Shown: positions 1 through 64,000 of the stretch, in pieces
How positions within the stretch are numbered: the first letter of the stretch is position 1
Layout of the letters: every line of letters begins with the position of its first letter
Assembly: GCA_021413845.1 (NCBI GenBank)
Contig: JAIOPP010000133.1
Span: forward strand, 1 to 64,000
Source of the DNA: Planctomycetia bacterium
GTDB taxonomy: Bacteria; Planctomycetota; Planctomycetia; Pirellulales; PNKZ01
Length of the DNA stretch: 64,000 bases
Reading direction: 5' to 3'
Position numbers and translations under genes: made by a program
Notes under the pieces: generated by a model
Databases searched by the model: none
Told to the model about the DNA's origin: nothing
The model's input: only the letters and a program-made list of their open reading frames with translations

Positions 1-683
1 CGCGACTCGATCTCATGCGCGCGGCGCAGCACTTCGTCCATCGGCGGATGCGCGGTCACCTGCCCGCGCACACTCCAAAACAGCGGAATCAGTCGCAGTG
101 CCATCCTCGGTCGAACGGCTCCTTGCAGCATCCTCACGATCAACTCGCCGGCCTCGCGTCCGCGCTCGGCCATGTCGACATGCGGGTAGGTGTCGTAACC
201 GATGATGGCATCGGCATTCGCCACGCGCAGCGGTGTGTGATTGGAATGCAAGTCGGTCGTGACGACGAGCGGCCGATCCGGACCGAGCACGGCACGCACG
301 CTCGCAATCATATCGCCGTCGGCATCGTCGAGCCCTTCGACGACCATCGCACCATGCAAGTCGAGCAGCATCCCGTCGACCGGCCCGTCGGCCGCTTCGG
401 CGCTGCGGAGTCGCTCGAAGAATTCGGCCTTGAGCGTTTCATAGGCGCTGCGTTCGATCAGGCCCGAGGGATAGGCAAACGTCCAGAGGAGCGGCACGAG
501 CTCGAACTTCCGCTCGGCGGCCGCGGCGATAAAGCCGCCGGGGCACATATTCGCGCCGGTGAATCGCCGCAAGATTCCGTCGCCGCGGAACAAGCCGATG
601 CCGCGCTCGAAGTCGCCGAGCGTGGTTCGTCCGGCGACGAAGGTCGCGGTCTCATGCAGAATTCCCCCGACGGCGATACGCAT
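1..683 (-). CDS. M81 family metallopeptidase (MlrC-like), 3' part beyond window
   Basis: The reading frame begins at an ATG at 683 and runs leftward off the window edge, so about 227 N-terminal residues are visible and the C-terminus is missing. The N-terminus reads MRIAVGGILHETATF, the start expected of the M81/MlrC (microcystinase C) family, whose members bind zinc. Further in are a DLHGAM segment, a TTDLHSNHT segment and a YDTYPHVDM segment, all rich in the His/Asp residues this family uses for metal binding. A purine-rich GAGAG lies just upstream of the ATG. A second, complete member of the family lies at 10445-11944. The natural substrate is unknown; outside microcystin degraders these proteins are usually near sugar or amide catabolism genes. 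Confidence 0.85.
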   Translation of the reverse strand, partial: MRIAVGGILHETATFVAGRTTLGDFERGIGLFRGDGILRRFTGANMCPGGFIAAAAERKFELVPLLWTFAYPSGLIERSAYETLKAEFFERLRSAEAADGPVDGMLLDLHGAMVVEGLDDADGDMIASVRAVLGPDRPLVVTTDLHSNHTPLRVANADAIIGYDTYPHVDMAERGREAGELIVRMLQGAVRPRMALRLIPLFWSVRGQVTAHPPMDEVLRRAHEIES

Positions 684-803
684 TCCGACACTCTCTTTCA
701 CCTAGGCTCGGTTCCGAAGCAAGGCCGTTATCGTAACCGGCGCAAGACGACGAAGCCACACGGCGTGTTGAAACTGGCCGCGCCGCAGACCATAATCCCC
801 TCC

Positions 804-1511
804 ATGAAAATCTTCCTCTCGCGCATGCTCGCCTCGTTGCTTCTATTTTCGTCTGCCGTGGCGCAAGCCGTCGAACCGATCGGCGCATTCGCGCCCGGCG
901 CGCGTGTGCTGTTTCAAGGAGACTCGATCACCGACGGCAACCGTGGCCGGAGCCTCGACCCGAACCATATCCTCGGGCACGGCTACGCGTTTATCGTGGC
1001 CGCGAAGCATGGCGCGGCGTATCCTGAAGCGAAGCTCGAGTTCTACAATCGAGGCGTGAGCGGCAACACAGTGCTTGAGCTCGAAAAACGCTGGCAGAAA
1101 GACACGCTCGATCTCAAGCCCGACGTGTTGAGTATTCTCATCGGCGTGAACGATCGGGGCCGAGTCCCGCTCGAACAATACGAGCAGGTCTACGACAAGC
1201 TTCTCACCGACGCCAAGGCCGCGAACCCGAAGCTGAAGCTCGTGCTCTGCGAGCCGTTCGTGGTGAACCATCTGGCGACGACGGCGCAACAAGGTTCGCC
1301 GAGCGCCGACGTCGTGAAGCGGCAGGAGATCGTCGCGCGGCTCGCGAAGAAACATGGCGCGGCACTCGCACGCTTCCAAGTCGCCCTCGATCGGGCCACC
1401 GAACGGGGCCCGGCAGCGCATTGGATCTGGGACGACATTCACCCGACCTACTCAGGCCATCAGATCCTCGCCGACGAATGGGAACGAGCCGTGCGCGAGT
1501 ATTGGAAGTAA
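804..1511 (+). CDS. Exported SGNH/GDSL hydrolase
   Basis: This 235-residue protein begins with a cleavable signal peptide ending near AQAVEP. The four SGNH blocks are visible: FQGDSITDGNR (block I, nucleophile Ser), GVSGN (block II Gly), GVNDRG (block III Asn) and DDIHPT (block V, catalytic Asp and His). The family hydrolyses esters, often acetyl groups on polysaccharides, outside the cytoplasm. I chose the ATG at 804 because it gives the signal peptide; the open frame continues upstream but looks like antisense of the M81 gene, from which this gene diverges. It is followed convergently by the HPP gene with a 22 bp gap. The substrate is not predictable. Confidence 0.9.
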   Translation: MKIFLSRMLASLLLFSSAVAQAVEPIGAFAPGARVLFQGDSITDGNRGRSLDPNHILGHGYAFIVAAKHGAAYPEAKLEFYNRGVSGNTVLELEKRWQKDTLDLKPDVLSILIGVNDRGRVPLEQYEQVYDKLLTDAKAANPKLKLVLCEPFVVNHLATTAQQGSPSADVVKRQEIVARLAKKHGAALARFQVALDRATERGPAAHWIWDDIHPTYSGHQILADEWERAVREYWK

Positions 1512-1533
1512 GCCGCCGGCGGCAACGGATTTT

Positions 1534-2223
1534 TTATGCCCGCGCTTTCGGTCCGGCCGGGCGCTCCTGGTGACGCGAAAGCAGTTGCGTCAGCTGAATC
1601 AGATCTTCTTCGCTGATATCGACGAACGAATCGAGGGATCTCACGGCGGCGAGAATTTCTTCGTGCGAAGGAGGTGCGGGGTCGGAAGGTTTCGCTGCCG
1701 CCGGGCGATTCCAAGCGGCGGGATAACGCCGCCAGCGGAAGAAGCCGTTGATCGCGATCGCCAACAGCACCATCATCACGGCGTTGGCAAGGATCGGACA
1801 AAGGGCGAATCGATAACCCAAGTCTCGGATCGCCGGCCCGCCCAGCACGGCGGTAAACGCCGTGGCGCCGCCGGGAGGATGGATACATTTCAACTGGTGC
1901 ATCGCGCCGATCGCCAGCCCGACCGCGCAAGCCGCGGCCAAGGTTGGGTCCGCAATCTGCCGAGCACACTCCACGCCGATCAAAGCGGAAACACCGTGCC
2001 CGGCAATCACCGGCCAAGGTTGCGAGAGCGGCCCATGCGGCACGGCGAACAGCAACACGGCGCTCGCACCCATCGATGCGATCACGACCGACGCGGCCGC
2101 ATCGGGCAGCAGGAGCCGCGAGAGCCCGATCAGCGCAAAGATCGACAGCCCGCCCCCGAAAGCTGCGACGAGCTTTTCGAGAGCGCTGACTTCCACCAGC
2201 TCGACGCCGAACCAACGGCGCAA
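1534..2223 (-). CDS. HPP family integral membrane protein
   Basis: This 229-residue protein has the signature IHPPGGATAF in a loop between hydrophobic segments, which defines the HPP family (PF04982). Four to five membrane spans are visible between roughly residues 20 and 165, followed by a soluble tail of about 60 residues rich in Asp, Glu and Gln. HPP proteins are plastid and bacterial membrane proteins; a plant member has been linked to nitrite transport, but the bacterial role is unclear. The most upstream usual start is a TTG at 2223, just after an in-frame stop; a GTG eleven codons in is possible. It probably shares transcription with the creatininase-family gene upstream (77 bp gap). 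Confidence 0.8.
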   Translation of the reverse strand: MRRWFGVELVEVSALEKLVAAFGGGLSIFALIGLSRLLLPDAAASVVIASMGASAVLLFAVPHGPLSQPWPVIAGHGVSALIGVECARQIADPTLAAACAVGLAIGAMHQLKCIHPPGGATAFTAVLGGPAIRDLGYRFALCPILANAVMMVLLAIAINGFFRWRRYPAAWNRPAAAKPSDPAPPSHEEILAAVRSLDSFVDISEEDLIQLTQLLSRHQERPAGPKARA

Positions 2224-2299
2224 GTTCGCAAGAGAAATAATGGGGCGGGCTCAACTAACAGGGCGATGCCTAAAGAAACCGAACTCCATTCCGCGCCCG

Positions 2300-3118
2300 T
2301 TACTTGGCGCGAATCACGGCCACGGTTTGGTCGGCGCGGTAGTCGAGGATCTTGCGGCCCCAGGCGATCGTCGTCTCGGCCGGTGCGAGATCGACGCCGT
2401 TGATGCGGAAGTTGCCGGCCTTGATCCGCTGTTGCATCCGAATCGTCGCGGGATCGATCGCCAAGAGCTGCGCGCTCATTACGAAATCGTCGTGCAGGCC
2501 TTCGGGCTGTTGACGAATTCCTTGGGCTTCGACCCACTTCGTCAGGCCGGCGTAGTCGTAGAACTCCGGCACGTAGACGATGCGCGGCGCGCCGCCCCAG
2601 GCGGAGTTCAGCTTCTCGGCCACGGCCTTCATGCCGGGCTGGTTGCCGCCGCTGTCGCCGAGCAAGACGATCCGCTTGAAGCCGGTCGTCTTGAAGCTCG
2701 CGCAGAGATCGGTGAGGAGCGCTTGAAAAGTTTCCTCGCGGAGGCTGATCGAGCCGGGATATTTCATGTGCAACGAGGGAGGATCGATATCTCCTTCCGG
2801 AACGAAGGCCACGATCGGCGCGACGAGCGTGTTGCCGAGCTTGCGCGCGATCCGTTCCGACGCTCCGCGCAGCACGAAGTTGTGCTTGCCGGTCACGATG
2901 TAAGGCCCGTTCTGCTCGACTCCGCCCGTGGCGATGAGGACCGTATCGACCCCGTCGCGCATCCGATCGCGGACTTCCATCCAGGTCAGGTCTTCGATGA
3001 ATACCGAGTCGACGGCCTCGATCGGCCGGGGCGAATTCGGATCGGGCTTCACCGGGTCGGGCAAGGCGAACAAGGTCGCGGCGGCGGTGGCAAGGCAAGC
3101 GAATAAGGTGCGCATCAT
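2300..3118 (-). CDS. Exported creatininase-family protein with altered metal site
   Basis: This 272-residue protein starts with two ATG codons and a short signal peptide. It follows the creatininase/MftE fold order: GGVEQNGPY near residue 68, PEGDIDPPS near 108, and GDSGGN near 155. In classical creatininases the metal ligands are Glu34, His36, Asp45, His120 and Glu122. Here Glu68 is kept, but the His36 position is Asn70, the Asp45 position is His79 and the His120 position is Ser156. The GVEQNGP...KHN pattern fits a recurring subfamily rather than random decay. It is divergent from the DUF1592 gene. The reaction is unknown; amidohydrolase activity on a cyclic amide or lactone is the family expectation. 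Confidence 0.8.
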   Translation of the reverse strand: MMRTLFACLATAAATLFALPDPVKPDPNSPRPIEAVDSVFIEDLTWMEVRDRMRDGVDTVLIATGGVEQNGPYIVTGKHNFVLRGASERIARKLGNTLVAPIVAFVPEGDIDPPSLHMKYPGSISLREETFQALLTDLCASFKTTGFKRIVLLGDSGGNQPGMKAVAEKLNSAWGGAPRIVYVPEFYDYAGLTKWVEAQGIRQQPEGLHDDFVMSAQLLAIDPATIRMQQRIKAGNFRINGVDLAPAETTIAWGRKILDYRADQTVAVIRAK

Positions 3119-3483
3119 AAGAACGGCTCGCTAGGAAAGGTGCTGCGCGAAAGGGGGTGCGGAAACGAATCGCTTCGTTCACGATCCGGATAATACTCGA
3201 TCTGTCGGCACATTTCACGGGAGTAGATTCGCGAGGGGTGTGTGCCGGCTCGTAAAGCGGTCGAGGCTAATTGCGCACGGCCGATGGCTCAAGTCGAGGG
3301 AAGTGCATACGATCGCCGGCGATTCCTGATTTCGTACAAACGCCGCACAAGAAGTGGTGCGGTTGAAAACGAGGCCGCTATGATGGAGGTTGGAATCCGC
3401 CCTCCTTGCTGCGCGAACTCGCACGTTCGCCCCTCCGCCGCTCGTCGCACCCCCACGCGTTTCGCTTTCCGAGAACAGCTCTC
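3119..3483. other. Divergent intergenic region, creatininase / DUF1592 genes
   Basis: About 365 bp separate the divergent genes. It must hold both promoters, but I cannot pick out a convincing -35/-10 pair. If the plus-strand gene starts at an earlier in-frame codon (3406), the region is shorter. No repeat or RNA structure stands out. Confidence 0.4.
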
Positions 3484-5955
3484 ATGGATCGCTTGCCCTC
3501 GCACGCCGACTTCGCGCATCGCCCGCACGGCTTTCTGCGCACGAGAGTCGTGCGCATGGCGATCCTCATCGCCGCGAGCTTCGCTAGCCTGACGGTAGCA
3601 AGCTCGTCGGCCCGCGCGGCAGCCGGCGATCGCTACGCCGACGCGGTTCGACCGTTGTTGGAAAAATATTGTCTCGCTTGCCACGGCCCGACGAAGCAAG
3701 AAGGGAATCTGCGGCTCGATCAAACGGCCCGAACCTTCGATGCCGCCGGCGCGACCCGCTGGCGGCGGATCGTCGAACGGGTCGAGCTCGGCCAGATGCC
3801 GCCGGAAGAGAAGCCGCGGCCGACGGCCGACGAGCTGCGTGTGCTCACGAGCTGGGTCGACGACGAAACGAAAACGGCCGAGACTGCGCGGCGGCTCAAA
3901 GAAGGGCGCGTCGTGCTTCGGAGATTGAATCGGAACGAATATCAAAACACGATTCGCGATCTGCTCGGCATCGAAGTCGACCTGAGAGAGCAACTACCGC
4001 AAGACGGCTCGGCCGACGGCTTCGACAACGCCGGAGCGGCCTTGCATACGTCGTCGTTCTTGATGGATCGCTACTTGGAAGCGGCCGACACGGCCTTGAA
4101 CCTCGCCATCGCCAATCGGCCGCAAGCGCCGGCGCTCGTCAAGACGCGTTACAGTTTGAAAGAGTCGCATCCGGTTCGCACGACGACGGAAAAGGTCTAT
4201 CGCTTTCTCGACGACACGGTCGTCTGCTTCTGCTCGTCGGCTTGGCACAACGTCGGCGTGTCGAAGTTCTACCCGAACGAGGGAGGCTTCTACCGTTTCC
4301 GGATTTCGGCTTCGGCCTTCCAAAGCGCAGGCAAGCCGGTCACGTTTCGCGTCACGGCGGGGAACACGCGGCTGACCGGCACGAGCGGCTTGGTCGGCTA
4401 CTTCGACGCCCCGCCCGACGACCCGAAGGTCTTCGAGTTCGTCCGCTACATGGAACCCCGGACGACGATCGCGCTGCTGCCGTACGGCTTGGCGGGTGCG
4501 AACGTCGTGTCGAAAATCGGGGCCGACTCCTACGAAGGAACAGGCCTCGCCGTGCAATGGGTCGAAGTCGAGGGACCGCTGAACGAAGTGTGGCCCCCGG
4601 AAAGCCATCGCCGGCTGCTCGGCGATCTGCGGCAGAAGCCCGCGCCGGTGTACAACTTCAGCACGCGGGTCGAAGTCGCTTCCGACGACGCCAAGGCCGA
4701 CGCCGATCGCATCCTCCGGCGGTTTACCCGCCGCGCGTTTCGCCGGCCGGTCGCCGATGAAGACGTGCGGCCGTATGTCGCGATCGTCGAAGCGAAGCTC
4801 GCCGCGAGCTACACCTTCGAGCAAGCGATCCGCGCCGCGCTGAAGGGGGTGCTGCTGTCGCCGGAGTTCTTATTCCTGCGCGAAACGCCCGGCAAGCTGA
4901 ACGACTACGCTCTCGCCTCGCGGCTTTCGTATTTCCTCTGGAGCACGATGCCCGACGAAGAATTGCTTGTCGCCGCCGAGCAAGGAAAGCTCACCGATCA
5001 AGAAGAGCTGCAACGCCAAGTCGAGCGGCTGCTCCGGCATCCGCGCGCGGCGGCCTTCACCGAGAACTTCGTCGGCCAATGGCTCGGGCTGCGCGAGATC
5101 GACTTCACCGAGCCGAGCCACATTCTCTACCCCGAGTTCGATCATCTGTTGAAAGTGTCGATGATTCGCGAAACGGAGTTGTTCTTCGAAGAAGTCTTGA
5201 AGCACGACTTAAGCCTGCTGAACTTCACGTCGTCGGACTTCACGCTGCTCAACGGTCGGTTGGCGAAGCACTACGGCATTCCGGGCCCCGACGGTTGGGA
5301 GTTTCGCAAAGTGTCGCTGCCGCCGAAGAGTCATCGGGGGGGCGTGTTGACGATGGCGAGCGTCTTGAAAGTGACGTCGAACGGCACGACGACCTCGCCC
5401 GTGATGCGCGGCGCGTGGGTGCTCGACCGGCTTCTGGCGACTCCCCCTGCCCCGCCGCCCGACAACGTCTCGGCCATCGATCCCGACATTCGCGGCGCGA
5501 CGACGATTCGCGAGCAACTGGCGAAGCACCGCGCTTCGGCGGCCTGCGGCGGTTGCCATGCGAAGATCGATCCTCCCGGCTTCGCGCTGGAAAGCTTCGA
5601 CTGCATCGGCGGCTTCCGCGAGCGTTATCGCGTCACCGGCAGCGGCGAATCGGTCACGATCGACGGCCGGCGCATGGCGTATCACATCGGCAAGAAAGTC
5701 GACCCTGCCGACGTGACCGCAGACGGTCGGGCCTTTGCCGACATCGACGAGTTCAAGCAACTGTTGCTGCGCGATCGAGACCAATTGGCCCGCGCTTTAG
5801 CGACGAAGCTCGTCACCTACGCGACGGGTGCCGCCCCGACGTCGGTCGACCGAGCCGAGCTCGACGCGATGGTCGATCGGATTCGCGCGAAAGATTACGG
5901 TCTCAAGTCGCTCGTGCATGAAGTGGTCCGCAGCAGTCTGTTCGGAAACAAATAG
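3484..5955 (+). CDS. DUF1592 domain protein with planctomycete cytochrome c domain
   Basis: The protein has 823 residues from the ATG at 3484 (alternatives at 3406 and 3556). An Arg-rich N-region and a hydrophobic stretch ending at ASSSARA give export. A CLACH heme-binding motif at residues 63-67 marks a PSCyt1 domain. The rest follows the known order DUF1587, DUF1595, DUF1592, DUF1588 and DUF1585, with a second CGGCH motif at 688-692 in the DUF1588 part (AKIDPPGFALE follows). These proteins are typical of Planctomycetota and Verrucomicrobiota and are almost always followed by a DUF1552 partner, as here. They are thought to be periplasmic redox enzymes in polysaccharide use, but no reaction has been assigned. 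Confidence 0.92.
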   Translation: MDRLPSHADFAHRPHGFLRTRVVRMAILIAASFASLTVASSSARAAAGDRYADAVRPLLEKYCLACHGPTKQEGNLRLDQTARTFDAAGATRWRRIVERVELGQMPPEEKPRPTADELRVLTSWVDDETKTAETARRLKEGRVVLRRLNRNEYQNTIRDLLGIEVDLREQLPQDGSADGFDNAGAALHTSSFLMDRYLEAADTALNLAIANRPQAPALVKTRYSLKESHPVRTTTEKVYRFLDDTVVCFCSSAWHNVGVSKFYPNEGGFYRFRISASAFQSAGKPVTFRVTAGNTRLTGTSGLVGYFDAPPDDPKVFEFVRYMEPRTTIALLPYGLAGANVVSKIGADSYEGTGLAVQWVEVEGPLNEVWPPESHRRLLGDLRQKPAPVYNFSTRVEVASDDAKADADRILRRFTRRAFRRPVADEDVRPYVAIVEAKLAASYTFEQAIRAALKGVLLSPEFLFLRETPGKLNDYALASRLSYFLWSTMPDEELLVAAEQGKLTDQEELQRQVERLLRHPRAAAFTENFVGQWLGLREIDFTEPSHILYPEFDHLLKVSMIRETELFFEEVLKHDLSLLNFTSSDFTLLNGRLAKHYGIPGPDGWEFRKVSLPPKSHRGGVLTMASVLKVTSNGTTTSPVMRGAWVLDRLLATPPAPPPDNVSAIDPDIRGATTIREQLAKHRASAACGGCHAKIDPPGFALESFDCIGGFRERYRVTGSGESVTIDGRRMAYHIGKKVDPADVTADGRAFADIDEFKQLLLRDRDQLARALATKLVTYATGAAPTSVDRAELDAMVDRIRAKDYGLKSLVHEVVRSSLFGNK

Positions 5956-6013
5956 CCGTATACGTTCGTTATTCGTTCGTCGTTCGTCGCAGGTCGAACC
6001 AGGAGAGAATGCC

Positions 6014-7282
6014 GTGAAGATTCCTCGTCGCACGTTCTTGCGAAGCACCGGAGTAGCCGTCGCGCTCCCTTTGTTAGACGCGATGCAGCCGCGCGTCCGC
6101 GCCGCGAACGAGGCGGCCAAGCCGAAGCGGCGCATGGTCTGCATCAACACGCCGCTCGGCCTCCATCCGGCGAACTTCTTCCCGGAGCAGGCGGGCCGCG
6201 ACTACAAATTGTCGCCCTACCTCGAAGTGCTTAAGGAGTTTCGCGACGACTTCACCGTCGTCTCCGGCTTGTCGCATCCCGACGTCGGGCCGAGCCACGA
6301 CTCGAACCAAAGCTTTCTCACCGCCGCGCCGCATCCCGAACGGCGCGCCGGCTTCCGCAACACGATCTCGCTCGATCAATTCGCGGCCGAACACCTGCTC
6401 GGCGAAACGCGGTTCTCGAGTTTGACGTTGTCGTGCGAAGGGGTCGGGCTCGGCTGGACTCGCAGCGGCGCTCCGGTTCCGGCCGAGGCTTGGCCGACGA
6501 GTGTGTTTACCAAGCTGTTCCTGGAAGGCCGGCCGGATGAAGTCGCGGCGCAAGCGCGTCGACTGCAAGACGGCAAGAGCGTGCTCGACGCCGTGCGCGA
6601 GCAAGCCCGTCGGCTGCATCCTGCGCTCGGCTCCGACGACCGCGAGAAGCTCAACGAATACTTCACGAGCGTGTGCGAGCTGGAGCAGCGACTCGCTCAG
6701 GCCGAGGCTTGGTCGAAACGACCGAAGCCCAAAGTCGAGGCGAAGCCGCCGCAAAACGTGGTGAACTCGACCGACTTGATCGGAAAGAACCGCGTCTGGT
6801 TCGATCTCATGCACCTCGCGATCCAAACCGACTCCAGCCGGTTGCTCACGCTTCAACTACTCGGCACCAGCGGCGTGCCGCCGATCGCGGGAGTCAGCCA
6901 AGGCCACCACGATCTCTCGCACCACGGCAAAGACCCGGCGAAGATCGCGCAGCTCCGAACGCTCGAATTGGAAAAGATGAAAACGCTGCGCGACTTCTTC
7001 GCACAGTTGAAGCAGACGCGCGAAGAAGGAGAGTCGCTCCTCGACCGGACGATGATCTTCTTCAGCAGCAACCTTGCCGACGCCTCGAAGCATTCGGTGA
7101 AGAACATGCCGGTGCTGTTGGCCGGCGGCGGCTTCAAGCATGGGCAGCATCTCGCGTTCGATGAAAACAAGAATCCGCCGCTCTGCAATCTCTATGTGAG
7201 CATGCTGCAACGGATGGGAATCGAAGCCGACAAGTTCGCCTCGAGCACCGGCACCCTCACCGGCCTGGAAGCCGGCACGTAA
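6014..7282 (+). CDS. DUF1552 domain protein, Tat-exported
   Basis: This 422-residue protein starts at a GTG at 6014, seven bases after AGGAGAG; the longer open frame upstream overlaps the previous gene and is unlikely to be used. The N-terminus carries RRTFLRSTG followed by a hydrophobic run, a twin-arginine signal, which suggests folding with a cofactor before export. The body matches the DUF1552 (PF07586) family: an early CINTPLGLHP segment, GLSHPDVG, a SQGHHDLSHHG segment rich in His, and a C-terminal LAGGGFKHGQHL segment. It follows the DUF1592 gene by 58 bp and is almost certainly its co-transcribed functional partner. The function is unknown. Confidence 0.92.
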   Translation: MKIPRRTFLRSTGVAVALPLLDAMQPRVRAANEAAKPKRRMVCINTPLGLHPANFFPEQAGRDYKLSPYLEVLKEFRDDFTVVSGLSHPDVGPSHDSNQSFLTAAPHPERRAGFRNTISLDQFAAEHLLGETRFSSLTLSCEGVGLGWTRSGAPVPAEAWPTSVFTKLFLEGRPDEVAAQARRLQDGKSVLDAVREQARRLHPALGSDDREKLNEYFTSVCELEQRLAQAEAWSKRPKPKVEAKPPQNVVNSTDLIGKNRVWFDLMHLAIQTDSSRLLTLQLLGTSGVPPIAGVSQGHHDLSHHGKDPAKIAQLRTLELEKMKTLRDFFAQLKQTREEGESLLDRTMIFFSSNLADASKHSVKNMPVLLAGGGFKHGQHLAFDENKNPPLCNLYVSMLQRMGIEADKFASSTGTLTGLEAGT

Positions 7283-7300
7283 CCGCGAAAGACATGCGCC

Positions 7301-9223
7301 ATGTCGCTCCCTTCCGCCACGCTGCGGCACTTGGCCGTGGTCGTTATTCATGGCGCGATCCTTTGCTCGGCTGCGCCGACTTTCGCCCAGGGGCCCGACT
7401 ATCTTCGGGCCCATTACGTCAAGCGCGAGTATCGAATTCCGATGCGCGACGGGGCCCGGCTCTTCACGGCCGTCTACTCGCCGAAAGCCGTGCCGACTCC
7501 GCCGGCCGGGCAACCGCCAACCGACCGAGCTCGGCCCCTCTTGATGATCCGCACGCAGTCGGGCCTCGCCCCCTACGGCGAAGAGCGATTTCCCGGCAGC
7601 CTCGGGCCGTCGGCGCACTTCGCGCGGTCGGGCTACATCTTTGTTTACCAAGACATTCGCGGGCGCTGGATGTCCGAAGGAGATTTCGTCGCGATGCGCC
7701 CGCACGAGCCGCGCAAAGCCGGCCCGCGCGACGTCGACGAAAGCACCGATACCTACGACACGATCGAGTGGCTGCTCAAGAACGTCGCCGACCATAACGG
7801 CAAGGTCGGCCACTACGGCACCTCCTATCGAGGTTGGCTGGCGGCGGCGGGAATGATCGATGCGCATCCCGCCCTGAAAGCGGTTTCGCCGCAAGCGCCG
7901 ATCGGCGACATGTTCACAGGCGACGATTGGCACCACAACGGCGCGCTGTTTCTCAACCACACGTTTTTCTACATGCCGATCATGGGCATGGCTCGCCCTC
8001 GGCCGTTCGACACGGCGCCCCCTCGCCCCGACTACGGCACCCCCGACGGCTACGACTTCTTCTTGAAGCTCGGGCCTCTCTCGAACGTCGACACGCGTTA
8101 CTACCGCGGCGAGGTTCCCTATTGGAACACGATCGCGAAGCATCCCGTCTACGACGACTACTGGAAATCGATCCGGCTGGTGCCGCACTTGAAGAACATC
8201 AAGCCGGCCGTGTTGATCGTCGGAGGTTGGTTCGATGCCGAAGACCTCTACGGCACGTTGCTCACTTACCGCGAGCTCGAAGCGCAAAGCCCCGGCACCG
8301 CGAGCACGTTAGTCATGGGCCCTTGGACGCACGGCGGCTGGAACTCCGGCGACGGTGCGCGACTCGGTCCCGTCTCGTTCGGCTCGGCGACCGCCGATTA
8401 TTTTCGCGAGAAGATCGAGTTTCCGTTCTTCGAACACCATCTGAAAGGGCGCGGCGCTTACGAGCCGCCCGAAGCGCTGATGTTCGAGACCGGCGCAAAT
8501 CGCTGGCACGAGCATGCCGTCTGGCCGCCGCGCGAGACGACCCCGATCACTTGGCACTTCCATCCTCGCGGCAAACTGGCGACCGAGCCGCCGGCCGACG
8601 TTGCCGCAGACGCGGCCTTCGATGAATACGTGAGCGATCCGGCCAAGCCGGTCCCCTATATCGACAAGGTCGGCTTTCGCCCGCTCCCTGAATACATGGC
8701 CGCCGACCAGCGCTTCGCGGCCTCGCGTCCCGACGTGCTTACCTATGAAACCGAGTCGCTCGACGCCGACCTCACGCTCGTCGGGCCGCTGGTCGCCGAT
8801 CTGCGGGTCTCAACGAGCGGCACCGATGCGGATTGGGTCGTCAAAGTGATCGACGTCTATCCCGCGAACACGGCCGACCCTCAACCGAACCCGGGTGACA
8901 TCCGCCTGGGAGGTTATCAGCAGTTGGTTCGCGCCGAGATCATGCGCGGAAAGTTTCGCGAGAGCCTGGAGCAGCCGCAACCGTTCGCGCCGCACGAACC
9001 GACCACGGTCAAGTTCACGCTGCCGGACGTTTATCATACGTTTCGCCACGGACACAAAATCATGGTGCAGGTGCAAAGTAGTTGGTTTCCGCTGGTCGAC
9101 CGCAATCCGCAAACGTTCGTCGATATTTACCAAGCGAAAGAGTCCGATTTTCGTAAAAGCGTGCAGCGCGTTTATCGTTCGCGAATGTTATCCTCACGGC
9201 TGTCCGCCACGCGAATTCCTTAG
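7301..9223 (+). CDS. CocE/NonD family exported hydrolase
   Basis: This 640-residue protein has a signal peptide ending near PTFAQG. It shows an alpha/beta hydrolase domain with the nucleophile elbow GTSYRG (Ser175), the RTQSG and QDIRGRW segments typical of CocE, and an Asp-containing GGWFDAED and a TLVMGPWTHGGW segment that supply the acid and His. The last third is a beta-rich PepX_C domain (ADLRVSTSGTDADWVVKV and onward). Family members cleave esters or amides, such as cocaine or glutaryl-7-aminocephalosporanic acid, or act as X-Pro peptidases. It starts 18 bp after the DUF1552 stop, so it is probably in the same transcript. The natural substrate is unknown. Confidence 0.9.
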   Translation: MSLPSATLRHLAVVVIHGAILCSAAPTFAQGPDYLRAHYVKREYRIPMRDGARLFTAVYSPKAVPTPPAGQPPTDRARPLLMIRTQSGLAPYGEERFPGSLGPSAHFARSGYIFVYQDIRGRWMSEGDFVAMRPHEPRKAGPRDVDESTDTYDTIEWLLKNVADHNGKVGHYGTSYRGWLAAAGMIDAHPALKAVSPQAPIGDMFTGDDWHHNGALFLNHTFFYMPIMGMARPRPFDTAPPRPDYGTPDGYDFFLKLGPLSNVDTRYYRGEVPYWNTIAKHPVYDDYWKSIRLVPHLKNIKPAVLIVGGWFDAEDLYGTLLTYRELEAQSPGTASTLVMGPWTHGGWNSGDGARLGPVSFGSATADYFREKIEFPFFEHHLKGRGAYEPPEALMFETGANRWHEHAVWPPRETTPITWHFHPRGKLATEPPADVAADAAFDEYVSDPAKPVPYIDKVGFRPLPEYMAADQRFAASRPDVLTYETESLDADLTLVGPLVADLRVSTSGTDADWVVKVIDVYPANTADPQPNPGDIRLGGYQQLVRAEIMRGKFRESLEQPQPFAPHEPTTVKFTLPDVYHTFRHGHKIMVQVQSSWFPLVDRNPQTFVDIYQAKESDFRKSVQRVYRSRMLSSRLSATRIP

Positions 9224-9256
9224 CGCCGCTTCAACCACCGCACGGAACCCTCAACG

Positions 9257-10348
9257 ATGAGCGCAGCCAACTCGCCGCTACGAATCGGAGTCGTCGGGCT
9301 CGGCGGCAATACCCGGCTCCGGCATGTGCCGGGCCTATTGGCTTGCGGCGACGTCGCGATCACGGCGGTTTGCAATCGCCGCCCCGAGTCGACGGCCCGC
9401 GCCATGCGCGAGTTCGGCATTCCCCGCTCCTACGAACATTGGCAAGACCTGGTCGCCGATCCGGAAATCGATGCCGTCGTGATCGGCACTTGGCCGTATC
9501 TACACTGCCCGATCACGGTCGCAGCGCTCGACGCCGGGAAGCATGTCCTCTGCGAGGCGCGCATGGCGATGAACGTCGCCGAAGCGCGGCAAATGCTGGC
9601 CGCCGCTCAGCGCAATCCGGCGCTCGTCGCGCAGCTCGTGCCGAGCCCGCTCGGGCTCGGCATCGACTCCACGGTGAAGCGGCTCTTGCGCGAAGGGCAT
9701 GTCGGCCGGAGCTATCTCGGCGAATTGCGCGAGGCGGTCGTCATCGCCACGAACGACGCCCTCGCCGATGCCGACGCTCCGCTGCATTGGCGGCAAGTGG
9801 CCGAGCTGTCGGGCGTGAACATGCTGATGCTCGGCATCGCGCAGGAAACGTTTTCGCGGTGGGTCGCCGAGCCGGTGCGCGTCTTCGCCCAAGCGACTGC
9901 GTTTACGGCCGAACGGCGCGACCCGGAAACAGGCACGACCCTCCTCGTCGGCACTCCGGATAGCGTGCAAGTGTTGGCGACGTTGGCCGGCGGCGCGCAG
10001 GCGATCTACCACGCCAGCGGCATCACGCGCTTCGGGCCCGGCGCTCAGATTCATCTCTACGGCAGCGAAGGGACGCTGCGCATCGAGCTTACTCCGCAAG
10101 AGCGGATCTTCGGCGCACGACAAGGAGATGGCGCGTTGCAAGAGTTTGAAATCCCGGCCGCGGAGCGCGGCGGCTGGAACGTCGAAGCCGATTTCGTCGC
10201 ATCGATTCGCTCCGGCCGAGCGGTCGCGTTCACCGACTTCGCCGCCGGCGTGCGCTATATGGAGTTCACCGAAGCGGTAGCGCGGAGCGCATCGACCGGC
10301 ACGTCCATAGACATGATGACCGACATGGCGAGCGAGCCGGTCGCTTAA
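9257..10348 (+). CDS. Gfo/Idh/MocA family oxidoreductase
   Basis: This 363-residue cytoplasmic protein has an N-terminal Rossmann fold (RIGVVGLGGNTRLRH, nucleotide-binding glycines) and the later alpha/beta domain of the Gfo/Idh/MocA family (PF01408 plus C-terminal domain). Members oxidise or reduce sugars and cyclitols with NAD(P). The usual EKP motif, whose Lys helps catalysis, reads CEARMAMN here, so that Lys is replaced and the reaction may differ. A TWPYLHCP segment stands in for the common P-N-x-L-H. The gene sits 33 bp after the CocE gene in the same direction, inside a run of hydrolase and dehydratase genes, which suggests catabolism of a released sugar or related compound. Confidence 0.88.
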   Translation: MSAANSPLRIGVVGLGGNTRLRHVPGLLACGDVAITAVCNRRPESTARAMREFGIPRSYEHWQDLVADPEIDAVVIGTWPYLHCPITVAALDAGKHVLCEARMAMNVAEARQMLAAAQRNPALVAQLVPSPLGLGIDSTVKRLLREGHVGRSYLGELREAVVIATNDALADADAPLHWRQVAELSGVNMLMLGIAQETFSRWVAEPVRVFAQATAFTAERRDPETGTTLLVGTPDSVQVLATLAGGAQAIYHASGITRFGPGAQIHLYGSEGTLRIELTPQERIFGARQGDGALQEFEIPAAERGGWNVEADFVASIRSGRAVAFTDFAAGVRYMEFTEAVARSASTGTSIDMMTDMASEPVA

Positions 10349-10444
10349 CCGGCATTCGCCCATTCCGACGCTTGATGCGCACCCGGCGGTCGACGACAAT
10401 CCTGGTCGCTCGCCTTGGTATCGCACCGCAAGAATCTCGCCCCC

Positions 10445-11944
10445 ATGCTTAAGATCCTCATCGCCGAATGCAAGCAGGAAGTCTCGACCTTCAACCCGCA
10501 CCTCAGCGGCTACGAAGACTTCGCGGTTCGACGCGGCGAAGAGATCCTCACCTACCATCGCCGAGTGCGCAACGAAGTCGGCGGAGCGCTCAGCGTGTTC
10601 GATGCCGCACCTGCGGTCGAGCTGGTGCCGGCCTATAGTGCGTTCTTCATCACCTCCGGCGGCACCTTAGCGAAAGCCGCTTGGGAGCGGATCGCCGAGG
10701 AATTCCTCGCCGCCGTGCGCGCCGCGCCGCCGGTCGACGGCGTTTACTTCTGCATGCACGGCGCGATGGCGAGCGAAGAAGAGCTGGATCCCGAGGGCTG
10801 GCTGCTCGCCGAAACGCGGAAGATTCTCGGCGAGCGGATTCCGATCGTCGTCTCGCTCGATCTGCACGGCATCCTCACCGAACGGATGCTCGAGCACGCT
10901 AGCGCGATCGTGGCGTATCACACCTATCCGCACGTCGACTTCTTCGAGACCGGAGCGCGCGCGGCGCGGCTGCTGCTCCGCGTCGTCGCGGGCGAAGTGC
11001 GACCGGTCACGGCCCAAGTCGCGATCCCGACGCTCGTGCGCGGCGACGAGCTGATCACCGCGACCGGCCTGTTCGGCGAGAGCATTCGCATCGCTCAAGC
11101 CGCCGAGGCGGGCTCGCGCGGCCTTTCCGCCGGGATGTTCATCGGCAACCCGTTTACCGATGTTCCCGCCTTGCAAACCTACAGCTTCGTCGTCGCCGAC
11201 GACGACCCGGCACTCGCCGAGCGCGAGGCGCTGCGCATCGCCGAAAGTTTTTGGGCGAATCACGAAAAAATGCGCGTGCCGCTGGCGAGCCTCGACGAGA
11301 TGGCCGCCATCGCGAAGGAGCATCACGCAGGAACTCTCGCGCTCGTCGATGCGGCCGATGCGACGAGCTCCGGCGCTTCCGGCGACAGCAACGCCGTGCT
11401 TCGCAAGCTGATCGAGACCGGCTACCGAGGTCGCGCGCTGATCCCGATCGTCGACGAGCCCGCCGTGCGGCAAGCTTTCGCCGCGGGCATCGGGGCGACG
11501 ATTCGCACCACGCTCGGCGGCACGCTCGATCCGCGCCGTTTCACCCCGCTGGAGATCACGGCCCGCGTACGCTTGCTCGCCGACGGTCGCTTCCGCAGCG
11601 AATCGTTCGGCGAAGAATGGTTCGCCGGGCCGACCGCCGTGCTCGAAGCCGGGAACTTCACGCTCGTCGTCGGCAGTCGCGCCGTGAACCTCTACGACCG
11701 CTCCTACTTCTACGCCCACGGTCAAGATCCGAAACGCTTCGACGCCGTCGTGGTCAAGTCGCCGCATTGCCAACATCATATGTATGCCGATTGGTGCGCG
11801 CGGTTAGTGAACATCGACGCGCCCGGCTCGTCGAGCGCCAACCTCCCCTACCTCGGCCACACGCGCTGCCCGCGCCCGATCTTTCCGCTCGATGCCAATG
11901 TTTCTTTCCAACCTCTCGTCAAACGCTTCCGACGCCCTCTATGA
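10445..11944 (+). CDS. M81 family metallopeptidase (MlrC-like)
   Basis: This 499-residue protein starts at an ATG at 10445; an in-frame start ten codons earlier has a weaker context. The N-terminus LKILIAECKQEVSTFNPH and the segments CMHGAMAS, DLHGILTERML and AYHTYPHVDFFETG match the M81 microcystinase C family. The C-terminal MlrC domain covers roughly residues 300-490. No signal peptide is visible, so it acts in the cytoplasm. Its TGA stop overlaps the ATG of the next gene, which implies translational coupling with the enolase-superfamily dehydratase. It is a full-length relative of the partial gene at the left edge. In such settings M81 proteins may act on amides or lactam-like compounds; the substrate is unknown. 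Confidence 0.88.
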   Translation: MLKILIAECKQEVSTFNPHLSGYEDFAVRRGEEILTYHRRVRNEVGGALSVFDAAPAVELVPAYSAFFITSGGTLAKAAWERIAEEFLAAVRAAPPVDGVYFCMHGAMASEEELDPEGWLLAETRKILGERIPIVVSLDLHGILTERMLEHASAIVAYHTYPHVDFFETGARAARLLLRVVAGEVRPVTAQVAIPTLVRGDELITATGLFGESIRIAQAAEAGSRGLSAGMFIGNPFTDVPALQTYSFVVADDDPALAEREALRIAESFWANHEKMRVPLASLDEMAAIAKEHHAGTLALVDAADATSSGASGDSNAVLRKLIETGYRGRALIPIVDEPAVRQAFAAGIGATIRTTLGGTLDPRRFTPLEITARVRLLADGRFRSESFGEEWFAGPTAVLEAGNFTLVVGSRAVNLYDRSYFYAHGQDPKRFDAVVVKSPHCQHHMYADWCARLVNIDAPGSSSANLPYLGHTRCPRPIFPLDANVSFQPLVKRFRRPL

Positions 11945-13071
11945 AGATCAAAGAAATCCGCTGCGCAGGCCTGCGCGGCGCTACGCCTGAAGGAGGCTGG
12001 AGCAACGAGCTTCGCCCCGACGATTGCGTGCATACGCTCATCGCCGTGCATACCGACGAAGGCCCGATCGGGCTCGGCAGCGTCTTCACGAACGATGCGC
12101 TCGTGCGCGCGTCGTTGGCCGTGCTCGAGCCGCTCTATCGGGGCGAGAACGCGCTCGAGCCGGAACGGGTGAGCGAGAAGCTGCATCAAAATATGTTCTG
12201 GCTCGGTCGCGGCGGCTCGATCACGCATGCCATCAGCGGCATCGACATCGCGCTGTGGGACCTCTTGGGCAAAGCGACGAACCAACCGGTCGGGCGCTTG
12301 CTCGGCGGACGTTATCGCGAGCGGGTGCAACCGTATGCCTCGCTCCTGATGGACGAGCCGGCGAAGCTGCGCGACCACTTGCTCGCGGTGAAGTCGCAAG
12401 GCTTCCGCGCTTTCAAGATCGGCTGGGGTCCGTTCGGGCGGCGCAACGCCGCGACCGACGAAGCCATCGTCCGCGCGGCGCGCGAAGCGGTCGGCTCGGA
12501 GTCGCGCCTGATGGTCGATGCCGGCGGCAGCGATGCCTACTGGCCGAACGGTTACAAATGGGCCCTCAACACGGCGAAGATGCTCGCCGACTACGATGTG
12601 CATTGGTTCGAGGAAGCTCTCGATCCCGACGCGCTCGAAGACTACGCGAAGCTGCGCGAGCATTCGCCGGTGCCGATCTCGGGAGGCGAAGTGTTGACGC
12701 GGCGCCAAGCGTTTCAGCCGTTTCTCGAAGCCCGCGCGTTCGACATCATCCAGCCGGATGTGACGAAGGTCGGCGGCATCAGCGAAGAGCGCCGCATCGC
12801 GTGGATGGCGCAAGAACACGGCGTGCGCTTCATCCCGCACGGTTGGAACACGGCCGTCGGACTCGCCGCCGACTTGCACCTGGCCTCGGCTTTCCCGACG
12901 ACCGACCTCGTCGAGTATCTCACCGGTTCGCCGTTTATCGACGAGATCACGCTCGGCGGTTGGAAGCTCGACGCCGACGGCATGTTGGCGATTCCTTCCA
13001 CTCCCGGGCTCGGCCTCGAACTCGATCTCGACGCTTTGAAGAAATACACCGGCGGGGAGAAACTTCTCTAG
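11941..13071 (+). CDS. Mandelate racemase/muconate lactonizing enzyme family protein
   Basis: This 376-residue protein overlaps the M81 stop by four bases (ATGA). It has the enolase-superfamily capping domain and barrel. Visible residues include the catalytic Lys region RAFKIGWG, the metal ligands Asp in VDAGGSDAYW, Glu in HWFEEALDPD and Glu in ISGGEV, and a catalytic His in PHGWN. This pattern fits acid-sugar dehydratases such as galactonate or gluconate dehydratases, which remove a proton alpha to a carboxylate. The coupling to an M81 protein and the nearby Gfo/Idh gene suggest a small-molecule degradation route. The exact substrate cannot be read from the sequence. Confidence 0.88.
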   Translation: MKIKEIRCAGLRGATPEGGWSNELRPDDCVHTLIAVHTDEGPIGLGSVFTNDALVRASLAVLEPLYRGENALEPERVSEKLHQNMFWLGRGGSITHAISGIDIALWDLLGKATNQPVGRLLGGRYRERVQPYASLLMDEPAKLRDHLLAVKSQGFRAFKIGWGPFGRRNAATDEAIVRAAREAVGSESRLMVDAGGSDAYWPNGYKWALNTAKMLADYDVHWFEEALDPDALEDYAKLREHSPVPISGGEVLTRRQAFQPFLEARAFDIIQPDVTKVGGISEERRIAWMAQEHGVRFIPHGWNTAVGLAADLHLASAFPTTDLVEYLTGSPFIDEITLGGWKLDADGMLAIPSTPGLGLELDLDALKKYTGGEKLL

Positions 13072-13168
13072 CGCGGCATACCGCCTCGCTGCCGTAAGAT
13101 TCGGATCCGCTCGACGCCCGTTCGCCATTTCATCCACGACCCTTCTCCGTTTTTTAGGAGCATCCATC

Positions 13169-14731
13169 ATGCGTCTGCCTCGCATGTTCGCCTCGAGTTT
13201 TTCCGGCATCGCCGCGGCCGTGTGGCTGTCGGTCTGCGGTGTCGCCAGTGCCGAGGTCAAGCTGCCGCGCTTCTTCAGCGACCACATGGTGTTGCAGCGC
13301 GAAACGAAGGCCCCGCTGTGGGGCACCGCCGCCGCCGGTGAGAAGATCACCGTCCGCTTCCGCGACCAAGAACAAAAAACCGAAGCCGACGCCAAAGGAA
13401 ACTGGCGTGTCGAATTCACCGGCCTCAAAGCCGGCGGGCCCGACGAGCTCACGATCGCGGCGACGAACACGATCACGCTGAAAGACATTCTCGTCGGCGA
13501 AGTTTGGGTCGGCTCCGGTCAGTCGAACATGCAAGGTGCCGTGGTCCACTACGCGCCGAGCGATCCGGAGTTGGCGAAGCTCGCCGCAACGGCTTACCCC
13601 ACGATTCGCGGCTGCACCGTCAGCAGCGGCTGGAACGAATCGAATCCGAAAAACAACGCGAACTTCTCGGCGATCTTGTTCGCCTTCGCCGTGCGCGTGA
13701 ACGAAGACTTGAAGGTGCCGGTCGGCATGCTGCTCGGCGCGGTCGGCGGTACGCCGTCGGGCGCGTGGGTCTCGCAAGAGGCGGTCGCCGGCGATCCCGA
13801 AGTGCAGAAGCAAATCGCGGAGTACGCGAAAGGTTACGACGCGTTGATGAAGCACTATGAAGAGGTCGATCTGCCGACTTGGGAAAAAGCCAACGCCGCT
13901 GCCAAGGCCGCCGGGAAGCCCGACGTCCGGAAGCCGGCTCCGTACGATAAGCCCGGCATGGTGTTCACCAACTTGCCCGGCTACTTGTACGACGCCTACA
14001 TTCGCCCCTTCGTCGGCTATGGAATTCGGGGCGTCCTCTGGGATCAAGGCGAAAGCGGCACGCGGCTCGGCGGCGTCGACCAAACCACGCTCATGGGGAC
14101 GCTCATTCGGAGCTGGCGCGCCGCGTGGAACGTCGGCGACTTCGCGTTCATCTACGTGCAAAAGCCGAGCGGCAACGGCTGCGCCTGGGACGTAACGAAT
14201 CCCGTCACCTCGCAAGCCCAACGCCCTTCGGCGCTCCCCGCCGCTCCGCCGGGAACTACGGACGGGCTTTACGTCGAGACCCACGTGAAGATCATGAAGT
14301 ATCCGAACGTCGGCATGGCGATCAGCTCCGATCTCGGGCCCGGCGTTCATCCGTCGAACAAGTCGGGCTACGGCAGCCGCGCCGGTGCCGTGGCTCTCGG
14401 CATGACGTACGGCAAGCCGATCGAATACTACGGCCCGCTCTACGCTTCGCACACGGTCGAAGGAGATAAGGTGCGCGTGAAGTTCACGCACATCGGCCAA
14501 GGCTTGGCCTTCAAGCACGGTGAGAAGCTGCAAGGCTTCGCCATCGCCGGCGACGACAAAGTCTTCCGCTGGGCCGAGGCCGTGATCGACGGCGACACCG
14601 TCGTCCTGAGCAACGCCGAAGTCGCCAAGCCGACCGCCGTGCGCTATGCCTGGGCCCATCAACGAACCTGGGCCAACCTGTTCAACAAAGACGGCCTGCC
14701 GGCGGTGACGTTCCGCACCGATTCGTGGTAA
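13169..14731 (+). CDS. Exported sialate O-acetylesterase family protein
   Basis: This 520-residue protein has a signal peptide (hydrophobic core then CGVASAEVK) and a TAGGAG ribosome site. The beta-rich N-terminal segment LPRFFSDHMVLQRETKAPLWG and the nucleophile motif GSGQSNM (Ser119) identify the SGNH-type sialate O-acetylesterase family (PF03629). A catalytic His is likely in GVHPSNKSGYGSR, and the WDQGESGT segment is also typical. The C-terminal part is an immunoglobulin-like beta domain. Family members remove acetyl groups from sialic acids or plant and algal polysaccharides. It is the last gene of the island and is followed by a strong terminator. Confidence 0.92.
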   Translation: MRLPRMFASSFSGIAAAVWLSVCGVASAEVKLPRFFSDHMVLQRETKAPLWGTAAAGEKITVRFRDQEQKTEADAKGNWRVEFTGLKAGGPDELTIAATNTITLKDILVGEVWVGSGQSNMQGAVVHYAPSDPELAKLAATAYPTIRGCTVSSGWNESNPKNNANFSAILFAFAVRVNEDLKVPVGMLLGAVGGTPSGAWVSQEAVAGDPEVQKQIAEYAKGYDALMKHYEEVDLPTWEKANAAAKAAGKPDVRKPAPYDKPGMVFTNLPGYLYDAYIRPFVGYGIRGVLWDQGESGTRLGGVDQTTLMGTLIRSWRAAWNVGDFAFIYVQKPSGNGCAWDVTNPVTSQAQRPSALPAAPPGTTDGLYVETHVKIMKYPNVGMAISSDLGPGVHPSNKSGYGSRAGAVALGMTYGKPIEYYGPLYASHTVEGDKVRVKFTHIGQGLAFKHGEKLQGFAIAGDDKVFRWAEAVIDGDTVVLSNAEVAKPTAVRYAWAHQRTWANLFNKDGLPAVTFRTDSW

Positions 14732-14762
14732 TGGCAACTGACTCTTAGGAAAGCTCCTTCGC

Positions 14763-14802
14763 AGAAGCCCGCACGTCGTTCGGCGTGCGGGCTTCTTTTT
14801 TT
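14763..14802 (+). terminator. Intrinsic terminator after the esterase gene
   Basis: A 13 bp perfect stem (AGAAGCCCGCACG paired with CGTGCGGGCTTCT) with an 8-base loop is followed directly by seven T residues. It lies 32 bp after the esterase stop and should end the 3484-14731 transcript. Confidence 0.9.
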
Positions 14803-14983
14803 GCGCCGCCGCCGGCGTGTCGAAGTTTGCGGAATCCGGCCGACCGGAAGAATCGTTACAGAATCGAGGTCCCGTCGCTCGATGAACCACGGATAGCGAG
14901 TCGCATTCGTCGGCCGCGCGATGCCGGCGGAGCCGGCAAAGTGCGAGGCTCGCAGGCCATTCCGTTTCGGGAAAGGATTCCCT

Positions 14984-15670
14984 ATGTCTTCCGTTTTCGA
15001 TCGTCGTACGTTCGGGCGTCGCCTGGCCGGAGCCGTGCTCTCGGCCGGCACGTTCGCAGGCTGCCGAGGCAACCAATATGCCGAGGTGCGCGATCCGGCG
15101 AAGGCCGACATGGTCGGCAGCCATGCGGCCGGCGCGGAGACGTTTAAGCCGCTCGTCGAGCAAGCGGTCGGCCAATTGCTGGCCCGGCATTCGGCTCCGC
15201 TCCTGACTCCGACCGGCGAACTGGCTCCGCAACAGCCGAAGCGCGTCTGCTTCGTCGCCGTCGAAAACAAAAGCGCCGAAGAGATCGGCGACTTCAAAGA
15301 CCAACTTTATCAAACGATCGACATGCACATCGTGCAGTCGCAAGCGTTTCAGCCGATCAACAAGCGCTACATCGACGCCGGCCTGATGCAATGCCGTCTC
15401 CGGCCCGACGTGCTGCTCGTCCCGCAAAACATGCGCACCTTCGCCGCCGTGATGGAGCAGCAACAGCAGCCGTTCGACTTCCTCCTCTATGCCACGGTGA
15501 CCTCCGGCACCACGCGCAGCAACAAAGAGATGCAGCGCGACTACCAACTCACGCTCGAAATGGTGAACGTCCACAACGGCTTCTACGATAAGCAAGCGGC
15601 CACGATCTCGAAGGGCTATCACCATTCGATGGTCTCGAAGTTGATGAGCCAAGCCGGGCTCAAGCGCTAG
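14984..15670 (+). CDS. LpoB-like lipoprotein (penicillin-binding protein activator family)
   Basis: This 228-residue protein starts at an ATG at 14984 after GGAAAGGA. An Arg-rich start (DRRTFGRR) leads into a hydrophobic stretch and the lipobox FAGC. The mature part has the LpoB/PBP-activator pattern: RVCFVAVENKSAEEIGDFKDQLYQTI, then QAFQPINKRYIDAGL, then a beta segment FDFLLYATVTSGTT. In enterobacteria LpoB is an outer-membrane lipoprotein that activates the peptidoglycan synthase PBP1B. Here it is followed 18 bp later by another lipoprotein, a pairing known for LpoB and COG3014-type genes in gammaproteobacteria. A role at the cell wall is inferred, not shown. Confidence 0.78.
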   Translation: MSSVFDRRTFGRRLAGAVLSAGTFAGCRGNQYAEVRDPAKADMVGSHAAGAETFKPLVEQAVGQLLARHSAPLLTPTGELAPQQPKRVCFVAVENKSAEEIGDFKDQLYQTIDMHIVQSQAFQPINKRYIDAGLMQCRLRPDVLLVPQNMRTFAAVMEQQQQPFDFLLYATVTSGTTRSNKEMQRDYQLTLEMVNVHNGFYDKQAATISKGYHHSMVSKLMSQAGLKR

Positions 15671-15688
15671 CGCCGGGGAGACGCACCG

Positions 15689-17038
15689 ATGGTCCGCTCC
15701 CGCAGCCTTGCGCGCATCGCCTTGCTCGTCGTCGGCATCGCTTCGCTGGCGACGCTCGGCGGCTGCGCCACGTATGCCGATCGCCTGACCGAAGTGCGCG
15801 ACGCCTTCGGCACCGGCAACATCGCCGCCACCGAAGAGACGCTCGAAGTCGGTATGAAGCGCCGCTGCGATCGCAACGTGCTGACGCTCGATCGGGCCGT
15901 CGTGCAGCTCTCGGCCGGCCAAGCGAAGGAAGCCGAGCAAGGGCTCCGCGCGATGCGCGACAAGTTCGACCATCTCGAAAAGCCGGCCGTCGGCGAGAAG
16001 GCGCTGTCGATGCTCACCGACGCGCAGTCGGAAGCCTATGCCGGCGAAGACTACGAGAAGGTGTTGATCCGCGTGTTTCTTTGTCTCGCGAACTTGATGA
16101 CCGACGGGCAAGACGTCGGCGCGTATGCGTATCAAGTCGCGGAGAAGCAGCAGCAGCTCATCCACGCGGCGACCGAATCCGACGGCACCAACCCGAAAGC
16201 GAACTACCATCGCGTCGCCTTCGGAGCTTATCTCAACGGCGCGATTCGCGAACAGACGCACGCCGACTTCGACGACGTCGAGCGCTCGTGCGCCGTCGTC
16301 TGTAGTTGGGAGCCGGAGTTTCCCTATGCGCAGCAAGACCTCGAACGGGCCCGATACGGCAAGCACTCGCAGCCGGGCAACGGCGTGCTGTACGTGATCA
16401 CGCTCGTCGGCGTCGGCCCTTATAAGGAAGAAGTTTACGAAGAGGCCTCGACTATCTCGCTCCTGATCGCCGATCGCATCTTGAGCGTGCTCGGCAATCA
16501 GACTTTGCCGCCGACGATTGCGCCGGTGAAAGTGCCGCGCGTCGTGTTGACGCCGCACGAAGTCGGCGCGATCGACGTTCGGGTCAACGGCTTTCAAGTC
16601 GGCCGGACGGCGACGATCACCGATATCGGTCGGATGGCGGTCGAGCAACATGAAGCGGTTTACGACCGGATCGTCGCCGAAGCGGTCGTGCGGCGGATCG
16701 TGAAGAAGGGAGTCGTGTACGGCACGAAGGAAGCGCTCGGGATCGAGAAGAATTCGCTCCCCGGCTTCGCGCTCGACGTCGTCGGCGTCGCTTGGGAAGC
16801 GAGCGAGTCGGCCGATACGCGCTGCTGGGGCTTGCTGCCCGACAAGATCCAAGTGCTCCGCGTCGAGTTGCCGGCCGGCACGCACGACATCACGCTGCAA
16901 TCGCAAATGACCTCCGGCCTGCCGCTCGGTCGACCGTCGAACGCGCAAGTCGAAATCGCCGACGGCCGCAACAGCTTTATGCTCGCCAACTTCCCCCTCG
17001 GCAACCTCGCCGGCACGATCTCGACCAGCAAGCAATAA
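15689..17038 (+). CDS. Lipoprotein, COG3014-like
   Basis: This 449-residue protein has a lipoprotein signal (hydrophobic core, lipobox LGGC). The first half is helical and TPR-like (ATEETLEVGMKRRCDRN, AGQAKEAEQGLRAMRDKFD). The middle contains VLYVITLVGVGPYKEE and the second half is mixed alpha/beta. The layout and the immediate LpoB-like neighbour match COG3014 proteins, an uncharacterised lipoprotein family that travels with LpoB homologues; I recall this association from gammaproteobacteria and did not test it. The two genes are probably one operon. The stop codon is immediately followed by the first REP-type repeat, which may act as the transcript end. Confidence 0.65.
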   Translation: MVRSRSLARIALLVVGIASLATLGGCATYADRLTEVRDAFGTGNIAATEETLEVGMKRRCDRNVLTLDRAVVQLSAGQAKEAEQGLRAMRDKFDHLEKPAVGEKALSMLTDAQSEAYAGEDYEKVLIRVFLCLANLMTDGQDVGAYAYQVAEKQQQLIHAATESDGTNPKANYHRVAFGAYLNGAIREQTHADFDDVERSCAVVCSWEPEFPYAQQDLERARYGKHSQPGNGVLYVITLVGVGPYKEEVYEEASTISLLIADRILSVLGNQTLPPTIAPVKVPRVVLTPHEVGAIDVRVNGFQVGRTATITDIGRMAVEQHEAVYDRIVAEAVVRRIVKKGVVYGTKEALGIEKNSLPGFALDVVGVAWEASESADTRCWGLLPDKIQVLRVELPAGTHDITLQSQMTSGLPLGRPSNAQVEIADGRNSFMLANFPLGNLAGTISTSKQ

Positions 17039-17226
17039 AGTAGCAGGCACGTTCCACGTGCCGTAGCCGCACGAAGCTTTGAAGCTAAGTGCAGCATCGC
17101 GACGCACGCAGCCTCTGTCCACACGCAGCTCCGTTCAATAGCCCCGGATGCATATCCGGGGCCGTACCGCGATGATCGTTCCGTATCGTTCGTGGCGGAC
17201 GGCACGTGAAACGTGCCTGCTACTTT
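17038..17226. repeat. REP-type composite element, copy 1
   Basis: The 189 bp element is bounded by inverted ends of about 30 bp. The left end (17038-17068) has AAGTAGCA followed by the perfect hairpin GGCACGT-TCC-ACGTGCC; the right end (17197-17226) is its near-perfect reverse complement. The interior holds a perfect 8-4-8 palindrome, CCCCGGATGCATATCCGGGG, at 17142-17161. GTAG just before a short hairpin is the signature of REPs moved by RAYT (Y1 tyrosine) transposases. The element begins on the stop codon of the lipoprotein gene. Confidence 0.85.
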
Positions 17227-17836
17227 GCAGACATGGCCCAATTCTTCGCGTTGAAGTTCGCGGCGCTTAGTGCGATGTTGAACCGCGTGAGGAGACGAGA
17301 CTCCGACCTCCGGTAGGTTTCGACGCGTTGCTTGTCTATGCGAGACCGGCAACGACGAATCGCGATGGGGAATTTTTAGCCACGGCCGCGCCGCTTGTCG
17401 CCGCCGTGGTTGGAACGAATCGAGCGCTAAGCTTGGTCCCTTGCGACGATGGTCGATCGAACGATTGTTGTGAAGACGATCGCTCGATGTCTCTTTCCGG
17501 CCTGCGGTGCGTGCGGGTTTGCTTCGGCGAATGATCACGCATCGCGATCCTCGGTCGTCTTGCGTTCGTGGATGAAACGCGAGGCGACAGCCAACGAGGA
17601 TTGAATTTGCACGACGTTCTCTGCGAAGTTGCAACATCGCAAAGAACGCTTCGCTGCCCTGGGCGTCGTCCGGTGCGTCGTCGCGCGAGCCAGTCTTTCT
17701 TCATGCGAAGCAAGCCGGTTCGGGCGGAATGCTCTGCGTAGAGAATCGTTTGACAAGATGCCCAAGCCCGCTCGGGCGACGACGCACGAATGTTTTTCAA
17801 GTCGCAAGCCGGCGCGATTATGGCTGTGCTTTGTTT
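17227..17836. other. Gene-free segment between two REP-type elements
   Basis: This 610 bp stretch has open frames on both strands but none with a convincing start, codon pattern or recognisable motif; they are rich in Arg and Ser as expected for chance frames in GC-rich DNA. Local inverted repeats occur (for example around CGATCGAACGATTGTTGTGAAGACGATCG near 17454-17487) without a terminator-like T run. It could be the scar of a lost gene or a structured RNA, but nothing positive supports either. Confidence 0.4.
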
Positions 17837-18008
17837 AAGTAGCAGGCACGTTCCACGTGCCGTCAGCCACAGCTGATAGAGAACGATCGTTACGGTGCGG
17901 CCCCGGATATGCATCCGGGACTATTGAACGGAGCTGAACGTGTCGCGATCGTGCGTCGTGCTCGAAAGACGCACATGGCTACGGCACGTGGAACGTGCCT
18001 GCTACTTT
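17837..18008. repeat. REP-type composite element, copy 2 (inverted relative to copy 1)
   Basis: This 172 bp element has the same ends as copy 1: AAGTAGCA plus the GGCACGT/ACGTGCC hairpin on the left (17837-17868) and the reverse complement on the right, ending at 18008. Its interior palindrome CCCGGATATGCATCCGGG (17902-17919) is followed by CTATTGAACGGAGCT, which is the reverse complement of the sequence just left of the palindrome in copy 1. The two copies therefore lie in opposite orientation. It ends five bases from the stop codon of the minus-strand dienelactone hydrolase gene. Confidence 0.85.
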
Positions 18009-18012
18009 CAAA

Positions 18013-18873
18013 CTACACGCCGTTTTGCTTGAACCAAGCTAGGGCCCGTTTCCAGCCGTCGTCCGCTTTGTCTTTTCGATAGGTCGGGCGGTAGTCGGCG
18101 TGGAAGCCGTGCGGGGTGTCCGGATAGAGCACGATCTCGCTCGGCTTGCCCGCCGCTTTGATCGCCGCTTGCATCTTCTCGACGCTCTCGACCGGAATGC
18201 CCGTGTCGGCGGCGCCGTAGAGCCCGAGCACGGGTGCTTTCAATTCGCCGGCAAGATCCAGAGGATGCTTCGGATGCAAGGCGTCGACCGCGCTCGTCAG
18301 CCTGCCGTACCACGCAACGCCGGCCTTCAACTTCGAACTATGAGCCGAATAGAGCCACACGATTCGTCCGCCCCAGCAGAAGCCGGTGATGCCGAGCTTG
18401 TCGACGTTCCCTTTGCCCGACTTCGCGGCCCAAGCGACCGTCGCGTCGAGGTCCGCCAGCACTTGGGCGTCGGGCACTTTCGACACGACCGAAGCGATGA
18501 TCTTTTGAATGTCGGTCTCTTTCGAGACGTCGCCTTGGCGCGCATACAACTCCGGCGCGACGGCCAAGTAGCCGAGCTTCGCAAACCGGCGGCAGACGTC
18601 TTTGATGTGCTCATGCACGCCGAAAATCTCTTGCACGACGAGCACCGTCGGGAACGAGTCTCCCTTGGCCGGCCGCGCTTGATAGGCCGGAATCTCGCCG
18701 TCGGCGACCGGGATCTTCACTTCGCCGGCTTCGAGATCCGCGGTGTCGGTCGTGATCGTCTCGGCTGCGACCGGTTGCACGGCCAGCGCGAAGCCGGTCG
18801 CCAACGTCGTAACGACGAACTCGCGGCGACTCCAAGCGAAGTTCGGAACCAAGCTCGTCAGATCGTCGTGCAG
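18013..18873 (-). CDS. Dienelactone hydrolase family protein, Tat-exported
   Basis: The family hydrolyses cyclic and other esters. The nucleophile is the Cys in GFCWGG (Cys166), supported by QEIFG (Glu82), GAADTGIP (Asp) and TPHGFHAD (His), the dienelactone hydrolase set. The N-terminus has SRREFVV and a hydrophobic run, a twin-arginine signal. No ATG lies in a good place; a CTG at 18873 sits six bases after GAGGAG and gives 286 residues, whereas a GTG at 18942 has no ribosome site. I prefer the CTG, with moderate certainty. The gene converges on the REP-bounded region and stands alone, with the SulP-carbonic anhydrase gene 138 bp upstream on the same strand. Confidence 0.82.
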
Positions 18874-19011
18874 CGTGTTCTCCTCGAAGGGGGGCGTGCG
18901 CTGGGAAGCGTGACGTATCGAGCGGCATTTTACACGCCGCACGCGCGAAGAAAAGCAGCCGGCGTGAGTTCGCCGGCGATATCAACACGCAACGGCTCAG
19001 CGCGCGAGGTT

Positions 19012-21270
19012 TCAGCGCGCAAGGTCCAACGCTTCGTCGACGACGCTTTCGTTCACGAACTCGATATCGCCGGTCGCGACATCGTACATCGCACCGACGA
19101 TCGCAATCCGCCCCGCGCGAATCAACGGGCCGAGCGTGTCGCTTTCCCGTTGGATCTGCTCGACCATCCGCAAGACGTTCATTCGTGCGACTTGATTGAT
19201 GAACGCTTCTTGATCGGTATGCGAACAGCGATCGAACTCGCGGCCGTGGTCGTAGTCGATCGATTCCTGAATGCTGCGCAAGATCGGCTCGGCATGTTGG
19301 CAGCCGGGCCCTTGCGGAGGGGCCTCGCCGGCAAACGCGGTTCGCACGGCCAACGTCACGGCTCCGCAGCGCGTGTGCCCCATCACGAGAATCAGCTTCG
19401 CGCCGGCGACGGCACAGCCGTATTCCAAGCTACCGAGAATCTTGCGGCTCGTAATGTTTCCCGCCACGCGCACGTTGAACACATCGCCGATGCCGGTATC
19501 GAATACCAGCTCGGCCGACGAGCGCGAGTCCATGCAGCTGAGCACGACGGCCAACGGATGCTGCCCATGCGCCGTTTCGTGAACCTGCCGGCTGAAGTCG
19601 CGCGTCAACGGTCGGCCGTTGCGGAAGCGCTCGTTGCCGTCTTTGAGAATCTGCAACACCTGCGCGGGAGTGAGCGAAGCTTGCAGCTCGCGCGTCGAAT
19701 GGTCGAGGTACTGGATCCGATCTTCGAGGTGATACTTCGCGCGAAAGCCGAGCATGCTCACTTCGATTTTACGCACCGGAGCGGTTTGCTCGGAGAAGTG
19801 GCGGATCAGGTCGAGCACGTCGGGATCGATGTAGTGCGTGTTGCGTGCATCGAGCAGCAGCTGTCCGCCGCGCGGAATCGAATCGAGCGCCTGCGACAAC
19901 GCCGCCCGATTCAAGAAGCTCACTTGATTTGCGAGCTCGATATGAATCACGTTGCCGCCGAGTTGCTTCTCGACGAATCGCCGAATCGGCCGGCGCAGGT
20001 TGCTGCTGAGAATGAAGCTGAGGCTCACGCCGAGGCCGATGAGCATGCCGATCAACAGGTCGGTCGTGACGATCGCGACGACCGTCACGGCGAACGGAAT
20101 GAACTGATACTTGCCGTCGCGCCACATCTGCTTCATCGTCGACGGGCCGGCGAGCCGCACCCCGGTGATGAACAAAATCGCCGCCAAACAGGAGAGCGGA
20201 ATGAGGTTCAACCACGCGGGCAACAACGATACGCAGACCAGCAAGAACAAGCCGTGCGTGATCGCCGCGAGTTTCGTTTGGCCGCCGGAGTTGATATTCA
20301 GCGAACTGCGCACGATGACCGACGACACCGGAATGCCGCCGAGAAAACCGACCGCGATGTTGCCGACCCCTTGGGCGAGCAGTTCGCGATTCGTCGGCGA
20401 GGTCCGCTGCTTCGGATCGATCTTATCGATCGCTTCCAAGTTCAACAACGTTTCGAGCGACACGACCAACGCGATCGCGAGGCCCGCCATGTAAACCTTG
20501 GGATTCATCCACTGCGAGAAGTCGGGCCAATGGAGAAACGTCGCGAACTCCGCTGCGTTCGTCGTCACGGGAACCTGCACCAAATGGTTGCCGCCGACTC
20601 CCCAGTTGCCGCCGAAAGTGTTGAGCAACATGTTCATGCCGACGCCGAGCAACACCACGACCAGCGGCGCGGGAAACGGCGATTGCTTCAATCGCGGAAC
20701 CTTGTCCCAAAGAAACAAGAGCGCTACCGACGTGAGGCCGATCACCGTTGCGCCGGGATGAAAGCCGAGCAACTCGCCGAGTTCGGAGAACGTGTTCTCC
20801 TGATCGGGCTGGAAGAACGCCATATTCCCTTCGGGATCGGAGTCGAGCCCGAAGAGGTGAGGGATCTGCTTGAGAATGAGAATGATCCCGATCGCAGCGA
20901 GCAAACCTTTGATCACCCCCGACGGTACGAACTCGGAAACGACACCGGCCCGCAAGAGCCCGAGGATGATTTGAATCACTCCCGCCACGATGACCGCGAG
21001 CAGAAACGTCTCGAAGCTGCCGAGCAGCGCGATCTGCGCCACGACGACCGCCGCGCTGCCGGGCGAAGGACCGCTGATGCTCGTATGCGATCCGCTCAAG
21101 AAGCCGACGAGAATTCCGCCGACGACGCCGGCGATGAGACCGGAGATCAACGGCGCGTTCGAAGAGAGCGCGACCCCCAAACACAACGGCAAGGCGACGA
21201 AAAACACGACCAATCCCGCCGTGAGATCGCGGCCGATGGTGTCGCGTGAAAACATACGGGTATCGGGCAT
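19012..21270 (-). CDS. SulP-type anion transporter fused to beta-carbonic anhydrase
   Basis: The 752-residue protein starts at an ATG at 21270, eight bases after GAGGAG; a TTG two codons earlier is less likely. Residues about 15-420 are a SulP transporter with many membrane spans (TAGLVVFFVALPLCLGVALS, SGSHTSISGPSPGSAAVV). A STAS domain follows at about 440-530. From about 565 on it is a beta-carbonic anhydrase with the zinc and active-site motifs SCMDSR (near 580) and GHTRCGA (near 635). Such fusions are thought to couple bicarbonate uptake with CO2 interconversion, which points to bicarbonate rather than sulfate as the cargo. It diverges from the thiol peroxidase gene. Confidence 0.93.
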   Translation of the reverse strand: MPDTRMFSRDTIGRDLTAGLVVFFVALPLCLGVALSSNAPLISGLIAGVVGGILVGFLSGSHTSISGPSPGSAAVVVAQIALLGSFETFLLAVIVAGVIQIILGLLRAGVVSEFVPSGVIKGLLAAIGIILILKQIPHLFGLDSDPEGNMAFFQPDQENTFSELGELLGFHPGATVIGLTSVALLFLWDKVPRLKQSPFPAPLVVVLLGVGMNMLLNTFGGNWGVGGNHLVQVPVTTNAAEFATFLHWPDFSQWMNPKVYMAGLAIALVVSLETLLNLEAIDKIDPKQRTSPTNRELLAQGVGNIAVGFLGGIPVSSVIVRSSLNINSGGQTKLAAITHGLFLLVCVSLLPAWLNLIPLSCLAAILFITGVRLAGPSTMKQMWRDGKYQFIPFAVTVVAIVTTDLLIGMLIGLGVSLSFILSSNLRRPIRRFVEKQLGGNVIHIELANQVSFLNRAALSQALDSIPRGGQLLLDARNTHYIDPDVLDLIRHFSEQTAPVRKIEVSMLGFRAKYHLEDRIQYLDHSTRELQASLTPAQVLQILKDGNERFRNGRPLTRDFSRQVHETAHGQHPLAVVLSCMDSRSSAELVFDTGIGDVFNVRVAGNITSRKILGSLEYGCAVAGAKLILVMGHTRCGAVTLAVRTAFAGEAPPQGPGCQHAEPILRSIQESIDYDHGREFDRCSHTDQEAFINQVARMNVLRMVEQIQRESDTLGPLIRAGRIAIVGAMYDVATGDIEFVNESVVDEALDLAR

Positions 21271-21663
21271 CAGCAACTCTCCTCAGACGAACGCTGCCCG
21301 ACGGCGAACCGGATGGCGGCAGGGGATCGAATCCATCCGGCGGTCGGGCTATTGTCGCGACGACCCACGGTCGCCGCGAACCTACGGAACCTGTCTTACC
21401 GGACTGTAATTATTACAGTTTCGTAATGTTTGTAGAATGCAGAAAACGGCTGAAATCAAGCTATTTTTACGACATACCCGTATACATGGGTGGTAAACAT
21501 TAAGGAATCGCCCACCATCGTCGGAGCCGCGGCAAATCGGAGCTCTGCCGAACCGTGCGGGCATATTGAACCTGAGACCGATATCGGGATACTGAACCGC
21601 CTCATTTGCAGAGTGCTGCAAGCCCGTACGTTTCCATTCGTATTCAGAGTAAGGACCACGATC
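21271..21663. other. Divergent intergenic region, SulP-CA / tpx
   Basis: About 390 bp, clearly more AT-rich in 21400-21490 than the surroundings, so promoters for both genes are likely here. It contains the perfect inverted repeat described separately. No coding potential is convincing; an open frame leading into tpx from 21490 lacks a better start than the ATG at 21664. Confidence 0.5.
21403..21419. promoter_or_regulatory. Candidate operator, perfect 8-1-8 palindrome
   Basis: The sequence ACTGTAATTATTACAGT is a perfect inverted repeat with one central base. The core TGTAAT-n-ATTACA has the 7-1-7 layout of binding sites for Fur-superfamily repressors such as PerR and Zur. It lies 133 bp upstream of the SulP-carbonic anhydrase start and 245 bp upstream of tpx. 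A peroxide- or zinc-sensing repressor would make sense here, but the regulator is an inference. Confidence 0.5.
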
Positions 21664-22185
21664 ATGAGTCGCCCCGGTGCCGTGACGTTTAAGGGAAATC
21701 CATTGACGCTCGCCGGCGAGGCCGTGACGGTCGGCAAACCCGCTCCCGACTTTAAGCTCGCGCAATACGAAGGGGGCATGAAGGAAGTGACCGTGGCCGA
21801 CCTGAAGGGGAAGCCGACGATCATCAGCGTGGTCCCGTCGCTCGATACTCCGGTCTGCCAGATCCAAACCAAGAAGTTCAATCAAGAGCTCGCGAGCTAC
21901 GGCGACAAGATTAACGCCGTGACGGTGAGCGTCGACTTGCCGTTTGCGATGAACCGCTTCTGCGGCGCCGAGAACATCAAGAACCTGCGCTCGTTGAGCG
22001 ACTACAAGGATCGCAACTTCGGCAAGAACTGGGGCATGCTCATCGAAGAGTTGCAACTGCTCGCGCGCGGCACGTTCGTGCTCGATGCGGCCGGCACCGT
22101 GGTCTATGCCGAGCAAGTGAAGGAAGTCGCCGAAGAACCGAAATACGATGCCCCACTCGCCAAGCTCAAGGAATTGGTCGGTTAA
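21664..22185 (+). CDS. tpx: Thiol peroxidase, atypical 2-Cys peroxiredoxin
   Basis: This 173-residue protein matches Tpx along its whole length (E. coli Tpx has 168). It has PSLDTPVC with the peroxidatic Cys65 and DLPFAMNRFC with the resolving Cys100; the spacing of 35 fits the intramolecular disulfide of this class. The start is the ATG at 21664. Tpx reduces hydrogen peroxide and lipid hydroperoxides using thioredoxin in the cytoplasm. Its 3' end overlaps the next gene by 38 bases, so tpx, the SDR gene and miaE look like one operon. Confidence 0.95.
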   Translation: MSRPGAVTFKGNPLTLAGEAVTVGKPAPDFKLAQYEGGMKEVTVADLKGKPTIISVVPSLDTPVCQIQTKKFNQELASYGDKINAVTVSVDLPFAMNRFCGAENIKNLRSLSDYKDRNFGKNWGMLIEELQLLARGTFVLDAAGTVVYAEQVKEVAEEPKYDAPLAKLKELVG

Positions 22186-23029
22186 CGCTTCCGTCGATCA
22201 CGTTCGCTACGCCGTCGTCACGGGCTCGGCCGGCGCGCTCGGTCGAGCCTTTGCCGTGCGACTCGCCGAGCGCGGCTACCGACTGGCGCTCGTCGACTTG
22301 AACGAAGCGGAGAATCTCGAAACGCTGCGGCTCGTCGAAGTCGCCGGCGGCTCGGGCCGCGTCGAAACGTTCGACGTCACCTCGATCGCGGCTTGGCAAG
22401 CGTTGCATGATCGGCTCGCCGTCGAGTGGCCGCGCGTCGATCTCTTGATCAACAACGCCGGCGTGGCGGGTGCCGGTGAAGTCGGCTTGTTTCCGCTCGA
22501 CGATTGGCAATGGCTCGTCGATGTGAATCTCAAATCGGTCGTCGTCGGTTGCCACACGTTCGCCGAACGGCTGAAGACGAACGCGCGCGGCGCGCATGTC
22601 ATCAACGTCGCCTCGTTCGCGGCCTTCGCTTGCTTGCCGAACATGGCTGCGTACAACGTCGCAAAAGCCGGCGTGCTCGCACTGTCGGAAACGCTGCACG
22701 TCGAGTGGCATCAGTATCGCGTCGGCGTCACGGTCGTCTGTCCGAGCTTCTTCGTCTCCGGCTTGCTGAACGGCGCGCGCCTGCAAACCGAATCGCAGCG
22801 CGACTACACCGAGCGCTCGATGCGCGAAGCGAAGTTCTCCGCCGACGATGTCGCCGTGCAAACGCTCGAGGCGATGGCGCACGGCCGGCTCTACGTGATG
22901 ATGCCGTACAAATCGAAATCGTATTGGTGGCTCAAGCGGTTCTTTCCAAACTTCTTCATGCGCAAAGTCATGCGCAAGTTCGAGCGGCAGGCGAAGCCGA
23001 CGGAAGGGGAGCCCGATGCTCAGCCTTAA
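22148..23029 (+). CDS. Short-chain dehydrogenase/reductase (SDR) family protein
   Basis: This 293-residue protein has the classical SDR elements: cofactor loop TGSAGALGRA near residue 25, NNAGVAG near 100, and catalytic YNVAK near 165 with a Ser in the preceding VINVASFAAF strand. The C-terminus is basic and ends after an aromatic stretch (YWWLKRFFPNFFMRKV), possibly a membrane-contact segment. The ATG at 22148 lies inside the end of tpx; no usual start codon is available between that stop and the Rossmann fold, so the 38-base overlap seems real. The substrate is unknown. Confidence 0.85.
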   Translation: MPHSPSSRNWSVNASVDHVRYAVVTGSAGALGRAFAVRLAERGYRLALVDLNEAENLETLRLVEVAGGSGRVETFDVTSIAAWQALHDRLAVEWPRVDLLINNAGVAGAGEVGLFPLDDWQWLVDVNLKSVVVGCHTFAERLKTNARGAHVINVASFAAFACLPNMAAYNVAKAGVLALSETLHVEWHQYRVGVTVVCPSFFVSGLLNGARLQTESQRDYTERSMREAKFSADDVAVQTLEAMAHGRLYVMMPYKSKSYWWLKRFFPNFFMRKVMRKFERQAKPTEGEPDAQP

Positions 23030-23591
23030 ATCGAGCACCGCTCCATGGTGGCTCGACACCGTCGAGCGGCACCTCGAAGAAGTGCTCATCGATCATGCGC
23101 ACTGCGAAAAGAAAGCGGCCGGCACGGCGCTGAACCTGATCTTCGCCTACGTCGACCGCGTGCCGCTCGTGCGCGAGCTGACGTCGATCGTCCATGAAGA
23201 ACTCGCCCACTTCCGCTTGGTGCTCGACCTGCTCGAACGGCGCGGCATGCGCTTCCGCCGCCTAGTGCCGAGCAGCTACGGCCGGAAGCTGAACGACTTA
23301 GTGCGGAAGCAAGAACCGCACAAGGCGATCGATCGACTGCTGATCGCGGCGCTGATCGAGGCCCGTAGCTGCGAGCGGTTCTGCCTGCTGCGCGATCGAC
23401 TGCAAGACCGCGAACTCGCCGACTTCTACGGCAGCCTCTACGCGTCGGAAGCCCGACACCACGCGACGTACGTCGAGTTCGCGCGCGAGTTCGGAAATGA
23501 AAACGAAATCGCCGAACGGCTTAATCAACTTGCGGAACTCGAAGCGGCGATCATCGACGAAGGGGATGAGCTGGCGCGCGTTCATAGCTAA
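23016..23591 (+). CDS. miaE: tRNA-(ms2io6A) hydroxylase MiaE
   Basis: This 191-residue protein is a diiron four-helix enzyme. The expected carboxylate and His ligands are visible in EEVLIDHAHCEKKA, VHEELAHF, EARSCERF and SEARHHATY. MiaE hydroxylates the isopentenyl side chain of the modified adenosine at position 37 of certain tRNAs, using O2. Length and motif order match the family. The start codon overlaps the end of the SDR gene by 14 bases. The enzyme needs oxygen, so this is an aerobic or facultative organism. Confidence 0.93.
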   Translation: MLSLKSSTAPWWLDTVERHLEEVLIDHAHCEKKAAGTALNLIFAYVDRVPLVRELTSIVHEELAHFRLVLDLLERRGMRFRRLVPSSYGRKLNDLVRKQEPHKAIDRLLIAALIEARSCERFCLLRDRLQDRELADFYGSLYASEARHHATYVEFAREFGNENEIAERLNQLAELEAAIIDEGDELARVHS

Positions 23592-23594
23592 GAA

Positions 23595-23622
23595 AACCAG
23601 AAACCAGAAGAAGGAAACCAGA
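23595..23622. repeat. Left copy of CCAGAAACCAGAA repeat flanking the four-helix gene
   Basis: A purine-rich run with CCAGAAACCAGAAG and a further AAACCAGAA. It is the inverted counterpart of the run at 24023-24049 on the other side of the small four-helix-bundle gene. Confidence 0.7.
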
Positions 23623-23650
23623 ATTCGGAAGGGAGCAATACCGAGAATCG

Positions 23651-23998
23651 CTATGCTCCGGCTTTTGCCTTCTTGATAAGCGTAACGAAAATCGCCGTGA
23701 GTTCCGAAGCTTCACTTCTGAGGAGCGAAACCTCTTCGGCCTTGGCGATCTTCGCTTCTTCCAATAGCTCCAACCAATACACGGTCTCTTCCAACTCCAT
23801 CAGTGCTTGATTGAGCTTGGCTGCGTATTCCGCGGGCGAACGAGCTCGAATTCCTTCTCGATAATTCGCACCGACGGAAGTGCCTGACCGCAAGACTTGC
23901 TTTCCGATGACATCTGCTTCGAGCCGTCGCGGCAACGACGCGCTAAGCCTAATAATCCGAAGGGCAAACTCCTTGGTCCGAACTTTCAAATCTTTCAT
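23651..23998 (-). CDS. Four-helix-bundle protein (23S rRNA intervening-sequence protein family)
   Basis: This 115-residue protein has the family pattern: KDLKVRTKEFALRIIRLSASLP in helix 1, then KQVLRSGTSVGANYREGIRARSPAEYAAKL, then ELEETVYWLELL and a final helix. Homologues are encoded inside 23S rRNA intervening sequences of some bacteria but also as stand-alone genes, where their role is unknown; they form pentamers or similar bundles. Here the gene stands alone in the convergent gap between miaE and an SDR gene. It is bracketed by inverted CCAGAAACCAGAA repeats, which suggests that gene and repeats travel as a cassette. Confidence 0.88.
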   Translation of the reverse strand: MKDLKVRTKEFALRIIRLSASLPRRLEADVIGKQVLRSGTSVGANYREGIRARSPAEYAAKLNQALMELEETVYWLELLEEAKIAKAEEVSLLRSEASELTAIFVTLIKKAKAGA

Positions 23999-24022
23999 AG
24001 CGCGCTCAAGTGAAGCTCCGCT

Positions 24023-24049
24023 CTTCTGGTTTCTAGTTTCTGGTTTCTG
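24023..24049. repeat. Right copy of CCAGAAACCAGAA repeat (inverted)
   Basis: The run CTTCTGGTTTCT-AGTTTCTGGTTTCTG is the reverse complement of the left copy at 23595-23622, with one extra half-unit. It abuts the 3' end of the next minus-strand gene, seven bases from its stop codon. Confidence 0.7.
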
Positions 24050-24055
24050 ACTTTC

Positions 24056-24826
24056 CTAGAACGTCTTGCATAGCGTTCCGCCGTCGACCAGCAACACGCT
24101 GCCGGTGATGTAGCTCCCTGCGTCGGAGGCCAGAAGGATCGCCGGGCCGGCGAGTTCGCGCGGGTCGCCCCAGCGGCCCAAGGCCGTGCGGTCGGCGAAG
24201 GTTTTCTTTTCGGCGTCGGAGAGCATCTTGCCTGGTAGGTCGGTGAGAAACGGTCCCGGCGCGATGCAGTTGCAAGTAATGCCGAACGGGCCGACGTCTT
24301 GCGCCGTGGCCTTGCACATGCCGATCAGCGCGGCTTTCGTCGCCGAGTAGGAATTGCGACCTTCCTTGCTGGCGATTCCCATGATCGACGAGATATGAAT
24401 GATGCGTCCCCAACGGCGCTGCTTCATCTGCGGCACGATGGCGCGCGTCATTGCCATGACGCTGTTCAGATTCAGCTCGATGATCCGATCCCAATCGGCG
24501 TCGACGACGGAGTCGATCTGTTGCGGGTTGTTGCTCCCTGCGTTGTTGACCAGAATCTCGATTCCGCCGAGTCGTCCGATCGCGTCTTCGGCCAGCTTCG
24601 CCACGGCACCACGATCGAGCATGTCGGCCACGGCGTACTCGACGCGCACCTTGAGCCCGTGCCCGATCTCGGCGGCGGCGGCTTTGAGTTCGTCTTCGTG
24701 GCGGCTGGAAATGAAGACGTCGGCGCCGCACTCGGCGAACCCGCGCGCCATCGCCTTGCCGAGTCCTTTGCTGCCGCCGGTGATCAAGGCCCGACGTCCG
24801 GTAAGATTAAAAAGTGGGCTGCTCAT
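24056..24826 (-). CDS. SDR family oxidoreductase, gluconate 5-dehydrogenase-like
   Basis: This 256-residue protein starts at the ATG at 24826, six bases after GGAG. It has the classical SDR set: TGGSKGLGKA, NNAGSNN, catalytic Ser in IIHISSIMG, YSATKAA and the C-terminal GSVLLVDGG. The overall sequence, including SPLFNLTGRRALITGG at the start and the NPQQIDSV loop, resembles gluconate 5-dehydrogenases and related sugar SDRs. These use NAD(P) to oxidise keto-sugar acids. It is divergent from the xylose isomerase gene, so sugar metabolism is a plausible setting; the exact substrate is not certain. Confidence 0.88.
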   Translation of the reverse strand: MSSPLFNLTGRRALITGGSKGLGKAMARGFAECGADVFISSRHEDELKAAAAEIGHGLKVRVEYAVADMLDRGAVAKLAEDAIGRLGGIEILVNNAGSNNPQQIDSVVDADWDRIIELNLNSVMAMTRAIVPQMKQRRWGRIIHISSIMGIASKEGRNSYSATKAALIGMCKATAQDVGPFGITCNCIAPGPFLTDLPGKMLSDAEKKTFADRTALGRWGDPRELAGPAILLASDAGSYITGSVLLVDGGTLCKTF

Positions 24827-24991
24827 GGCGGACTCCGCAAGAAGGAAAAAGACGAAAGGGCGAGAAGACGGCGGTGACGAAAGTAGGCGCAGCGACATGA
24901 TGCGACGCGGCCGGTCGGGTGTCAATCAACGGGGCCTTGCGGCGCCGGCGAAACGTGAATTCAGCAAGTCGCTGCGGCCCAGCCCGACTGC

Positions 24992-25021
24992 TGGACGACC
25001 CTGCGCGTCGTCGAGTAATAT
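24992..25021 (+). promoter_or_regulatory. Candidate sigma-70 type promoter for xylose isomerase gene
   Basis: TGGACG and TAATAT are separated by 18 bases, 43 bp before the start codon. The -10 is good and the -35 is partial. Confidence 0.35.
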
Positions 25022-25063
25022 AGTCGCTTCGCAAGCTGCAAAATCTTGAGAGGAACGCTTCGC

Positions 25064-26089
25064 ATGGCCGGTAAATATCGCTTCAGTTTCGGACCCTGGA
25101 ATATCTCGCAAGGAAGCGATCCGTTCGGGCCGGTCGTTCGGAAGGAAGTCGCCTTCGCTAAGAAGATCGCCCGCTATCGCGAGCTCGGTTTCACTTACGT
25201 GCAGCTTCACGACGACGACGTCGTGCCGGCCGATTGGGATGTCGCGGCCACGGTGAAGGGGGTCGCGAAGGTGAAGAAGCTGCTCGACTCCGAAGGCTTG
25301 AAGGCCGAGTTCATCGCGCCCCGCCTGTGGGAAGACGAGCGAACCGTCGACGGCGGCTACACGGCCAACAGCGCGGCCAACCGGAAGCATGCCCGCGAGC
25401 GAACGCGCCGCTCGGTCGACATTGCGCGGATGATGGACACCGATCTGATCGTGCTGTGGCTCGCTCGCGAAGGAACCTACATTCGCGAAGCGAAGGACGC
25501 CGAAGCGGCGGTCGGGCTGATCGTCGACGCCGTGAACGACATTCTCGCGCACGACAAGACGATCCGCGTCGTCGGCGAGATGAAGCCGAACGAGCCAATG
25601 GATCAAGCGTTCTGTCCGACGGTCGGCCACTTCCTCGGCCTCGCCTATCGGACGGCCGATCCGGCCCGCGTCGGCGTGTTGATCGAAAGCGCCCATAGCA
25701 TTCTCGCCGGTCTCGATCCGGCCGACGACATGGCCTACGCCCTCTGGCACAAGAAGCTTTGGGGCGTGCATCTCAACGATCAAAACGGTTTGAAGTACGA
25801 CCAAGACAAATCGTTCGGCAGCGTCGACCTGTGCCGCGCGTTCAACCAAGTCCGGGTTCTCGACAAAGCCAAATACTACGACACCGGCATCGTCGGGCTC
25901 GATATCAAGGCGATGCGCACAACGAAGCAAGCCGACGATACGAAGCACCTGGCGAACAGCTTGAAGCTGTTCAATCACTTGCTCGAGCTGGTGCGCAGCG
26001 TCGACGAAGCGAAGATCGCCGCCTTCCGCACGGCCCGAGATTACGAAGGGCTCGAGCTTTATATTCTTGAGCACCTGATGGGGAAGTAG
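25064..26089 (+). CDS. xylA: Xylose isomerase (short form)
   Basis: This 341-residue protein starts at the ATG at 25064 after GAGAGGA. It aligns by eye with the class I (actinobacterial) xylose isomerases: FSFGPWN at the start, catalytic His in VQLHDDDVVP, EMKPNEP with the metal Glu and catalytic Lys, VLIESAHSILAG with Glu and His, HLNDQNGLKYDQD with the Asp ligands, and the Asp in LDIKAMRT. All expected metal and catalytic residues are present. It is shorter than Streptomyces enzymes (about 387) because the C-terminal arm used for tetramer contacts is reduced. It converts xylose to xylulose or glucose to fructose; related sugars are possible. Confidence 0.85.
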   Translation: MAGKYRFSFGPWNISQGSDPFGPVVRKEVAFAKKIARYRELGFTYVQLHDDDVVPADWDVAATVKGVAKVKKLLDSEGLKAEFIAPRLWEDERTVDGGYTANSAANRKHARERTRRSVDIARMMDTDLIVLWLAREGTYIREAKDAEAAVGLIVDAVNDILAHDKTIRVVGEMKPNEPMDQAFCPTVGHFLGLAYRTADPARVGVLIESAHSILAGLDPADDMAYALWHKKLWGVHLNDQNGLKYDQDKSFGSVDLCRAFNQVRVLDKAKYYDTGIVGLDIKAMRTTKQADDTKHLANSLKLFNHLLELVRSVDEAKIAAFRTARDYEGLELYILEHLMGK

Positions 26090-26124
26090 GGGTCGGGCAA
26101 GTAGGGGTCGGGGGTCAGATAAAA

Positions 26125-26262
26125 CCCTTCTCCCTTCGGGAGAAGATGTCGGCAGCGGCCGACAGATGAGGGGCGGATCGCAGCGAGACAAAGTTCTGCA
26201 ACCGCTGAGAAGCCGCGCCCCTCATCCGGCCTTCGGCCACCTTCTCCCGCCGGGAGAAGGAT
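26125..26262. repeat. Hairpin repeat, CTTCTCCC/GGGAGAAG family
   Basis: Two perfect hairpins, CTTCTCCC-TTC-GGGAGAAG (26127-26145) and CCTTCTCCC-GCC-GGGAGAAGG (26240-26260), bracket inner parts that also pair (GTCGGC/GCCGAC, GGCC/GGCC, and ATGAGGGGCG against CGCCCCTCAT). The whole 138 bp can fold as one long imperfect inverted repeat. It lies between xylA and the HAD gene and may stabilise or end the xylA transcript. Confidence 0.75.
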
Positions 26263-26291
26263 TTGATGGTTATCGAAATGGAATCACGAAG

Positions 26292-27125
26292 ATGTCGACC
26301 GAGACCGAGACGCCGATCGAAGTGTTGAACCCTACTCTGCCGCGCGGAGGGTATCAGGTTGCGCTGTTCGATTTCGACGGCACCCTTTCCCTCGTCCGCC
26401 GCAACTGGCAAGCGGTGATGATCCCGATGATGGTCGACGAGCTCGCCTCGACCGGTACAGCGGAATCGCGCGAAGCGCTCGGCGAGATCGTCGAAGAGTT
26501 CGTGATGCGGCTCAACGGCAAGCAGACCATCTATCAGATGATGCAACTCGCCGACGAAGTGACCAAGCGCGGAGGGAAGCCGGCCGAACCGTTGGTCTAT
26601 AAGCATCGTTATCTTGATCTGCTTTGGGTGCAGATCGAAGAACGCGTCGTCGGCTTGAAGTCGGGCACGATTCCGACCGACGACCTGACGGTGCCCGGCA
26701 GCCGCGAGTTGCTGCAAACTTTGACCGATCGCGGGATCACGCCGATCCTCGCCTCGGGCACCGACCTGCAATACGTTCGCGACGAAGTGCAAGCCTTAAA
26801 GCTCGATCACTTCTTCGGCGAACGGATCTACGGCGCGCTGGACGACTACAAAAAATTCTCGAAGGCGATGGTCATTGAGAAGATCGTCGCCGATTTGAAA
26901 GCATCCGGGGTCGACCCTCGCGCGTTGGTCGCATTCGGCGATGGTTATGTGGAGATCGAAGAGACGAAGAAAGCCGGCGGCACGGCGATCGGCGTCGCCA
27001 GCGAAGAGGAGACGCGCCAAGGCGTAAACCTGTGGAAGCGCAACCGGCTCGTCGGAGTGGGGGCCGACATCATCGTCGGCGACTACCGACGCCTCGGCGA
27101 ACTGCTCGGTTTACTCGGGATTTAG
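26292..27125 (+). CDS. HAD family hydrolase
   Basis: This 277-residue protein starts at an ATG at 26292. The HAD motifs are clear: ALFDFDGTLS (nucleophile Asp and acid Asp), ILASGTDLQYV (motif II Thr/Ser region), a Lys in the DDYKKFSK segment (motif III) and LVAFGDGYVEIEE (motif IV). The cap domain lies between about residues 40 and 130. It is likely a phosphatase for a sugar phosphate or similar small molecule in the cytoplasm. It is downstream of xylose isomerase, separated by the hairpin repeat, so a role in sugar handling is suggested but not proven. Confidence 0.88.
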   Translation: MSTETETPIEVLNPTLPRGGYQVALFDFDGTLSLVRRNWQAVMIPMMVDELASTGTAESREALGEIVEEFVMRLNGKQTIYQMMQLADEVTKRGGKPAEPLVYKHRYLDLLWVQIEERVVGLKSGTIPTDDLTVPGSRELLQTLTDRGITPILASGTDLQYVRDEVQALKLDHFFGERIYGALDDYKKFSKAMVIEKIVADLKASGVDPRALVAFGDGYVEIEETKKAGGTAIGVASEEETRQGVNLWKRNRLVGVGADIIVGDYRRLGELLGLLGI

Positions 27126-27275
27126 CCGGCCGATTCCGCTAGCGGCGGGGGCCGGCGACTCTCCCCGGCTCGGTTTCGGCAATCGAAAATTCGGCGCGTT
27201 GACGATCGACCGGAGCCGACGTAGGATCAGCGCAGAAGGATCCCTATTCAACCAAAGGAAAGGGGGGAAGGTCCG

Positions 27276-27599
27276 ATGCCTTTATTTGAGATCGAGACCG
27301 AGTCGCACATTATCATCACTTGGGCAGCCGATCAGGATGCCGCTGCGGCGACCGTGCACGATTGCTATCCCACGGAAAAACCGCTTCGCATTACGAAGCG
27401 CCCGCGCGACACGTGGGTCATTTCCAAAGGAGCTTTGGGAATCGCAAGCACGAGCGATCTTTGCCACACGGCCCGCGATTGCTTGCACAAGGCCCACGGT
27501 GACAAGGTCCATGCCATTCGCCTCTACATGCACGAGACGGGAACCGATTTGGAACGCTCGCGCAAAGTGATCGAGTCGAATATGGTCATGGGTTGGTAA
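27276..27599 (+). CDS. Conserved small hypothetical protein
   Basis: This 107-residue acidic-to-neutral protein has a strong upstream site (AAAGGAAAGGGGG). It begins LFEIETESHIIITWA and contains two Cys (DCYPTEKP and DLCHTARDCL) and several His; no catalytic motif or signal peptide is visible. The pattern of alternating strands and helices suggests a small alpha/beta fold of the kind that senses or binds. I do not recognise the family. It converges with the large low-complexity gene, and a bidirectional terminator lies between them. Confidence 0.6.
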   Translation: MPLFEIETESHIIITWAADQDAAAATVHDCYPTEKPLRITKRPRDTWVISKGALGIASTSDLCHTARDCLHKAHGDKVHAIRLYMHETGTDLERSRKVIESNMVMGW

Positions 27600-27629
27600 G
27601 GTCGACGCGGTAAACAATCGAGTTCGCAA

Positions 27630-27673
27630 AACGAAAAAGGGCGACCATCGCAAGATGGCCGCCCTCTTCGTTT
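27630..27673. terminator. Bidirectional intrinsic terminator
   Basis: The hairpin pairs AACGAA-AAGGGCG-CCATC with GATGG-CGCCCT-CTTCGTT around a GCAA tetraloop. A-rich and T-rich arms on both sides allow it to work for the small plus-strand gene and for the convergent minus-strand gene. Confidence 0.75.
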
Positions 27674-27722
27674 CCGTACGAGGTTCGAACCTAAGCGTTA
27701 CGAACCTAAGCGATCGGCGCGC

Positions 27723-29600
27723 TTAGCGGTTGAAAGCCAATCCTTGATCGGTTTCCGGCGTCCCGAGCAACTTGAACGTGAACCGCTTGTCGGAGTCGAC
27801 GCTCACATGCCCGAGCATCGCGCCGCCGTCTTTGCTCTGGAGCACGAGGAGATCGTTCTCGATGCCGTAAGTGCCTGTCAACGTTTGGTTCTTGTCCGCT
27901 TGCGCGAACTTCCACACGAACGTCTTATCCGGCGAAAGTTCGACGTCGAACTTCGAGCCGTCCGAGCGTTCCGCTTTCCAATCGCCGACGAGAGCCGCCG
28001 GATCGATTTGCTTCATAGCCGGAGCAGCCGAGGTCGTCGCATTCGGATTCTGCACGGCTGCGTCGGTCGTCGGAGCGACGACTTGTGCCGCTTGATCCGG
28101 CGTGCTGTTCAGTCGACTCAAGTCGGCGGCGACTTGATCTTGCGGCATCAAGTTCGACGCGATCTTAAACTGCGCGGCGGCATCGGCTGCGTGGCCGGCA
28201 GTCATATATTGATAGCCCAACAAGAACCGCGTTTCGGCTAACTTAGGATTTTCCTTCACCGCTGCCTCAAGAGCCCGGAGCTGCGTGGTGTAGGTATCGA
28301 CGCTCGGATAAAGACTGCTGAGGGTCGCCCAATCCCAGCCCGGTCCGACGGCAAGAACCGAATGGATCGTCGCGGCGGAGTTGCGGTAATCGCCGAGCGC
28401 GAACTGCGTCAGCGCACGGAACTCGTGCATCACCGCGTCGGTCGGTTGCAGCTTGATGCCCGCATCAACGGAAGCTAAAGCCGCGGAGTATTCGCCGTCT
28501 CTGAATTGCTGACGGGCCGTCTCGAAGTTTTGCGTAGCGATGTCGTTGGTGCTCGGCTGACCCGCTACGGCAACCGGTATCGGCTGAGCGTAGTTGTAGG
28601 CGAAGTTGCCGCCGGTGTTGCCGCTGTAGTAGGGATTGTTGTAGCCGAGGTAGCCGCTGCTGTAGCCCATGCTGCCGAGGCCCCAACCGCCGAGCCCCCA
28701 ACCGGCCGGATAGCCGAGGCTGCTCCCGTAGCCGCCGTAGCCACCTGCGCCGCCGAGGCCACCGAGCCCGGATGTGCCGCCACCTAATAGCGACGACAAG
28801 CCGAGTCCGAGGAGCGTGTTGCCGATGCTGCTGTTGCCGCCGAAGCCCCGATAGCCGACGCCGTATGCGGAACCATTGCCGAGATTACCGTAGCCGTTTA
28901 CGCCGTAAGGGCCGGCTTGATAACCGTTGTACCAAGAATAGCGCGAGTAGCTCGGGCGATAGTTAGGGTTGCCGTAGTTCACGGTCTGGTTGCCGAGGCG
29001 AAATTGGTTGTACGCCGGATCGTAGTGGCGAGCGTTGAAGTTTTGCCCGTTGTTGAAGTTGCCGTTGTTCGGGCTTGCGAACGTCCGCGGGCCGTTGTTG
29101 TTATTGAGGTTGTTGTTGAAGCGTGGATCGTTTCTGAAACGGGGGTCGTTCACGCGCGGGTCGTTTACCCGAGGATCGTTGCGGCCGTTGAAGGTATTGG
29201 CATTCGGGCCGGCGTTCCGGTTAAGCTGATTCGTGTTTGGGTTGTTGTTCCGAACGTTGTTGTTGGTCTGAATATTGTTCGGGTTGTTCGGATGGTTGTG
29301 CACGTGTTGCGGCCCGTTGTTCGCGCCGGTCGACAAGGTCGCACCTGCCCCGACTCCGGCAGCCCCGACACCCGCGTTGACGCCGGCTCCGGGATTGTTG
29401 TGATGCGGCGGGCCGTTGTGCTGCCCACCCCCCGGATTGCCACCGCCCGGGTTCCCAGCATTCTTCTGACCGCCATTCTGTTGACCACCTTTCTGACCTC
29501 CACCTCCGCCTCCTCCACGACCTCGCTGCGCAAAGGAAGGTGTGGCTATGCTCACCAGAGCGAGCGCGACGATTGCGATTTTTAAGACGGATGTTTTCAT
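27723..29600 (-). CDS. Exported Asn/Gly-rich protein with TPR-like domain
   Basis: This 625-residue protein has a signal peptide ending at SFAQ, followed by RGRGGGGGGG. Residues about 25-345 are low complexity: Gly- and Asn-rich runs, an NDPR repeat (NDPRVNDPRVNDPRFRNDPRF near 140) and a Gly/Tyr-rich stretch with LGGLGGAGGYGGYG. From about 350 to 480 there are TPR-like helices (FETARQQFRDGEYSAALAS, ALGDYRNSAATIHSV, TRFLLGYQYMTAGHAADAAAQF). The C-terminal about 90 residues form a beta-rich, lipocalin-like domain (ALVGDWKAERSDGSKF). It is likely a periplasmic or surface protein. Similar architectures occur widely in planctomycetes without a known function. Confidence 0.8.
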   Translation of the reverse strand: MKTSVLKIAIVALALVSIATPSFAQRGRGGGGGGGQKGGQQNGGQKNAGNPGGGNPGGGQHNGPPHHNNPGAGVNAGVGAAGVGAGATLSTGANNGPQHVHNHPNNPNNIQTNNNVRNNNPNTNQLNRNAGPNANTFNGRNDPRVNDPRVNDPRFRNDPRFNNNLNNNNGPRTFASPNNGNFNNGQNFNARHYDPAYNQFRLGNQTVNYGNPNYRPSYSRYSWYNGYQAGPYGVNGYGNLGNGSAYGVGYRGFGGNSSIGNTLLGLGLSSLLGGGTSGLGGLGGAGGYGGYGSSLGYPAGWGLGGWGLGSMGYSSGYLGYNNPYYSGNTGGNFAYNYAQPIPVAVAGQPSTNDIATQNFETARQQFRDGEYSAALASVDAGIKLQPTDAVMHEFRALTQFALGDYRNSAATIHSVLAVGPGWDWATLSSLYPSVDTYTTQLRALEAAVKENPKLAETRFLLGYQYMTAGHAADAAAQFKIASNLMPQDQVAADLSRLNSTPDQAAQVVAPTTDAAVQNPNATTSAAPAMKQIDPAALVGDWKAERSDGSKFDVELSPDKTFVWKFAQADKNQTLTGTYGIENDLLVLQSKDGGAMLGHVSVDSDKRFTFKLLGTPETDQGLAFNR

Positions 29601-29736
29601 GACGGATACTCTCGATACGGTTTCAAAAATGGAACTGGATATGAAAAGATCGCCGATACACTTTCGTCCGTTGCGAGACCGTTGTTACGCGATCACGCCC
29701 CGGACGAACGTGGCAGGACGACCTTGTTTCAGGCGT

Positions 29737-29910
29737 TTACTTTTTGCCTTGGACGACGTTCTTCACGGCATCGACCGCTTTCTCGGCGGCGTTCTTGACC
29801 TTGCCGGCAGCTTGGTCGATCTTCCCTTCGCGACGAAGTTTGTCGTCGTCGGCGAGCGCTCCGGCGGCTTCTTTCACGCGACCCTTGATTTCATCAGCTT
29901 TACCAGACAT
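29737..29910 (-). CDS. CsbD family small stress protein
   Basis: The 57-residue protein starts at the ATG at 29910 after TAGGAGC. It reads SGKADEIKGRVKEAAGAL at the start and continues with the Lys/Ala-rich repeats AAGKVKNAAEKAVDAVKNVV, the CsbD (PF05532) pattern. CsbD-like proteins are small, abundant, disordered or helical and are induced under general stress in several bacteria; their action is unknown. It is on the same strand as the Asn/Gly-rich gene, with a 136 bp gap, and probably has its own promoter. Confidence 0.9.
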   Translation of the reverse strand: MSGKADEIKGRVKEAAGALADDDKLRREGKIDQAAGKVKNAAEKAVDAVKNVVQGKK

Positions 29911-30258
29911 GGCTTGAGCTCCTATCGGAGAATGAGAATGAACAGCGAAGTGAACGGCGAATGATTTGTGCTGCCACGACTCTCGATAAAGCAATCCTCA
30001 GACCGAACCGCACAATTCCGAGCCCCCTTTGACGATCGTAAGGAAAACGCGGATCGAAACGCTCTCTTTCGGCACGCTAAGCCGTGACGAATCGCCGACA
30101 TCGGCCTGCGAGGCGCATCGTAACTTCGCATGCTGGTTCGAGATCGCGCAGGCTTATCCGATCGAAGCAGCGCAATGGAATCATCGCTGCTAGCAAGGTC
30201 GCAGTTGCGAATTGCCCCAAACTGCTGTCATCCGTTCAGCAACATCGTGTCGTCGATC
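29911..30258. other. Divergent intergenic region, csbD-like gene / secretin-like gene
   Basis: No convincing coding sequence is seen in this 348 bp. It should hold the promoter of the csbD-like gene on the minus strand. The plus-strand promoter at its right end is listed separately. Confidence 0.4.
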
Positions 30259-30287
30259 TTGCCGCGATTTGCGGGGCTTCCTATACT
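30259..30287 (+). promoter_or_regulatory. Candidate sigma-70 type promoter for secretin-like gene
   Basis: TTGCCG and TATACT are separated by exactly 17 bases; transcription would start near 30294. A ribosome site AGGGGAG precedes the ATG at 30322. A similar TTGCCG-17-TACTGT pair occurs at 33354-33382 before the TPR gene. Confidence 0.6.
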
Positions 30288-30321
30288 CCCGCGCCTCATA
30301 ATCCGTTAGGGGAGTCCAGAG

Positions 30322-31725
30322 ATGTTGCATCGAGCCCTCCGCACCAGTCGCTCCGCCGCGTTCATCGTTGCGCCGTTTCTTCTCGCGCTTCTCAGCGCAA
30401 CGACTCCTTCCGACGCACGTGCGCAATCCGGCGTGCCGATCACGGTGAACCCGAATCAACCGGCAACGGTCGCAACGCCGGCCGCCGCAGCGCCCGCCGC
30501 CACCAACGGCACGCCGACGAACTTCACCGGCCAATGGCGTTCGCCGAACGGCGAGCTTCGTCCGGCCGGCACGACCGTCCCCGCGAACAATCAGTTCCCG
30601 GTGAGCAACGTCGGCACGCGCATCAACAACGGTCTCACGCCGATCGGCGGCACGCCTCGCGCGCCGATCGCGAAAGTCACGAGCGGCAACGGCACGCTCC
30701 CGAACAAAGAAGGCCAAATCTGGCGCGAGTACGACATCAGCCCCTACACGGCCCGCGTCACTTCGACGAATCGCCCCGAGCAAGCCCTCGTCGATTGGGT
30801 CCTCCGCGAGACAGGCTACGAAGCGTGGCACTCGAATGTCGTCAGCATTCTCAGCGCCGATGCCCGCGTGTTGCGGGTCTACCACACGCCCGACGTTCAA
30901 GCCGTCGTCGCCGACGTGGTCGAACGCTTCTTAAACAGTCAGGGAGAATCGCAAGTCGTCAACGTGCGCGTCGTTTCGGTCAGCGGACCTAACTGGCGCA
31001 CACGCGCGCAAGCGGCCTTGCAACCCGTGCCGGTGCAAACGCAAGGGATCTCCGCTTGGTTGATCGCGCGCGAGAACGCCTCGCTGCTCGTCACCGAGCT
31101 GCGCAAGCGTTCCGACTTTCGCGAACATAGCGCGCCGCAGTTGTTCATCTCTAGCGGGCAATCGTCGGTCGTCAGCCTTACGCGTCCGCGACCTTACACG
31201 GCCGACATCGTGATGCGGCCGGATGCGTGGCCCGGCTACGAGGCCAAGGCCTCGCAATTCGACGAAGGGTTCTCGATCGAGATCAGCCCCCTGTCGTCGC
31301 TCGACGGTCGTTCGATCGACGCCGTCGTGAAGGTCAACATCGACCAACTCGAACGACTCCAAACGTTGCCGGTCGAAGTTCCCTCGGCGGTCGCCCCACG
31401 GCAACGGACCGAGATCGCCGTGCCGCAAGTCAGTCAGTTCCGCTTGCACGATCGCTTCCGCTGGCCGGCCGATCAAGTGCTGGTCGTGAGCCTCGGCGTC
31501 GTGCCGATTCCGTCGGCGACCGAGGCCTCCGCGGCGGGTGGTTTCCGGATGCCTGCCATGCTTTCCGGTGGTCCCGATCGTGGGGAGATGCTGCTGTTTA
31601 TCGATAGCCGCAGCCCGACGTCGACCGCTGCCGCGCCGACTCCGACCGTGCAAACTCCGTCGCTCACGCCGATCGTCGGCGGTTTGCCGAACATGCCGCT
31701 GACGCCGTCGCGTGCCCGCTACTAA
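30322..31725 (+). CDS. Exported protein with secretin-like core segment
   Basis: This 467-residue protein has a signal peptide ending at DARAQS and then a Pro/Ala/Thr-rich linker to about residue 130. The middle (about 135-370) shows the alternating pattern of secretin accessory and core domains: YDISPYTARV, a segment resembling an N1-type ring domain, QVVNVRVVSVSG, then LLVTELRKRSDFREHSAPQLFISSGQSSVVSL and an IEISPLSSLDGRSIDAVVKV stretch close to the secretin beta-domain. The lipid-spanning C-terminal barrel signature is not evident. It may be a periplasmic ring component or a stand-alone planctomycete protein. I recognise the pattern only by eye. Confidence 0.55.
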   Translation: MLHRALRTSRSAAFIVAPFLLALLSATTPSDARAQSGVPITVNPNQPATVATPAAAAPAATNGTPTNFTGQWRSPNGELRPAGTTVPANNQFPVSNVGTRINNGLTPIGGTPRAPIAKVTSGNGTLPNKEGQIWREYDISPYTARVTSTNRPEQALVDWVLRETGYEAWHSNVVSILSADARVLRVYHTPDVQAVVADVVERFLNSQGESQVVNVRVVSVSGPNWRTRAQAALQPVPVQTQGISAWLIARENASLLVTELRKRSDFREHSAPQLFISSGQSSVVSLTRPRPYTADIVMRPDAWPGYEAKASQFDEGFSIEISPLSSLDGRSIDAVVKVNIDQLERLQTLPVEVPSAVAPRQRTEIAVPQVSQFRLHDRFRWPADQVLVVSLGVVPIPSATEASAAGGFRMPAMLSGGPDRGEMLLFIDSRSPTSTAAAPTPTVQTPSLTPIVGGLPNMPLTPSRARY

Positions 31726-31800
31726 GCCGCCGTGCGTACGCTTATCGAAGGGGTGTCGAGCCCGATGCGGCGGTCCCTTCCGGTCGGTGGCGGGTCGGAA

Positions 31801-31806
31801 TACAAT
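31801..31806 (+). promoter_or_regulatory. Candidate -10 element upstream of ketosynthase-like gene
   Basis: TACAAT lies 17 bases after a weak -35 (TTCCGG at 31778-31783). If used, transcription starts near 31813 and must pass the terminator at 31833-31868 before reaching the gene at 31888. Confidence 0.35.
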
Positions 31807-31832
31807 AGTCTGACCGAATCGTCTCCCCTTCT

Positions 31833-31868
31833 CCCGACCTGATCGCCCGGCGATCGTGTCGGTTTTTT
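31833..31868 (+). terminator. Intrinsic terminator immediately upstream of ketosynthase-like gene
   Basis: A two-part stem (CCGAC/GTCGG outer, GATCG/CGATC inner, loop CCCGG) is followed directly by six T residues. It ends 20 bp before the start codon of the next gene, leaving no room for a promoter in between. It either ends the upstream secretin-like transcript or works as an attenuator. Confidence 0.75.
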
Positions 31869-31887
31869 CATCTCGCTTTGAGAATCC

Positions 31888-33225
31888 ATGAGTAGCCCTT
31901 CTCCGACGCGGCGTGTTGCGATTACCGGCCTTGGTTTGATCAGCCCGCTCGGCAATTCGCACCAAGCTCTCTGGGAAGGTTTGTCTTCCGGTCGGAGCGG
32001 CATCTCGCCGCTGGAAAACGGCCAAGGCGCGGCGCTCGCGGCTCCGTTCGCCGGCGTCTGCCGCGACTTCCATGGCGACATCGACGACTTCGGCAATGTC
32101 GAAGGAGACAAAAAGAAAGCCATTCGCAAAGGCCTCAAGGTGATGTGCCGCGAATGTCAGATGGGGGTCGCTGCGGCCGAACGCGCCTTGCAAGATGCCT
32201 CGCTGTCGCTCACCGGCCGCGATCCCGAACGCTGCGGCGTCGTCTTCGGCACCGACTACATGCTGAGCGAGCCCGAAGAGTTCGGCTCCGGCATCCTGGC
32301 CTGCACGGATGAGGAACGGAAGTTCCAATTCGAGAAATGGGCGCAGCAGGGGATGACGAAAATGACCCCGCTCTGGCTGCTCAAGTACCTGCCGAACATG
32401 CCGGCCAGCCATATCGCCATCTACAACGACTTGCGCGGCCCGAACAACTCTCTCACGCTGCGCGAAGCCGCGGGCAACCTCGCGGTCGGCGAAGCGCTGC
32501 GCGTCATCCAGCGCGGCCATGCCGACGTAATGGTCGCCGGAGCGACCGGCACGCGCATTCACACGATGAAGGCGGTCCATGCCTCGTTGCAAGAAGAGCT
32601 CGCTCCCGGCACCGGCCCGCATGGTGTGATCGAGCCCGCCAAGGCCTGCCGCCCGTTCGACGCCGATCGCACAGGTGCGGTGCTGGCCGAAGGCTCGGGT
32701 GTCGTCATCTTGGAAGAACTCGAACACGCGCGGGCCCGCGGAGCCACGATCTACGCCGAGCTCTCGGGTGCCGGCTCGTCGACCGCGGCCGATAAGAACC
32801 GCGTAGCGCTGCGCGACCTCGCGCTCGCCAATGCCATTCGCGCCACCCTCCGCGATGCGGGTGCGACCCCCTTCGCCGTCGGGCATATTCAAGCGCACGG
32901 CCTAGGCACGCACGGCAGCGACGAAGCTGAAGCGCGGGCCATTCGCGATGTCTTCTCCGGCGCGGGAGTCAACGTACCGGTTACCGCCGCGAAGAGTTAC
33001 TTCGGCAACCTCGGTGCCGGCAGCGGCATGGTGGAGCTCATCGCCGGCGTGCTGTCGCTCTACCACGATCTGCTTTTCCCGACGCTCAACTACGACAAGC
33101 CCGACGCGAATTGCGAGCTCAATATCGTGCGCGAAGCGAAGTCGCCGGGCAACTCGTTCTTAAACCTGAGCGTTACTCCGCAAGGGCAGGCTTCGTCGGT
33201 GTTCGTGAAGCGGTACGTCGCCTAA
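31888..33225 (+). CDS. Beta-ketoacyl synthase-like protein with altered active site
   Basis: This 445-residue protein has the full thiolase-type fold of FabF (RRVAITGLGLISPLGNS at the start, GDADVMVAG-like segment, FDADRTGAVLAEGSGVVILE). The nucleophile position of FabF (STACTSG) reads TLREAAG here, putting Glu193 where Cys should be. The first His is kept (HIQAHG, His337), Lys369 is kept (AAKSYFGN), but the second His is Asn374. It therefore cannot form an acyl-enzyme in the normal way. It may be a chain-length-factor-like partner or a decarboxylase similar in principle to Gln-containing KSQ domains. No acyl carrier protein or second ketosynthase is next to it. Confidence 0.85.
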   Translation: MSSPSPTRRVAITGLGLISPLGNSHQALWEGLSSGRSGISPLENGQGAALAAPFAGVCRDFHGDIDDFGNVEGDKKKAIRKGLKVMCRECQMGVAAAERALQDASLSLTGRDPERCGVVFGTDYMLSEPEEFGSGILACTDEERKFQFEKWAQQGMTKMTPLWLLKYLPNMPASHIAIYNDLRGPNNSLTLREAAGNLAVGEALRVIQRGHADVMVAGATGTRIHTMKAVHASLQEELAPGTGPHGVIEPAKACRPFDADRTGAVLAEGSGVVILEELEHARARGATIYAELSGAGSSTAADKNRVALRDLALANAIRATLRDAGATPFAVGHIQAHGLGTHGSDEAEARAIRDVFSGAGVNVPVTAAKSYFGNLGAGSGMVELIAGVLSLYHDLLFPTLNYDKPDANCELNIVREAKSPGNSFLNLSVTPQGQASSVFVKRYVA

Positions 33226-33389
33226 GCCGGGCCGCAATCGCAAGCCGGCGACATCCCCTTACGAAATTCTCACGCAATCGCCGGGATTTCCACAGCCCGC
33301 ACGGCTCCCGCGCGCTAAAGCGAATCGATTGCGATTTCGGCCCAGCTTGAGACTTGCCGCTCCTGCGGTCGGCCGCTACTGTTGAAGGT

Positions 33390-34328
33390 ATGAAGCCCAA
33401 AGAGCCCGAACTCGATCGATTCGGTTTTCCCATTCCGCCGGGGTTCGACGAAGCCGGGCCGAGAGATCCGAACGCCCCCCCGCCGAACACGGGACGTCGG
33501 ATTCGTTTCGTGCTACGCATGGCGGTCGTCGCCGCGCTGCTGGCGCTCATTTGGAACCATTACGATCTCGGCCGCGTGATTCGCGACGGCTTCGGGCGGC
33601 ATCTCGGAGAAGAAGCCCTCAAGCTCTACTTCAACAACGATCTCAGCGGCGCACTGGCGACGGCCGATCGTGCGGTTGCGTGGAGCCCGGAAAACGCCGA
33701 GCTACTGTTGATCCGCGGGGAGTTGAAGCGGCTCACCAAAGACTATCGCGGCAGCCTCGCCGACGCCGAACAAGCGGCTATCTTGAATCCTTCCGACCCG
33801 AACGCACAAAGCCTGCGTCGGCAGATGTACTTTTATCTGCACGAACACCACAAGGCCGCGGCAGCGGCGACGGAATCGCTCGCCAAAGGTTTCGGCGAGC
33901 GCGCGATTCTGCTGAACGATCGAGCCTACGCCCGCGCACTCGGCGACTTCGAGCTCGATGAAGCCCTCGTCGACATCGACGAAGCCCTGCGCTTGAGCAC
34001 CAACGACAACTCGTCGCTGATCGATACGCGCGGCTACGTGCTCTTTCGGCAGAAAAAGTATCCCGCCGCGATCGACGATCTGAACCGCGCGATCGGGCTC
34101 ACCGAGAAGATTCACAAGGAACTCGAAGCGGCGATCGCGGGGCGCGTGTTGCGCGGGAAACTCTCCAAAGACTACGGCGCTCAGATCAAGAGCATCGAGC
34201 AAAACCTCGCGGTCATGTATCACCATCGGGGCGAAGTGTACGAGAAGCAAGGGAAAGCCGACGAAGCCAAGCGAGACTTCGCCACCGCCGACCAATTCGG
34301 CTTCAATCCCGAAGAAGGAGTTTATTAG
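33390..34328 (+). CDS. Membrane-anchored TPR protein
   Basis: The 312-residue protein starts at an ATG at 33390. A Pro-rich N-terminus (PIPPGFDEAGPRDPNAPPPN) precedes one membrane span (FVLRMAVVAALLALIWNHY, about residues 42-60). The rest is TPR repeats: ALKLYFNNDLSGALATADRAVAWSP, ELLLIRGELKRLTKDYRGSLADAEQAAILNP, and later RGYVLFRQKKYPAAIDDLNRAIGL and YHHRGEVYEKQGKADEAKRDFATADQ. It is probably anchored in the inner membrane with the repeats as a protein-binding scaffold. A candidate promoter ends just before the start codon. The partner is unknown. Confidence 0.82.
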   Translation: MKPKEPELDRFGFPIPPGFDEAGPRDPNAPPPNTGRRIRFVLRMAVVAALLALIWNHYDLGRVIRDGFGRHLGEEALKLYFNNDLSGALATADRAVAWSPENAELLLIRGELKRLTKDYRGSLADAEQAAILNPSDPNAQSLRRQMYFYLHEHHKAAAAATESLAKGFGERAILLNDRAYARALGDFELDEALVDIDEALRLSTNDNSSLIDTRGYVLFRQKKYPAAIDDLNRAIGLTEKIHKELEAAIAGRVLRGKLSKDYGAQIKSIEQNLAVMYHHRGEVYEKQGKADEAKRDFATADQFGFNPEEGVY

Positions 34329-34431
34329 TCGGCGACACGGGCTTCTTCCGTCGTCGAGCTGCCGGCATCGACTTCTGCCGGCACAGACTGCTCTTGTTCG
34401 CTGCGCGTGATTTTCCGTAAGATCGCCGGCG

Positions 34432-36087
34432 ATGAATCCTCTGCTCGCCATCGCCGATGTCGACTCGAAGCGAACCGATCGCGCCGCGCGCGGCAATCGT
34501 CGCTTGAGCGCCCTCCCCTCGGCTTCGGGCACTCCCGAAACTTACGATAACGGCGACATGCAGTGGGAGATCCTGCCTGCTTGGCGCGACCTCATCGCGC
34601 GCGACGGCCTGCCGATCGAGCGCTGGCTGCGCGAAGGAGCCGCCGTCGTGGTAAAGCGCGGAGCCGGGCGAACCGTCTATCGAGTCGATCTGCCGGAGCG
34701 CTCGTTCTTCATTAAGCATCTTCGTTCGGCGGGGATGCTGCAATCCTGGAAGCACCTTTTTCGCGAAGGAGCTTGCCGGCGCGAATATCGCCGTGCGTGG
34801 GAACTCGCCGAGCGTGGCGTACCGGCGACACGCCCGATCGGAGTCGGCGAGCAGCGTCGCGGCGTTCGCGCGCGCGACAGCTATCTCATCACCGAAGCGA
34901 TCCCGGAAGCCTGCTCGCTCGACGAGTACGTCGCCGTGCATCTGCCGCGGGTCCCGCCTGCGCAGCGCAACGAGCGACGCCTGCGCCTGATCGAAGCGGC
35001 GGCGCGGCTCTGCGCCACGGCCCATCAAGCCGGCGTCTTCCATCACGACTTGCACGGCGGCAACATACTGATCGCCCATGCCGAGGCGGTCGCCGCGCAA
35101 GACCGACCTCCGCAACTCTACTTGGCCGATCTGCCGAGCGTGACGATCTCCGCCGGGCTCGACGAGGCCGGCACGCGCGAAAGCCTTGCGATGCTGTGCG
35201 CAGGCTTTCTCAGTCGGATGTCGGAAACCGAGCGCCGGCGATTTTGGAAAGCCTATCTCGTCGCACGGCCGGAATTCCGAGTCGCCGACGTCGAACGCTC
35301 GGGCCGAGCGATTCGCAATGCGGCCTTCGCCTACGCGCGGCGCATCGTGCGCAAGCGCGACAAGCGCGCCTGGACCGACAATCGAGACTTCTACTGCTTG
35401 GAAACCGCCGAAGGATTTGCACACGCCGTGAGCGATCTGCCGCGCAAGACGGTCGAAGAACTGCTGCACTCGCCCGAGCGCTTGTGGCAGGCGAACGTCG
35501 ATCGACCGGTGAAGATCAGCCACGGCAGTCTGGTCGTCGAAGCCGAGTTGCCGCTCGACGACGGCGCGCTGCGCGTCGCGGTGAAGGACCATGAAGACTA
35601 CCTGCTCACGGAGTGGCTCACCGGCGCGCAAGACCTGCACCTTTACGGTTGGGATCTCGCCCGCCGCGGCTCGGCGAACCGACGGCATTGCGTGCGCCGC
35701 GGCGCGGAAACGCTGGGCCGACTCGTCGGACGACTGCACGACCAGGGCTTCTCGCATCGCGATCTCAAGGGAAACAACCTCCTGCTGCGCGAGGTCGATA
35801 GTGGTGCAAATGCGCCGAAGGTCGAAGCGTTTCTCATCGATCTCGACGGGCTGCGCTTTCGCGGCCATGTCTCGTTCGCCTCTTGTTGCAAGAACCTGAC
35901 GCGGCTTGCTCTGAGCGCCGAGATGCATCCTTGGATCTCGCAAACCGATCGGCTCCGCTTCCTACGCGCGTATCTCAAACGCATGCCCGAGAACCGTCGC
36001 ACCTGGAAGACCTGGTGGCGCACGGTCGGTGGCCGGCTCGCCGCGGAATTGCAGCAAATTCGCGCGACGGGAAAGATCATCAACTAG
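34432..36087 (+). CDS. Tandem lipopolysaccharide kinase (WaaP/InaA-like) protein
   Basis: This 551-residue protein holds two Kdo/WaaP-type kinase modules. The first has the ATP Lys95 in SFFIKHL, the catalytic loop FHHDLHGGN (Asp206) and a metal Asp in LYLADLP (Asp233). The second has Lys385 in RVAVKDHED, SHRDLKGNN (Asp444) and FLIDLDG (Asp470). Both keep the residues needed for phosphotransfer. WaaP enzymes phosphorylate heptose in the lipopolysaccharide core on the inner face of the cytoplasmic membrane; InaA relatives have unclear substrates. A double module could phosphorylate two positions. It is 103 bp after the TPR gene and converges with an SGNH gene. Confidence 0.82.
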   Translation: MNPLLAIADVDSKRTDRAARGNRRLSALPSASGTPETYDNGDMQWEILPAWRDLIARDGLPIERWLREGAAVVVKRGAGRTVYRVDLPERSFFIKHLRSAGMLQSWKHLFREGACRREYRRAWELAERGVPATRPIGVGEQRRGVRARDSYLITEAIPEACSLDEYVAVHLPRVPPAQRNERRLRLIEAAARLCATAHQAGVFHHDLHGGNILIAHAEAVAAQDRPPQLYLADLPSVTISAGLDEAGTRESLAMLCAGFLSRMSETERRRFWKAYLVARPEFRVADVERSGRAIRNAAFAYARRIVRKRDKRAWTDNRDFYCLETAEGFAHAVSDLPRKTVEELLHSPERLWQANVDRPVKISHGSLVVEAELPLDDGALRVAVKDHEDYLLTEWLTGAQDLHLYGWDLARRGSANRRHCVRRGAETLGRLVGRLHDQGFSHRDLKGNNLLLREVDSGANAPKVEAFLIDLDGLRFRGHVSFASCCKNLTRLALSAEMHPWISQTDRLRFLRAYLKRMPENRRTWKTWWRTVGGRLAAELQQIRATGKIIN

Positions 36088-36128
36088 CGCGATCTTTCCC
36101 GCCGCAGCGATTTTGCATTGCGCGCAGC

Positions 36129-37415
36129 CTATTGGATCGGCTCCACGCTGAGCGTGTGCTTCACCGGCACGACCAGCTGCTTCACGTCGGCGTCGAGTTT
36201 GGCGTGCTTCACCATCATCCGTTCGCCGATCTTCTTATAAGCGGCCGCGATTTCCGGGTCTTCCTTCGCTTCGGCCGGAATATTGCGGAAGTTCGTGATC
36301 ACGTTCTTGATCATGTAGGTCTCGAGCGATTGCTTCGCCGCGATCGCGGCGAGTAGTTTTTGAAATGCGCCATCGAACGGCGTCACGGCGAACTCATCCA
36401 TCAGATTCACGCCGGCCGTGAGTTGCTCGCGGGTAAACGTCTTCGATTCATTGCCCCAGGTGACTTTCGCTTTCGGCGCTTCGAGGTTCGCGACCTTGAG
36501 CGTATAGCGATTCAGGTCGGCATTGAACGCCACGAACGGTAAGATCGTCCGGGTCGGGCTGGCCGGGTCGCCGTCGAAACAGAACGGCCAGCGCGTGCTT
36601 TCCAGTTCGACTTTGCCGCCGCCGCTGCTCTTCATGTCGACGTTGATCTCGCCGATGTTGCCATCGACGCCAAGCCCCTTAAGAAACGCATAGGCCATCA
36701 ATAGTTGGCCGTTCGTGCCGGGATGGAAGCCGTCGCCGCCGCAGACGGGATACTTCGGCCCCAGCTTCGCTTGGGCCTTCTTCATCGTGTCGTACATGGC
36801 GGAATGGACGTCGGCGAAATTCTGCTTGGTCTCTTCGGCGAGCTTCTTGTCGATATCGCGCAGGTGCGCGAGGTTGTCATTGTACGACTCGTGCGCAGGC
36901 TTGCCGTCGGCGAACATCTGGCCCGGGCGAAAGAAATAGTCGTCGACCGCTCCCGGCGATCCGACGACGACCTTGGTCACGCCGACGCCGGCGAGCTTCT
37001 TCAAGATGTCGCGCATCGCCTTTTCATAGGTGCCGCCGATCTGATCATCGAATGGTTTATAAGAGCCGTCGTTCATGCCGTAGCACAGCGTGGCGACGTT
37101 CGGTTTGAACGCTGCAAGATCGTTCTCTAACCGCGCCGCGAAGCCGGGGGCGCGCTCGCCGCTCCAACCGAATTGAAACACGCTCACGTCTTTCACGCCC
37201 GAGCAAGCGAGCAAGTACGCTTCCATGTATTTGCTATACAGCTTCTGCTCGGTGATCGAATCGCCGACGATCGCGATCCGCGCGCCGGGCACGACCAGCA
37301 TCTCGGCTGCCACGGCAACCGACTGCGCAAAGGAAACGACGAGCGCAAAAATTCCGCCGGCAAGCAGAGCGCCGCGGCAACGAAACGACCTAAAGTCGGA
37401 AAACGAACGGCGCAT
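36129..37415 (-). CDS. Exported SGNH/GDSL hydrolase, large form
   Basis: This 428-residue protein has a signal peptide (hydrophobic run then SVAVAAEM) and a GAGGAG ribosome site. SGNH blocks are visible: IVGDSITEQ (Ser), FGWSGER (Gly), CYGMNDGSY (Asn) and GDGFHPGTNG (Asp and His). After about residue 265 a beta-rich extension (KSSGGGKVELESTRWPF, DLNRYTLKVANLE) and a helical tail follow, so it is larger than the gene at 804. It probably hydrolyses esters on polysaccharides in the periplasm. It is divergent from the PVC heme protein gene. Confidence 0.9.
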   Translation of the reverse strand: MRRSFSDFRSFRCRGALLAGGIFALVVSFAQSVAVAAEMLVVPGARIAIVGDSITEQKLYSKYMEAYLLACSGVKDVSVFQFGWSGERAPGFAARLENDLAAFKPNVATLCYGMNDGSYKPFDDQIGGTYEKAMRDILKKLAGVGVTKVVVGSPGAVDDYFFRPGQMFADGKPAHESYNDNLAHLRDIDKKLAEETKQNFADVHSAMYDTMKKAQAKLGPKYPVCGGDGFHPGTNGQLLMAYAFLKGLGVDGNIGEINVDMKSSGGGKVELESTRWPFCFDGDPASPTRTILPFVAFNADLNRYTLKVANLEAPKAKVTWGNESKTFTREQLTAGVNLMDEFAVTPFDGAFQKLLAAIAAKQSLETYMIKNVITNFRNIPAEAKEDPEIAAAYKKIGERMMVKHAKLDADVKQLVVPVKHTLSVEPIQ

Positions 37416-37582
37416 CGGGTACTCCTCGGAAGGTAAAAATCGATGGGTGGGGCTGGAAGGCGGGTTTCGTTGTACCGAATTCGGCGTGAAAATCCACTCG
37501 CCGCAGACTAAAACGATAGGAAAGATCGCTTGAGAATTTCAACTCGCCGCCATACATCCATCCCCGGAAAAGAATCACCGAC

Positions 37583-40500
37583 ATGATTTCGCGCAAGACT
37601 CTCCTCACGCTCCTCACGATTGCGAGTTGCCTGCTGTCTTCGACCTCGGCACGACAAGCCCAGGCTCAACAGCCGGGCAAATCTCCGCATATCGTCGACG
37701 AGCCGCCGCTCTCTCCGGCCGAGCAACAAAAGAAGTTTCATCTGCCGCCGGGCTTCGAGATTCAGTTGGTCGCCGCAGAGCCCGACATTCGCAAGCCGAT
37801 CAACATGAACTTCGACTCGGCCGGCCGGCTCTGCGTAACCGGCTCGATCGAGTATCCGTATGCCGCCGAGGAAGGCCAAGGGCGCGATACGGTCGTGCGC
37901 TTCGAGATCGGGCCCGACGGACGAGCCGTGCGCAGCGAGACGATCGTCGCCGGCTTGAACATTCCGATCGGCATCTCGCCGTGGAATAAGGAACTGTTCG
38001 TCTTCAGCATTCCGCGCCTGCTGCGCTGTCGCGACGTCGACGGCGACGGGAAATTCGAAGAGAAGACGCCGCTCATCACCGGCTTCGGCGCAAAAGACAC
38101 GCACGGCATGGTCAACAATATTACCCCTTGGATCGACGGCTGGATTTACACTTGCCACGGCTACTCGAACCAATCGGAAGCGCGCGCCGCCGATGGTTCG
38201 ACGATCTCGATGCAGTCGGGCAATACGTTTCGTTGGCGCCCCGATGGAACGCACATCGAGCAGTTCACGCATGGCCAGGTGAACCCGTTCGGCATGGCGT
38301 TCGACACGCTCGGCAATTTGTTCACCGCCGATTGCCACACGTTGCCGGCATATCAAATCCTTCGCGGCGGTTGGTACCCGAGCTTCGGCAAGCCGCACGA
38401 CGGGCTCGGCTACGCTCCTTCGATCATGAAGCATCAACACGGCTCGACCGGCATCTCGGGCATCGTCTATTACGCGGCCGAGCAGTTTCCCGAGGAATAT
38501 CGCAACACGATCTACATCGGCAACCCGATCACGAACCGCGTGAACCACGACAAACTTACGACGCACGGCAGCAGCTACGAAGCGCTCGAGCAGCCCGACT
38601 TTCTCGCGTGCGACGATCGCTGGTTTCGCCCCGTCGACTTGAAGCTCGGGCCCGACGGCGCACTCTACATCGCCGACTTCTACAACCGCATCATCGGACA
38701 TTATGAAGTGCCGCTCGACCACCCGCAGCGCGATCGGGAGCGCGGGCGGATCTGGCGCGTCGTCTATACCGGCAAGGGAGCCGCGCAACCGACGATGCCG
38801 AACGTCGCCAAGGCCGACGGCAAAGAACTGCTGCAACTTCTTGGTCATGAAAATCTCACGGTGCGCACCTTCGCGACGAACCGGCTTGCGGCCGAACCGG
38901 AACTCGTCGACCCCAAGGCTCTCGAATACCTGCTCGCTACCACGGCATCCTCGCAATCGGTGCCGGGACGCATCCACGCCCTGTGGATCTTGGAACGCAC
39001 CGGCCGACTTTCCGAAGCATTGCTCGCCGCGGCGATCGACGACGCCGATCGGACGCTGCGCGTGCATGCGCTGAAACTTTTGGCGGAGCGCGACGCTGCA
39101 AAGGTCTCGCCGCCAGACCTCGCCCGCATTCGTGCCAAGCTCGGCGATGCCGACCCGTTCGTGCGCCGTGCGGCGGCCGATGCGCTCGGTCGGCATCGGA
39201 ACGCGGAGAACATCGCGCCTCTTCTGGCCTGTTGGAAAGCGACTCCGGCCGACGACACGCACCTGATCTACACGCTGCGCATGGCGCTGCGCGATCATCT
39301 GTTGCTGCCGGGAATGTATGCGCAATTGCCGAGTATCGTCGCGTCGGGAGATGCCGCGACGACGCAACTTTGCGACGTAAGCCTGGGAGTGCCGACGGCG
39401 GAATCCGCGGCCTACGTGCTTGAGAAACTCGGGCAAAATCCGAAGGTCGCCGGCGCGGCCGAATGGTTGGCGCATGGAATTCGCTATCTGCCCGAATCGC
39501 GTTTGGCCGACGCTTACGCCCTGCTCGCAATTCGCACGACGCAGCCTTTGGGTCAGCGCCTCGAATTCTTCCGCACTGTGCAAAAAGCCTCGGCAGCGCG
39601 AGGCGCGAAGATTCCCGCCGAGATTCTGCGCGACGAAGAGCTCTTCATCGGCGCGCTCATGAAAACAGACGATGTGAATCTCGTGCGCCAGGCCATCGAG
39701 GTGGCGCGCGATATGAAATCGGAAAATCTTTTTCTCAACCACCTCGAGCCGCTGACCACGGCGCAAGCGAAGTTCGCCGATCTGCGCGGCCCGGCGCTCG
39801 AAGCGGCCGTGGCATGCAACCGCAAAGCGGGGCTTGCGCTCGGCCAAGGGCTGTTGGCCTCGGCCGGCGAGCCGATTGCGCTCCGTCAGAAAGCGGCCCA
39901 AGTGCTCGGCAGCCTCGGCGACGACGCTGCCGCGCAAGCCGCCTTGGCCTCGCAACTCGCGACGGCTCCCGAGCGGCTCGGCGTCGAGATCGCCGCGGCC
40001 CTGGCGAACACGAAAGGGGGAGCCGCGTTGTTGTTGGAGTCGGTGGAAAAAGGAAAGGCGACGCCGTGGGTGTTGAAAGAGCAAGTCGTCGTGCGGAACT
40101 TGAAACGGAGCGGCATCGAGGAAGCGAATCCGCGCTACCAAGCGTTGACGCAGAAGCTTCCGGCCCGTAACGATCGGCTGGCGAAGCTGATCGAAGAACG
40201 CCGGAAGAGCTATGTCGGCGCGAAGCCCGACATGGAACTCGGCAAAGCGTTGTTCGTCAAGAACTGCCGCATCTGTCATCGCCTGGCCGGCGACGGTAAT
40301 AAGATCGGACCCGAGCTCGACGGCATCGGCGTGCGGGGGCTCGACCGCATCTTAGAAGACGTGCTCGACCCGAACCGCAACGTCGATCAGACGTTCCGCG
40401 CGCTGCAGATCGAAACAAAAGACGGCCGGGTGCTGACCGGCCTGCGGCTGCGCGAAGAAGGGGAATTGATCGTGCTCGCCGATGCGCAAGGGCAAGAGCT

Positions 40501-40666
40501 GCGCATTCCTCGCAACACGATCGAAGAACAGACGGTGTTGCCGAGCTCGCCGATGCCGAGCAACGTGGCCGACTTGTTGAACGAGACCGACTTCCGGCAC
40601 CTCATCGCTTATCTTCTCAGCCAGCTAGCGCCTGCCGCGACCCAGCCTGCATCCCCGGCGAAGTGA
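37583..40666 (+). CDS. PVC-type heme-binding CxxCH protein (dehydrogenase-like)
   Basis: This 1027-residue protein has a signal peptide ending near SARQAQA. Residues about 40-400 form the beta-propeller typical of the planctomycete membrane-bound dehydrogenase domain (HLPPGFEIQLVAAEPDIRKPINMNFDSAGRL; later GPDGALYIADFYNRIIGHYE). A HEAT-like helical region follows at about 410-870. A cytochrome c domain at about 880-1020 carries CRICH (residues 895-899), with IGPELDGIG and a DGRVLTGL beta segment after it. Such proteins are thought to oxidise sugars or alcohols and pass electrons to heme c. None has a firmly assigned substrate. Confidence 0.92.
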   Translation: MISRKTLLTLLTIASCLLSSTSARQAQAQQPGKSPHIVDEPPLSPAEQQKKFHLPPGFEIQLVAAEPDIRKPINMNFDSAGRLCVTGSIEYPYAAEEGQGRDTVVRFEIGPDGRAVRSETIVAGLNIPIGISPWNKELFVFSIPRLLRCRDVDGDGKFEEKTPLITGFGAKDTHGMVNNITPWIDGWIYTCHGYSNQSEARAADGSTISMQSGNTFRWRPDGTHIEQFTHGQVNPFGMAFDTLGNLFTADCHTLPAYQILRGGWYPSFGKPHDGLGYAPSIMKHQHGSTGISGIVYYAAEQFPEEYRNTIYIGNPITNRVNHDKLTTHGSSYEALEQPDFLACDDRWFRPVDLKLGPDGALYIADFYNRIIGHYEVPLDHPQRDRERGRIWRVVYTGKGAAQPTMPNVAKADGKELLQLLGHENLTVRTFATNRLAAEPELVDPKALEYLLATTASSQSVPGRIHALWILERTGRLSEALLAAAIDDADRTLRVHALKLLAERDAAKVSPPDLARIRAKLGDADPFVRRAAADALGRHRNAENIAPLLACWKATPADDTHLIYTLRMALRDHLLLPGMYAQLPSIVASGDAATTQLCDVSLGVPTAESAAYVLEKLGQNPKVAGAAEWLAHGIRYLPESRLADAYALLAIRTTQPLGQRLEFFRTVQKASAARGAKIPAEILRDEELFIGALMKTDDVNLVRQAIEVARDMKSENLFLNHLEPLTTAQAKFADLRGPALEAAVACNRKAGLALGQGLLASAGEPIALRQKAAQVLGSLGDDAAAQAALASQLATAPERLGVEIAAALANTKGGAALLLESVEKGKATPWVLKEQVVVRNLKRSGIEEANPRYQALTQKLPARNDRLAKLIEERRKSYVGAKPDMELGKALFVKNCRICHRLAGDGNKIGPELDGIGVRGLDRILEDVLDPNRNVDQTFRALQIETKDGRVLTGLRLREEGELIVLADAQGQELRIPRNTIEEQTVLPSSPMPSNVADLLNETDFRHLIAYLLSQLAPAATQPASPAK

Positions 40667-40676
40667 TCCGGCGCGC

Positions 40677-40726
40677 AAAAAAATCCGCGACGGACGCTCG
40701 TAAGGTTCGAGTCGCCCGTCGCGGAT
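40677..40726 (-). terminator. Intrinsic terminator for the DUF1559 gene
   Basis: An 11 bp perfect stem (ATCCGCGACGG with CCGTCGCGGAT) is followed, when read on the minus strand, by seven T residues. It lies 36 bp past the DUF1559 stop. On the plus strand there is no T run. Confidence 0.85.
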
Positions 40727-40761
40727 CGTGTCGTCCCAGTACCGTACTATCCTGCGCCGTA

Positions 40762-41934
40762 CTACTTATTGAGTTCGCCGTCGTCGACGAGTTCGTTCTG
40801 ATCGCGGGTGACCAGCGCGGCGAGAACCGCGATGTCGATCTTCTCGCTCAAGAACTTCACCGAAGCATCGCCGAAGGCGACGTGGGCGCCTCCCGCATGG
40901 AAGCTATAGATGGCTCCGGTGCCGTCGGTGCCGTAGGCCACGTTGTTACCGCCGGTCGTGGCGCTGGTCGTTATATCTTCGACCTGAGTACCGTTCGCGG
41001 CGTTGATAGCGAAGGGACCGATTTCGGTCTCACCGTCACGCGTGTATCCTTGCAAACGAATGTCGTTCGCATTTCGCGACCAACCGCCGCCGTTGACCCG
41101 AATCGTCTTCAGATCGGAACTGACCTTTTTGCCGCGACGATAAAGATAGGGCCGGGCATGCGATTCGGCGATCAGAATCGTATGCGAGAGGCCGTCGGTC
41201 ACGTCGGCCAAGCGCGACTTGAGGTTCGGAGGCATAATGCCCGGGCCGGTCGCGTTGACGTAAGCACCGAGCGTTTTCGTCGAAGCGTAGGTGCCGCCGG
41301 TCGGCGTGCCGCCGGTTTGGGCGATGCCGAGCGTACTCCCCGGGTTCGGGCCGTCGATGCCGGCGGTGACCCCTGACGGAGGCGTACCGGTCGGCGTAAA
41401 CAGGCGGACGTCGACCGAGCGAACGCTCGCGTAGTCGGTAATGCCGACCGGAGTCGTCGCCCCGGCGACCAAGACCGTGCCGGTGCCGAAGGCCGTGGCG
41501 GCGTTGGGTTGGTCGTCGTAACGATCCGGCTGCGGCGAGGCGGTGTCGATCAGCACCGGAATTTGCGTGGAGGTGACGGGAAGGTTAACGACGTTGTACC
41601 AATCCTTCGAGAAGTCGTAGCGCGTGTAGAGATCGCGACGTTCGAGTTGCGGCAAGACATGCGTGATCCAGCCCGTGCGCGGCTTGGTGTCGCCGGGAAC
41701 GCGTCCGGCAACCGGGAAGTTCCCGACTTGAGCTTCGTGGTTCAAGACGGCCAACGCGATATTGCGCAGATTGCTTTGGCTGCCCGAGCGCTTGGCGGTG
41801 GCGCGAGCCCCTTGCACTGCCGGGAAAATCAACGCGGCCAAGGCGGCGATGATCGCGATGACGACCAACAACTCGATCAGGGTGAAACCGCGCGACTTGC
41901 GGCGATACCACCGATTCGTAAGAGAAACCTTCAT
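40762..41934 (-). CDS. DUF1559 domain pseudopilin
   Basis: This 390-residue protein has a type IV prepilin leader: a basic start, then RG/FTLIELLVVIAIIAALAALIFP, with cleavage expected after Gly16 and Glu21 at the fifth position of the mature protein. The body matches the planctomycete DUF1559 family: SNLRNIALAVLNHEAQVGNFP near residue 60 and the C-terminal FHAGGAHVAFGDASVKFLSE. Planctomycete genomes hold tens to hundreds of these; they probably assemble into pilus-like or type II secretion fibres. A terminator follows it and the BON-like gene lies 105 bp upstream on the same strand. Confidence 0.93.
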   Translation of the reverse strand: MKVSLTNRWYRRKSRGFTLIELLVVIAIIAALAALIFPAVQGARATAKRSGSQSNLRNIALAVLNHEAQVGNFPVAGRVPGDTKPRTGWITHVLPQLERRDLYTRYDFSKDWYNVVNLPVTSTQIPVLIDTASPQPDRYDDQPNAATAFGTGTVLVAGATTPVGITDYASVRSVDVRLFTPTGTPPSGVTAGIDGPNPGSTLGIAQTGGTPTGGTYASTKTLGAYVNATGPGIMPPNLKSRLADVTDGLSHTILIAESHARPYLYRRGKKVSSDLKTIRVNGGGWSRNANDIRLQGYTRDGETEIGPFAINAANGTQVEDITTSATTGGNNVAYGTDGTGAIYSFHAGGAHVAFGDASVKFLSEKIDIAVLAALVTRDQNELVDDGELNK

Positions 41935-42039
41935 GTGAGAACACTCCCTAGAAAAACGTGCGAAAGAAAATGGAAAAGCGAGATGGAAACGGAAAGTGAA
42001 TCGTGTTGTGCGCGGTTCGCGGCTAGTCGTCCGTGCGTC

Positions 42040-42861
42040 TTAGGTGCGACGGACGCCGCCGGGCTTCATAACGTGGATCGGCGGTAGCTGAATGGATGCG
42101 GTCGGCGACTCGAGCGGCGGCGTGATGTTGATCCTGAGCGGCGTCGTGTGGACCCGTTGAAAGCGTCGTGGTACGAGGCTCCCGGCTTCTTCCGGCGAAA
42201 TCTCTTCTCCCGGCGGAATCGGACGATACCAAGCCACGGTGACGGCGAACTTTCCCGCGGTTGCGCCGTCGCGATTGTCGACCGTCTTTAAGGAAAAACG
42301 GCCGTTCGGTCCGACGATGGCCGAAGCTAGGCAAGGCTTCTCTCCCGCGACCGGATGAAACACGACCCGCGCTCCCTCGGCCGGCTTGCCTTCGACGAAC
42401 AACGTTCCTTCGACTGCATAGACCGGAGCCTTCTCTTCTTGCACCACAGCGACGGCGGGAACTTCTTCCGTAGCGAACTCGCCCGGCTCCTTCACCATCG
42501 AGATCACGGCCGAAGAGATCACGGCGAGCAACGACACCAACACCAAAGCGCGACTCCAAGCCGAGTCTTCCTTCCGCGGCGCCTGAATGGTGTCGATCAC
42601 CGGCTCAGGCCGAGCGCGAGGAATAACGGTCAGGCAATCGACCACCTCTTCCACGCCCGCCGTGCAACGTGCCAACTCGAGTGCGCGCTTTTGTCCGTCT
42701 TCGCCGACGATGCGGCCCTTCAAGATCACGACTTTTCCGCGCGCATCGAGGTCGATCGAGCGGAATAGCTCCGGCTCGTACGACATCAACACTTCGGCGA
42801 CACGGCGCATCAGCGCAATGTTCATCCCTTGCTTCTGTAATTTAAGTACACGGTCTTGCAT
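42040..42861 (-). CDS. Membrane protein with BON-like and transthyretin-like domains
   Basis: This 273-residue protein starts at an ATG at 42861; a TTG further out is less likely. The N-terminal part (RRVAEVLMSYEPELFRSIDLDARGKVVILKGRIVG...CTAGVEEVVDCLTVIP) has the BON-domain pattern that binds membranes or lipids. One membrane span follows at about residues 105-125 (ALVLVSLLAVISSAVISMV). The outer part (VEGTLFVEGKPAEGARVVFHPVAG...GPNGRFSLKTVD) is a beta sandwich like transthyretin or carboxypeptidase regulatory domains, common on planctomycete surfaces. It lies 5' of the pseudopilin gene on the same strand. Confidence 0.75.
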   Translation of the reverse strand: MQDRVLKLQKQGMNIALMRRVAEVLMSYEPELFRSIDLDARGKVVILKGRIVGEDGQKRALELARCTAGVEEVVDCLTVIPRARPEPVIDTIQAPRKEDSAWSRALVLVSLLAVISSAVISMVKEPGEFATEEVPAVAVVQEEKAPVYAVEGTLFVEGKPAEGARVVFHPVAGEKPCLASAIVGPNGRFSLKTVDNRDGATAGKFAVTVAWYRPIPPGEEISPEEAGSLVPRRFQRVHTTPLRINITPPLESPTASIQLPPIHVMKPGGVRRT

Positions 42862-43308
42862 AACGAACTGCCCTGACGAACTTCCGGAACTGCGAACGCT
42901 TCGTCGGCGACCGAAAAAATTCGGCCGGCTCAATCCGACGATGTTTCCGCGTGGGGAGACTGAAACACGCCGGCGACTATCGACGACAACGACAACTCGA
43001 CGTCTCAGATCGCACGACTCGCGAGTCGGTCTCGCGAGCGGGCAATCGAGAAGATCGAGGCGATGCAGCGAACGGGCTCAGCGTGCTTAGGCAAAAGAAG
43101 TTCGATCGGTCGGCGGTAGGGTGGGATTCGGTAGGCATAGTTTTTTCTCTTCCTGAGATCCTGCTTTCTCGTCCTAAGAAAGTTTCTCTCGTTGAGAACA
43201 TGCCTCCGGCAGACCGGTGAGCAGCGCTGGCGAATAAAAAGTGTTAAGGGTGCGGCGATGAGTAATGGTGTTGGGCGTGCGTGCGGTGCGTACTAACTCT
43301 GTTTCGTG
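42862..43308. other. Gene-free region upstream of the BON-like gene
   Basis: In 447 bp I see no frame with a convincing start or motif. It must hold the promoter for the minus-strand BON-like gene. Short purine/pyrimidine-biased runs around 43140-43200 could form an imperfect hairpin (TTCTTAGGACGAGAAAG on the minus strand), but no RNA family is recognisable. Confidence 0.4.
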
Positions 43309-43527
43309 CTAACGGAGTCGTGTCTTTTCGGTTCGTTCGATCTGGATCGCGAGGCCGTCTTGGACGGTGATCACGACCTGGCCGAACTTCAGGCCCGTCA
43401 GCGCTTGCCGAACCTGCTGAAGAACCCATTGCAGGTGCTCTTCACGGTTGCGGGTCGCCGACGGGGCAGGCCGTTCGTTGTCTTGCGAGCCAGTGCCTTG
43501 AGGGCCTTGGGAAGCGGAGTCGTTCAT
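43309..43527 (-). CDS. YezD-like DUF2292 small protein
   Basis: The 72-residue form starts at an ATG at 43527; a longer form from a TTG at 43668 is possible. The C-terminal half reads VLQQVRQALTGLKFGQVVITVQDGLAIQIERTEKTRL, a close match to the DUF2292/YezD family. YezD genes are part of sulfur-responsive units in Bacillus and sit beside sulfate or cysteine genes in other bacteria. Here it is divergent from a sigma-54 activator and a sulfate transporter operon, which supports a role in sulfur supply. The molecular action is unknown. The first 25 residues are Ser/Gln/Pro-rich and look disordered. Confidence 0.82.
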   Translation of the reverse strand: MNDSASQGPQGTGSQDNERPAPSATRNREEHLQWVLQQVRQALTGLKFGQVVITVQDGLAIQIERTEKTRLR

Positions 43528-43602
43528 GGGTACGGCTTTGCCGAAATCCTTTCTCGAACCCGATTCCGTGGTCGGCGATCTAGACACAGGGACGACTCCG
43601 GC

Positions 43603-43622
43603 ATAATGTTCAGTAACATTAT
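43603..43622. promoter_or_regulatory. Candidate operator A, 8-4-8 inverted repeat
   Basis: ATAATGTTCAGTAACATTAT has perfect 8-base arms around a CAGT spacer. It lies in the divergent region between the YezD-like gene and the sigma-54 activator. A similar site with the same spacing is at 45537-45556. Confidence 0.5.
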
Positions 43623-43803
43623 CAACATGCTTTCCAGACGGACTGTTACAATGCGAACCCCGTGCCAATTTGCGAACACGTGTTTTTCACGTGCTTTTTG
43701 GAGAGCCATTAGCGATCATAACGAAGACCCACTCAGATCCGTTAAATAACACGGGTTTTCAGTTTCCTGACCTAGACACCCAGCGAATCCCACGGACGCA
43801 AGC

Positions 43804-45402
43804 ATGGAACGCTTTGCCCCTTTTCTTCTCAGCGTTTGGCGCGAAGCCTGCCGGCATATCGAAATCGGCGAGGCGGTGGCGCAATCCGCCCCGACGCTTT
43901 TTCAACGCACGCCGATCAATCTCGTGCTGATCCGCCGCTTCGATGCGGAACGACACACGCTCGAAACGATCGCCACCGGGGTTTGCCGCCCGTGCTCGCC
44001 ACCGCAGCAACATCGGCATCCGTTGACCGAACAACAATTCGCCGCCGTGCTCGCGTGGTGCGCTCGCAACACGCTGCTGCACGGCGATGCGCGGCGTCTC
44101 GACGAACTCCCCGCCGGCGTGCTGCCGGAAGATCTGGAAGGGGAGGTGATCATCGGTCCGTTGAACGCCGAGCATGGCCCGGTCGGTCTCGCGATCTTCG
44201 CGACGCAAGCGCCGCGGCATTTTCAAGACCGGCATCTCGAGATCGTGCAGCACTTGCTCGAACCTTTCACGGCTTGGATCGAAAACGATCGTCGTCAGCG
44301 CGAGCTGCGCGTGCTCCGCGAAGCGGCCGAGGCCGACAATCGGACCCTCCTCTCGAAGCTCGGACGGGCCGGCATCACCGACAAGATCGTCGGCGAAAAC
44401 ACCGGCTTGCGCGAAGCGATGCAGCGTGTGGAACAGGTCGCGCGCACCGACGTTCCGGTCTTGATTCTCGGCGAGTCGGGCTCCGGTAAAGAGGTCGTCG
44501 CCCGCGCGATTCACGAACGCTCGAATCGTGTGAAAGGGCCGTTTTTACGGGTCAATTGCGGTGCCATCTCCCCCGACTTGATCGACTCGGAATTGTTCGG
44601 ACACGAGAAAGGAAGCTTTACCGGTGCGGCAGGCCAACGCAAAGGTTGGTTCGAGCGAGCCGACGGCGGCACGCTCCTGCTCGATGAGTGCGGCGAGCTG
44701 ACGCCCGGCGCGCAAGTGCGGCTGCTTCGCGTGTTGCAAGACGGCACGTTCGAGCGCGTCGGCGGCGAGTCGCAGGTTACCGTGAACGTCCGGATCATCG
44801 CGGCTACGCATCGCAACTTGGAAGCGATGACGAAAGACGGCAGCTTCCGCCAAGACCTGTGGTATCGGCTGTCGGTGTTTCCGATGCGGCTGCCGGCGTT
44901 ACGAGAGCGCAAGACCGATATCGCGTCGATGGCGGCGCACTTTGCGCAGCGCTCGGCCCAGCGCCTCGGCATGCCGCTGCTGGCTTTGGAGCACGACGAC
45001 ATCGAGCGGTTGATCGCGTACCCCTGGCCGGGGAATGTTCGCGAGCTGGCCGCGGTGATCGAGCGAGCCGTGATCCTCGGCGAAGGGCGGCGCATCGACG
45101 TCGCGAAGGCGCTCGGGAATCAGCCGACGCTACCCGATCGGTCGTTGCCGGTAGTCGTGGAATCGCCGGAAGCGTCGCAAACGTATCCCTCCGTGCCGGC
45201 ACTGAACGGCAGCAAGTTTCCGACTTTAGACGAGGCGATGGCTTTGCATATCGAAGCGGCTTTGATAAGAACCCAGGGTCGGATCGAAGGGCCATTCGGA
45301 GCGGCACGGATTTTGCGGATAAATCCGCACACACTACGGGGGCGAATGCGAAATCTCGGGCTCGACTGGCAGCGGTTTCGCAACCCTCGCGACGGACTTT
45401 AA
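43804..45402 (+). CDS. Sigma-54 dependent transcriptional activator
   Basis: This 532-residue protein has a GAF-like sensor part (about residues 15-165), a linker, and an AAA+ domain with Walker A GESGSGKE (223-230), the sigma-54 contact loop GSFTGA (270-275, Ser instead of the usual Ala), Walker B LLLDE (291-295), and ATHRNLEAM and WPGNVREL. A Fis-type helix-turn-helix ends the protein (EGPFGAARILRINPHTLRGRMRNL). There is no response-regulator receiver domain, so the signal is probably a small molecule or protein acting on the GAF part. The sulfate transporter operon starts 206 bp downstream and is the likely target. Confidence 0.93.
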   Translation: MERFAPFLLSVWREACRHIEIGEAVAQSAPTLFQRTPINLVLIRRFDAERHTLETIATGVCRPCSPPQQHRHPLTEQQFAAVLAWCARNTLLHGDARRLDELPAGVLPEDLEGEVIIGPLNAEHGPVGLAIFATQAPRHFQDRHLEIVQHLLEPFTAWIENDRRQRELRVLREAAEADNRTLLSKLGRAGITDKIVGENTGLREAMQRVEQVARTDVPVLILGESGSGKEVVARAIHERSNRVKGPFLRVNCGAISPDLIDSELFGHEKGSFTGAAGQRKGWFERADGGTLLLDECGELTPGAQVRLLRVLQDGTFERVGGESQVTVNVRIIAATHRNLEAMTKDGSFRQDLWYRLSVFPMRLPALRERKTDIASMAAHFAQRSAQRLGMPLLALEHDDIERLIAYPWPGNVRELAAVIERAVILGEGRRIDVAKALGNQPTLPDRSLPVVVESPEASQTYPSVPALNGSKFPTLDEAMALHIEAALIRTQGRIEGPFGAARILRINPHTLRGRMRNLGLDWQRFRNPRDGL

Positions 45403-45455
45403 TTCGCTCCCTTGAGCTTTTCGACGCTCTGAGCCCTTCGACCACCGATGTCGAA

Positions 45456-45471
45456 CGGGCGCATTGTTGCG
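45456..45471 (+). promoter_or_regulatory. Weak candidate sigma-54 (-24/-12) promoter
   Basis: GG and GC are separated by ten bases (45457-45458 and 45469-45470), and the -12 side reads TTGC as expected; the -24 side fits only at GG. It lies about 140 bp before the sulfate-binding protein gene. A chance match is possible. Confidence 0.3.
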
Positions 45472-45536
45472 TTGTGCAACTCTCTTGTCGAAAACAATTT
45501 ACGCCAAAATCGTCAAGCTAGAAATCAATCATTACG

Positions 45537-45556
45537 ATAACGATCAACATAGTTAT
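45537..45556. promoter_or_regulatory. Candidate operator B, 8-4-8 inverted repeat
   Basis: ATAACGATCAACATAGTTAT has 8-base arms with one mismatch around a CAAC spacer, flanked by G and C that extend the pairing. Arm sequence and spacing resemble operator A at 43603-43622. It lies 52 bp before the binding-protein start codon. Confidence 0.45.
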
Positions 45557-45608
45557 CTAACCACTCACTCTTCTTTGTATTACGCCTTCCGTTAAAAGGG
45601 TCTCTTCG

Positions 45609-46688
45609 ATGTCAACCGGTTCGAGTCTTCTTAGCCTCTCGCGTCGTTCCCTGCTTTCGCTGGCCGGAGTGAGCTTCGTCGGCATGGCACTCTGCGGTTG
45701 CAGCGACTCGAAAACTACGCCGAGTGGCTCCGCCGGGGGCTCGGCCGCGAAGAAGGAAATCGAACTACTGAACGTGTCGTACGACCCGACGCGTGAACTT
45801 TGGAAGCAGATCAACGAAGCGTTCATCCCGAAATATGAGAAGGACAGCGGCAAGAAGCTGTCGATCAAGCAATCGCACGGCGGCTCGTCGAGCCAAGCTC
45901 GTTCCGTGATCGACGGCCTCGACGCCGATGTCGTCACGCTCGCCATCTGGCCCGACGTCGATCAGATCCGCAAGGCCGGCCTGATCGCCGAGGGTTGGGA
46001 AAAGCGACTCCCGAATCACTCGCTGCCGTACACGTCGACGATCGTTTTCGTGGTCCGCAAGGGAAACCCGAAGGGGATCAAAGACTGGGCCGATCTGATT
46101 CGTCCGGACGTGAAGGTCATCACGCCGAGCCCGAAGACCTCGGGCAACGGGAAGCTGAGCTTCATCGGAGCTTGGGGTTCGGTCACGACACGAGGCGGAA
46201 GCGCCGAAGACGCGCAGAAGTTCGTCAGCGCGCTCTATAAGAACGTGCCGGTTCTCGACTCGGGAGCTCGCGGCGCCACGGTCACGTTCGCGCAACGAGG
46301 CATCGGCGACGTCCACCTGACTTGGGAAAACGAAGCCCATTACGAAATCGCCGAAGCGAAGGGGGAACTCGAAATCATCAATCCGCCGGTGAGCGTGCTC
46401 GCCGAGCCGACCGTAGCTTGGGTCGATGCCAACGTCAAGAAGAAGGGAACGGCCGACATCGCCAAGGCCTATCTCGAATTCCTCTACACGCCGGAAGGCC
46501 AAGAGATCATCGCGAAGAACTACTATCGCCCTTCCGACAAAGAAGTGTTGCTGAAGCACGCGAAGTCTTTCCATCCGATCGAACTCTTCACGGTGGAGAA
46601 GGTCGCCGGCAGTTGGGATAAGGCGCAAGCCGAGTTCTTCGGCGAAGGAGCCGTCTTCGACAAGATCTATACTCCTGCGGCTAAGTAA
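45609..46688 (+). CDS. sbp: Sulfate ABC transporter substrate-binding lipoprotein
   Basis: This 359-residue protein has an N-terminal Arg pair, a hydrophobic run and the lipobox LCGC, so it is anchored as a lipoprotein rather than free in the periplasm as in E. coli. A Ser/Gly linker precedes the binding domain: LLNVSYDPTRELWKQIN, HGGSSSQARSVIDGLDADVVTLA, KTSGNGKLSFIGAWG and DVHLTWENEAH. These segments supply the backbone and Ser contacts that hold sulfate in the family. The three transporter genes follow directly (48 bp gap). Thiosulfate may also be bound. Confidence 0.93.
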   Translation: MSTGSSLLSLSRRSLLSLAGVSFVGMALCGCSDSKTTPSGSAGGSAAKKEIELLNVSYDPTRELWKQINEAFIPKYEKDSGKKLSIKQSHGGSSSQARSVIDGLDADVVTLAIWPDVDQIRKAGLIAEGWEKRLPNHSLPYTSTIVFVVRKGNPKGIKDWADLIRPDVKVITPSPKTSGNGKLSFIGAWGSVTTRGGSAEDAQKFVSALYKNVPVLDSGARGATVTFAQRGIGDVHLTWENEAHYEIAEAKGELEIINPPVSVLAEPTVAWVDANVKKKGTADIAKAYLEFLYTPEGQEIIAKNYYRPSDKEVLLKHAKSFHPIELFTVEKVAGSWDKAQAEFFGEGAVFDKIYTPAAK

Positions 46689-46735
46689 ATGCCTCGACCG
46701 CATCCTCCTCGCAACCGTACCAGCGGAGCGTCGTT

Positions 46736-47551
46736 ATGAGTCGTCGAGTCCTACCGGGATTCGGGGCGAGCTTAGGGTTCACGCTGACCTATCTCGGCGT
46801 GCTCCTGATCATCCCGTTGATCGCCTGTTTGATAAAAGTCAGCAGTCTGACTGCCGGCGAGTTTTGGGCGGCCGTGTGGACCGAGCGTACCCGCGCCGCC
46901 TATAGCTTCACATTCACGGCCTCGCTGCTTTCGGCGGTGGCGAGCGTCGTGCTGGGAATGCTCGTCGCGTGGGTGCTTGTGCGCTACGAGTTCTTCGGCA
47001 AGCAAGTGATCGACTCGCTGATCGACTTGCCGTTCGCGCTGCCGACGGCCGTCGCGGGCCTCGTGTATTCGAGCCTGTACGTCGAGAAGGGTTGGCTCGG
47101 CCAGTATTTGGTTCCGCTAGGAATCAAGGCCGCGTATACGCCGCTCGCCGTGGTCGTCGTGCTGACGTTCATCGGCTTGCCGTTCGTCGTCCGCGCGATT
47201 CAGCCGGTGCTGGAAACGATCGACGCCGACACGGAAGAAGCGGCCCACTTGCTCGGCGCCACCCGTTGGCAGACGTTCTATCGCATCATCTTGCCGACGT
47301 TGCTGCCGGCCGCGACGACCGGCTTCGCCCTGTCGTTCGCTCGCGCGTTGGGTGAATACGGCTCCGTGGTCTTCGTGTCGGGCAACCTGCCGTTCCAAAC
47401 GGAAATCGCGCCGGTGCTGATCGTGGCCCGCCTCGAACAAGCGAAGTATGCCGAAGCGACGGCGATCGCCGTGATGTTGCTCGCCATCTCCTTCGCGATG
47501 CTGGTGTTGATCAATTTGCTTGAGCGTTGGAACAACCGCCATGCAAACTAA
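46736..47551 (+). CDS. cysT: Sulfate ABC transporter permease CysT
   Basis: This 271-residue inner-membrane permease has six predicted spans and the EAA loop that contacts the ATPase: DTEEAAHLLGATRWQTFYRIILP followed by FALSFARALGEYGSVVFVSGNLP, which is the CysT (CysU) pattern. It forms a heterodimer with CysW to pass sulfate through the membrane. The 3' end overlaps the cysW start by 11 bases, indicating translational coupling. Confidence 0.94.
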   Translation: MSRRVLPGFGASLGFTLTYLGVLLIIPLIACLIKVSSLTAGEFWAAVWTERTRAAYSFTFTASLLSAVASVVLGMLVAWVLVRYEFFGKQVIDSLIDLPFALPTAVAGLVYSSLYVEKGWLGQYLVPLGIKAAYTPLAVVVVLTFIGLPFVVRAIQPVLETIDADTEEAAHLLGATRWQTFYRIILPTLLPAATTGFALSFARALGEYGSVVFVSGNLPFQTEIAPVLIVARLEQAKYAEATAIAVMLLAISFAMLVLINLLERWNNRHAN

Positions 47552-48512
47552 AAACCCCACAGCCCCGAACCCGATCGCCGCAACGACTAAGCCTTCGCCG
47601 GCGGTTGCGCCGGCGCCCGCGACCTTGCCGCGCAGCTCGCCGGTTCGCGATTCGACCGCGCGACACGATCCGCTCTGGGTCCGCATCCTGCTCATCGGCA
47701 GCGCGCTGGCCGTCGTCGGGGTGCTGATCGTGATTCCGGTCATCAGCGTGTTCTATCAAGCGTTCGCCGATGGTTGGTCGGTGTACTGGAAGAACCTCAC
47801 GCAAGATCCCGACACGACGCACGCGATCTTCCTTACGCTCATGGTCGCGCCGGTCGCCGTCGTCGCGAACGTCATCTTCGGTGTCGCCGCGGCTTGGGCG
47901 ATCGCGCGGTTTCGCTTTCCGGGCCGCACGCTCCTCACCGCGATGATCGACTTGCCGTTCTCGGTCTCGCCGATCGTCGCCGGCTTGATGATCTTGCTGA
48001 TCTTCGGACGCACCGGCTTCCTCGGGCCGTTCCTCATGGAGCACGACATCAAGATCGCGTTCGCCGTGCCGGGGCTGATCCTCGCGACGACGTTCGTGAC
48101 GATGCCGTTCGTCGTGCGGGAACTGCTCCCCGTGATGGAGGCGATCGGCAGCGAAGAAGAAACCGCCGCCGTGAGCCTGGGGGCCAACGGCTGGCAACTG
48201 TTTTGGCGCGTGACCGTGCCGAATATCAAATGGGGCTTGCTCTACGGCATCATCCTTTGCAATGCCCGCGCGATGGGTGAGTTCGGCGCCGTGTACGTCG
48301 TGTCGGGCCATATCGCCGGCCGGACCGATACGATGCCGTTGCGGGTTGAAAAACTGTTTCAAGAATCCAACAATCCGGGCTCGTTCGCCGTCGCCTCGGT
48401 GCTGACGCTCTTGGCCTTAGTCACGCTCACGATCAAAGTCGTTCTCGAACGAAAAACCAAACGCGATTTGGCCGAAGCGGCCGAAATGCGCAACGTAGGG
48501 GGAGAAGCATGA
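47541..48512 (+). CDS. cysW: Sulfate ABC transporter permease CysW
   Basis: The 323-residue protein starts at the ATG at 47541, overlapping cysT by 11 bases. A Pro/Ala-rich cytoplasmic N-terminus of about 45 residues is longer than in E. coli CysW. Six spans follow, with the EAA loop [28 protein letters not shown] and [26 protein letters not shown], which are typical of CysW. It pairs with CysT. The stop overlaps the cysA start (ATGA). Confidence 0.94.
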
Positions 48513-49567
48513 GCATCCGAATTTCCAACGTCGGCAAACGCTTCGGCAATTTCACCGCGCTCGAGAACGTCTCGCTCGACATCACCAACGGCTCGCTTCT
48601 CGCCTTGCTCGGGCCCTCGGGCTCCGGCAAGACCACGCTGCTGCGCATCATCGCCGGGCTCGAATCGGCCGACGGCGGCACGGTGCTCTATCACGACGAA
48701 GACGTCACACATCGCTCGGCTCGCGATCGCAACGTCGGCTTCGTGTTTCAACACTACGCTCTCTTCCGCCACATGAGCGTGTTCGAGAACATCGCGTTCG
48801 GCCTGCGCGTGCGCAAGACCCCGAAGGCCGAGATCACGCGCCGGGTCGACGAGCTCATTCATCTCGTTCGGCTCAGCGGCATGGAACGTCGTTTCCCTTC
48901 GCAACTGTCGGGAGGCCAGCGGCAGCGCGTGGCGCTCGCGCGTGCGCTAGCGATCCGTCCGCAAGTGCTGCTGCTCGACGAGCCGTTCGGCGCGCTCGAT
49001 GCCAAGGTGCGGCAAGAGCTTCGCCAATGGCTTCGTCGCCTGCACGACGAGATCGGCATGACGAGCGTCTTCGTGACACATGACCAAGAAGAAGCGTTCG
49101 AGGTCGCCGACAAGGTCGTGGTGATGAACAAAGGCAAAGTCGAGCAAGTCGGCACGCCGCGCGAAGTGTTCGATCATCCGGCGAACCCGTTCGTGATGGA
49201 CTTCCTGGGCAACGTCAACGTCTTCAGCGGGCGTGTGCAAAACGGCAAGGCCTCGTGGGGAGGAATGGAAGTCGAGTATCCCGACTATCCGCACGGCGAA
49301 TCGCGCGAAGCGACGGTTTACGTCCGACCGCACGAGCTCGACATCGAGCGCTACGCGGTGAGCGAGAAGGCAATTCGGATCACGGTCGAGCGCGTGAATC
49401 CGACCGGTTCCGTCGCGAAGGTCTACGGCGTGTCGCTCGACTACGGCTCGTCGGTGCATGTCGAGCTGACGCCCGACCGCTACGCCGAGTTGAATCTCCA
49501 AGAGGGCGAGATCGTGTTCGTGGCCCCGCGCCGCGTGCGCGTGTTCCTGCCGGAATACAGCATCTAG
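48509..49567 (+). CDS. cysA: Sulfate ABC transporter ATP-binding protein CysA
   Basis: This 352-residue ATPase has Walker [10 protein letters not shown], the signature [15 protein letters not shown], Walker [13 protein letters not shown] and the switch His in FVTHDQEEA. The C-terminal about 120 residues form a TOBE-type regulatory domain ([21 protein letters not shown]). It powers sulfate uptake through CysT and CysW. The gene is coupled to cysW by a four-base overlap and ends the transporter operon; two hairpins without T runs follow at 49633-49675. Confidence 0.95.
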
Positions 49568-49632
49568 CACTGCCGGCGGCATTGCGTAACTTCGCCGACC
49601 GTTAAGGTCGCTGCGCATATTCTTCTAAGCCG

Positions 49633-49675
49633 CAACATCTTGTTGCCTAGGGCTTTGCGCACCCAGTTGCGCAAG
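49633..49675. repeat. Two small hairpins after cysA
   Basis: GCAACA-TCT-TGTTGC (49633-49647) and TTGCGCA-CCCAGT-TGCGCAA (49656-49675, counting loop) lie in the 273 bp gap between cysA and the porin gene. Neither is followed by a T run, so they may be transcript-stabilising structures rather than classic terminators. Confidence 0.45.
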
Positions 49676-49840
49676 AAATCGGTCGCGACAATTTCAGCAT
49701 TTATGGCGATTTTTCCCCTTCTAACGTGCCTGAAATGACGATTCCAACGAATACGAGAGCATAGCTCGGCGCAAGGAAGCGTCGGCATGCGATCCGGGGC
49801 GCGGACGCGAGTTCGCCGTATTCACCAAGGAGGGCAGGTC

Positions 49841-51661
49841 ATGGGAGGCCAGTTCCCTCGCCGCAGTTCAACTGCGGCGAGTCGACGACTGCGATCTTTC
49901 CACCGACGGCAAATCAGCCGAGGTCTTCTTTTCATTACGTTTATCTCGACGGTCGCCGCCGTCGTTCCAGGCCAAGCCCAAACGCAGGCCCTTTCGTCCG
50001 CTTCCGAGTCTGCAGTCGTCGATCCATTCCTCGCGCAGCAATCGGCCTCCGCGCCGGCGACCATGCCGCCGCTGCCGGTGCCGCAATACGCGCAGCCGCC
50101 GGTCGAGCCGAAGTTAGAAGAGGTCGCGAACCGCGTGGCGCCGACGGCTCCCGCTCGGCCGATCTTCTTCGCCGCGCCGCAAGATGGGCCGACGATCGCC
50201 AACGACGGCCCGGTCGATCTCGCAGCGTACGTCGCCCCGCCGCCGGTCCCGACGCCCGGCAGCCCGGAAGACTACATCAAGAAACTCGAAGCGCGCTTGG
50301 GCGACGTCGAAGGTCGCCTGAAGAAGCGCGACGAAGCCGATAAGACGGCAGCCGCCAAGAAAGCTTCCGAAGAGTATCCTTCGTGGAAGATCACCGGCTT
50401 CACCCAGCTCGACGGTTGCTGGTTCGATCAAGATCCGAACAGCATCGCCACGGTCGGCAACGGCCAAGACGGCATCGGCTTCCGCCGCGCACGTTTCGCG
50501 GTCGTCGGCAAGGTCGCCGAATTCACCAACTACATGTTCGAGTTCGACTTCGCCACGGCCGGCCACCCGAGTTTCTTCGACGTCTGGGTCGAGCAAGGCA
50601 ACTTGCCGCTGCTCGGCACAGTGCGCGGCGGGCAATACTGCCAACCATTCAGCGTCGACGCTTTGACCGGCTTCCGCAACCTGACGTTTCTCGAACGGTC
50701 GTTGCCGTTCCTTTCGTTCGTGCCGTTCCGACGCGTCGGCGTGATGAGCTACAACTCGAACGAAGATCAAACGACGACTTGGGCCGCGAGCGTGTTCAAA
50801 ACCGGCGGCTTCAACAACGCCCCGCTCGGCGACGACCGCTTCGCGACCGACATCGGCGATTCGGGCGGCTATTCGTTCTCGTCGCGTGCCACGCACTTGC
50901 TCTACTACGATGAGCATGCCGGCGATCGCTATCTCTGGACGATCGGTTCTTCGTACGACTTCAGCCGACTCTCGGCCAATACGGCGGCCGGCAGCAACTC
51001 GAACATTCCTTACTATCAAGCCCGTACGACGCCGGAATTCGGACCGATCGGCAACACCGAGACTTCGCAAGCCTTCGGGCAAGCGTTTGCCTCGACGCCG
51101 ATCTTCGCCGATACCGGTCGGTATCGCGCCGACAACTTCCAGATCTACGGTTTGGAAACGGTTTATCAGGCCGGGCCGCTCGGGTTCACGTCCGAATTCA
51201 TGGCGACGCTCGTCGACAGCTCGCGAGGTTCGGTCTTCTATCACGGTGCTTACGCTCAAGTGGCGTATCGCCTCACCGGCGAACATCGCGTGTTCGACAA
51301 GAAGACCGCGACGCTCGGCAAGATCATTCCGTACTCCGACTTCTTCTCGCTGACGAAAGGTCAGCGCGGAATTCACGGCTGGGGTGCTTGGGAAATCGCG
51401 GCTCGTTGGTCGTATGTCGATCTCAATAACCCGTCGAAGCTCAACGGCACGTATCTTCCCGCCCCGCAAAGCGGAAGCACCACGGCCGCCTCGAACGGCA
51501 ACGGCGCCGGTTTGCTCCAAGATTCAACCGTCGGCCTCACGTGGTTTCTCAATACCTACACGAAGGTTCAGTTCAACTGGATCCACGCGATGCTCGACAA
51601 CCAAGTGCGCGGCAACAGCGCCGCCGACTTGTTCGTGACGCGATTGCAAGTCGACTTCTGA
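49841..51661 (+). CDS. OprP/OprO-like outer-membrane porin
   Basis: The 606-residue protein starts at the ATG at 49841 because AAGGAGGG precedes it; an in-frame ATG at 49787 lacks such a site. A long basic N-region and a hydrophobic run (GLLFITFISTVAAVVPGQAQ) give export. A Pro/Ala-rich stretch and a coiled-coil (EDYIKKLEARLGDVEGRLKKRDEADK, about residues 145-170) come before the barrel. The barrel (WKITGFTQLDGCWF... to the terminal RLQVDF) matches the phosphate-selective porin O/P family. OprP-type porins pass anions, so a link with the preceding sulfate transporter genes is attractive but inferred. Confidence 0.88.
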   Translation: MGGQFPRRSSTAASRRLRSFHRRQISRGLLFITFISTVAAVVPGQAQTQALSSASESAVVDPFLAQQSASAPATMPPLPVPQYAQPPVEPKLEEVANRVAPTAPARPIFFAAPQDGPTIANDGPVDLAAYVAPPPVPTPGSPEDYIKKLEARLGDVEGRLKKRDEADKTAAAKKASEEYPSWKITGFTQLDGCWFDQDPNSIATVGNGQDGIGFRRARFAVVGKVAEFTNYMFEFDFATAGHPSFFDVWVEQGNLPLLGTVRGGQYCQPFSVDALTGFRNLTFLERSLPFLSFVPFRRVGVMSYNSNEDQTTTWAASVFKTGGFNNAPLGDDRFATDIGDSGGYSFSSRATHLLYYDEHAGDRYLWTIGSSYDFSRLSANTAAGSNSNIPYYQARTTPEFGPIGNTETSQAFGQAFASTPIFADTGRYRADNFQIYGLETVYQAGPLGFTSEFMATLVDSSRGSVFYHGAYAQVAYRLTGEHRVFDKKTATLGKIIPYSDFFSLTKGQRGIHGWGAWEIAARWSYVDLNNPSKLNGTYLPAPQSGSTTAASNGNGAGLLQDSTVGLTWFLNTYTKVQFNWIHAMLDNQVRGNSAADLFVTRLQVDF

Positions 51662-51694
51662 TCCGAAAAAGAGTTCGCCGCTACGATCTCGCAA

Positions 51695-51732
51695 CGGCCG
51701 GCCTTCACGCATCTGGCGATGAAGGCCGGCCG
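51695..51732. terminator. Strong GC hairpin after the porin gene
   Basis: CGGCCGGCCTTCA pairs with TGAAGGCCGGCCG around a 12-base loop, 34 bp after the porin stop. There is no T run, so it may need Rho or act as a 3' stabiliser. Confidence 0.5.
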
Positions 51733-51841
51733 CTTGCGTTGACGAGCGGGAAGCAAATGCTAGACCCGCTCCGCAGGCGACCGCATAATACGTCTCCGCA
51801 GTTCGCGCCATCCGCGCTCTCACGCCGAGGAGACCCCGCCC

Positions 51842-53029
51842 ATGCCTCGCTTCTTGTCTTGCGCCGTTCTCATTGGTTTGCACTTGATGCCGCTCTTGGC
51901 GACGACCCCGGCCGCGGCTCAGGTCGCTTCTCAGGCCGTCGCCGCGAAAGACGATGTGTGGTCGAAAGTCGCGCCGCATTGCCGGCCGCCGCAGGAATAC
52001 GTGGGCGACCTCGGCAACTACCGCTCGCCGCTCGAGCGCGACGACGGCACACGCGTCGCCTCCGCCGCCGAGTGGCCGGCGCGGCGCGGCGAGATCGAAG
52101 CGAAGTGGTGGAAGCTGCTCGGCGGCAAACCGGAGCCGATCGCGAAGCCGAAGGTCGAGTATCTCGACAAGGAACGCCGCGAGAACTTCACGCAGCAACA
52201 CGTCCATGTCGAGGTCGGCCCGAACGGTCGGATGGCCGACGGCTATCTGCTGACCCCCGACGGCACGGGCCCCTTCCCTGCCGTTTTCATTCCGTTCTAC
52301 GAACCGCAATCGAGCATCGGCCTCGGCAAGCCCGACACGCTCGGCGCGATCGACTTCGGCGTGCAGCTCACGCGGCGCGGGTTCGTCACGCTTTCGATCG
52401 CCACGCCCGGCACGCTCGCCGAGCCGCAGGCGGATGTTCGGAAGCTGCTCGTCGATATCGGCAACCAGCTCAAGCTGCAACCGCTCGGCTATCTCGCCTC
52501 GGTCGCCGCGAACTGCCATACGGCACTCGCGCAGTTGCCGAACGTCGACCCGCAACGGATCGGCATCGTCGGCCATTCGTACGGCGGCAAGTGGTCGATG
52601 TTCGGCTCCTGTCTCGACGCGCGTTATGCCTGCGCCGTGTGGGTCGATCCGGGCATCGTGTTCGACGAAACCAACGGCAACGTCAACTATTGGGAACCGT
52701 GGTACCTCGGTTGGGACGGAGGACCGCAACGCCCGCGCGGCATCCCGACGGCCGAGAAGCCGCGGACGGGCCTTTATAAACAGCTCTACGAAAACAACAG
52801 CCGCGAAATGCTCGAGCTCCACGCCCTGATGGCCGGCCGCCCGATGCTCGACTCCGGCGGCAGCGAAGACCCGCCGAAAAACTGGCGCGCGTTGAACCAC
52901 TTGATCGCGGTGAACAAACTACTCGGCAAAGAAAACCTAGCCGCGATGACGAACCGCCCGCTGCATAGACCGACCCCGGAAGCCGCGGCCGTGATCTATG
53001 CGTTTTTCGAGCATCACTTGAAGAAGTGA
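51842..53029 (+). CDS. Exported alpha/beta hydrolase, dienelactone hydrolase-like
   Basis: This 395-residue protein has a signal peptide ending at PAAAQV. The hydrolase domain shows VFIPFYEPQSS, the nucleophile elbow GHSYGG (Ser246), and a likely acid in WVDPGIVFD. The His that should close the triad may lie near ALNHLIAVN or in the HHLKK tail. The protein resembles planctomycete esterases annotated as dienelactone hydrolase or acetyl xylan esterase, which deacylate plant or algal polymers. It stands alone, with convergent hairpin repeats downstream. Confidence 0.82.
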   Translation: MPRFLSCAVLIGLHLMPLLATTPAAAQVASQAVAAKDDVWSKVAPHCRPPQEYVGDLGNYRSPLERDDGTRVASAAEWPARRGEIEAKWWKLLGGKPEPIAKPKVEYLDKERRENFTQQHVHVEVGPNGRMADGYLLTPDGTGPFPAVFIPFYEPQSSIGLGKPDTLGAIDFGVQLTRRGFVTLSIATPGTLAEPQADVRKLLVDIGNQLKLQPLGYLASVAANCHTALAQLPNVDPQRIGIVGHSYGGKWSMFGSCLDARYACAVWVDPGIVFDETNGNVNYWEPWYLGWDGGPQRPRGIPTAEKPRTGLYKQLYENNSREMLELHALMAGRPMLDSGGSEDPPKNWRALNHLIAVNKLLGKENLAAMTNRPLHRPTPEAAAVIYAFFEHHLKK

Positions 53030-53173
53030 GGGGCGGGCGTGCTTGGTTCGTCGTGCTTAGTTCTTAGTTCGTCGTTGACTACGATGCCGGAAGTCGCGTA
53101 GCGACGGCCTCGACGGTAGCCGTGGATTTCAATCCACGGAAGCTCGATAACGCGAAGCCGATTCGCAATCAAT
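53030..53173. other. Convergent intergenic sequence with a GTAG hairpin
   Basis: Left part of the 306 bp convergent gap. It holds GTAG followed directly by the perfect 9-2-9 hairpin CCGTGGATTTCAATCCACGG (53114-53137), which has the layout of a RAYT-type REP unit with a different stem from the copies at 17 kb. No coding sequence is visible. Confidence 0.5.
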
Positions 53174-53312
53174 CTCCGAGGCGAGCGGCCGGTGTGAACC
53201 GACCGTTGGGAGCGCGATCGACATCGCCACATCAACCGGCATTCACAATCATCGAGTGACATCACGAAGCGTCTTGGCAGGTTCAACGGGGGCATGACTG
53301 CCCCTGCTCGCC
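53174..53312. repeat. GGCGAGC-hairpin composite repeat, copy 1
   Basis: This 139 bp element has one end reading GGCGAGC, then a CGGCCGGT-GTGA-ACCGACCG hairpin, then GTTGG. The other end, read on the minus strand, is GGCGAGC, a GGGGCA-GTCA-TGCCCC hairpin, then GTTGAACCTGC. The copy at 61017-61150 has the same two ends in the opposite order. It fills most of the gap between two convergent genes. Confidence 0.8.
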
Positions 53313-53335
53313 AGGAGGAAGGAGCAATCCGGCGT

Positions 53336-54268
53336 TTACTCCCCGCTCTCGCTCTTCTTCACTCCGCTCGGGCCGTAGCTGGTTACCGTGCCCCAGGCGA
53401 TCTCTTGCAACATTCGTTGCAGCTTCGCGGAGTTCGGGTCTTTCTGGTTGATGAAGGTCTTCAAGCCGACCGGGCTCCGGCCGTAGATCACGGCGTAGTT
53501 CACGTAGCAGCAGAGCGCGATGACCGGCATCGTGGCGTGGCCGATCGGGTCGGTGAATAACTCCGATTGCTTCTTGATGCCGGGAGCTTCGCCGGCGATT
53601 ACCTTCTCGCGCAGCCGCACGACGGCCGTGCCGACCGGCGCGAGCGCGACGACTTCTCGTTGGTGCTTGGCGTTGATATCGGACACCTGCTTTTCGAGGA
53701 TCGCGTAGAAGACGTCAAGCAGGTGCGCGATGTCGGCCGGGGTTTTCGTGTCGCGCTGCAGATTGTCGGTGATGCGCGGCTTGATGCCGTCGCTGTCGTA
53801 GGCGGCCCACGAGAGTTGCACGACGACGCGCGTCTCCGGGTTGTGCTTCAACGCCAACTCCGTGAACTTGTCGATCGCGGCGTCGGGCACGAACCAATTC
53901 GGGGCGAGAGTCAGCACATCGACCTTGCCTGCCGTGAGGGCTTCCTTCACTTGGTTCTTCTCGTCGGGAAGGTACCAATGCTGCGTGACGCTCGACCCGC
54001 CAAGCATCTGCGCACCGACCGTTTGATGTCCGACGAGCCCGGCCTCGCGGGCCATCTCGGTGATGTGGCGAGCCAGGAAGACATGAAAACTATGCCCGCA
54101 GACGAAGACGCGAAGCCCCGCATCATGCTTCGCGGAATCTTGTTTCGCGGCAGCTTGGTTCGCGGCAGCTTGGTTCGCGGCCGGCGCCGGCTTCGTAGCC
54201 GTCGACTGCCCGTACGCCGGCGTGCCTAAGACGAGCGCGCAGACCACGACCCAACGGAATCGCAACAT
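53336..54268 (-). CDS. Exported SGNH-like protein of unknown function
   Basis: This 310-residue protein starts at the ATG at 54268 after GAGGAG. A signal peptide ends near PAYGQS and is followed by an Ala/Gln/Asn/Lys repeat (NQAAANQAAAKQDSAKHDA), made by short duplicated DNA units. The domain begins with LRVFVCGHSFHVFLARH, in which GHSF may be the block I nucleophile of an SGNH-like hydrolase, and continues with LTLAPNWFVPD and DPIGHATMPVIAL (possible Asp/His pair). The match to SGNH enzymes is loose. A REP-type element lies 89 bp upstream, in the divergent gap to the next gene. Confidence 0.65.
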   Translation of the reverse strand: MLRFRWVVVCALVLGTPAYGQSTATKPAPAANQAAANQAAAKQDSAKHDAGLRVFVCGHSFHVFLARHITEMAREAGLVGHQTVGAQMLGGSSVTQHWYLPDEKNQVKEALTAGKVDVLTLAPNWFVPDAAIDKFTELALKHNPETRVVVQLSWAAYDSDGIKPRITDNLQRDTKTPADIAHLLDVFYAILEKQVSDINAKHQREVVALAPVGTAVVRLREKVIAGEAPGIKKQSELFTDPIGHATMPVIALCCYVNYAVIYGRSPVGLKTFINQKDPNSAKLQRMLQEIAWGTVTSYGPSGVKKSESGE

Positions 54269-54356
54269 AGGGAACTCCTCAACCGCAAAAAAAGAACTTC
54301 TTCCCCTTAGCGTGACGAAGCCCTGCTTCCGACGCAAGACGAAGCCCGAGCCGGGA

Positions 54357-54468
54357 AAGTAGCAGGCACGTTCCACGTGCCGTAGCCACAAGCGTCGTTC
54401 TCTCACGAAGCCGTATTGCGCTCGTAAGTCTTGTAGGCGGACGGCACGTGGAACGTGCCTGCTACTTT
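54357..54468. repeat. REP-type composite element, copy 3 (short)
   Basis: This 112 bp element has the same ends as the copies at 17038 and 17837: AAGTAGCA plus GGCACGT-TCC-ACGTGCC on the left (54357-54387) and the reverse complement on the right (ending 54468). The interior differs and lacks the central CCGGAT palindrome. It sits between two divergent genes. Confidence 0.85.
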
Positions 54469-54582
54469 GCCTGCTGGCATTCCGGTCGGCGCGAAGTTAC
54501 GATACGCCGACTGAATTCACCTGCGCCGATGCTCGTTTCAGCCCTTCCCTGCCGCCACTTTCTCCCGCTTGGAGATTCTCCG

Positions 54583-56775
54583 ATGTCGCACGTTCTTCGT
54601 CGTCTTGGGCTCGCCGTTTTCTTCGCTTGCGGCTTCGTCGCGGCAAGCCATGTACCCGTCGGCGCCGCAGACAAACCGGCGAGCGATGCGAAGAGCGCGA
54701 CGCCGCCGGACGCGCGGCTCGGCCCTCTCAAGGATCTCGACGGCTACTTTCCGTTCACCGTGCCGACCTCGACGGAGACATGGCAGAAGCGGGCCGACTT
54801 CGTGCGCAAGCAAGTCGCGGTCTCGCAAGGGATCTGGCCGATGCCGACGAAGACGCCGCTCAATGCGGTCGTAAATCCGCCGCTCGACCGCGACGGCTAC
54901 ACCGTCTCCGGCGTCTTCTTCGAGAGCGTGCCTGGGCATTATGTGTGCGGCAGCTTGTATCGTCCGAAAGGTTTCACCGGGAAGCGGCCCGTCGTGCTTT
55001 GTCCGCACGGACATTGGAAAGACGCCCGCTTCCACGACGCCGGCGAAGCGGTCGTCTCGCAGCAAATCAAGACGGGTGCGGAGAAGTATCAAAACGCCGG
55101 CCGGTTCTTCCTGCAATCGAAATGTGCCCACCTTGCGAAGCTCGGTTGCATTGTCTTCATCTACGACATGGAAGGCTACTCCGACGCGACGCAACTTTCG
55201 TTCGACCTCGGCCATCGCTACGGCACCAAGCGGCCCGAGATGGAGACGCCCGAAAACTGGGGCTTATACAGTCCGCAAGCCGAGAGCCGGTTGCAATCGC
55301 TGATGGGTCTGCAAACGTGGAACTCGGTCCGAGTGCTCGACTTCCTCACCGGGCTGGACGACGTCGACGCGACGCGCATCGGCGTGACCGGCGCCAGCGG
55401 CGGCGGCACGCAGACGTTTCTCCTCGCGGCCGTCGATCCGCGACCGACCGTGATCGTGCCGGCCGTCATGGTGTCGACCGCGATGCAAGGGGGCTGCACC
55501 TGCGAAAACTCCTGCTTGCTGCGCGTCGAGACCGGCAACATCGAACTCGCCGGCGTCTTTGCGCCCCGCCCGATGGCCGTGATCGCCGCCAACGATTGGA
55601 CGCGCGAGATCATGACCAAGGGCTATCCCGAGCTGAAAGGGCTCTACAAGCTCACCGGCGCGGAAGCGAATTTCGAGGCGTTTCCCTACATTCAATTTCC
55701 GCACAACTACAACTACGTCAGCCGGGCCGCGATGTACGGCTTCTTCAACAAGCATCTGAAGCTCGAAGCGAAAGAACCGATCGTCGAAGGAGATATCGAA
55801 CCGCTGACGGTCGAGCAACTCACGGTCTGGTCGAAGGAACATCCGAAGCCGGCCGGCGGCGACGCACACGAGCGCGATCTGTTGCGCAAGCTCACGGCCG
55901 ACTCCGACCAGCAAATCGCAGCGCTCACGCCGAAGGACGCGGCCTCGCTCGCGAAGTACCGCGAAGTCGTCGGCGGAGCGGTCGATGTGATCATCGGCCG
56001 GCGTTTGAGCGACATCGGCAAGATCGACCAAGAGAATCTGCTGGAAGAAGATCGAGGCGACTACCTCGAATATCGCTGCCTCCTCTCCGACAAAGCCCGC
56101 GGCGAGACGGTCGTCGCAAGTTACTATTATCCTAAGAAGTGGAACAAGCAGGTCGTCGTTTGGGCCGACGGCAAGGGAACCGCCGGCCTCACGGAGAAAG
56201 ACGGCAAGGCGAGCGTGATGGTCGAAACACTCGTCGCACTCGGGTACGCCGTCGCGGGGCTCGATCCGCTCGGCATCGGCGAGCACACCAACTCCGACTT
56301 TCCGGCGAATGCCAATCGCCGCGTGAAGAACCCGCGCATGTTCGCGGGCTTCACCTACGGCTACAACCATCCGCTGTTCGCGCAGCGCGTACACGACATT
56401 CTCGCCGTCGTCGCGCATGCCCGAGCGCATAGCGAAGCCCCCACGGGAATCCACTTGATCGGTACGAACGGAGCGGGGCCATGGGTCGCCGCGGCGCTCG
56501 CGCAATGCGATGCCGGTACGATCGATTTCGCCGAGATCGAAACGGGAGGCTTCCGCTTCGACAAGCTTACAGATTATCTCGACGCGAACTTCCTGCCGGG
56601 CATCGTGAAGTACGGCGACTTGCCGGCGCTGATCGCGCTGGGAAGCCCCAAGAAATTGATCGTCCGGGGCGAGGCGAAGATCCCGGAACTCGTTCATGCC
56701 GCCCGAGCGGCCGGAACGCTGGAAGCGGCGACCGTCGGCACCGGGAAGGCTCCGGCTTTGAAAGAGGCCAAGTAA
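54583..56775 (+). CDS. Exported alpha/beta hydrolase with a second, degenerate hydrolase domain
   Basis: The 730-residue protein starts at the ATG at 54583, eight bases after GGAG. A signal peptide ends near PVGAADK. The first domain (about 35-400) has VLCPHGHW, the elbow GASGGG (Ser272), AANDWT (Asp) and FPHNYN (His), a pattern of acetyl xylan esterase-like enzymes. The second domain (about 500-725) repeats the fold (VVWADGKGTAGL, VAGLDPLGIGEH, IHLIGTNGAGPW), but its nucleophile Ser is Asn. So only the first domain can be active and the second may be structural or bind substrate. It is probably a periplasmic polysaccharide esterase. Confidence 0.83.
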   Translation: MSHVLRRLGLAVFFACGFVAASHVPVGAADKPASDAKSATPPDARLGPLKDLDGYFPFTVPTSTETWQKRADFVRKQVAVSQGIWPMPTKTPLNAVVNPPLDRDGYTVSGVFFESVPGHYVCGSLYRPKGFTGKRPVVLCPHGHWKDARFHDAGEAVVSQQIKTGAEKYQNAGRFFLQSKCAHLAKLGCIVFIYDMEGYSDATQLSFDLGHRYGTKRPEMETPENWGLYSPQAESRLQSLMGLQTWNSVRVLDFLTGLDDVDATRIGVTGASGGGTQTFLLAAVDPRPTVIVPAVMVSTAMQGGCTCENSCLLRVETGNIELAGVFAPRPMAVIAANDWTREIMTKGYPELKGLYKLTGAEANFEAFPYIQFPHNYNYVSRAAMYGFFNKHLKLEAKEPIVEGDIEPLTVEQLTVWSKEHPKPAGGDAHERDLLRKLTADSDQQIAALTPKDAASLAKYREVVGGAVDVIIGRRLSDIGKIDQENLLEEDRGDYLEYRCLLSDKARGETVVASYYYPKKWNKQVVVWADGKGTAGLTEKDGKASVMVETLVALGYAVAGLDPLGIGEHTNSDFPANANRRVKNPRMFAGFTYGYNHPLFAQRVHDILAVVAHARAHSEAPTGIHLIGTNGAGPWVAAALAQCDAGTIDFAEIETGGFRFDKLTDYLDANFLPGIVKYGDLPALIALGSPKKLIVRGEAKIPELVHAARAAGTLEAATVGTGKAPALKEAK

Positions 56776-56830
56776 CCGGCGACGGCATCGAACGACTCTC
56801 TAGCGGAGTGGCTCTTTCGCGGAGCGGCTC

Positions 56831-59194
56831 TTAGCGGTGCGCGCCGGAGGCCGCCGCTTCGACCTCGAGCGAAGCTTCGCTGATCGGCGCGAGCGGCAGC
56901 TTCGGCGTCGGCACGAAGCAACTGAGCATCGCCGGCAGAATGATCAGGTCGCCGATCAGAGCAGCGAAGATCGTGAGCACCGAAAGGCCCGAGAAGAGGC
57001 GCGTCGTCGGCATTTCGCTGATCTGCAAACTGCCGAAGCCGGCGATTAGCACGACCGAGGTCATGATCATCGCCGACCCGACGGCCCGATAGCTCCGAAT
57101 GATCGCGGCGTCGACGTTGCCGTCGAGCCGGAGCTCGCGTTGGAAGCGGTTGATGAAATGGATCGTGTCGTCGACGGCGATGCCGAGGCAAATACTGAAC
57201 ACGATCACGCTCGTCATCTGCAACGGGCGACCGGTAAGCACGAGCACCGACGCCGTGACGACCATCGGAAACAGATTCGGCACGATGCTGATGAGCCCGA
57301 GCCGGAAGCTGCCGAAGCCGAGCGTCATCACGACGAAGATGATCGCCGCGGCCGACCCGAGGCTGGCAGCGAGGTCGGCAATCATCTGGTTCAGATTGCG
57401 CGAAGCGAGGACCGACGTACCGGTGAGATGAAAGTGTAGGCCGGGATGCTTGGCTTCCAGTGCGACGAGGCCGGTTCGCAGCGTGTCGAAAATTTCGAGA
57501 TGTTCGTTGCTGCCGACTTCTTGTAGGCGCAGCCGAATGATCGCGCGGCGCAGCTCGTGACGCACGTAGAGCGCTACCGTCTCGTCGGGCACGAAGCGCA
57601 ACTGTTCGGCTTGATTCTCCAGCGCCGTGCCGCGGCCGTCGGGTAGGGAACGAATCAGGCTCACGATCGAAATCGGATTGCGAACGTCGGGATGCGTCTC
57701 GGCGAATTTTTGCGCGTCGTCGATCGCTCGCAGAACCTCGCCGGAGTCGTGCGTGAGCGGCGCATCCCAATCGACGAGAATCATCGCCGAGGTCGATCCG
57801 CCGAAGCGCCGATCGAGTTCTTGGATCGCTTGAAACGAAGGCCGCGTCGTCGGCAACGCTTCGGTCGATTGGTTACTCGGCGTGAGCATGAACATCGAAA
57901 TCGACATGAGCCCCGTCACCAAAATCCCGACCGTGGCGGTCGTTCGACGATGCGAGACGATCCAGCGCACGAGCGGCAAGAGCGCGGTCGCCAGTCGTTC
58001 CGGAAGATCGACTTCGGCCGACGATTGGACGTAGCGCCCGAGCTTCGTGCCGGAGAGGAGCGGCGTGGTCGCGAGCACGGCGACCAGCGCGAAGACGGCC
58101 CCGAGCCCGCAAATAACGCCGAACTTCTGAATGATTTCGATCTGTGCGACGGCGAGCGAACCGAACCCCACGGCCGTCGTCAAAGAGCAAAGCAAGCAAG
58201 CCAAGCCGAGATGCCGCAGCGCGTCGCGCGAGGCCTCGCGCGGAGGAACGCCGAGGGCCCGTTCGCGGCGAATGTCGATCATCAGATGCACGGCGTCGGT
58301 GAAGCCGACGACGAGCACGAGGGTCGGCAGCACCGTGGTGATGATGTTCATCTTCTCGCCGACGAGCCCCATCGCCCCGATCGTCCAAACCGCGCCTAAG
58401 AGCGCCGAGATGCAGACGATGAACACGGCCGAGACGCGACGAAACATCCAGGTAGCCATCGCGACCGCCAACAAACCGCCGACGCAAATGAACTTCGTAC
58501 TCTCGCTTTGCACCGACTCGAAGATCTCGGAGCGGATCGGCGCGAGGCCGGTCAATCGGATCCGCAGCCCGCTCGTATGCTCCAACCGCGAGATCACGGC
58601 GTGCATCTCGGTGATGATGGGCGAGATCTTGCGGATCGGCAGATCGCCGCCGTTCAAGCGCGCCACGACGAGCGTAGCGCGGCCGTCTTCCGACATCAAT
58701 TGCGCCGCGAGCGGATGAGCCAGAGCGCTGTTGCGCGCCTTGAGGCATTCCTCCGGCGTCGGCATCTCCCCTTTTTCGTTCAGGCTCGGCAGCAGCGAAT
58801 AGGGCTTCGTCGGGACGGGACGCAGCAACGTGTTGAGGAATTTGCTTCCTTGCCGCTTCGGAAACGTCATGATGTCGGCCAAGCTCTGCACGCTCTCGAC
58901 GCCGCGGATCTTGTTGACCTCGTCGATCAAGCGCCGTAGCGAAGCGACGTTGTTCGGCGTGTAGATGTCGTCGGCTTCGACGAGGAACACACAATCGACA
59001 TCGTCGGCACCGAACTGATGAAACGCTTCTTCGAGCCGCGCAAAGTCGGTATCGTTCGAGCGAAACGTAGCGCGCGGAAGATCGTCGTACTCAAGCCGAG
59101 TGAGCCCGTACACGGCAATGAGGGTCGTCGCGGCGACGGCGAATGCCGTGAACCGACGATGGGCGTCGAACGTTTCCGATAACTGACGAAACAC
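56831..59194 (-). CDS. RND superfamily exporter, MMPL-like
   Basis: This 787-residue protein starts at a GTG at 59194, ten bases after GGAGGAG. It has the RND layout: one N-terminal span, a large periplasmic loop (about 35-220), five spans with the sterol-sensing-like motif GFTDAVHLMIDIRRE and GFGSLAVAQI, a second span-loop unit, and the matching VDDTIHFINRFQRE and GFGSLQISEMP segments. The paired Asp residues in the spans support proton-driven transport. Family relatives move lipids or hopanoids between membranes (MmpL, HpnN). No hopanoid genes are in view, so the cargo is unknown. It converges with the esterase gene. Confidence 0.9.
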   Translation of the reverse strand: MFRQLSETFDAHRRFTAFAVAATTLIAVYGLTRLEYDDLPRATFRSNDTDFARLEEAFHQFGADDVDCVFLVEADDIYTPNNVASLRRLIDEVNKIRGVESVQSLADIMTFPKRQGSKFLNTLLRPVPTKPYSLLPSLNEKGEMPTPEECLKARNSALAHPLAAQLMSEDGRATLVVARLNGGDLPIRKISPIITEMHAVISRLEHTSGLRIRLTGLAPIRSEIFESVQSESTKFICVGGLLAVAMATWMFRRVSAVFIVCISALLGAVWTIGAMGLVGEKMNIITTVLPTLVLVVGFTDAVHLMIDIRRERALGVPPREASRDALRHLGLACLLCSLTTAVGFGSLAVAQIEIIQKFGVICGLGAVFALVAVLATTPLLSGTKLGRYVQSSAEVDLPERLATALLPLVRWIVSHRRTTATVGILVTGLMSISMFMLTPSNQSTEALPTTRPSFQAIQELDRRFGGSTSAMILVDWDAPLTHDSGEVLRAIDDAQKFAETHPDVRNPISIVSLIRSLPDGRGTALENQAEQLRFVPDETVALYVRHELRRAIIRLRLQEVGSNEHLEIFDTLRTGLVALEAKHPGLHFHLTGTSVLASRNLNQMIADLAASLGSAAAIIFVVMTLGFGSFRLGLISIVPNLFPMVVTASVLVLTGRPLQMTSVIVFSICLGIAVDDTIHFINRFQRELRLDGNVDAAIIRSYRAVGSAMIMTSVVLIAGFGSLQISEMPTTRLFSGLSVLTIFAALIGDLIILPAMLSCFVPTPKLPLAPISEASLEVEAAASGAHR

Positions 59195-59567
59195 GGAACT
59201 CGAACTCCTCCGACCGGAACCGACGACTCGCTGCGAAACACGCCCGCGCGGCCGGAGCGCAAACGCCCCTCAGCCGCGACAAGTTTTCTATTCTAGGCAG
59301 CCGCGAGTGTGGAAAGCTGCTTGCAAATAGTTAATCTTTTCCGGCGGCGATCGGCTACGATCATCCGCCGCATCGCGTTGCTGCACCATGGTGGCGCACC
59401 GCAGGCTACCCGACCCCGAAAAGTACGTTCTTCATCGGCGAAAACCGGCAGCCGCGCTTACGCTCGGGCCCCGCGCCGCCGGAGAAATCCCGCTTTCCAG
59501 GCCGATTCGACACGTTGCACGATCTTTTCCGCCTCGGCCACGTAGAAATCTCGGGCTCAGGGAGCGC
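59195..59567. other. Divergent intergenic region, RND exporter / PqaA-like gene
   Basis: This 373 bp region should carry both promoters. An AT-richer stretch at 59285-59340 (TTTTCTATTC, TTGCAAATAGTTAATCTTTT) is the best place for them, but no clear -35/-10 pair is seen. An open frame from 59388 that leads into the PqaA-like gene has no ribosome site. Confidence 0.4.
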
Positions 59568-61013
59568 ATGTTCATGAGGACCTCGGTTTCGGTTGGGCGG
59601 ATCGTCGCAATCGTAGGGAGCATGGTCGTGGCGCAGGTCGTAGTCGGACAACCCGTTTGGGCGGACCCGCCGATGGTCGCCGTCGCGCCGGCCGCCCCGG
59701 CCGTCGATACCACGCTGGCCGATTACGTGCGCCAACCCGACGACCACTATCGCTGGAGCGTGCGCCGCCGCGGCAGCCAAGGTACGGGCCGTTTCGCCGA
59801 ACTGATTCTGAGCTCGCAACGGTGGCACGGCGATCTGTGGCGTCATCAACTCTTCGTCTACCGACCAAAACAAGTTCTCGACCCGACGCGCGCCATTCTC
59901 GTCATCGGCGGAGGAAGCTGGAGCGACGAGCTCGCGAAGCCCGCCGCCGGCGATGAAAAACTCTCCGGCGAATTTCTCCTGCTGACGAATGTGGCCGATC
60001 GGCTCGGCATCGTCGTCGCGCTAGTGAAGCAGGTCCCGCATCAACCGATCTTCGACGAGCTTTATGAAGACGGCGCAATCTCGTACACGTTTCGTCAATT
60101 CATCACAACCGGCGACGCGACCTGGCCCCTGTTGTTGCCGATGGTGAAAAGCGCGACGCGGGCGATGGACGCCGTCGGCGAGTTCACTGCGCAAGAGTGG
60201 CCGGCAGAAGCCGGGCCGGCTCAGGCGGCTTCTGCGAAACCGATGAAGTTTACGCTCACCGGTGCCTCGAAGCGCGGTTGGACGACCTGGCTCACGGCGG
60301 CCGTCGATCCGCGCGTCGAAGCCCTTGCGCCGATGGTGATCGACATGCTCGACTTGAGCCGGCATTTGAAGTTACAAGTCGACTCTTGGGGAGGCTATTC
60401 CGAACAGCTCGTCGACTACACGCAACTCGGCATCCAGCTCCTCGTCGATACGCCGCTGGGCAAGAAGCTCTTGGAGATCGTCGATCCTTATCGGTATCTC
60501 TCGCGCATTCCGCAGCCGAAGCTCGTGCTGCTCGGCACGAACGATCGCTATTGGCCCCTCGAAGCGCTCAACCTGTATTGGGACGCGCTCCCAGGAGACA
60601 AGTACGTTTGCTACGTCCCGAACAACGGCCACGGACTCAACGACTTGGCCCGCGTCGTCGGCGGCATCGGGGCTTTGCAGCGCCATGCCGCAGGCCGGCT
60701 CAAACTGCCGAAGCTCGGTTGGGATTACACACCCACTGCCGAAGCGCTGGAGCTTGCGATTCGGAGCGATCGTCGGCCGGAGGAAGTCGTCGTGTGGCAA
60801 GCCACGAGCCTCACGCGCGACTTCCGCGACAGCGTGTGGACGAAACATCCGACCACCGAAAAAGAGGGGACGTATCGCTACCGTCTGCCAACGCCCACAC
60901 GCGGCTGCACGGCGATCTTCGGCGAGGCTCGCTACGCCGATGAAGTGCTGCCGTACTACTTCTCCACGCAAGTCCGCGTCATCGGGTCGCCGGCAAAGCC
61001 GAAAGCGAAGTAA
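59568..61013 (+). CDS. PhoPQ-activated pathogenicity-related (PqaA-like) protein
   Basis: The 481-residue protein starts at an ATG at 59568 after GGGAG; a second ATG lies two codons later. A signal peptide ends near PVWADP. The alpha/beta hydrolase features are AILVIGGGSW, the elbow GASKRGW (Ser234), LLGTNDRYWP (Asp) and NNGHGLND (His), the set found in the PqaA family (PF10142). PqaA was named from Salmonella, where it is PhoPQ-regulated; planctomycetes carry many copies probably used as exported esterases or peptidases. A convergent hairpin repeat begins four bases after its stop. Confidence 0.88.
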   Translation: MFMRTSVSVGRIVAIVGSMVVAQVVVGQPVWADPPMVAVAPAAPAVDTTLADYVRQPDDHYRWSVRRRGSQGTGRFAELILSSQRWHGDLWRHQLFVYRPKQVLDPTRAILVIGGGSWSDELAKPAAGDEKLSGEFLLLTNVADRLGIVVALVKQVPHQPIFDELYEDGAISYTFRQFITTGDATWPLLLPMVKSATRAMDAVGEFTAQEWPAEAGPAQAASAKPMKFTLTGASKRGWTTWLTAAVDPRVEALAPMVIDMLDLSRHLKLQVDSWGGYSEQLVDYTQLGIQLLVDTPLGKKLLEIVDPYRYLSRIPQPKLVLLGTNDRYWPLEALNLYWDALPGDKYVCYVPNNGHGLNDLARVVGGIGALQRHAAGRLKLPKLGWDYTPTAEALELAIRSDRRPEEVVVWQATSLTRDFRDSVWTKHPTTEKEGTYRYRLPTPTRGCTAIFGEARYADEVLPYYFSTQVRVIGSPAKPKAK

Positions 61014-61016
61014 AGC

Positions 61017-61150
61017 CTCCGAGGCGAGCGGGGACAGTAATGTCCCCGTTGAACCTGCAAAGAAGCTTCGCGATCAACAAATCTTCGCAAGAGATTTCCA
61101 TCGCGAAATCGACCGAGCTTCCAACGGCCGGTTCACACCGGCCGCTCGCC
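61017..61150. repeat. GGCGAGC-hairpin composite repeat, copy 2 (inverted)
   Basis: This 134 bp element starts with GGCGAGC, the hairpin GGGGACA-GTAA-TGTCCCC and GTTGAACCTGC, and ends, on the minus strand, with GGCGAGC, the perfect hairpin CGGCCGGT-GTGA-ACCGGCCG and GTTGG. It is the 53174-53312 element in reverse order and fills the whole gap between two convergent genes. Confidence 0.8.
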
Positions 61151-61161
61151 GGGAATGGCTC

Positions 61162-62184
61162 TTACTTGGCGGACTCCTTTTTCGGCTCTGGCTTCTTCGG
61201 CTCTTCCGGTTTCTTCGGGGCCGGTTGATCGGCTGGGCGGATCGTTAGTTTCGGCGTCGGGTCGTTCTTGCCGGCGAAGGTGTTCCATTCCGTTTGAAAC
61301 GCCGCGGCGTCGCGCACATCTCCCTCGGCGACGACCCATTTGTAGCGGAGCTTCAACGGCTTCTCGGCCGTAGCGGTTGCTTTCGGGAACGCGCCGAAGC
61401 GGCCGTAGTCGCGATAGGCCGAGAATCGGGTGTCGCGCGGATTGTCGGGATGGTTCAAGATCGCGACGGTGAACGTCTTCCCTTCGACCGTAAACACCTC
61501 GGCAGCCCAAGCGAGATCGCGATCCTTCTTCGCGTCGATCCCGTCGCCCGGAAAGAGATAAACCGTTTGCTTGCCATCGATCTTTTCCGATGGGCGGAAC
61601 TGCGCTCCCGCATGTTCGGGATCACCGTCGAGCGTCGCTTCGCCGGCAACCGGCCGGAGCGCGCTGGTCATTTCGATGCCGAGATAAAACGGCTTCGTCA
61701 GCGTGGTAAACGTGAACGTGCGCTCTTCCGTCAACAGCGGCGTTCCGGCTGCCGCTTCCCATTCGATCTCGGCCTTGAGCTCGGGCTTGTCCGTGTTGCT
61801 CGACACGGCGACTTTGCGCACGATCTGATCGCCGCCGGTCATGTGCCAGCGATCGAACTTCTTTCCGTCGACTTCGATCTTGTTGTAGCCGACGAAGATT
61901 CCGCGATGGTGCGGAAACGAACCGCCGGGCCCTTTCGTCAGCCGCGTGCCATCGGTCAGTGCGAAGACATGGAGATACGGCTTATACGTCTCCGCGCGGC
62001 GCTCGGGAGACGAAATATCGTGTGCGATCATGAACCGCGCCGCGAGCCGGCCGGCTTGCGTGAGATCGACGTGCTGGTGCGGCGTTTCGGTAAGGGCGAG
62101 CGTGTCGGCCGCCGAAGCGACTTCACCGTACGGAAAGAAACAGAGCCCGACGATAACGAGCGCGCGGCGAAGCGTAAGAGCCAT
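61162..62184 (-). CDS. DUF6807 (PmoA family) exported protein
   Basis: This 340-residue protein has a signal peptide ending near ASAADT. Features of the DUF6807/PmoA family are visible: YKPYLHVFALTDGTRLTKGPGGSFPHHRGIFVGYNK, WHMTGGDQ, TPLLTEERTFTF, and ILNHPDNPRDTRFSAYRDYGRFGAFP. The name PmoA family comes from annotation pipelines and does not imply methane oxidation. The C-terminus is a Pro/Lys/Glu repeat tail (KKPEEPKKPEPKKESAK). It is common in planctomycetes near sugar-catabolic genes. The role is unknown; a beta-sandwich fold that binds sugar is plausible. Confidence 0.88.
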   Translation of the reverse strand: MALTLRRALVIVGLCFFPYGEVASAADTLALTETPHQHVDLTQAGRLAARFMIAHDISSPERRAETYKPYLHVFALTDGTRLTKGPGGSFPHHRGIFVGYNKIEVDGKKFDRWHMTGGDQIVRKVAVSSNTDKPELKAEIEWEAAAGTPLLTEERTFTFTTLTKPFYLGIEMTSALRPVAGEATLDGDPEHAGAQFRPSEKIDGKQTVYLFPGDGIDAKKDRDLAWAAEVFTVEGKTFTVAILNHPDNPRDTRFSAYRDYGRFGAFPKATATAEKPLKLRYKWVVAEGDVRDAAAFQTEWNTFAGKNDPTPKLTIRPADQPAPKKPEEPKKPEPKKESAK

Positions 62185-62302
62185 GAGAGGTTCGTCCGTG
62201 GAGGAGCGTGCGAAGCGGAAACTCGCACTATCCTAACTCGGGCGATGCGCCGTCGAAAGTATCGATATAGCCGACGCTTGGTTCGGTCGGCCGCGGGTCG
62301 TT

Positions 62303-63061
62303 CTAGTGGCCCGAATGGTCGACGGCCGGCTTCGCTTTCGGCTCGGGCTCGTGTGCCACGGGCTCGCGCACCAGTTGCTGCTTCTTGTTCGCGACTGTCG
62401 TGGTTTGCTCCCGGTTTTTGTCGTAGTCATCGACATACTCATTGAGCATGATGACTTCGACGCGCGAGTTGCGCTTCCGCCACTGAGGGTCTTTCGTCGT
62501 CGCTTGCGGTTCGTAAGGACCGGCCTGGCTCAAGCGAAAGCGTTCCCGATCGATTCCCTTTTGTTCCAGGAAATTCATCACCGCCAAACAACGGTCGTAG
62601 CAGGTTTTCCAGGTCTCGTTCTTTTCGCCGCCGGCGGCTTGAGAACTTCGGACCACGTGCGCACGAATTTCGATCTTCGTTTGCCGGCCGATCATCAGCG
62701 GCAAGATGTCTTTCAGTCGGTCGCGAGCCGGCTCGTCGAGGTCGACGCTCTGCTCGCCGAACAACACCGATGCGCCGACGGTAGTTCCGGCGCCGCTTTG
62801 AATCATCGCGAGTGAAGGAACGCGCCCGCCGCCGTTCTTCTTCGAGTCGCTCCCCGATTTCGAGCGCGCTGCGCCCCCTTCCATGAACCCTTGGCCGCCG
62901 GTCATTAGGCCGGAGCCGGTCGGGTCGCGGAAGTAGCCGGCGATCGCTTCTTTCACCGGCTTGTTCTGCGCGACGATCCACATGACGAGAAAAAACGCCA
63001 TCATCGCCGTCACGAAGTCGGCATACGCCACTTTCCAAGCTCCACCGCCGCCGCCTGCCAT
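62303..63061 (-). CDS. motB: Flagellar motor stator protein MotB
   Basis: This 252-residue protein has a very short Gly-rich N-terminus, then the single MotB span WKVAYADFVTAMMAFFLVMWIVAQ with the proton-carrying Asp15. After a periplasmic plug and a linker, the OmpA/MotB peptidoglycan-binding domain spans about residues 95-215 (LFGEQSVDLDEPARDRLKDIL, KIEIRAHV, RFRLSQAGPYEPQ, KRNSRVEVIML). The C-terminal tail is charged and His/Pro-rich. With MotA it forms the proton channel that drives the flagellum. It follows motA by 74 bp on the same strand. The acidic and His-rich tail is unusual compared with E. coli. Confidence 0.92.
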   Translation of the reverse strand: MAGGGGGAWKVAYADFVTAMMAFFLVMWIVAQNKPVKEAIAGYFRDPTGSGLMTGGQGFMEGGAARSKSGSDSKKNGGGRVPSLAMIQSGAGTTVGASVLFGEQSVDLDEPARDRLKDILPLMIGRQTKIEIRAHVVRSSQAAGGEKNETWKTCYDRCLAVMNFLEQKGIDRERFRLSQAGPYEPQATTKDPQWRKRNSRVEVIMLNEYVDDYDKNREQTTTVANKKQQLVREPVAHEPEPKAKPAVDHSGH

Positions 63062-63135
63062 CGTGGATTTCCTTGAACTAAGTGAGCGCTATGGGAACGT
63101 GAGGAAAATCGAGAATCAAACGCAATGCTGCGTGC

Positions 63136-63996
63136 TTACGCGGCCGAGGCTTCTTTGAACAACGCATCGAGCTCTTCGCGGTTCGGCCGACGATCGGTCG
63201 CCACGCCGCGGCGCGCCATGTCGATCGCGACCTTCGGGTTGAGATCGTTGACGAAGCCCGTGATGATCGAAGCGATCGTGCGGAAGTAGGCCATCTCTTC
63301 GTGCCCGAGCATTTCCATTCGTCCGACCATCGGGCCGAAGAAGCCGTACGAGGCCAAAATTCCCAAGAAGGTTCCGACGAGAGCCGCACCGACTTTATGA
63401 CCGATCTCTTCGACCGGGCCGTCGATCGCACCCATCGTGATGACGATACCCAACACCGCCGCGACGATGCCGAAGCCCGGCAAGGCGTCCGTCGTTTTCG
63501 AGAGCACCATGATCGGAGCGTGATGCTCGTCTTCAAGGCAACGCATTTCGGCGTCCATCAAAGCCGGCAACTGATCGGGCTTGGCCGTTCCTTCGACGAC
63601 GGGAATCAACGCTCCGCAGATAAACTCCATCACATGATGATTGGCCGCGATCTTGGGATACTTATTGAAGATCGTGCTGTGGTGCGGGTCCGCGAGATGC
63701 GACTCGAGCGCGAGCAACCCTTCGCGGCGTGCGATCTGCATCAGGTCGAACATCATCTTAAACAGTTCCCCATACGCCGCTTTGTCGTAAGGAGAGCCTT
63801 TCAAGGAGTGGAGCACCCCTTTGAACAGATCGATAAGGATCTTTTTCGACGACATGATGACCATCGCACCGCCGGCGGCTCCGCCGATCGTCAAGATTTC
63901 CGCCGGATGAATCAGCGCGTGGATGTGCCCGCCCGAGAGGACGAAGCCCGCCAACACGCAGCCGATGACGATGATGCAACCACCGATGACGATCAT
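63136..63996 (-). CDS. motA: Flagellar motor stator protein MotA
   Basis: This 286-residue protein has four membrane spans: two near the N-terminus (VIGGCIIVIGCVLAGFVLSGG and EILTIGGAAGGAMVIM) and two near residues 165-230 (LPGFGIVAAVLGIVITMG and VGAALVGTFLGILASYGFFGP). The long cytoplasmic loop between spans 2 and 3 holds the charged segment MDAEMRCLEDEH that meets the rotor. The Pro before span 3 needed for torque is present. The start ATG lies five bases from the window edge, so its ribosome site is outside view. The Asp/Lys/Arg-rich C-terminus ends in FKEASAA. Confidence 0.93.
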   Translation of the reverse strand: MIVIGGCIIVIGCVLAGFVLSGGHIHALIHPAEILTIGGAAGGAMVIMSSKKILIDLFKGVLHSLKGSPYDKAAYGELFKMMFDLMQIARREGLLALESHLADPHHSTIFNKYPKIAANHHVMEFICGALIPVVEGTAKPDQLPALMDAEMRCLEDEHHAPIMVLSKTTDALPGFGIVAAVLGIVITMGAIDGPVEEIGHKVGAALVGTFLGILASYGFFGPMVGRMEMLGHEEMAYFRTIASIITGFVNDLNPKVAIDMARRGVATDRRPNREELDALFKEASAA

Positions 63997-64000
63997 AGAA

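Follow-up and report, generated by a model that had tools for sequence, protein, structure and literature searches.

REPs are among the commonest bacterial repeats and, to our knowledge, how RAYTs spread them is still unresolved. Those mobilised by RAYTs carry a GTAG tetranucleotide 5' of a short hairpin, occur in high copy number, as inverted doublets (REPINs or BIMEs), and have a cognate RAYT gene (TnpA-REP) with the same ends; all of these features are matched at the locus described here (PMC3116915, PMC3733652, PMC8266576). Published REPIN units, however, are single doublets that measure from some tens of bp up to about 110 bp, whereas at this locus a structured RNA of 600 bp lies between two doublets and seems to have been dispersed together with them. 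REPtrons, in which a RAYT gene lies between REPs, reportedly do not move as single units (PMC6006769). We find the same layout at C67 and C167 of the genome under study (G000) and at C246 of a second genome, G004, where, in addition, a structured RNA immediately precedes the RAYT gene in the same orientation.

Two other groups invite comparison. The large ornate bacterial RNAs OLE, GOLLD and ROOL resemble the RNA described below in length (about 0.5-0.8 kb), in their many helices and covariation, and in having a function that no protein product explains (PMC12286853). Unlike them, our RNA has no Rfam match, is present in dozens of copies per genome, and lies beside REPs rather than in phage tRNA islands. 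The IS200/IS605 elements with their TnpB/IscB guide RNAs (omega RNA, HEARO) likewise combine Y1 HUH chemistry with a non-coding RNA in a mobile element. Yet our RNA has no HEARO match in Rfam and is bounded by REPINs, and a general look at the contexts inspected showed no nuclease gene. In the open-access literature we found no report of a RAYT-associated structured RNA or of an RNA cargo.

The framing REPINs and their RAYT genes

The window, by which we mean the whole stretch of 64,000 nucleotides that was analysed, contains the following features, those with no direction of their own being marked as unstranded:

15689-17038, + strand: flanking gene of 449 aa without Pfam match, the TAA stop codon of which overlaps the left REP
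17037-18009, unstranded: whole composite REPIN-RNA-REPIN, one hairpin as single-stranded DNA, with the REPINs pairing mutually
17038-17226, unstranded: REPIN/BIME on the left, in which a linker of 134 nt, containing a CCGGAT palindrome, separates two GTAG REPs in inverted orientation (17038-17064 on +, 17199-17226 on -)
17233-17833, + strand: structured-RNA core (TGGCC...GGCYGTGC), here one of its many copies, with covarying structure and no conserved frame
17251-17279, + strand: putative promoter-like boxes, TTGAAG - 17 nt - GATGTT
17660-17800, + strand: conserved 3' domain (covariance models R1 and R3), also present in genomes G003, G004 and G006
17673-17797, + strand: putative terminator-like 3' end, made up of a long closing helix that pairs 17673-17690 with 17770-17787 and, after it, a T run at 17793-17797
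17837-18008, unstranded: REPIN/BIME on the right, in the opposite orientation to its left counterpart (REPs at 17837-17863, +, and 17981-18008, -)
18013-18942, - strand: flanking gene for a dienelactone hydrolase, with 4 nt between its 3' end and the right REP
54359-54465, unstranded: third REPIN of the same family, of a short type

The composite entirely fills the space between the 3' ends of the two convergent genes. Beyond the hydrolase gene, a long ORF on the minus strand (19012-21276) seems, by eye, to encode a fusion of a SulP-type transporter and a carbonic anhydrase.

A preliminary description of this DNA had proposed two elements here, in opposite orientations, with identical ends and a central CCGGAT palindrome in common. 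Our comparison bears this out: the left REPIN is 73% identical to the reverse complement of the right one, against 53% when the two are compared directly, and the arms 17126-17225 and 17837-17936 are 87% complementary over 100 nt. The REP ends, of 27-28 nt, consist of AAGTAGCA and a perfect 7-3-7 hairpin, GGCACGT-TCC-ACGTGCC, with GTAG-CA preceding the hairpin at four places, and are alike save for one loop base in one of the four (GTTTCAC at 17199-17226). Since each element is a doublet of inverted REPs around a linker, that is, a REPIN or BIME, four REPs frame the segment between them.

The end sequence is not a product of chance, given that its pattern has six matches in the window and none in 100 shuffles, and that the 7.08-Mb genome holds 142 exact copies on dozens of contigs against none of a reversed control. 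With a tetranucleotide 5' of a short hairpin and a high, dispersed copy number, the family belongs to the GTAG class of REPs. No copy was found in 56 other genomes, three of the same genus among them.

Six Y1_Tnp genes are present in the genome. One of these, at C67:64016-64237, has REPINs with identical ends on both sides and contains the motifs NHVH, WQ and YIAENP; as a Y1 HUH gene between the same REPs, it is a RAYT in a REPtron. NCBIfam assigns it to the REP_Tyr_transpos family (REP-associated tyrosine transposase) with E 2e-17, below the curated cut-off. The cut-off of the relevant model, NF047646, is 80 bits, and the RAYT scores are 63.3 and 67.7 bits (E 2e-17 and 1e-18), with no better family; the Pfam Y1_Tnp cut-off is passed. 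Apart from that missed NCBIfam cut-off, the elements are REPs, REPINs and RAYTs in every respect compared. C167 holds a second RAYT gene, which lies between copies of its own REP, a related variant (GTTGCAGGCACGCTCCGCGTGCC) that is present beside the older RNA copies C61 and C150 as well. The preliminary description had held that a lack of further copies, or of a Y1-type transposase gene with matching flanks, would speak against mobilisation by a RAYT; given the 142 copies and the C67 gene with its matching REPINs, neither objection applies.

Several further observations concern the REPs and Y1 genes of this genome. The REPINs adjacent to the C67 RAYT (L086) are asymmetric (GTAGCAGG ... CCTACTAC), and so is the right REPIN of each of the old RNA copies C161, C42, C129 and C150, while the REPINs of young RNA copies are symmetric (CCTGCTAC). 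Y1 transposase genes at G000:C6 (L034 900-2000) and G003:C1 (L166 1415/2133) are bounded alike by inverted ends of the sequence AAAGTAGAATGTCCCC, which form a separate family from the GTAGCAGG REPs; as these ends are common to two species, this family is more IS-like. An IS200-like Y1_Tnp gene at G000:C116:10620-10976 (L032) has one in-frame TAG. At G000:C90:77850-78700 (L097), a small antitoxin-like ORF has duplicated stretches on both sides, each containing a REPIN and its flank.

A dispersed structured RNA between the REPINs

The framed segment of 610 bp had been called gene-free, and a cargo, a scar or an RNA had been suggested. It does lack a protein gene; it is not empty, however, but a copy of a dispersed structured-RNA repeat. 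Searched alone against its own genome by BLAST, the segment gives 21 matches of at least 70% identity (range 70-92%) that span much of its length. The genome contains more than 20 copies, at least 16 of them full-length (70-93% identical) and others truncated, and covariance model R3 finds 24 matches to the 3' domain at E <= 1e-15. Among the 16 full-length copies that we aligned, ten show 85-93% mutual identity and six, which are older, about 70-77%. Many contigs end inside the repeat, as is expected of a repeat, and its boundary usually falls exactly at the REPs. The outer flanks of the 16 copies have the REPINs in common and are otherwise unrelated, on which ground we rejected segmental duplication as the cause of dispersal; nor does any protein neighbour recur. 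No reading frame is open across all 16 copies and the segment has no Pfam match, so a protein-coding segment was likewise rejected.

The consensus structure comprises 168 pairs in 24 helices, and 95.4% of its cells pair. Pairs with double changes number 39, compared with 20.0±2.6 in shuffles, and the covariation score is 0.204, compared with 0.145±0.004 in shuffles and at most 0.068 in controls with slid partners. Covariation beyond both the shuffled and the shifted controls supports the reading of the segment as a structured non-coding RNA. G-U cells (337) far exceed A-C cells (33), from which it follows that the plus strand is the folded one. Among young copies, variation is half as frequent at paired sites as at unpaired ones (21% against 43%). 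Judged by this comparison of copies, the fold appears to be under selection; the RNA is well supported by comparative evidence, with its transcription predicted.

The promoter-like boxes at 17251-17279 are near invariant in the 16 copies, their spacer varying in sequence and fixed in length; a simple consensus promoter scan did not call them. Together with the terminator-like 3' end, they suggest a transcript of about 510 nt, roughly from 17286 to 17797. In the outermost helices of the core (17233-17290 with 17790-17833), the promoter-like region is paired with bases that lie past the T run. These helices extend the REPIN-REPIN stem in single-stranded DNA and are at odds with the predicted start and end of the RNA. 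Part of the outer-helix pairing, beyond the predicted transcript, may be selected in DNA.

The RNA in other genomes

BLAST detected no homologue in 56 relatives, the two matches of 33-36 nt in G007 and G025 being unsupported by the covariance model. Model R1, built on the 3' domain, finds one copy in G003 (same genus), at least five in G004 and eight in G006 (both of the same family); one weak R1 match in G034 was not confirmed by R3. Aligned across G000, G003 and G006, the 3' domain has a covariation score of 0.362 against 0.135±0.014 in shuffles, with none of 500 shuffles as high. The 5'-domain model gave no convincing matches in relatives, and homology beyond the source genome therefore rests on the 3' domain and common motifs such as CCGCTTRT, which lies in the 5' half in G000, G004 and G006.

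The RNA has no match in G001, G002, G005 or the sampled remainder of the phylum, and among 392 genomes of the phylum that were searched only G000 and G003 were positive. A motif scan of 85,000 genomes gave five unrelated matches, about the number that we estimate for chance. In viral contigs the motif scan found none, and one other match was not supported by the model; phage and plasmid collections contained no match to the RNA. None of the 4227 Rfam families gave a meaningful match to the window region or to ten further loci, the relatives' copies included; the families compared take in OLE, GOLLD, ROOL, HEARO and the group II intron, and a known RNA was accordingly rejected. By the tests applied this is a new RNA family, the transcription of which is predicted.

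In both G006 and G003 the RNA lies without an adjacent REPIN of the G000 kind. A different promoter-like box is conserved at the RNA copies of G006. Some of these copies have other palindromes at a distance of up to about 120 nt, from which we draw nothing. A shorter RNA at G006:C7 (L131 1248-1640), of about 380 nt, shares the promoter-like box CTTGAAATTNGGCCGGCCT and resembles the others in its 3' domain; it is possibly a second RNA class of the family.

Seven of the eight RNA copies in G004 are followed, 1-14 nt after the T run, by a GTATCC REP (GTATCCATCACG-CTCCGT-CGTGATG) that is unrelated in sequence to the G000 REP. This REP has 17 copies genome-wide, at least nine of them at RNA copies, and the sequence that follows the RNA's T run is replaced by the REPIN. 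The eighth RNA copy is the one directly upstream of the C246 RAYT gene and on the same strand; that gene has its own, third type of REP on both sides. From these arrangements one might read the RNA as a working partner of the RAYT rather than a passenger, in a Y1-transposase system, mobile or domesticated, that has a large structured RNA among its components, the 3' end of the RNA being kept beside the cognate REP while the REP sequences turn over between genera. We regard such a partnership as a tentative idea and rather doubtful.

Probable dispersal of the composite and competing explanations

At five loci (C133, C117, C111, C5 and C39) BLAST matches the whole composite over its full or nearly full length. 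The inner junctions are common between copies, the left being TACTT|TGGCC or TTGNAGACA|TGGCC and the right GTGCTTTGTTTAAGTAG. Wherever it is present, the right REPIN lies 48-55 nt, and once 73 nt, downstream of the conserved 3' motif; young copies show offsets of 48-51 nt, old ones of 53-73 nt. Four copies have a long REPIN at either end, and in each of them the two REPINs are mutually inverted. Common inner junctions, a steady right offset and unrelated outer flanks fit movement as one unit. As single-stranded DNA the composite folds into a single hairpin through REPIN-REPIN pairing (z = -20), and the same pairing is found in five other composites; such a hairpin would suit an enzyme of the Y1 type, which cleaves REP hairpins in single-stranded DNA (PMC8266576).

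We therefore think it fairly probable that a new large structured RNA gene family, with predicted transcription, is the cargo of REPIN-bounded composites mobilised in trans by a RAYT. Among the earlier guesses of cargo, scar or RNA, we thus favour an RNA that is also cargo. The core of about 600 bp would carry an RNA transcribed from its own promoter, and a RAYT encoded elsewhere would cut the outermost GTAG hairpins of single-stranded DNA and move the whole unit, folded into one large hairpin. Some activity of the RNA would keep its fold under selection. REPIN-RNA-REPIN would then be a composite non-autonomous element that has spread to many sites in G000. Dispersal of the three parts as a composite is likely; that a RAYT mobilises it is what we infer.

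Several results speak against this explanation. Mantel comparisons of the REPINs of the two sides with the RNA phylogeny gave r of -0.12, 0.13 and 0.47 (P of 0.59, 0.30 and 0.08), hence no significant congruence. The old copies C42 and C129 are without a left REPIN, C34 is without a right one and C69 without both. These REPIN-poor copies, and the RNAs of G006 and G003 without such flanks, indicate that the RNA can exist and spread without REPINs. BIMEs also frame ordinary genes (C67:83551-84923), and the published statement that REPtrons do not transpose as units (PMC6006769) points the same way. The relatives compared do not preserve the gene order seen around this locus, and we found no empty site for the composite.

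The main rival to the composite reading is that the RNA disperses by other means and REPINs insert beside it, its 3' end perhaps being a favoured RAYT landing site, so that the relation is one of targeting rather than cargo. The copies without flanking REPINs (in G000, C69 on both sides, and C42 and C129 on the left; also those of G006 and G003) fit this explanation, as do REPIN types that do not track the RNA tree and right junctions that differ in sequence and length among old G000 copies. So does G004, where a different REP stands close after the T run and, in one copy, a REP-RAYT-REP unit lies there. Nevertheless, young copies that share both inner junctions in unrelated outer flanks fit movement of a unit, and the mutual inversion of the REPINs in the four copies that have a long REPIN at either end also tells against this rival. 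We consider the landing-site explanation possible but unlikely.

Two further explanations dispense with a functional RNA. The segment could be a structured DNA element, in effect a large MITE, with its fold selected in single-stranded DNA for transposition; the strong folding of the whole composite agrees with this, as do the outermost helices (2 and 4), which extend the REPIN stem and show some compensatory changes. We nonetheless judge it improbable, given the promoter-like boxes with their variable spacer of fixed length, the different promoter-like box conserved in G006, the terminator-like 3' end conserved across genera, and a multibranched fold with near-invariant loops that is far more elaborate than a MITE stem. 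Moreover, because a REPIN takes the place of the sequence after the T run in G004, the outer helices are not universal. That the segment is a protein-coding remnant or the scar of an insertion sequence is most improbable of all: a 192-aa ORF does lie on the minus strand of the window copy (17336-17914), but the similar ORFs in other copies look like chance ones, no frame or Pfam match unites the copies, and covariation exceeds that of every shuffle.

On the composite reading, the locus likely extends REP/RAYT systems by an RNA-carrying form. The RNA is also present next to hairpins of this kind in one further genus at least, suggesting a mobile element with RNA, not protein, as its load. A REPIN-bounded unit with a large conserved RNA would, if true, widen what the REP/RAYT system can move. 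The RNA family itself is large, structured and absent from Rfam, and its dozens of copies in one genome, with a fold apparently under selection, make copy-to-copy comparison and genetics possible. The adjacency of RNA and RAYT in a second genus, in turn, makes a functional link between them testable.
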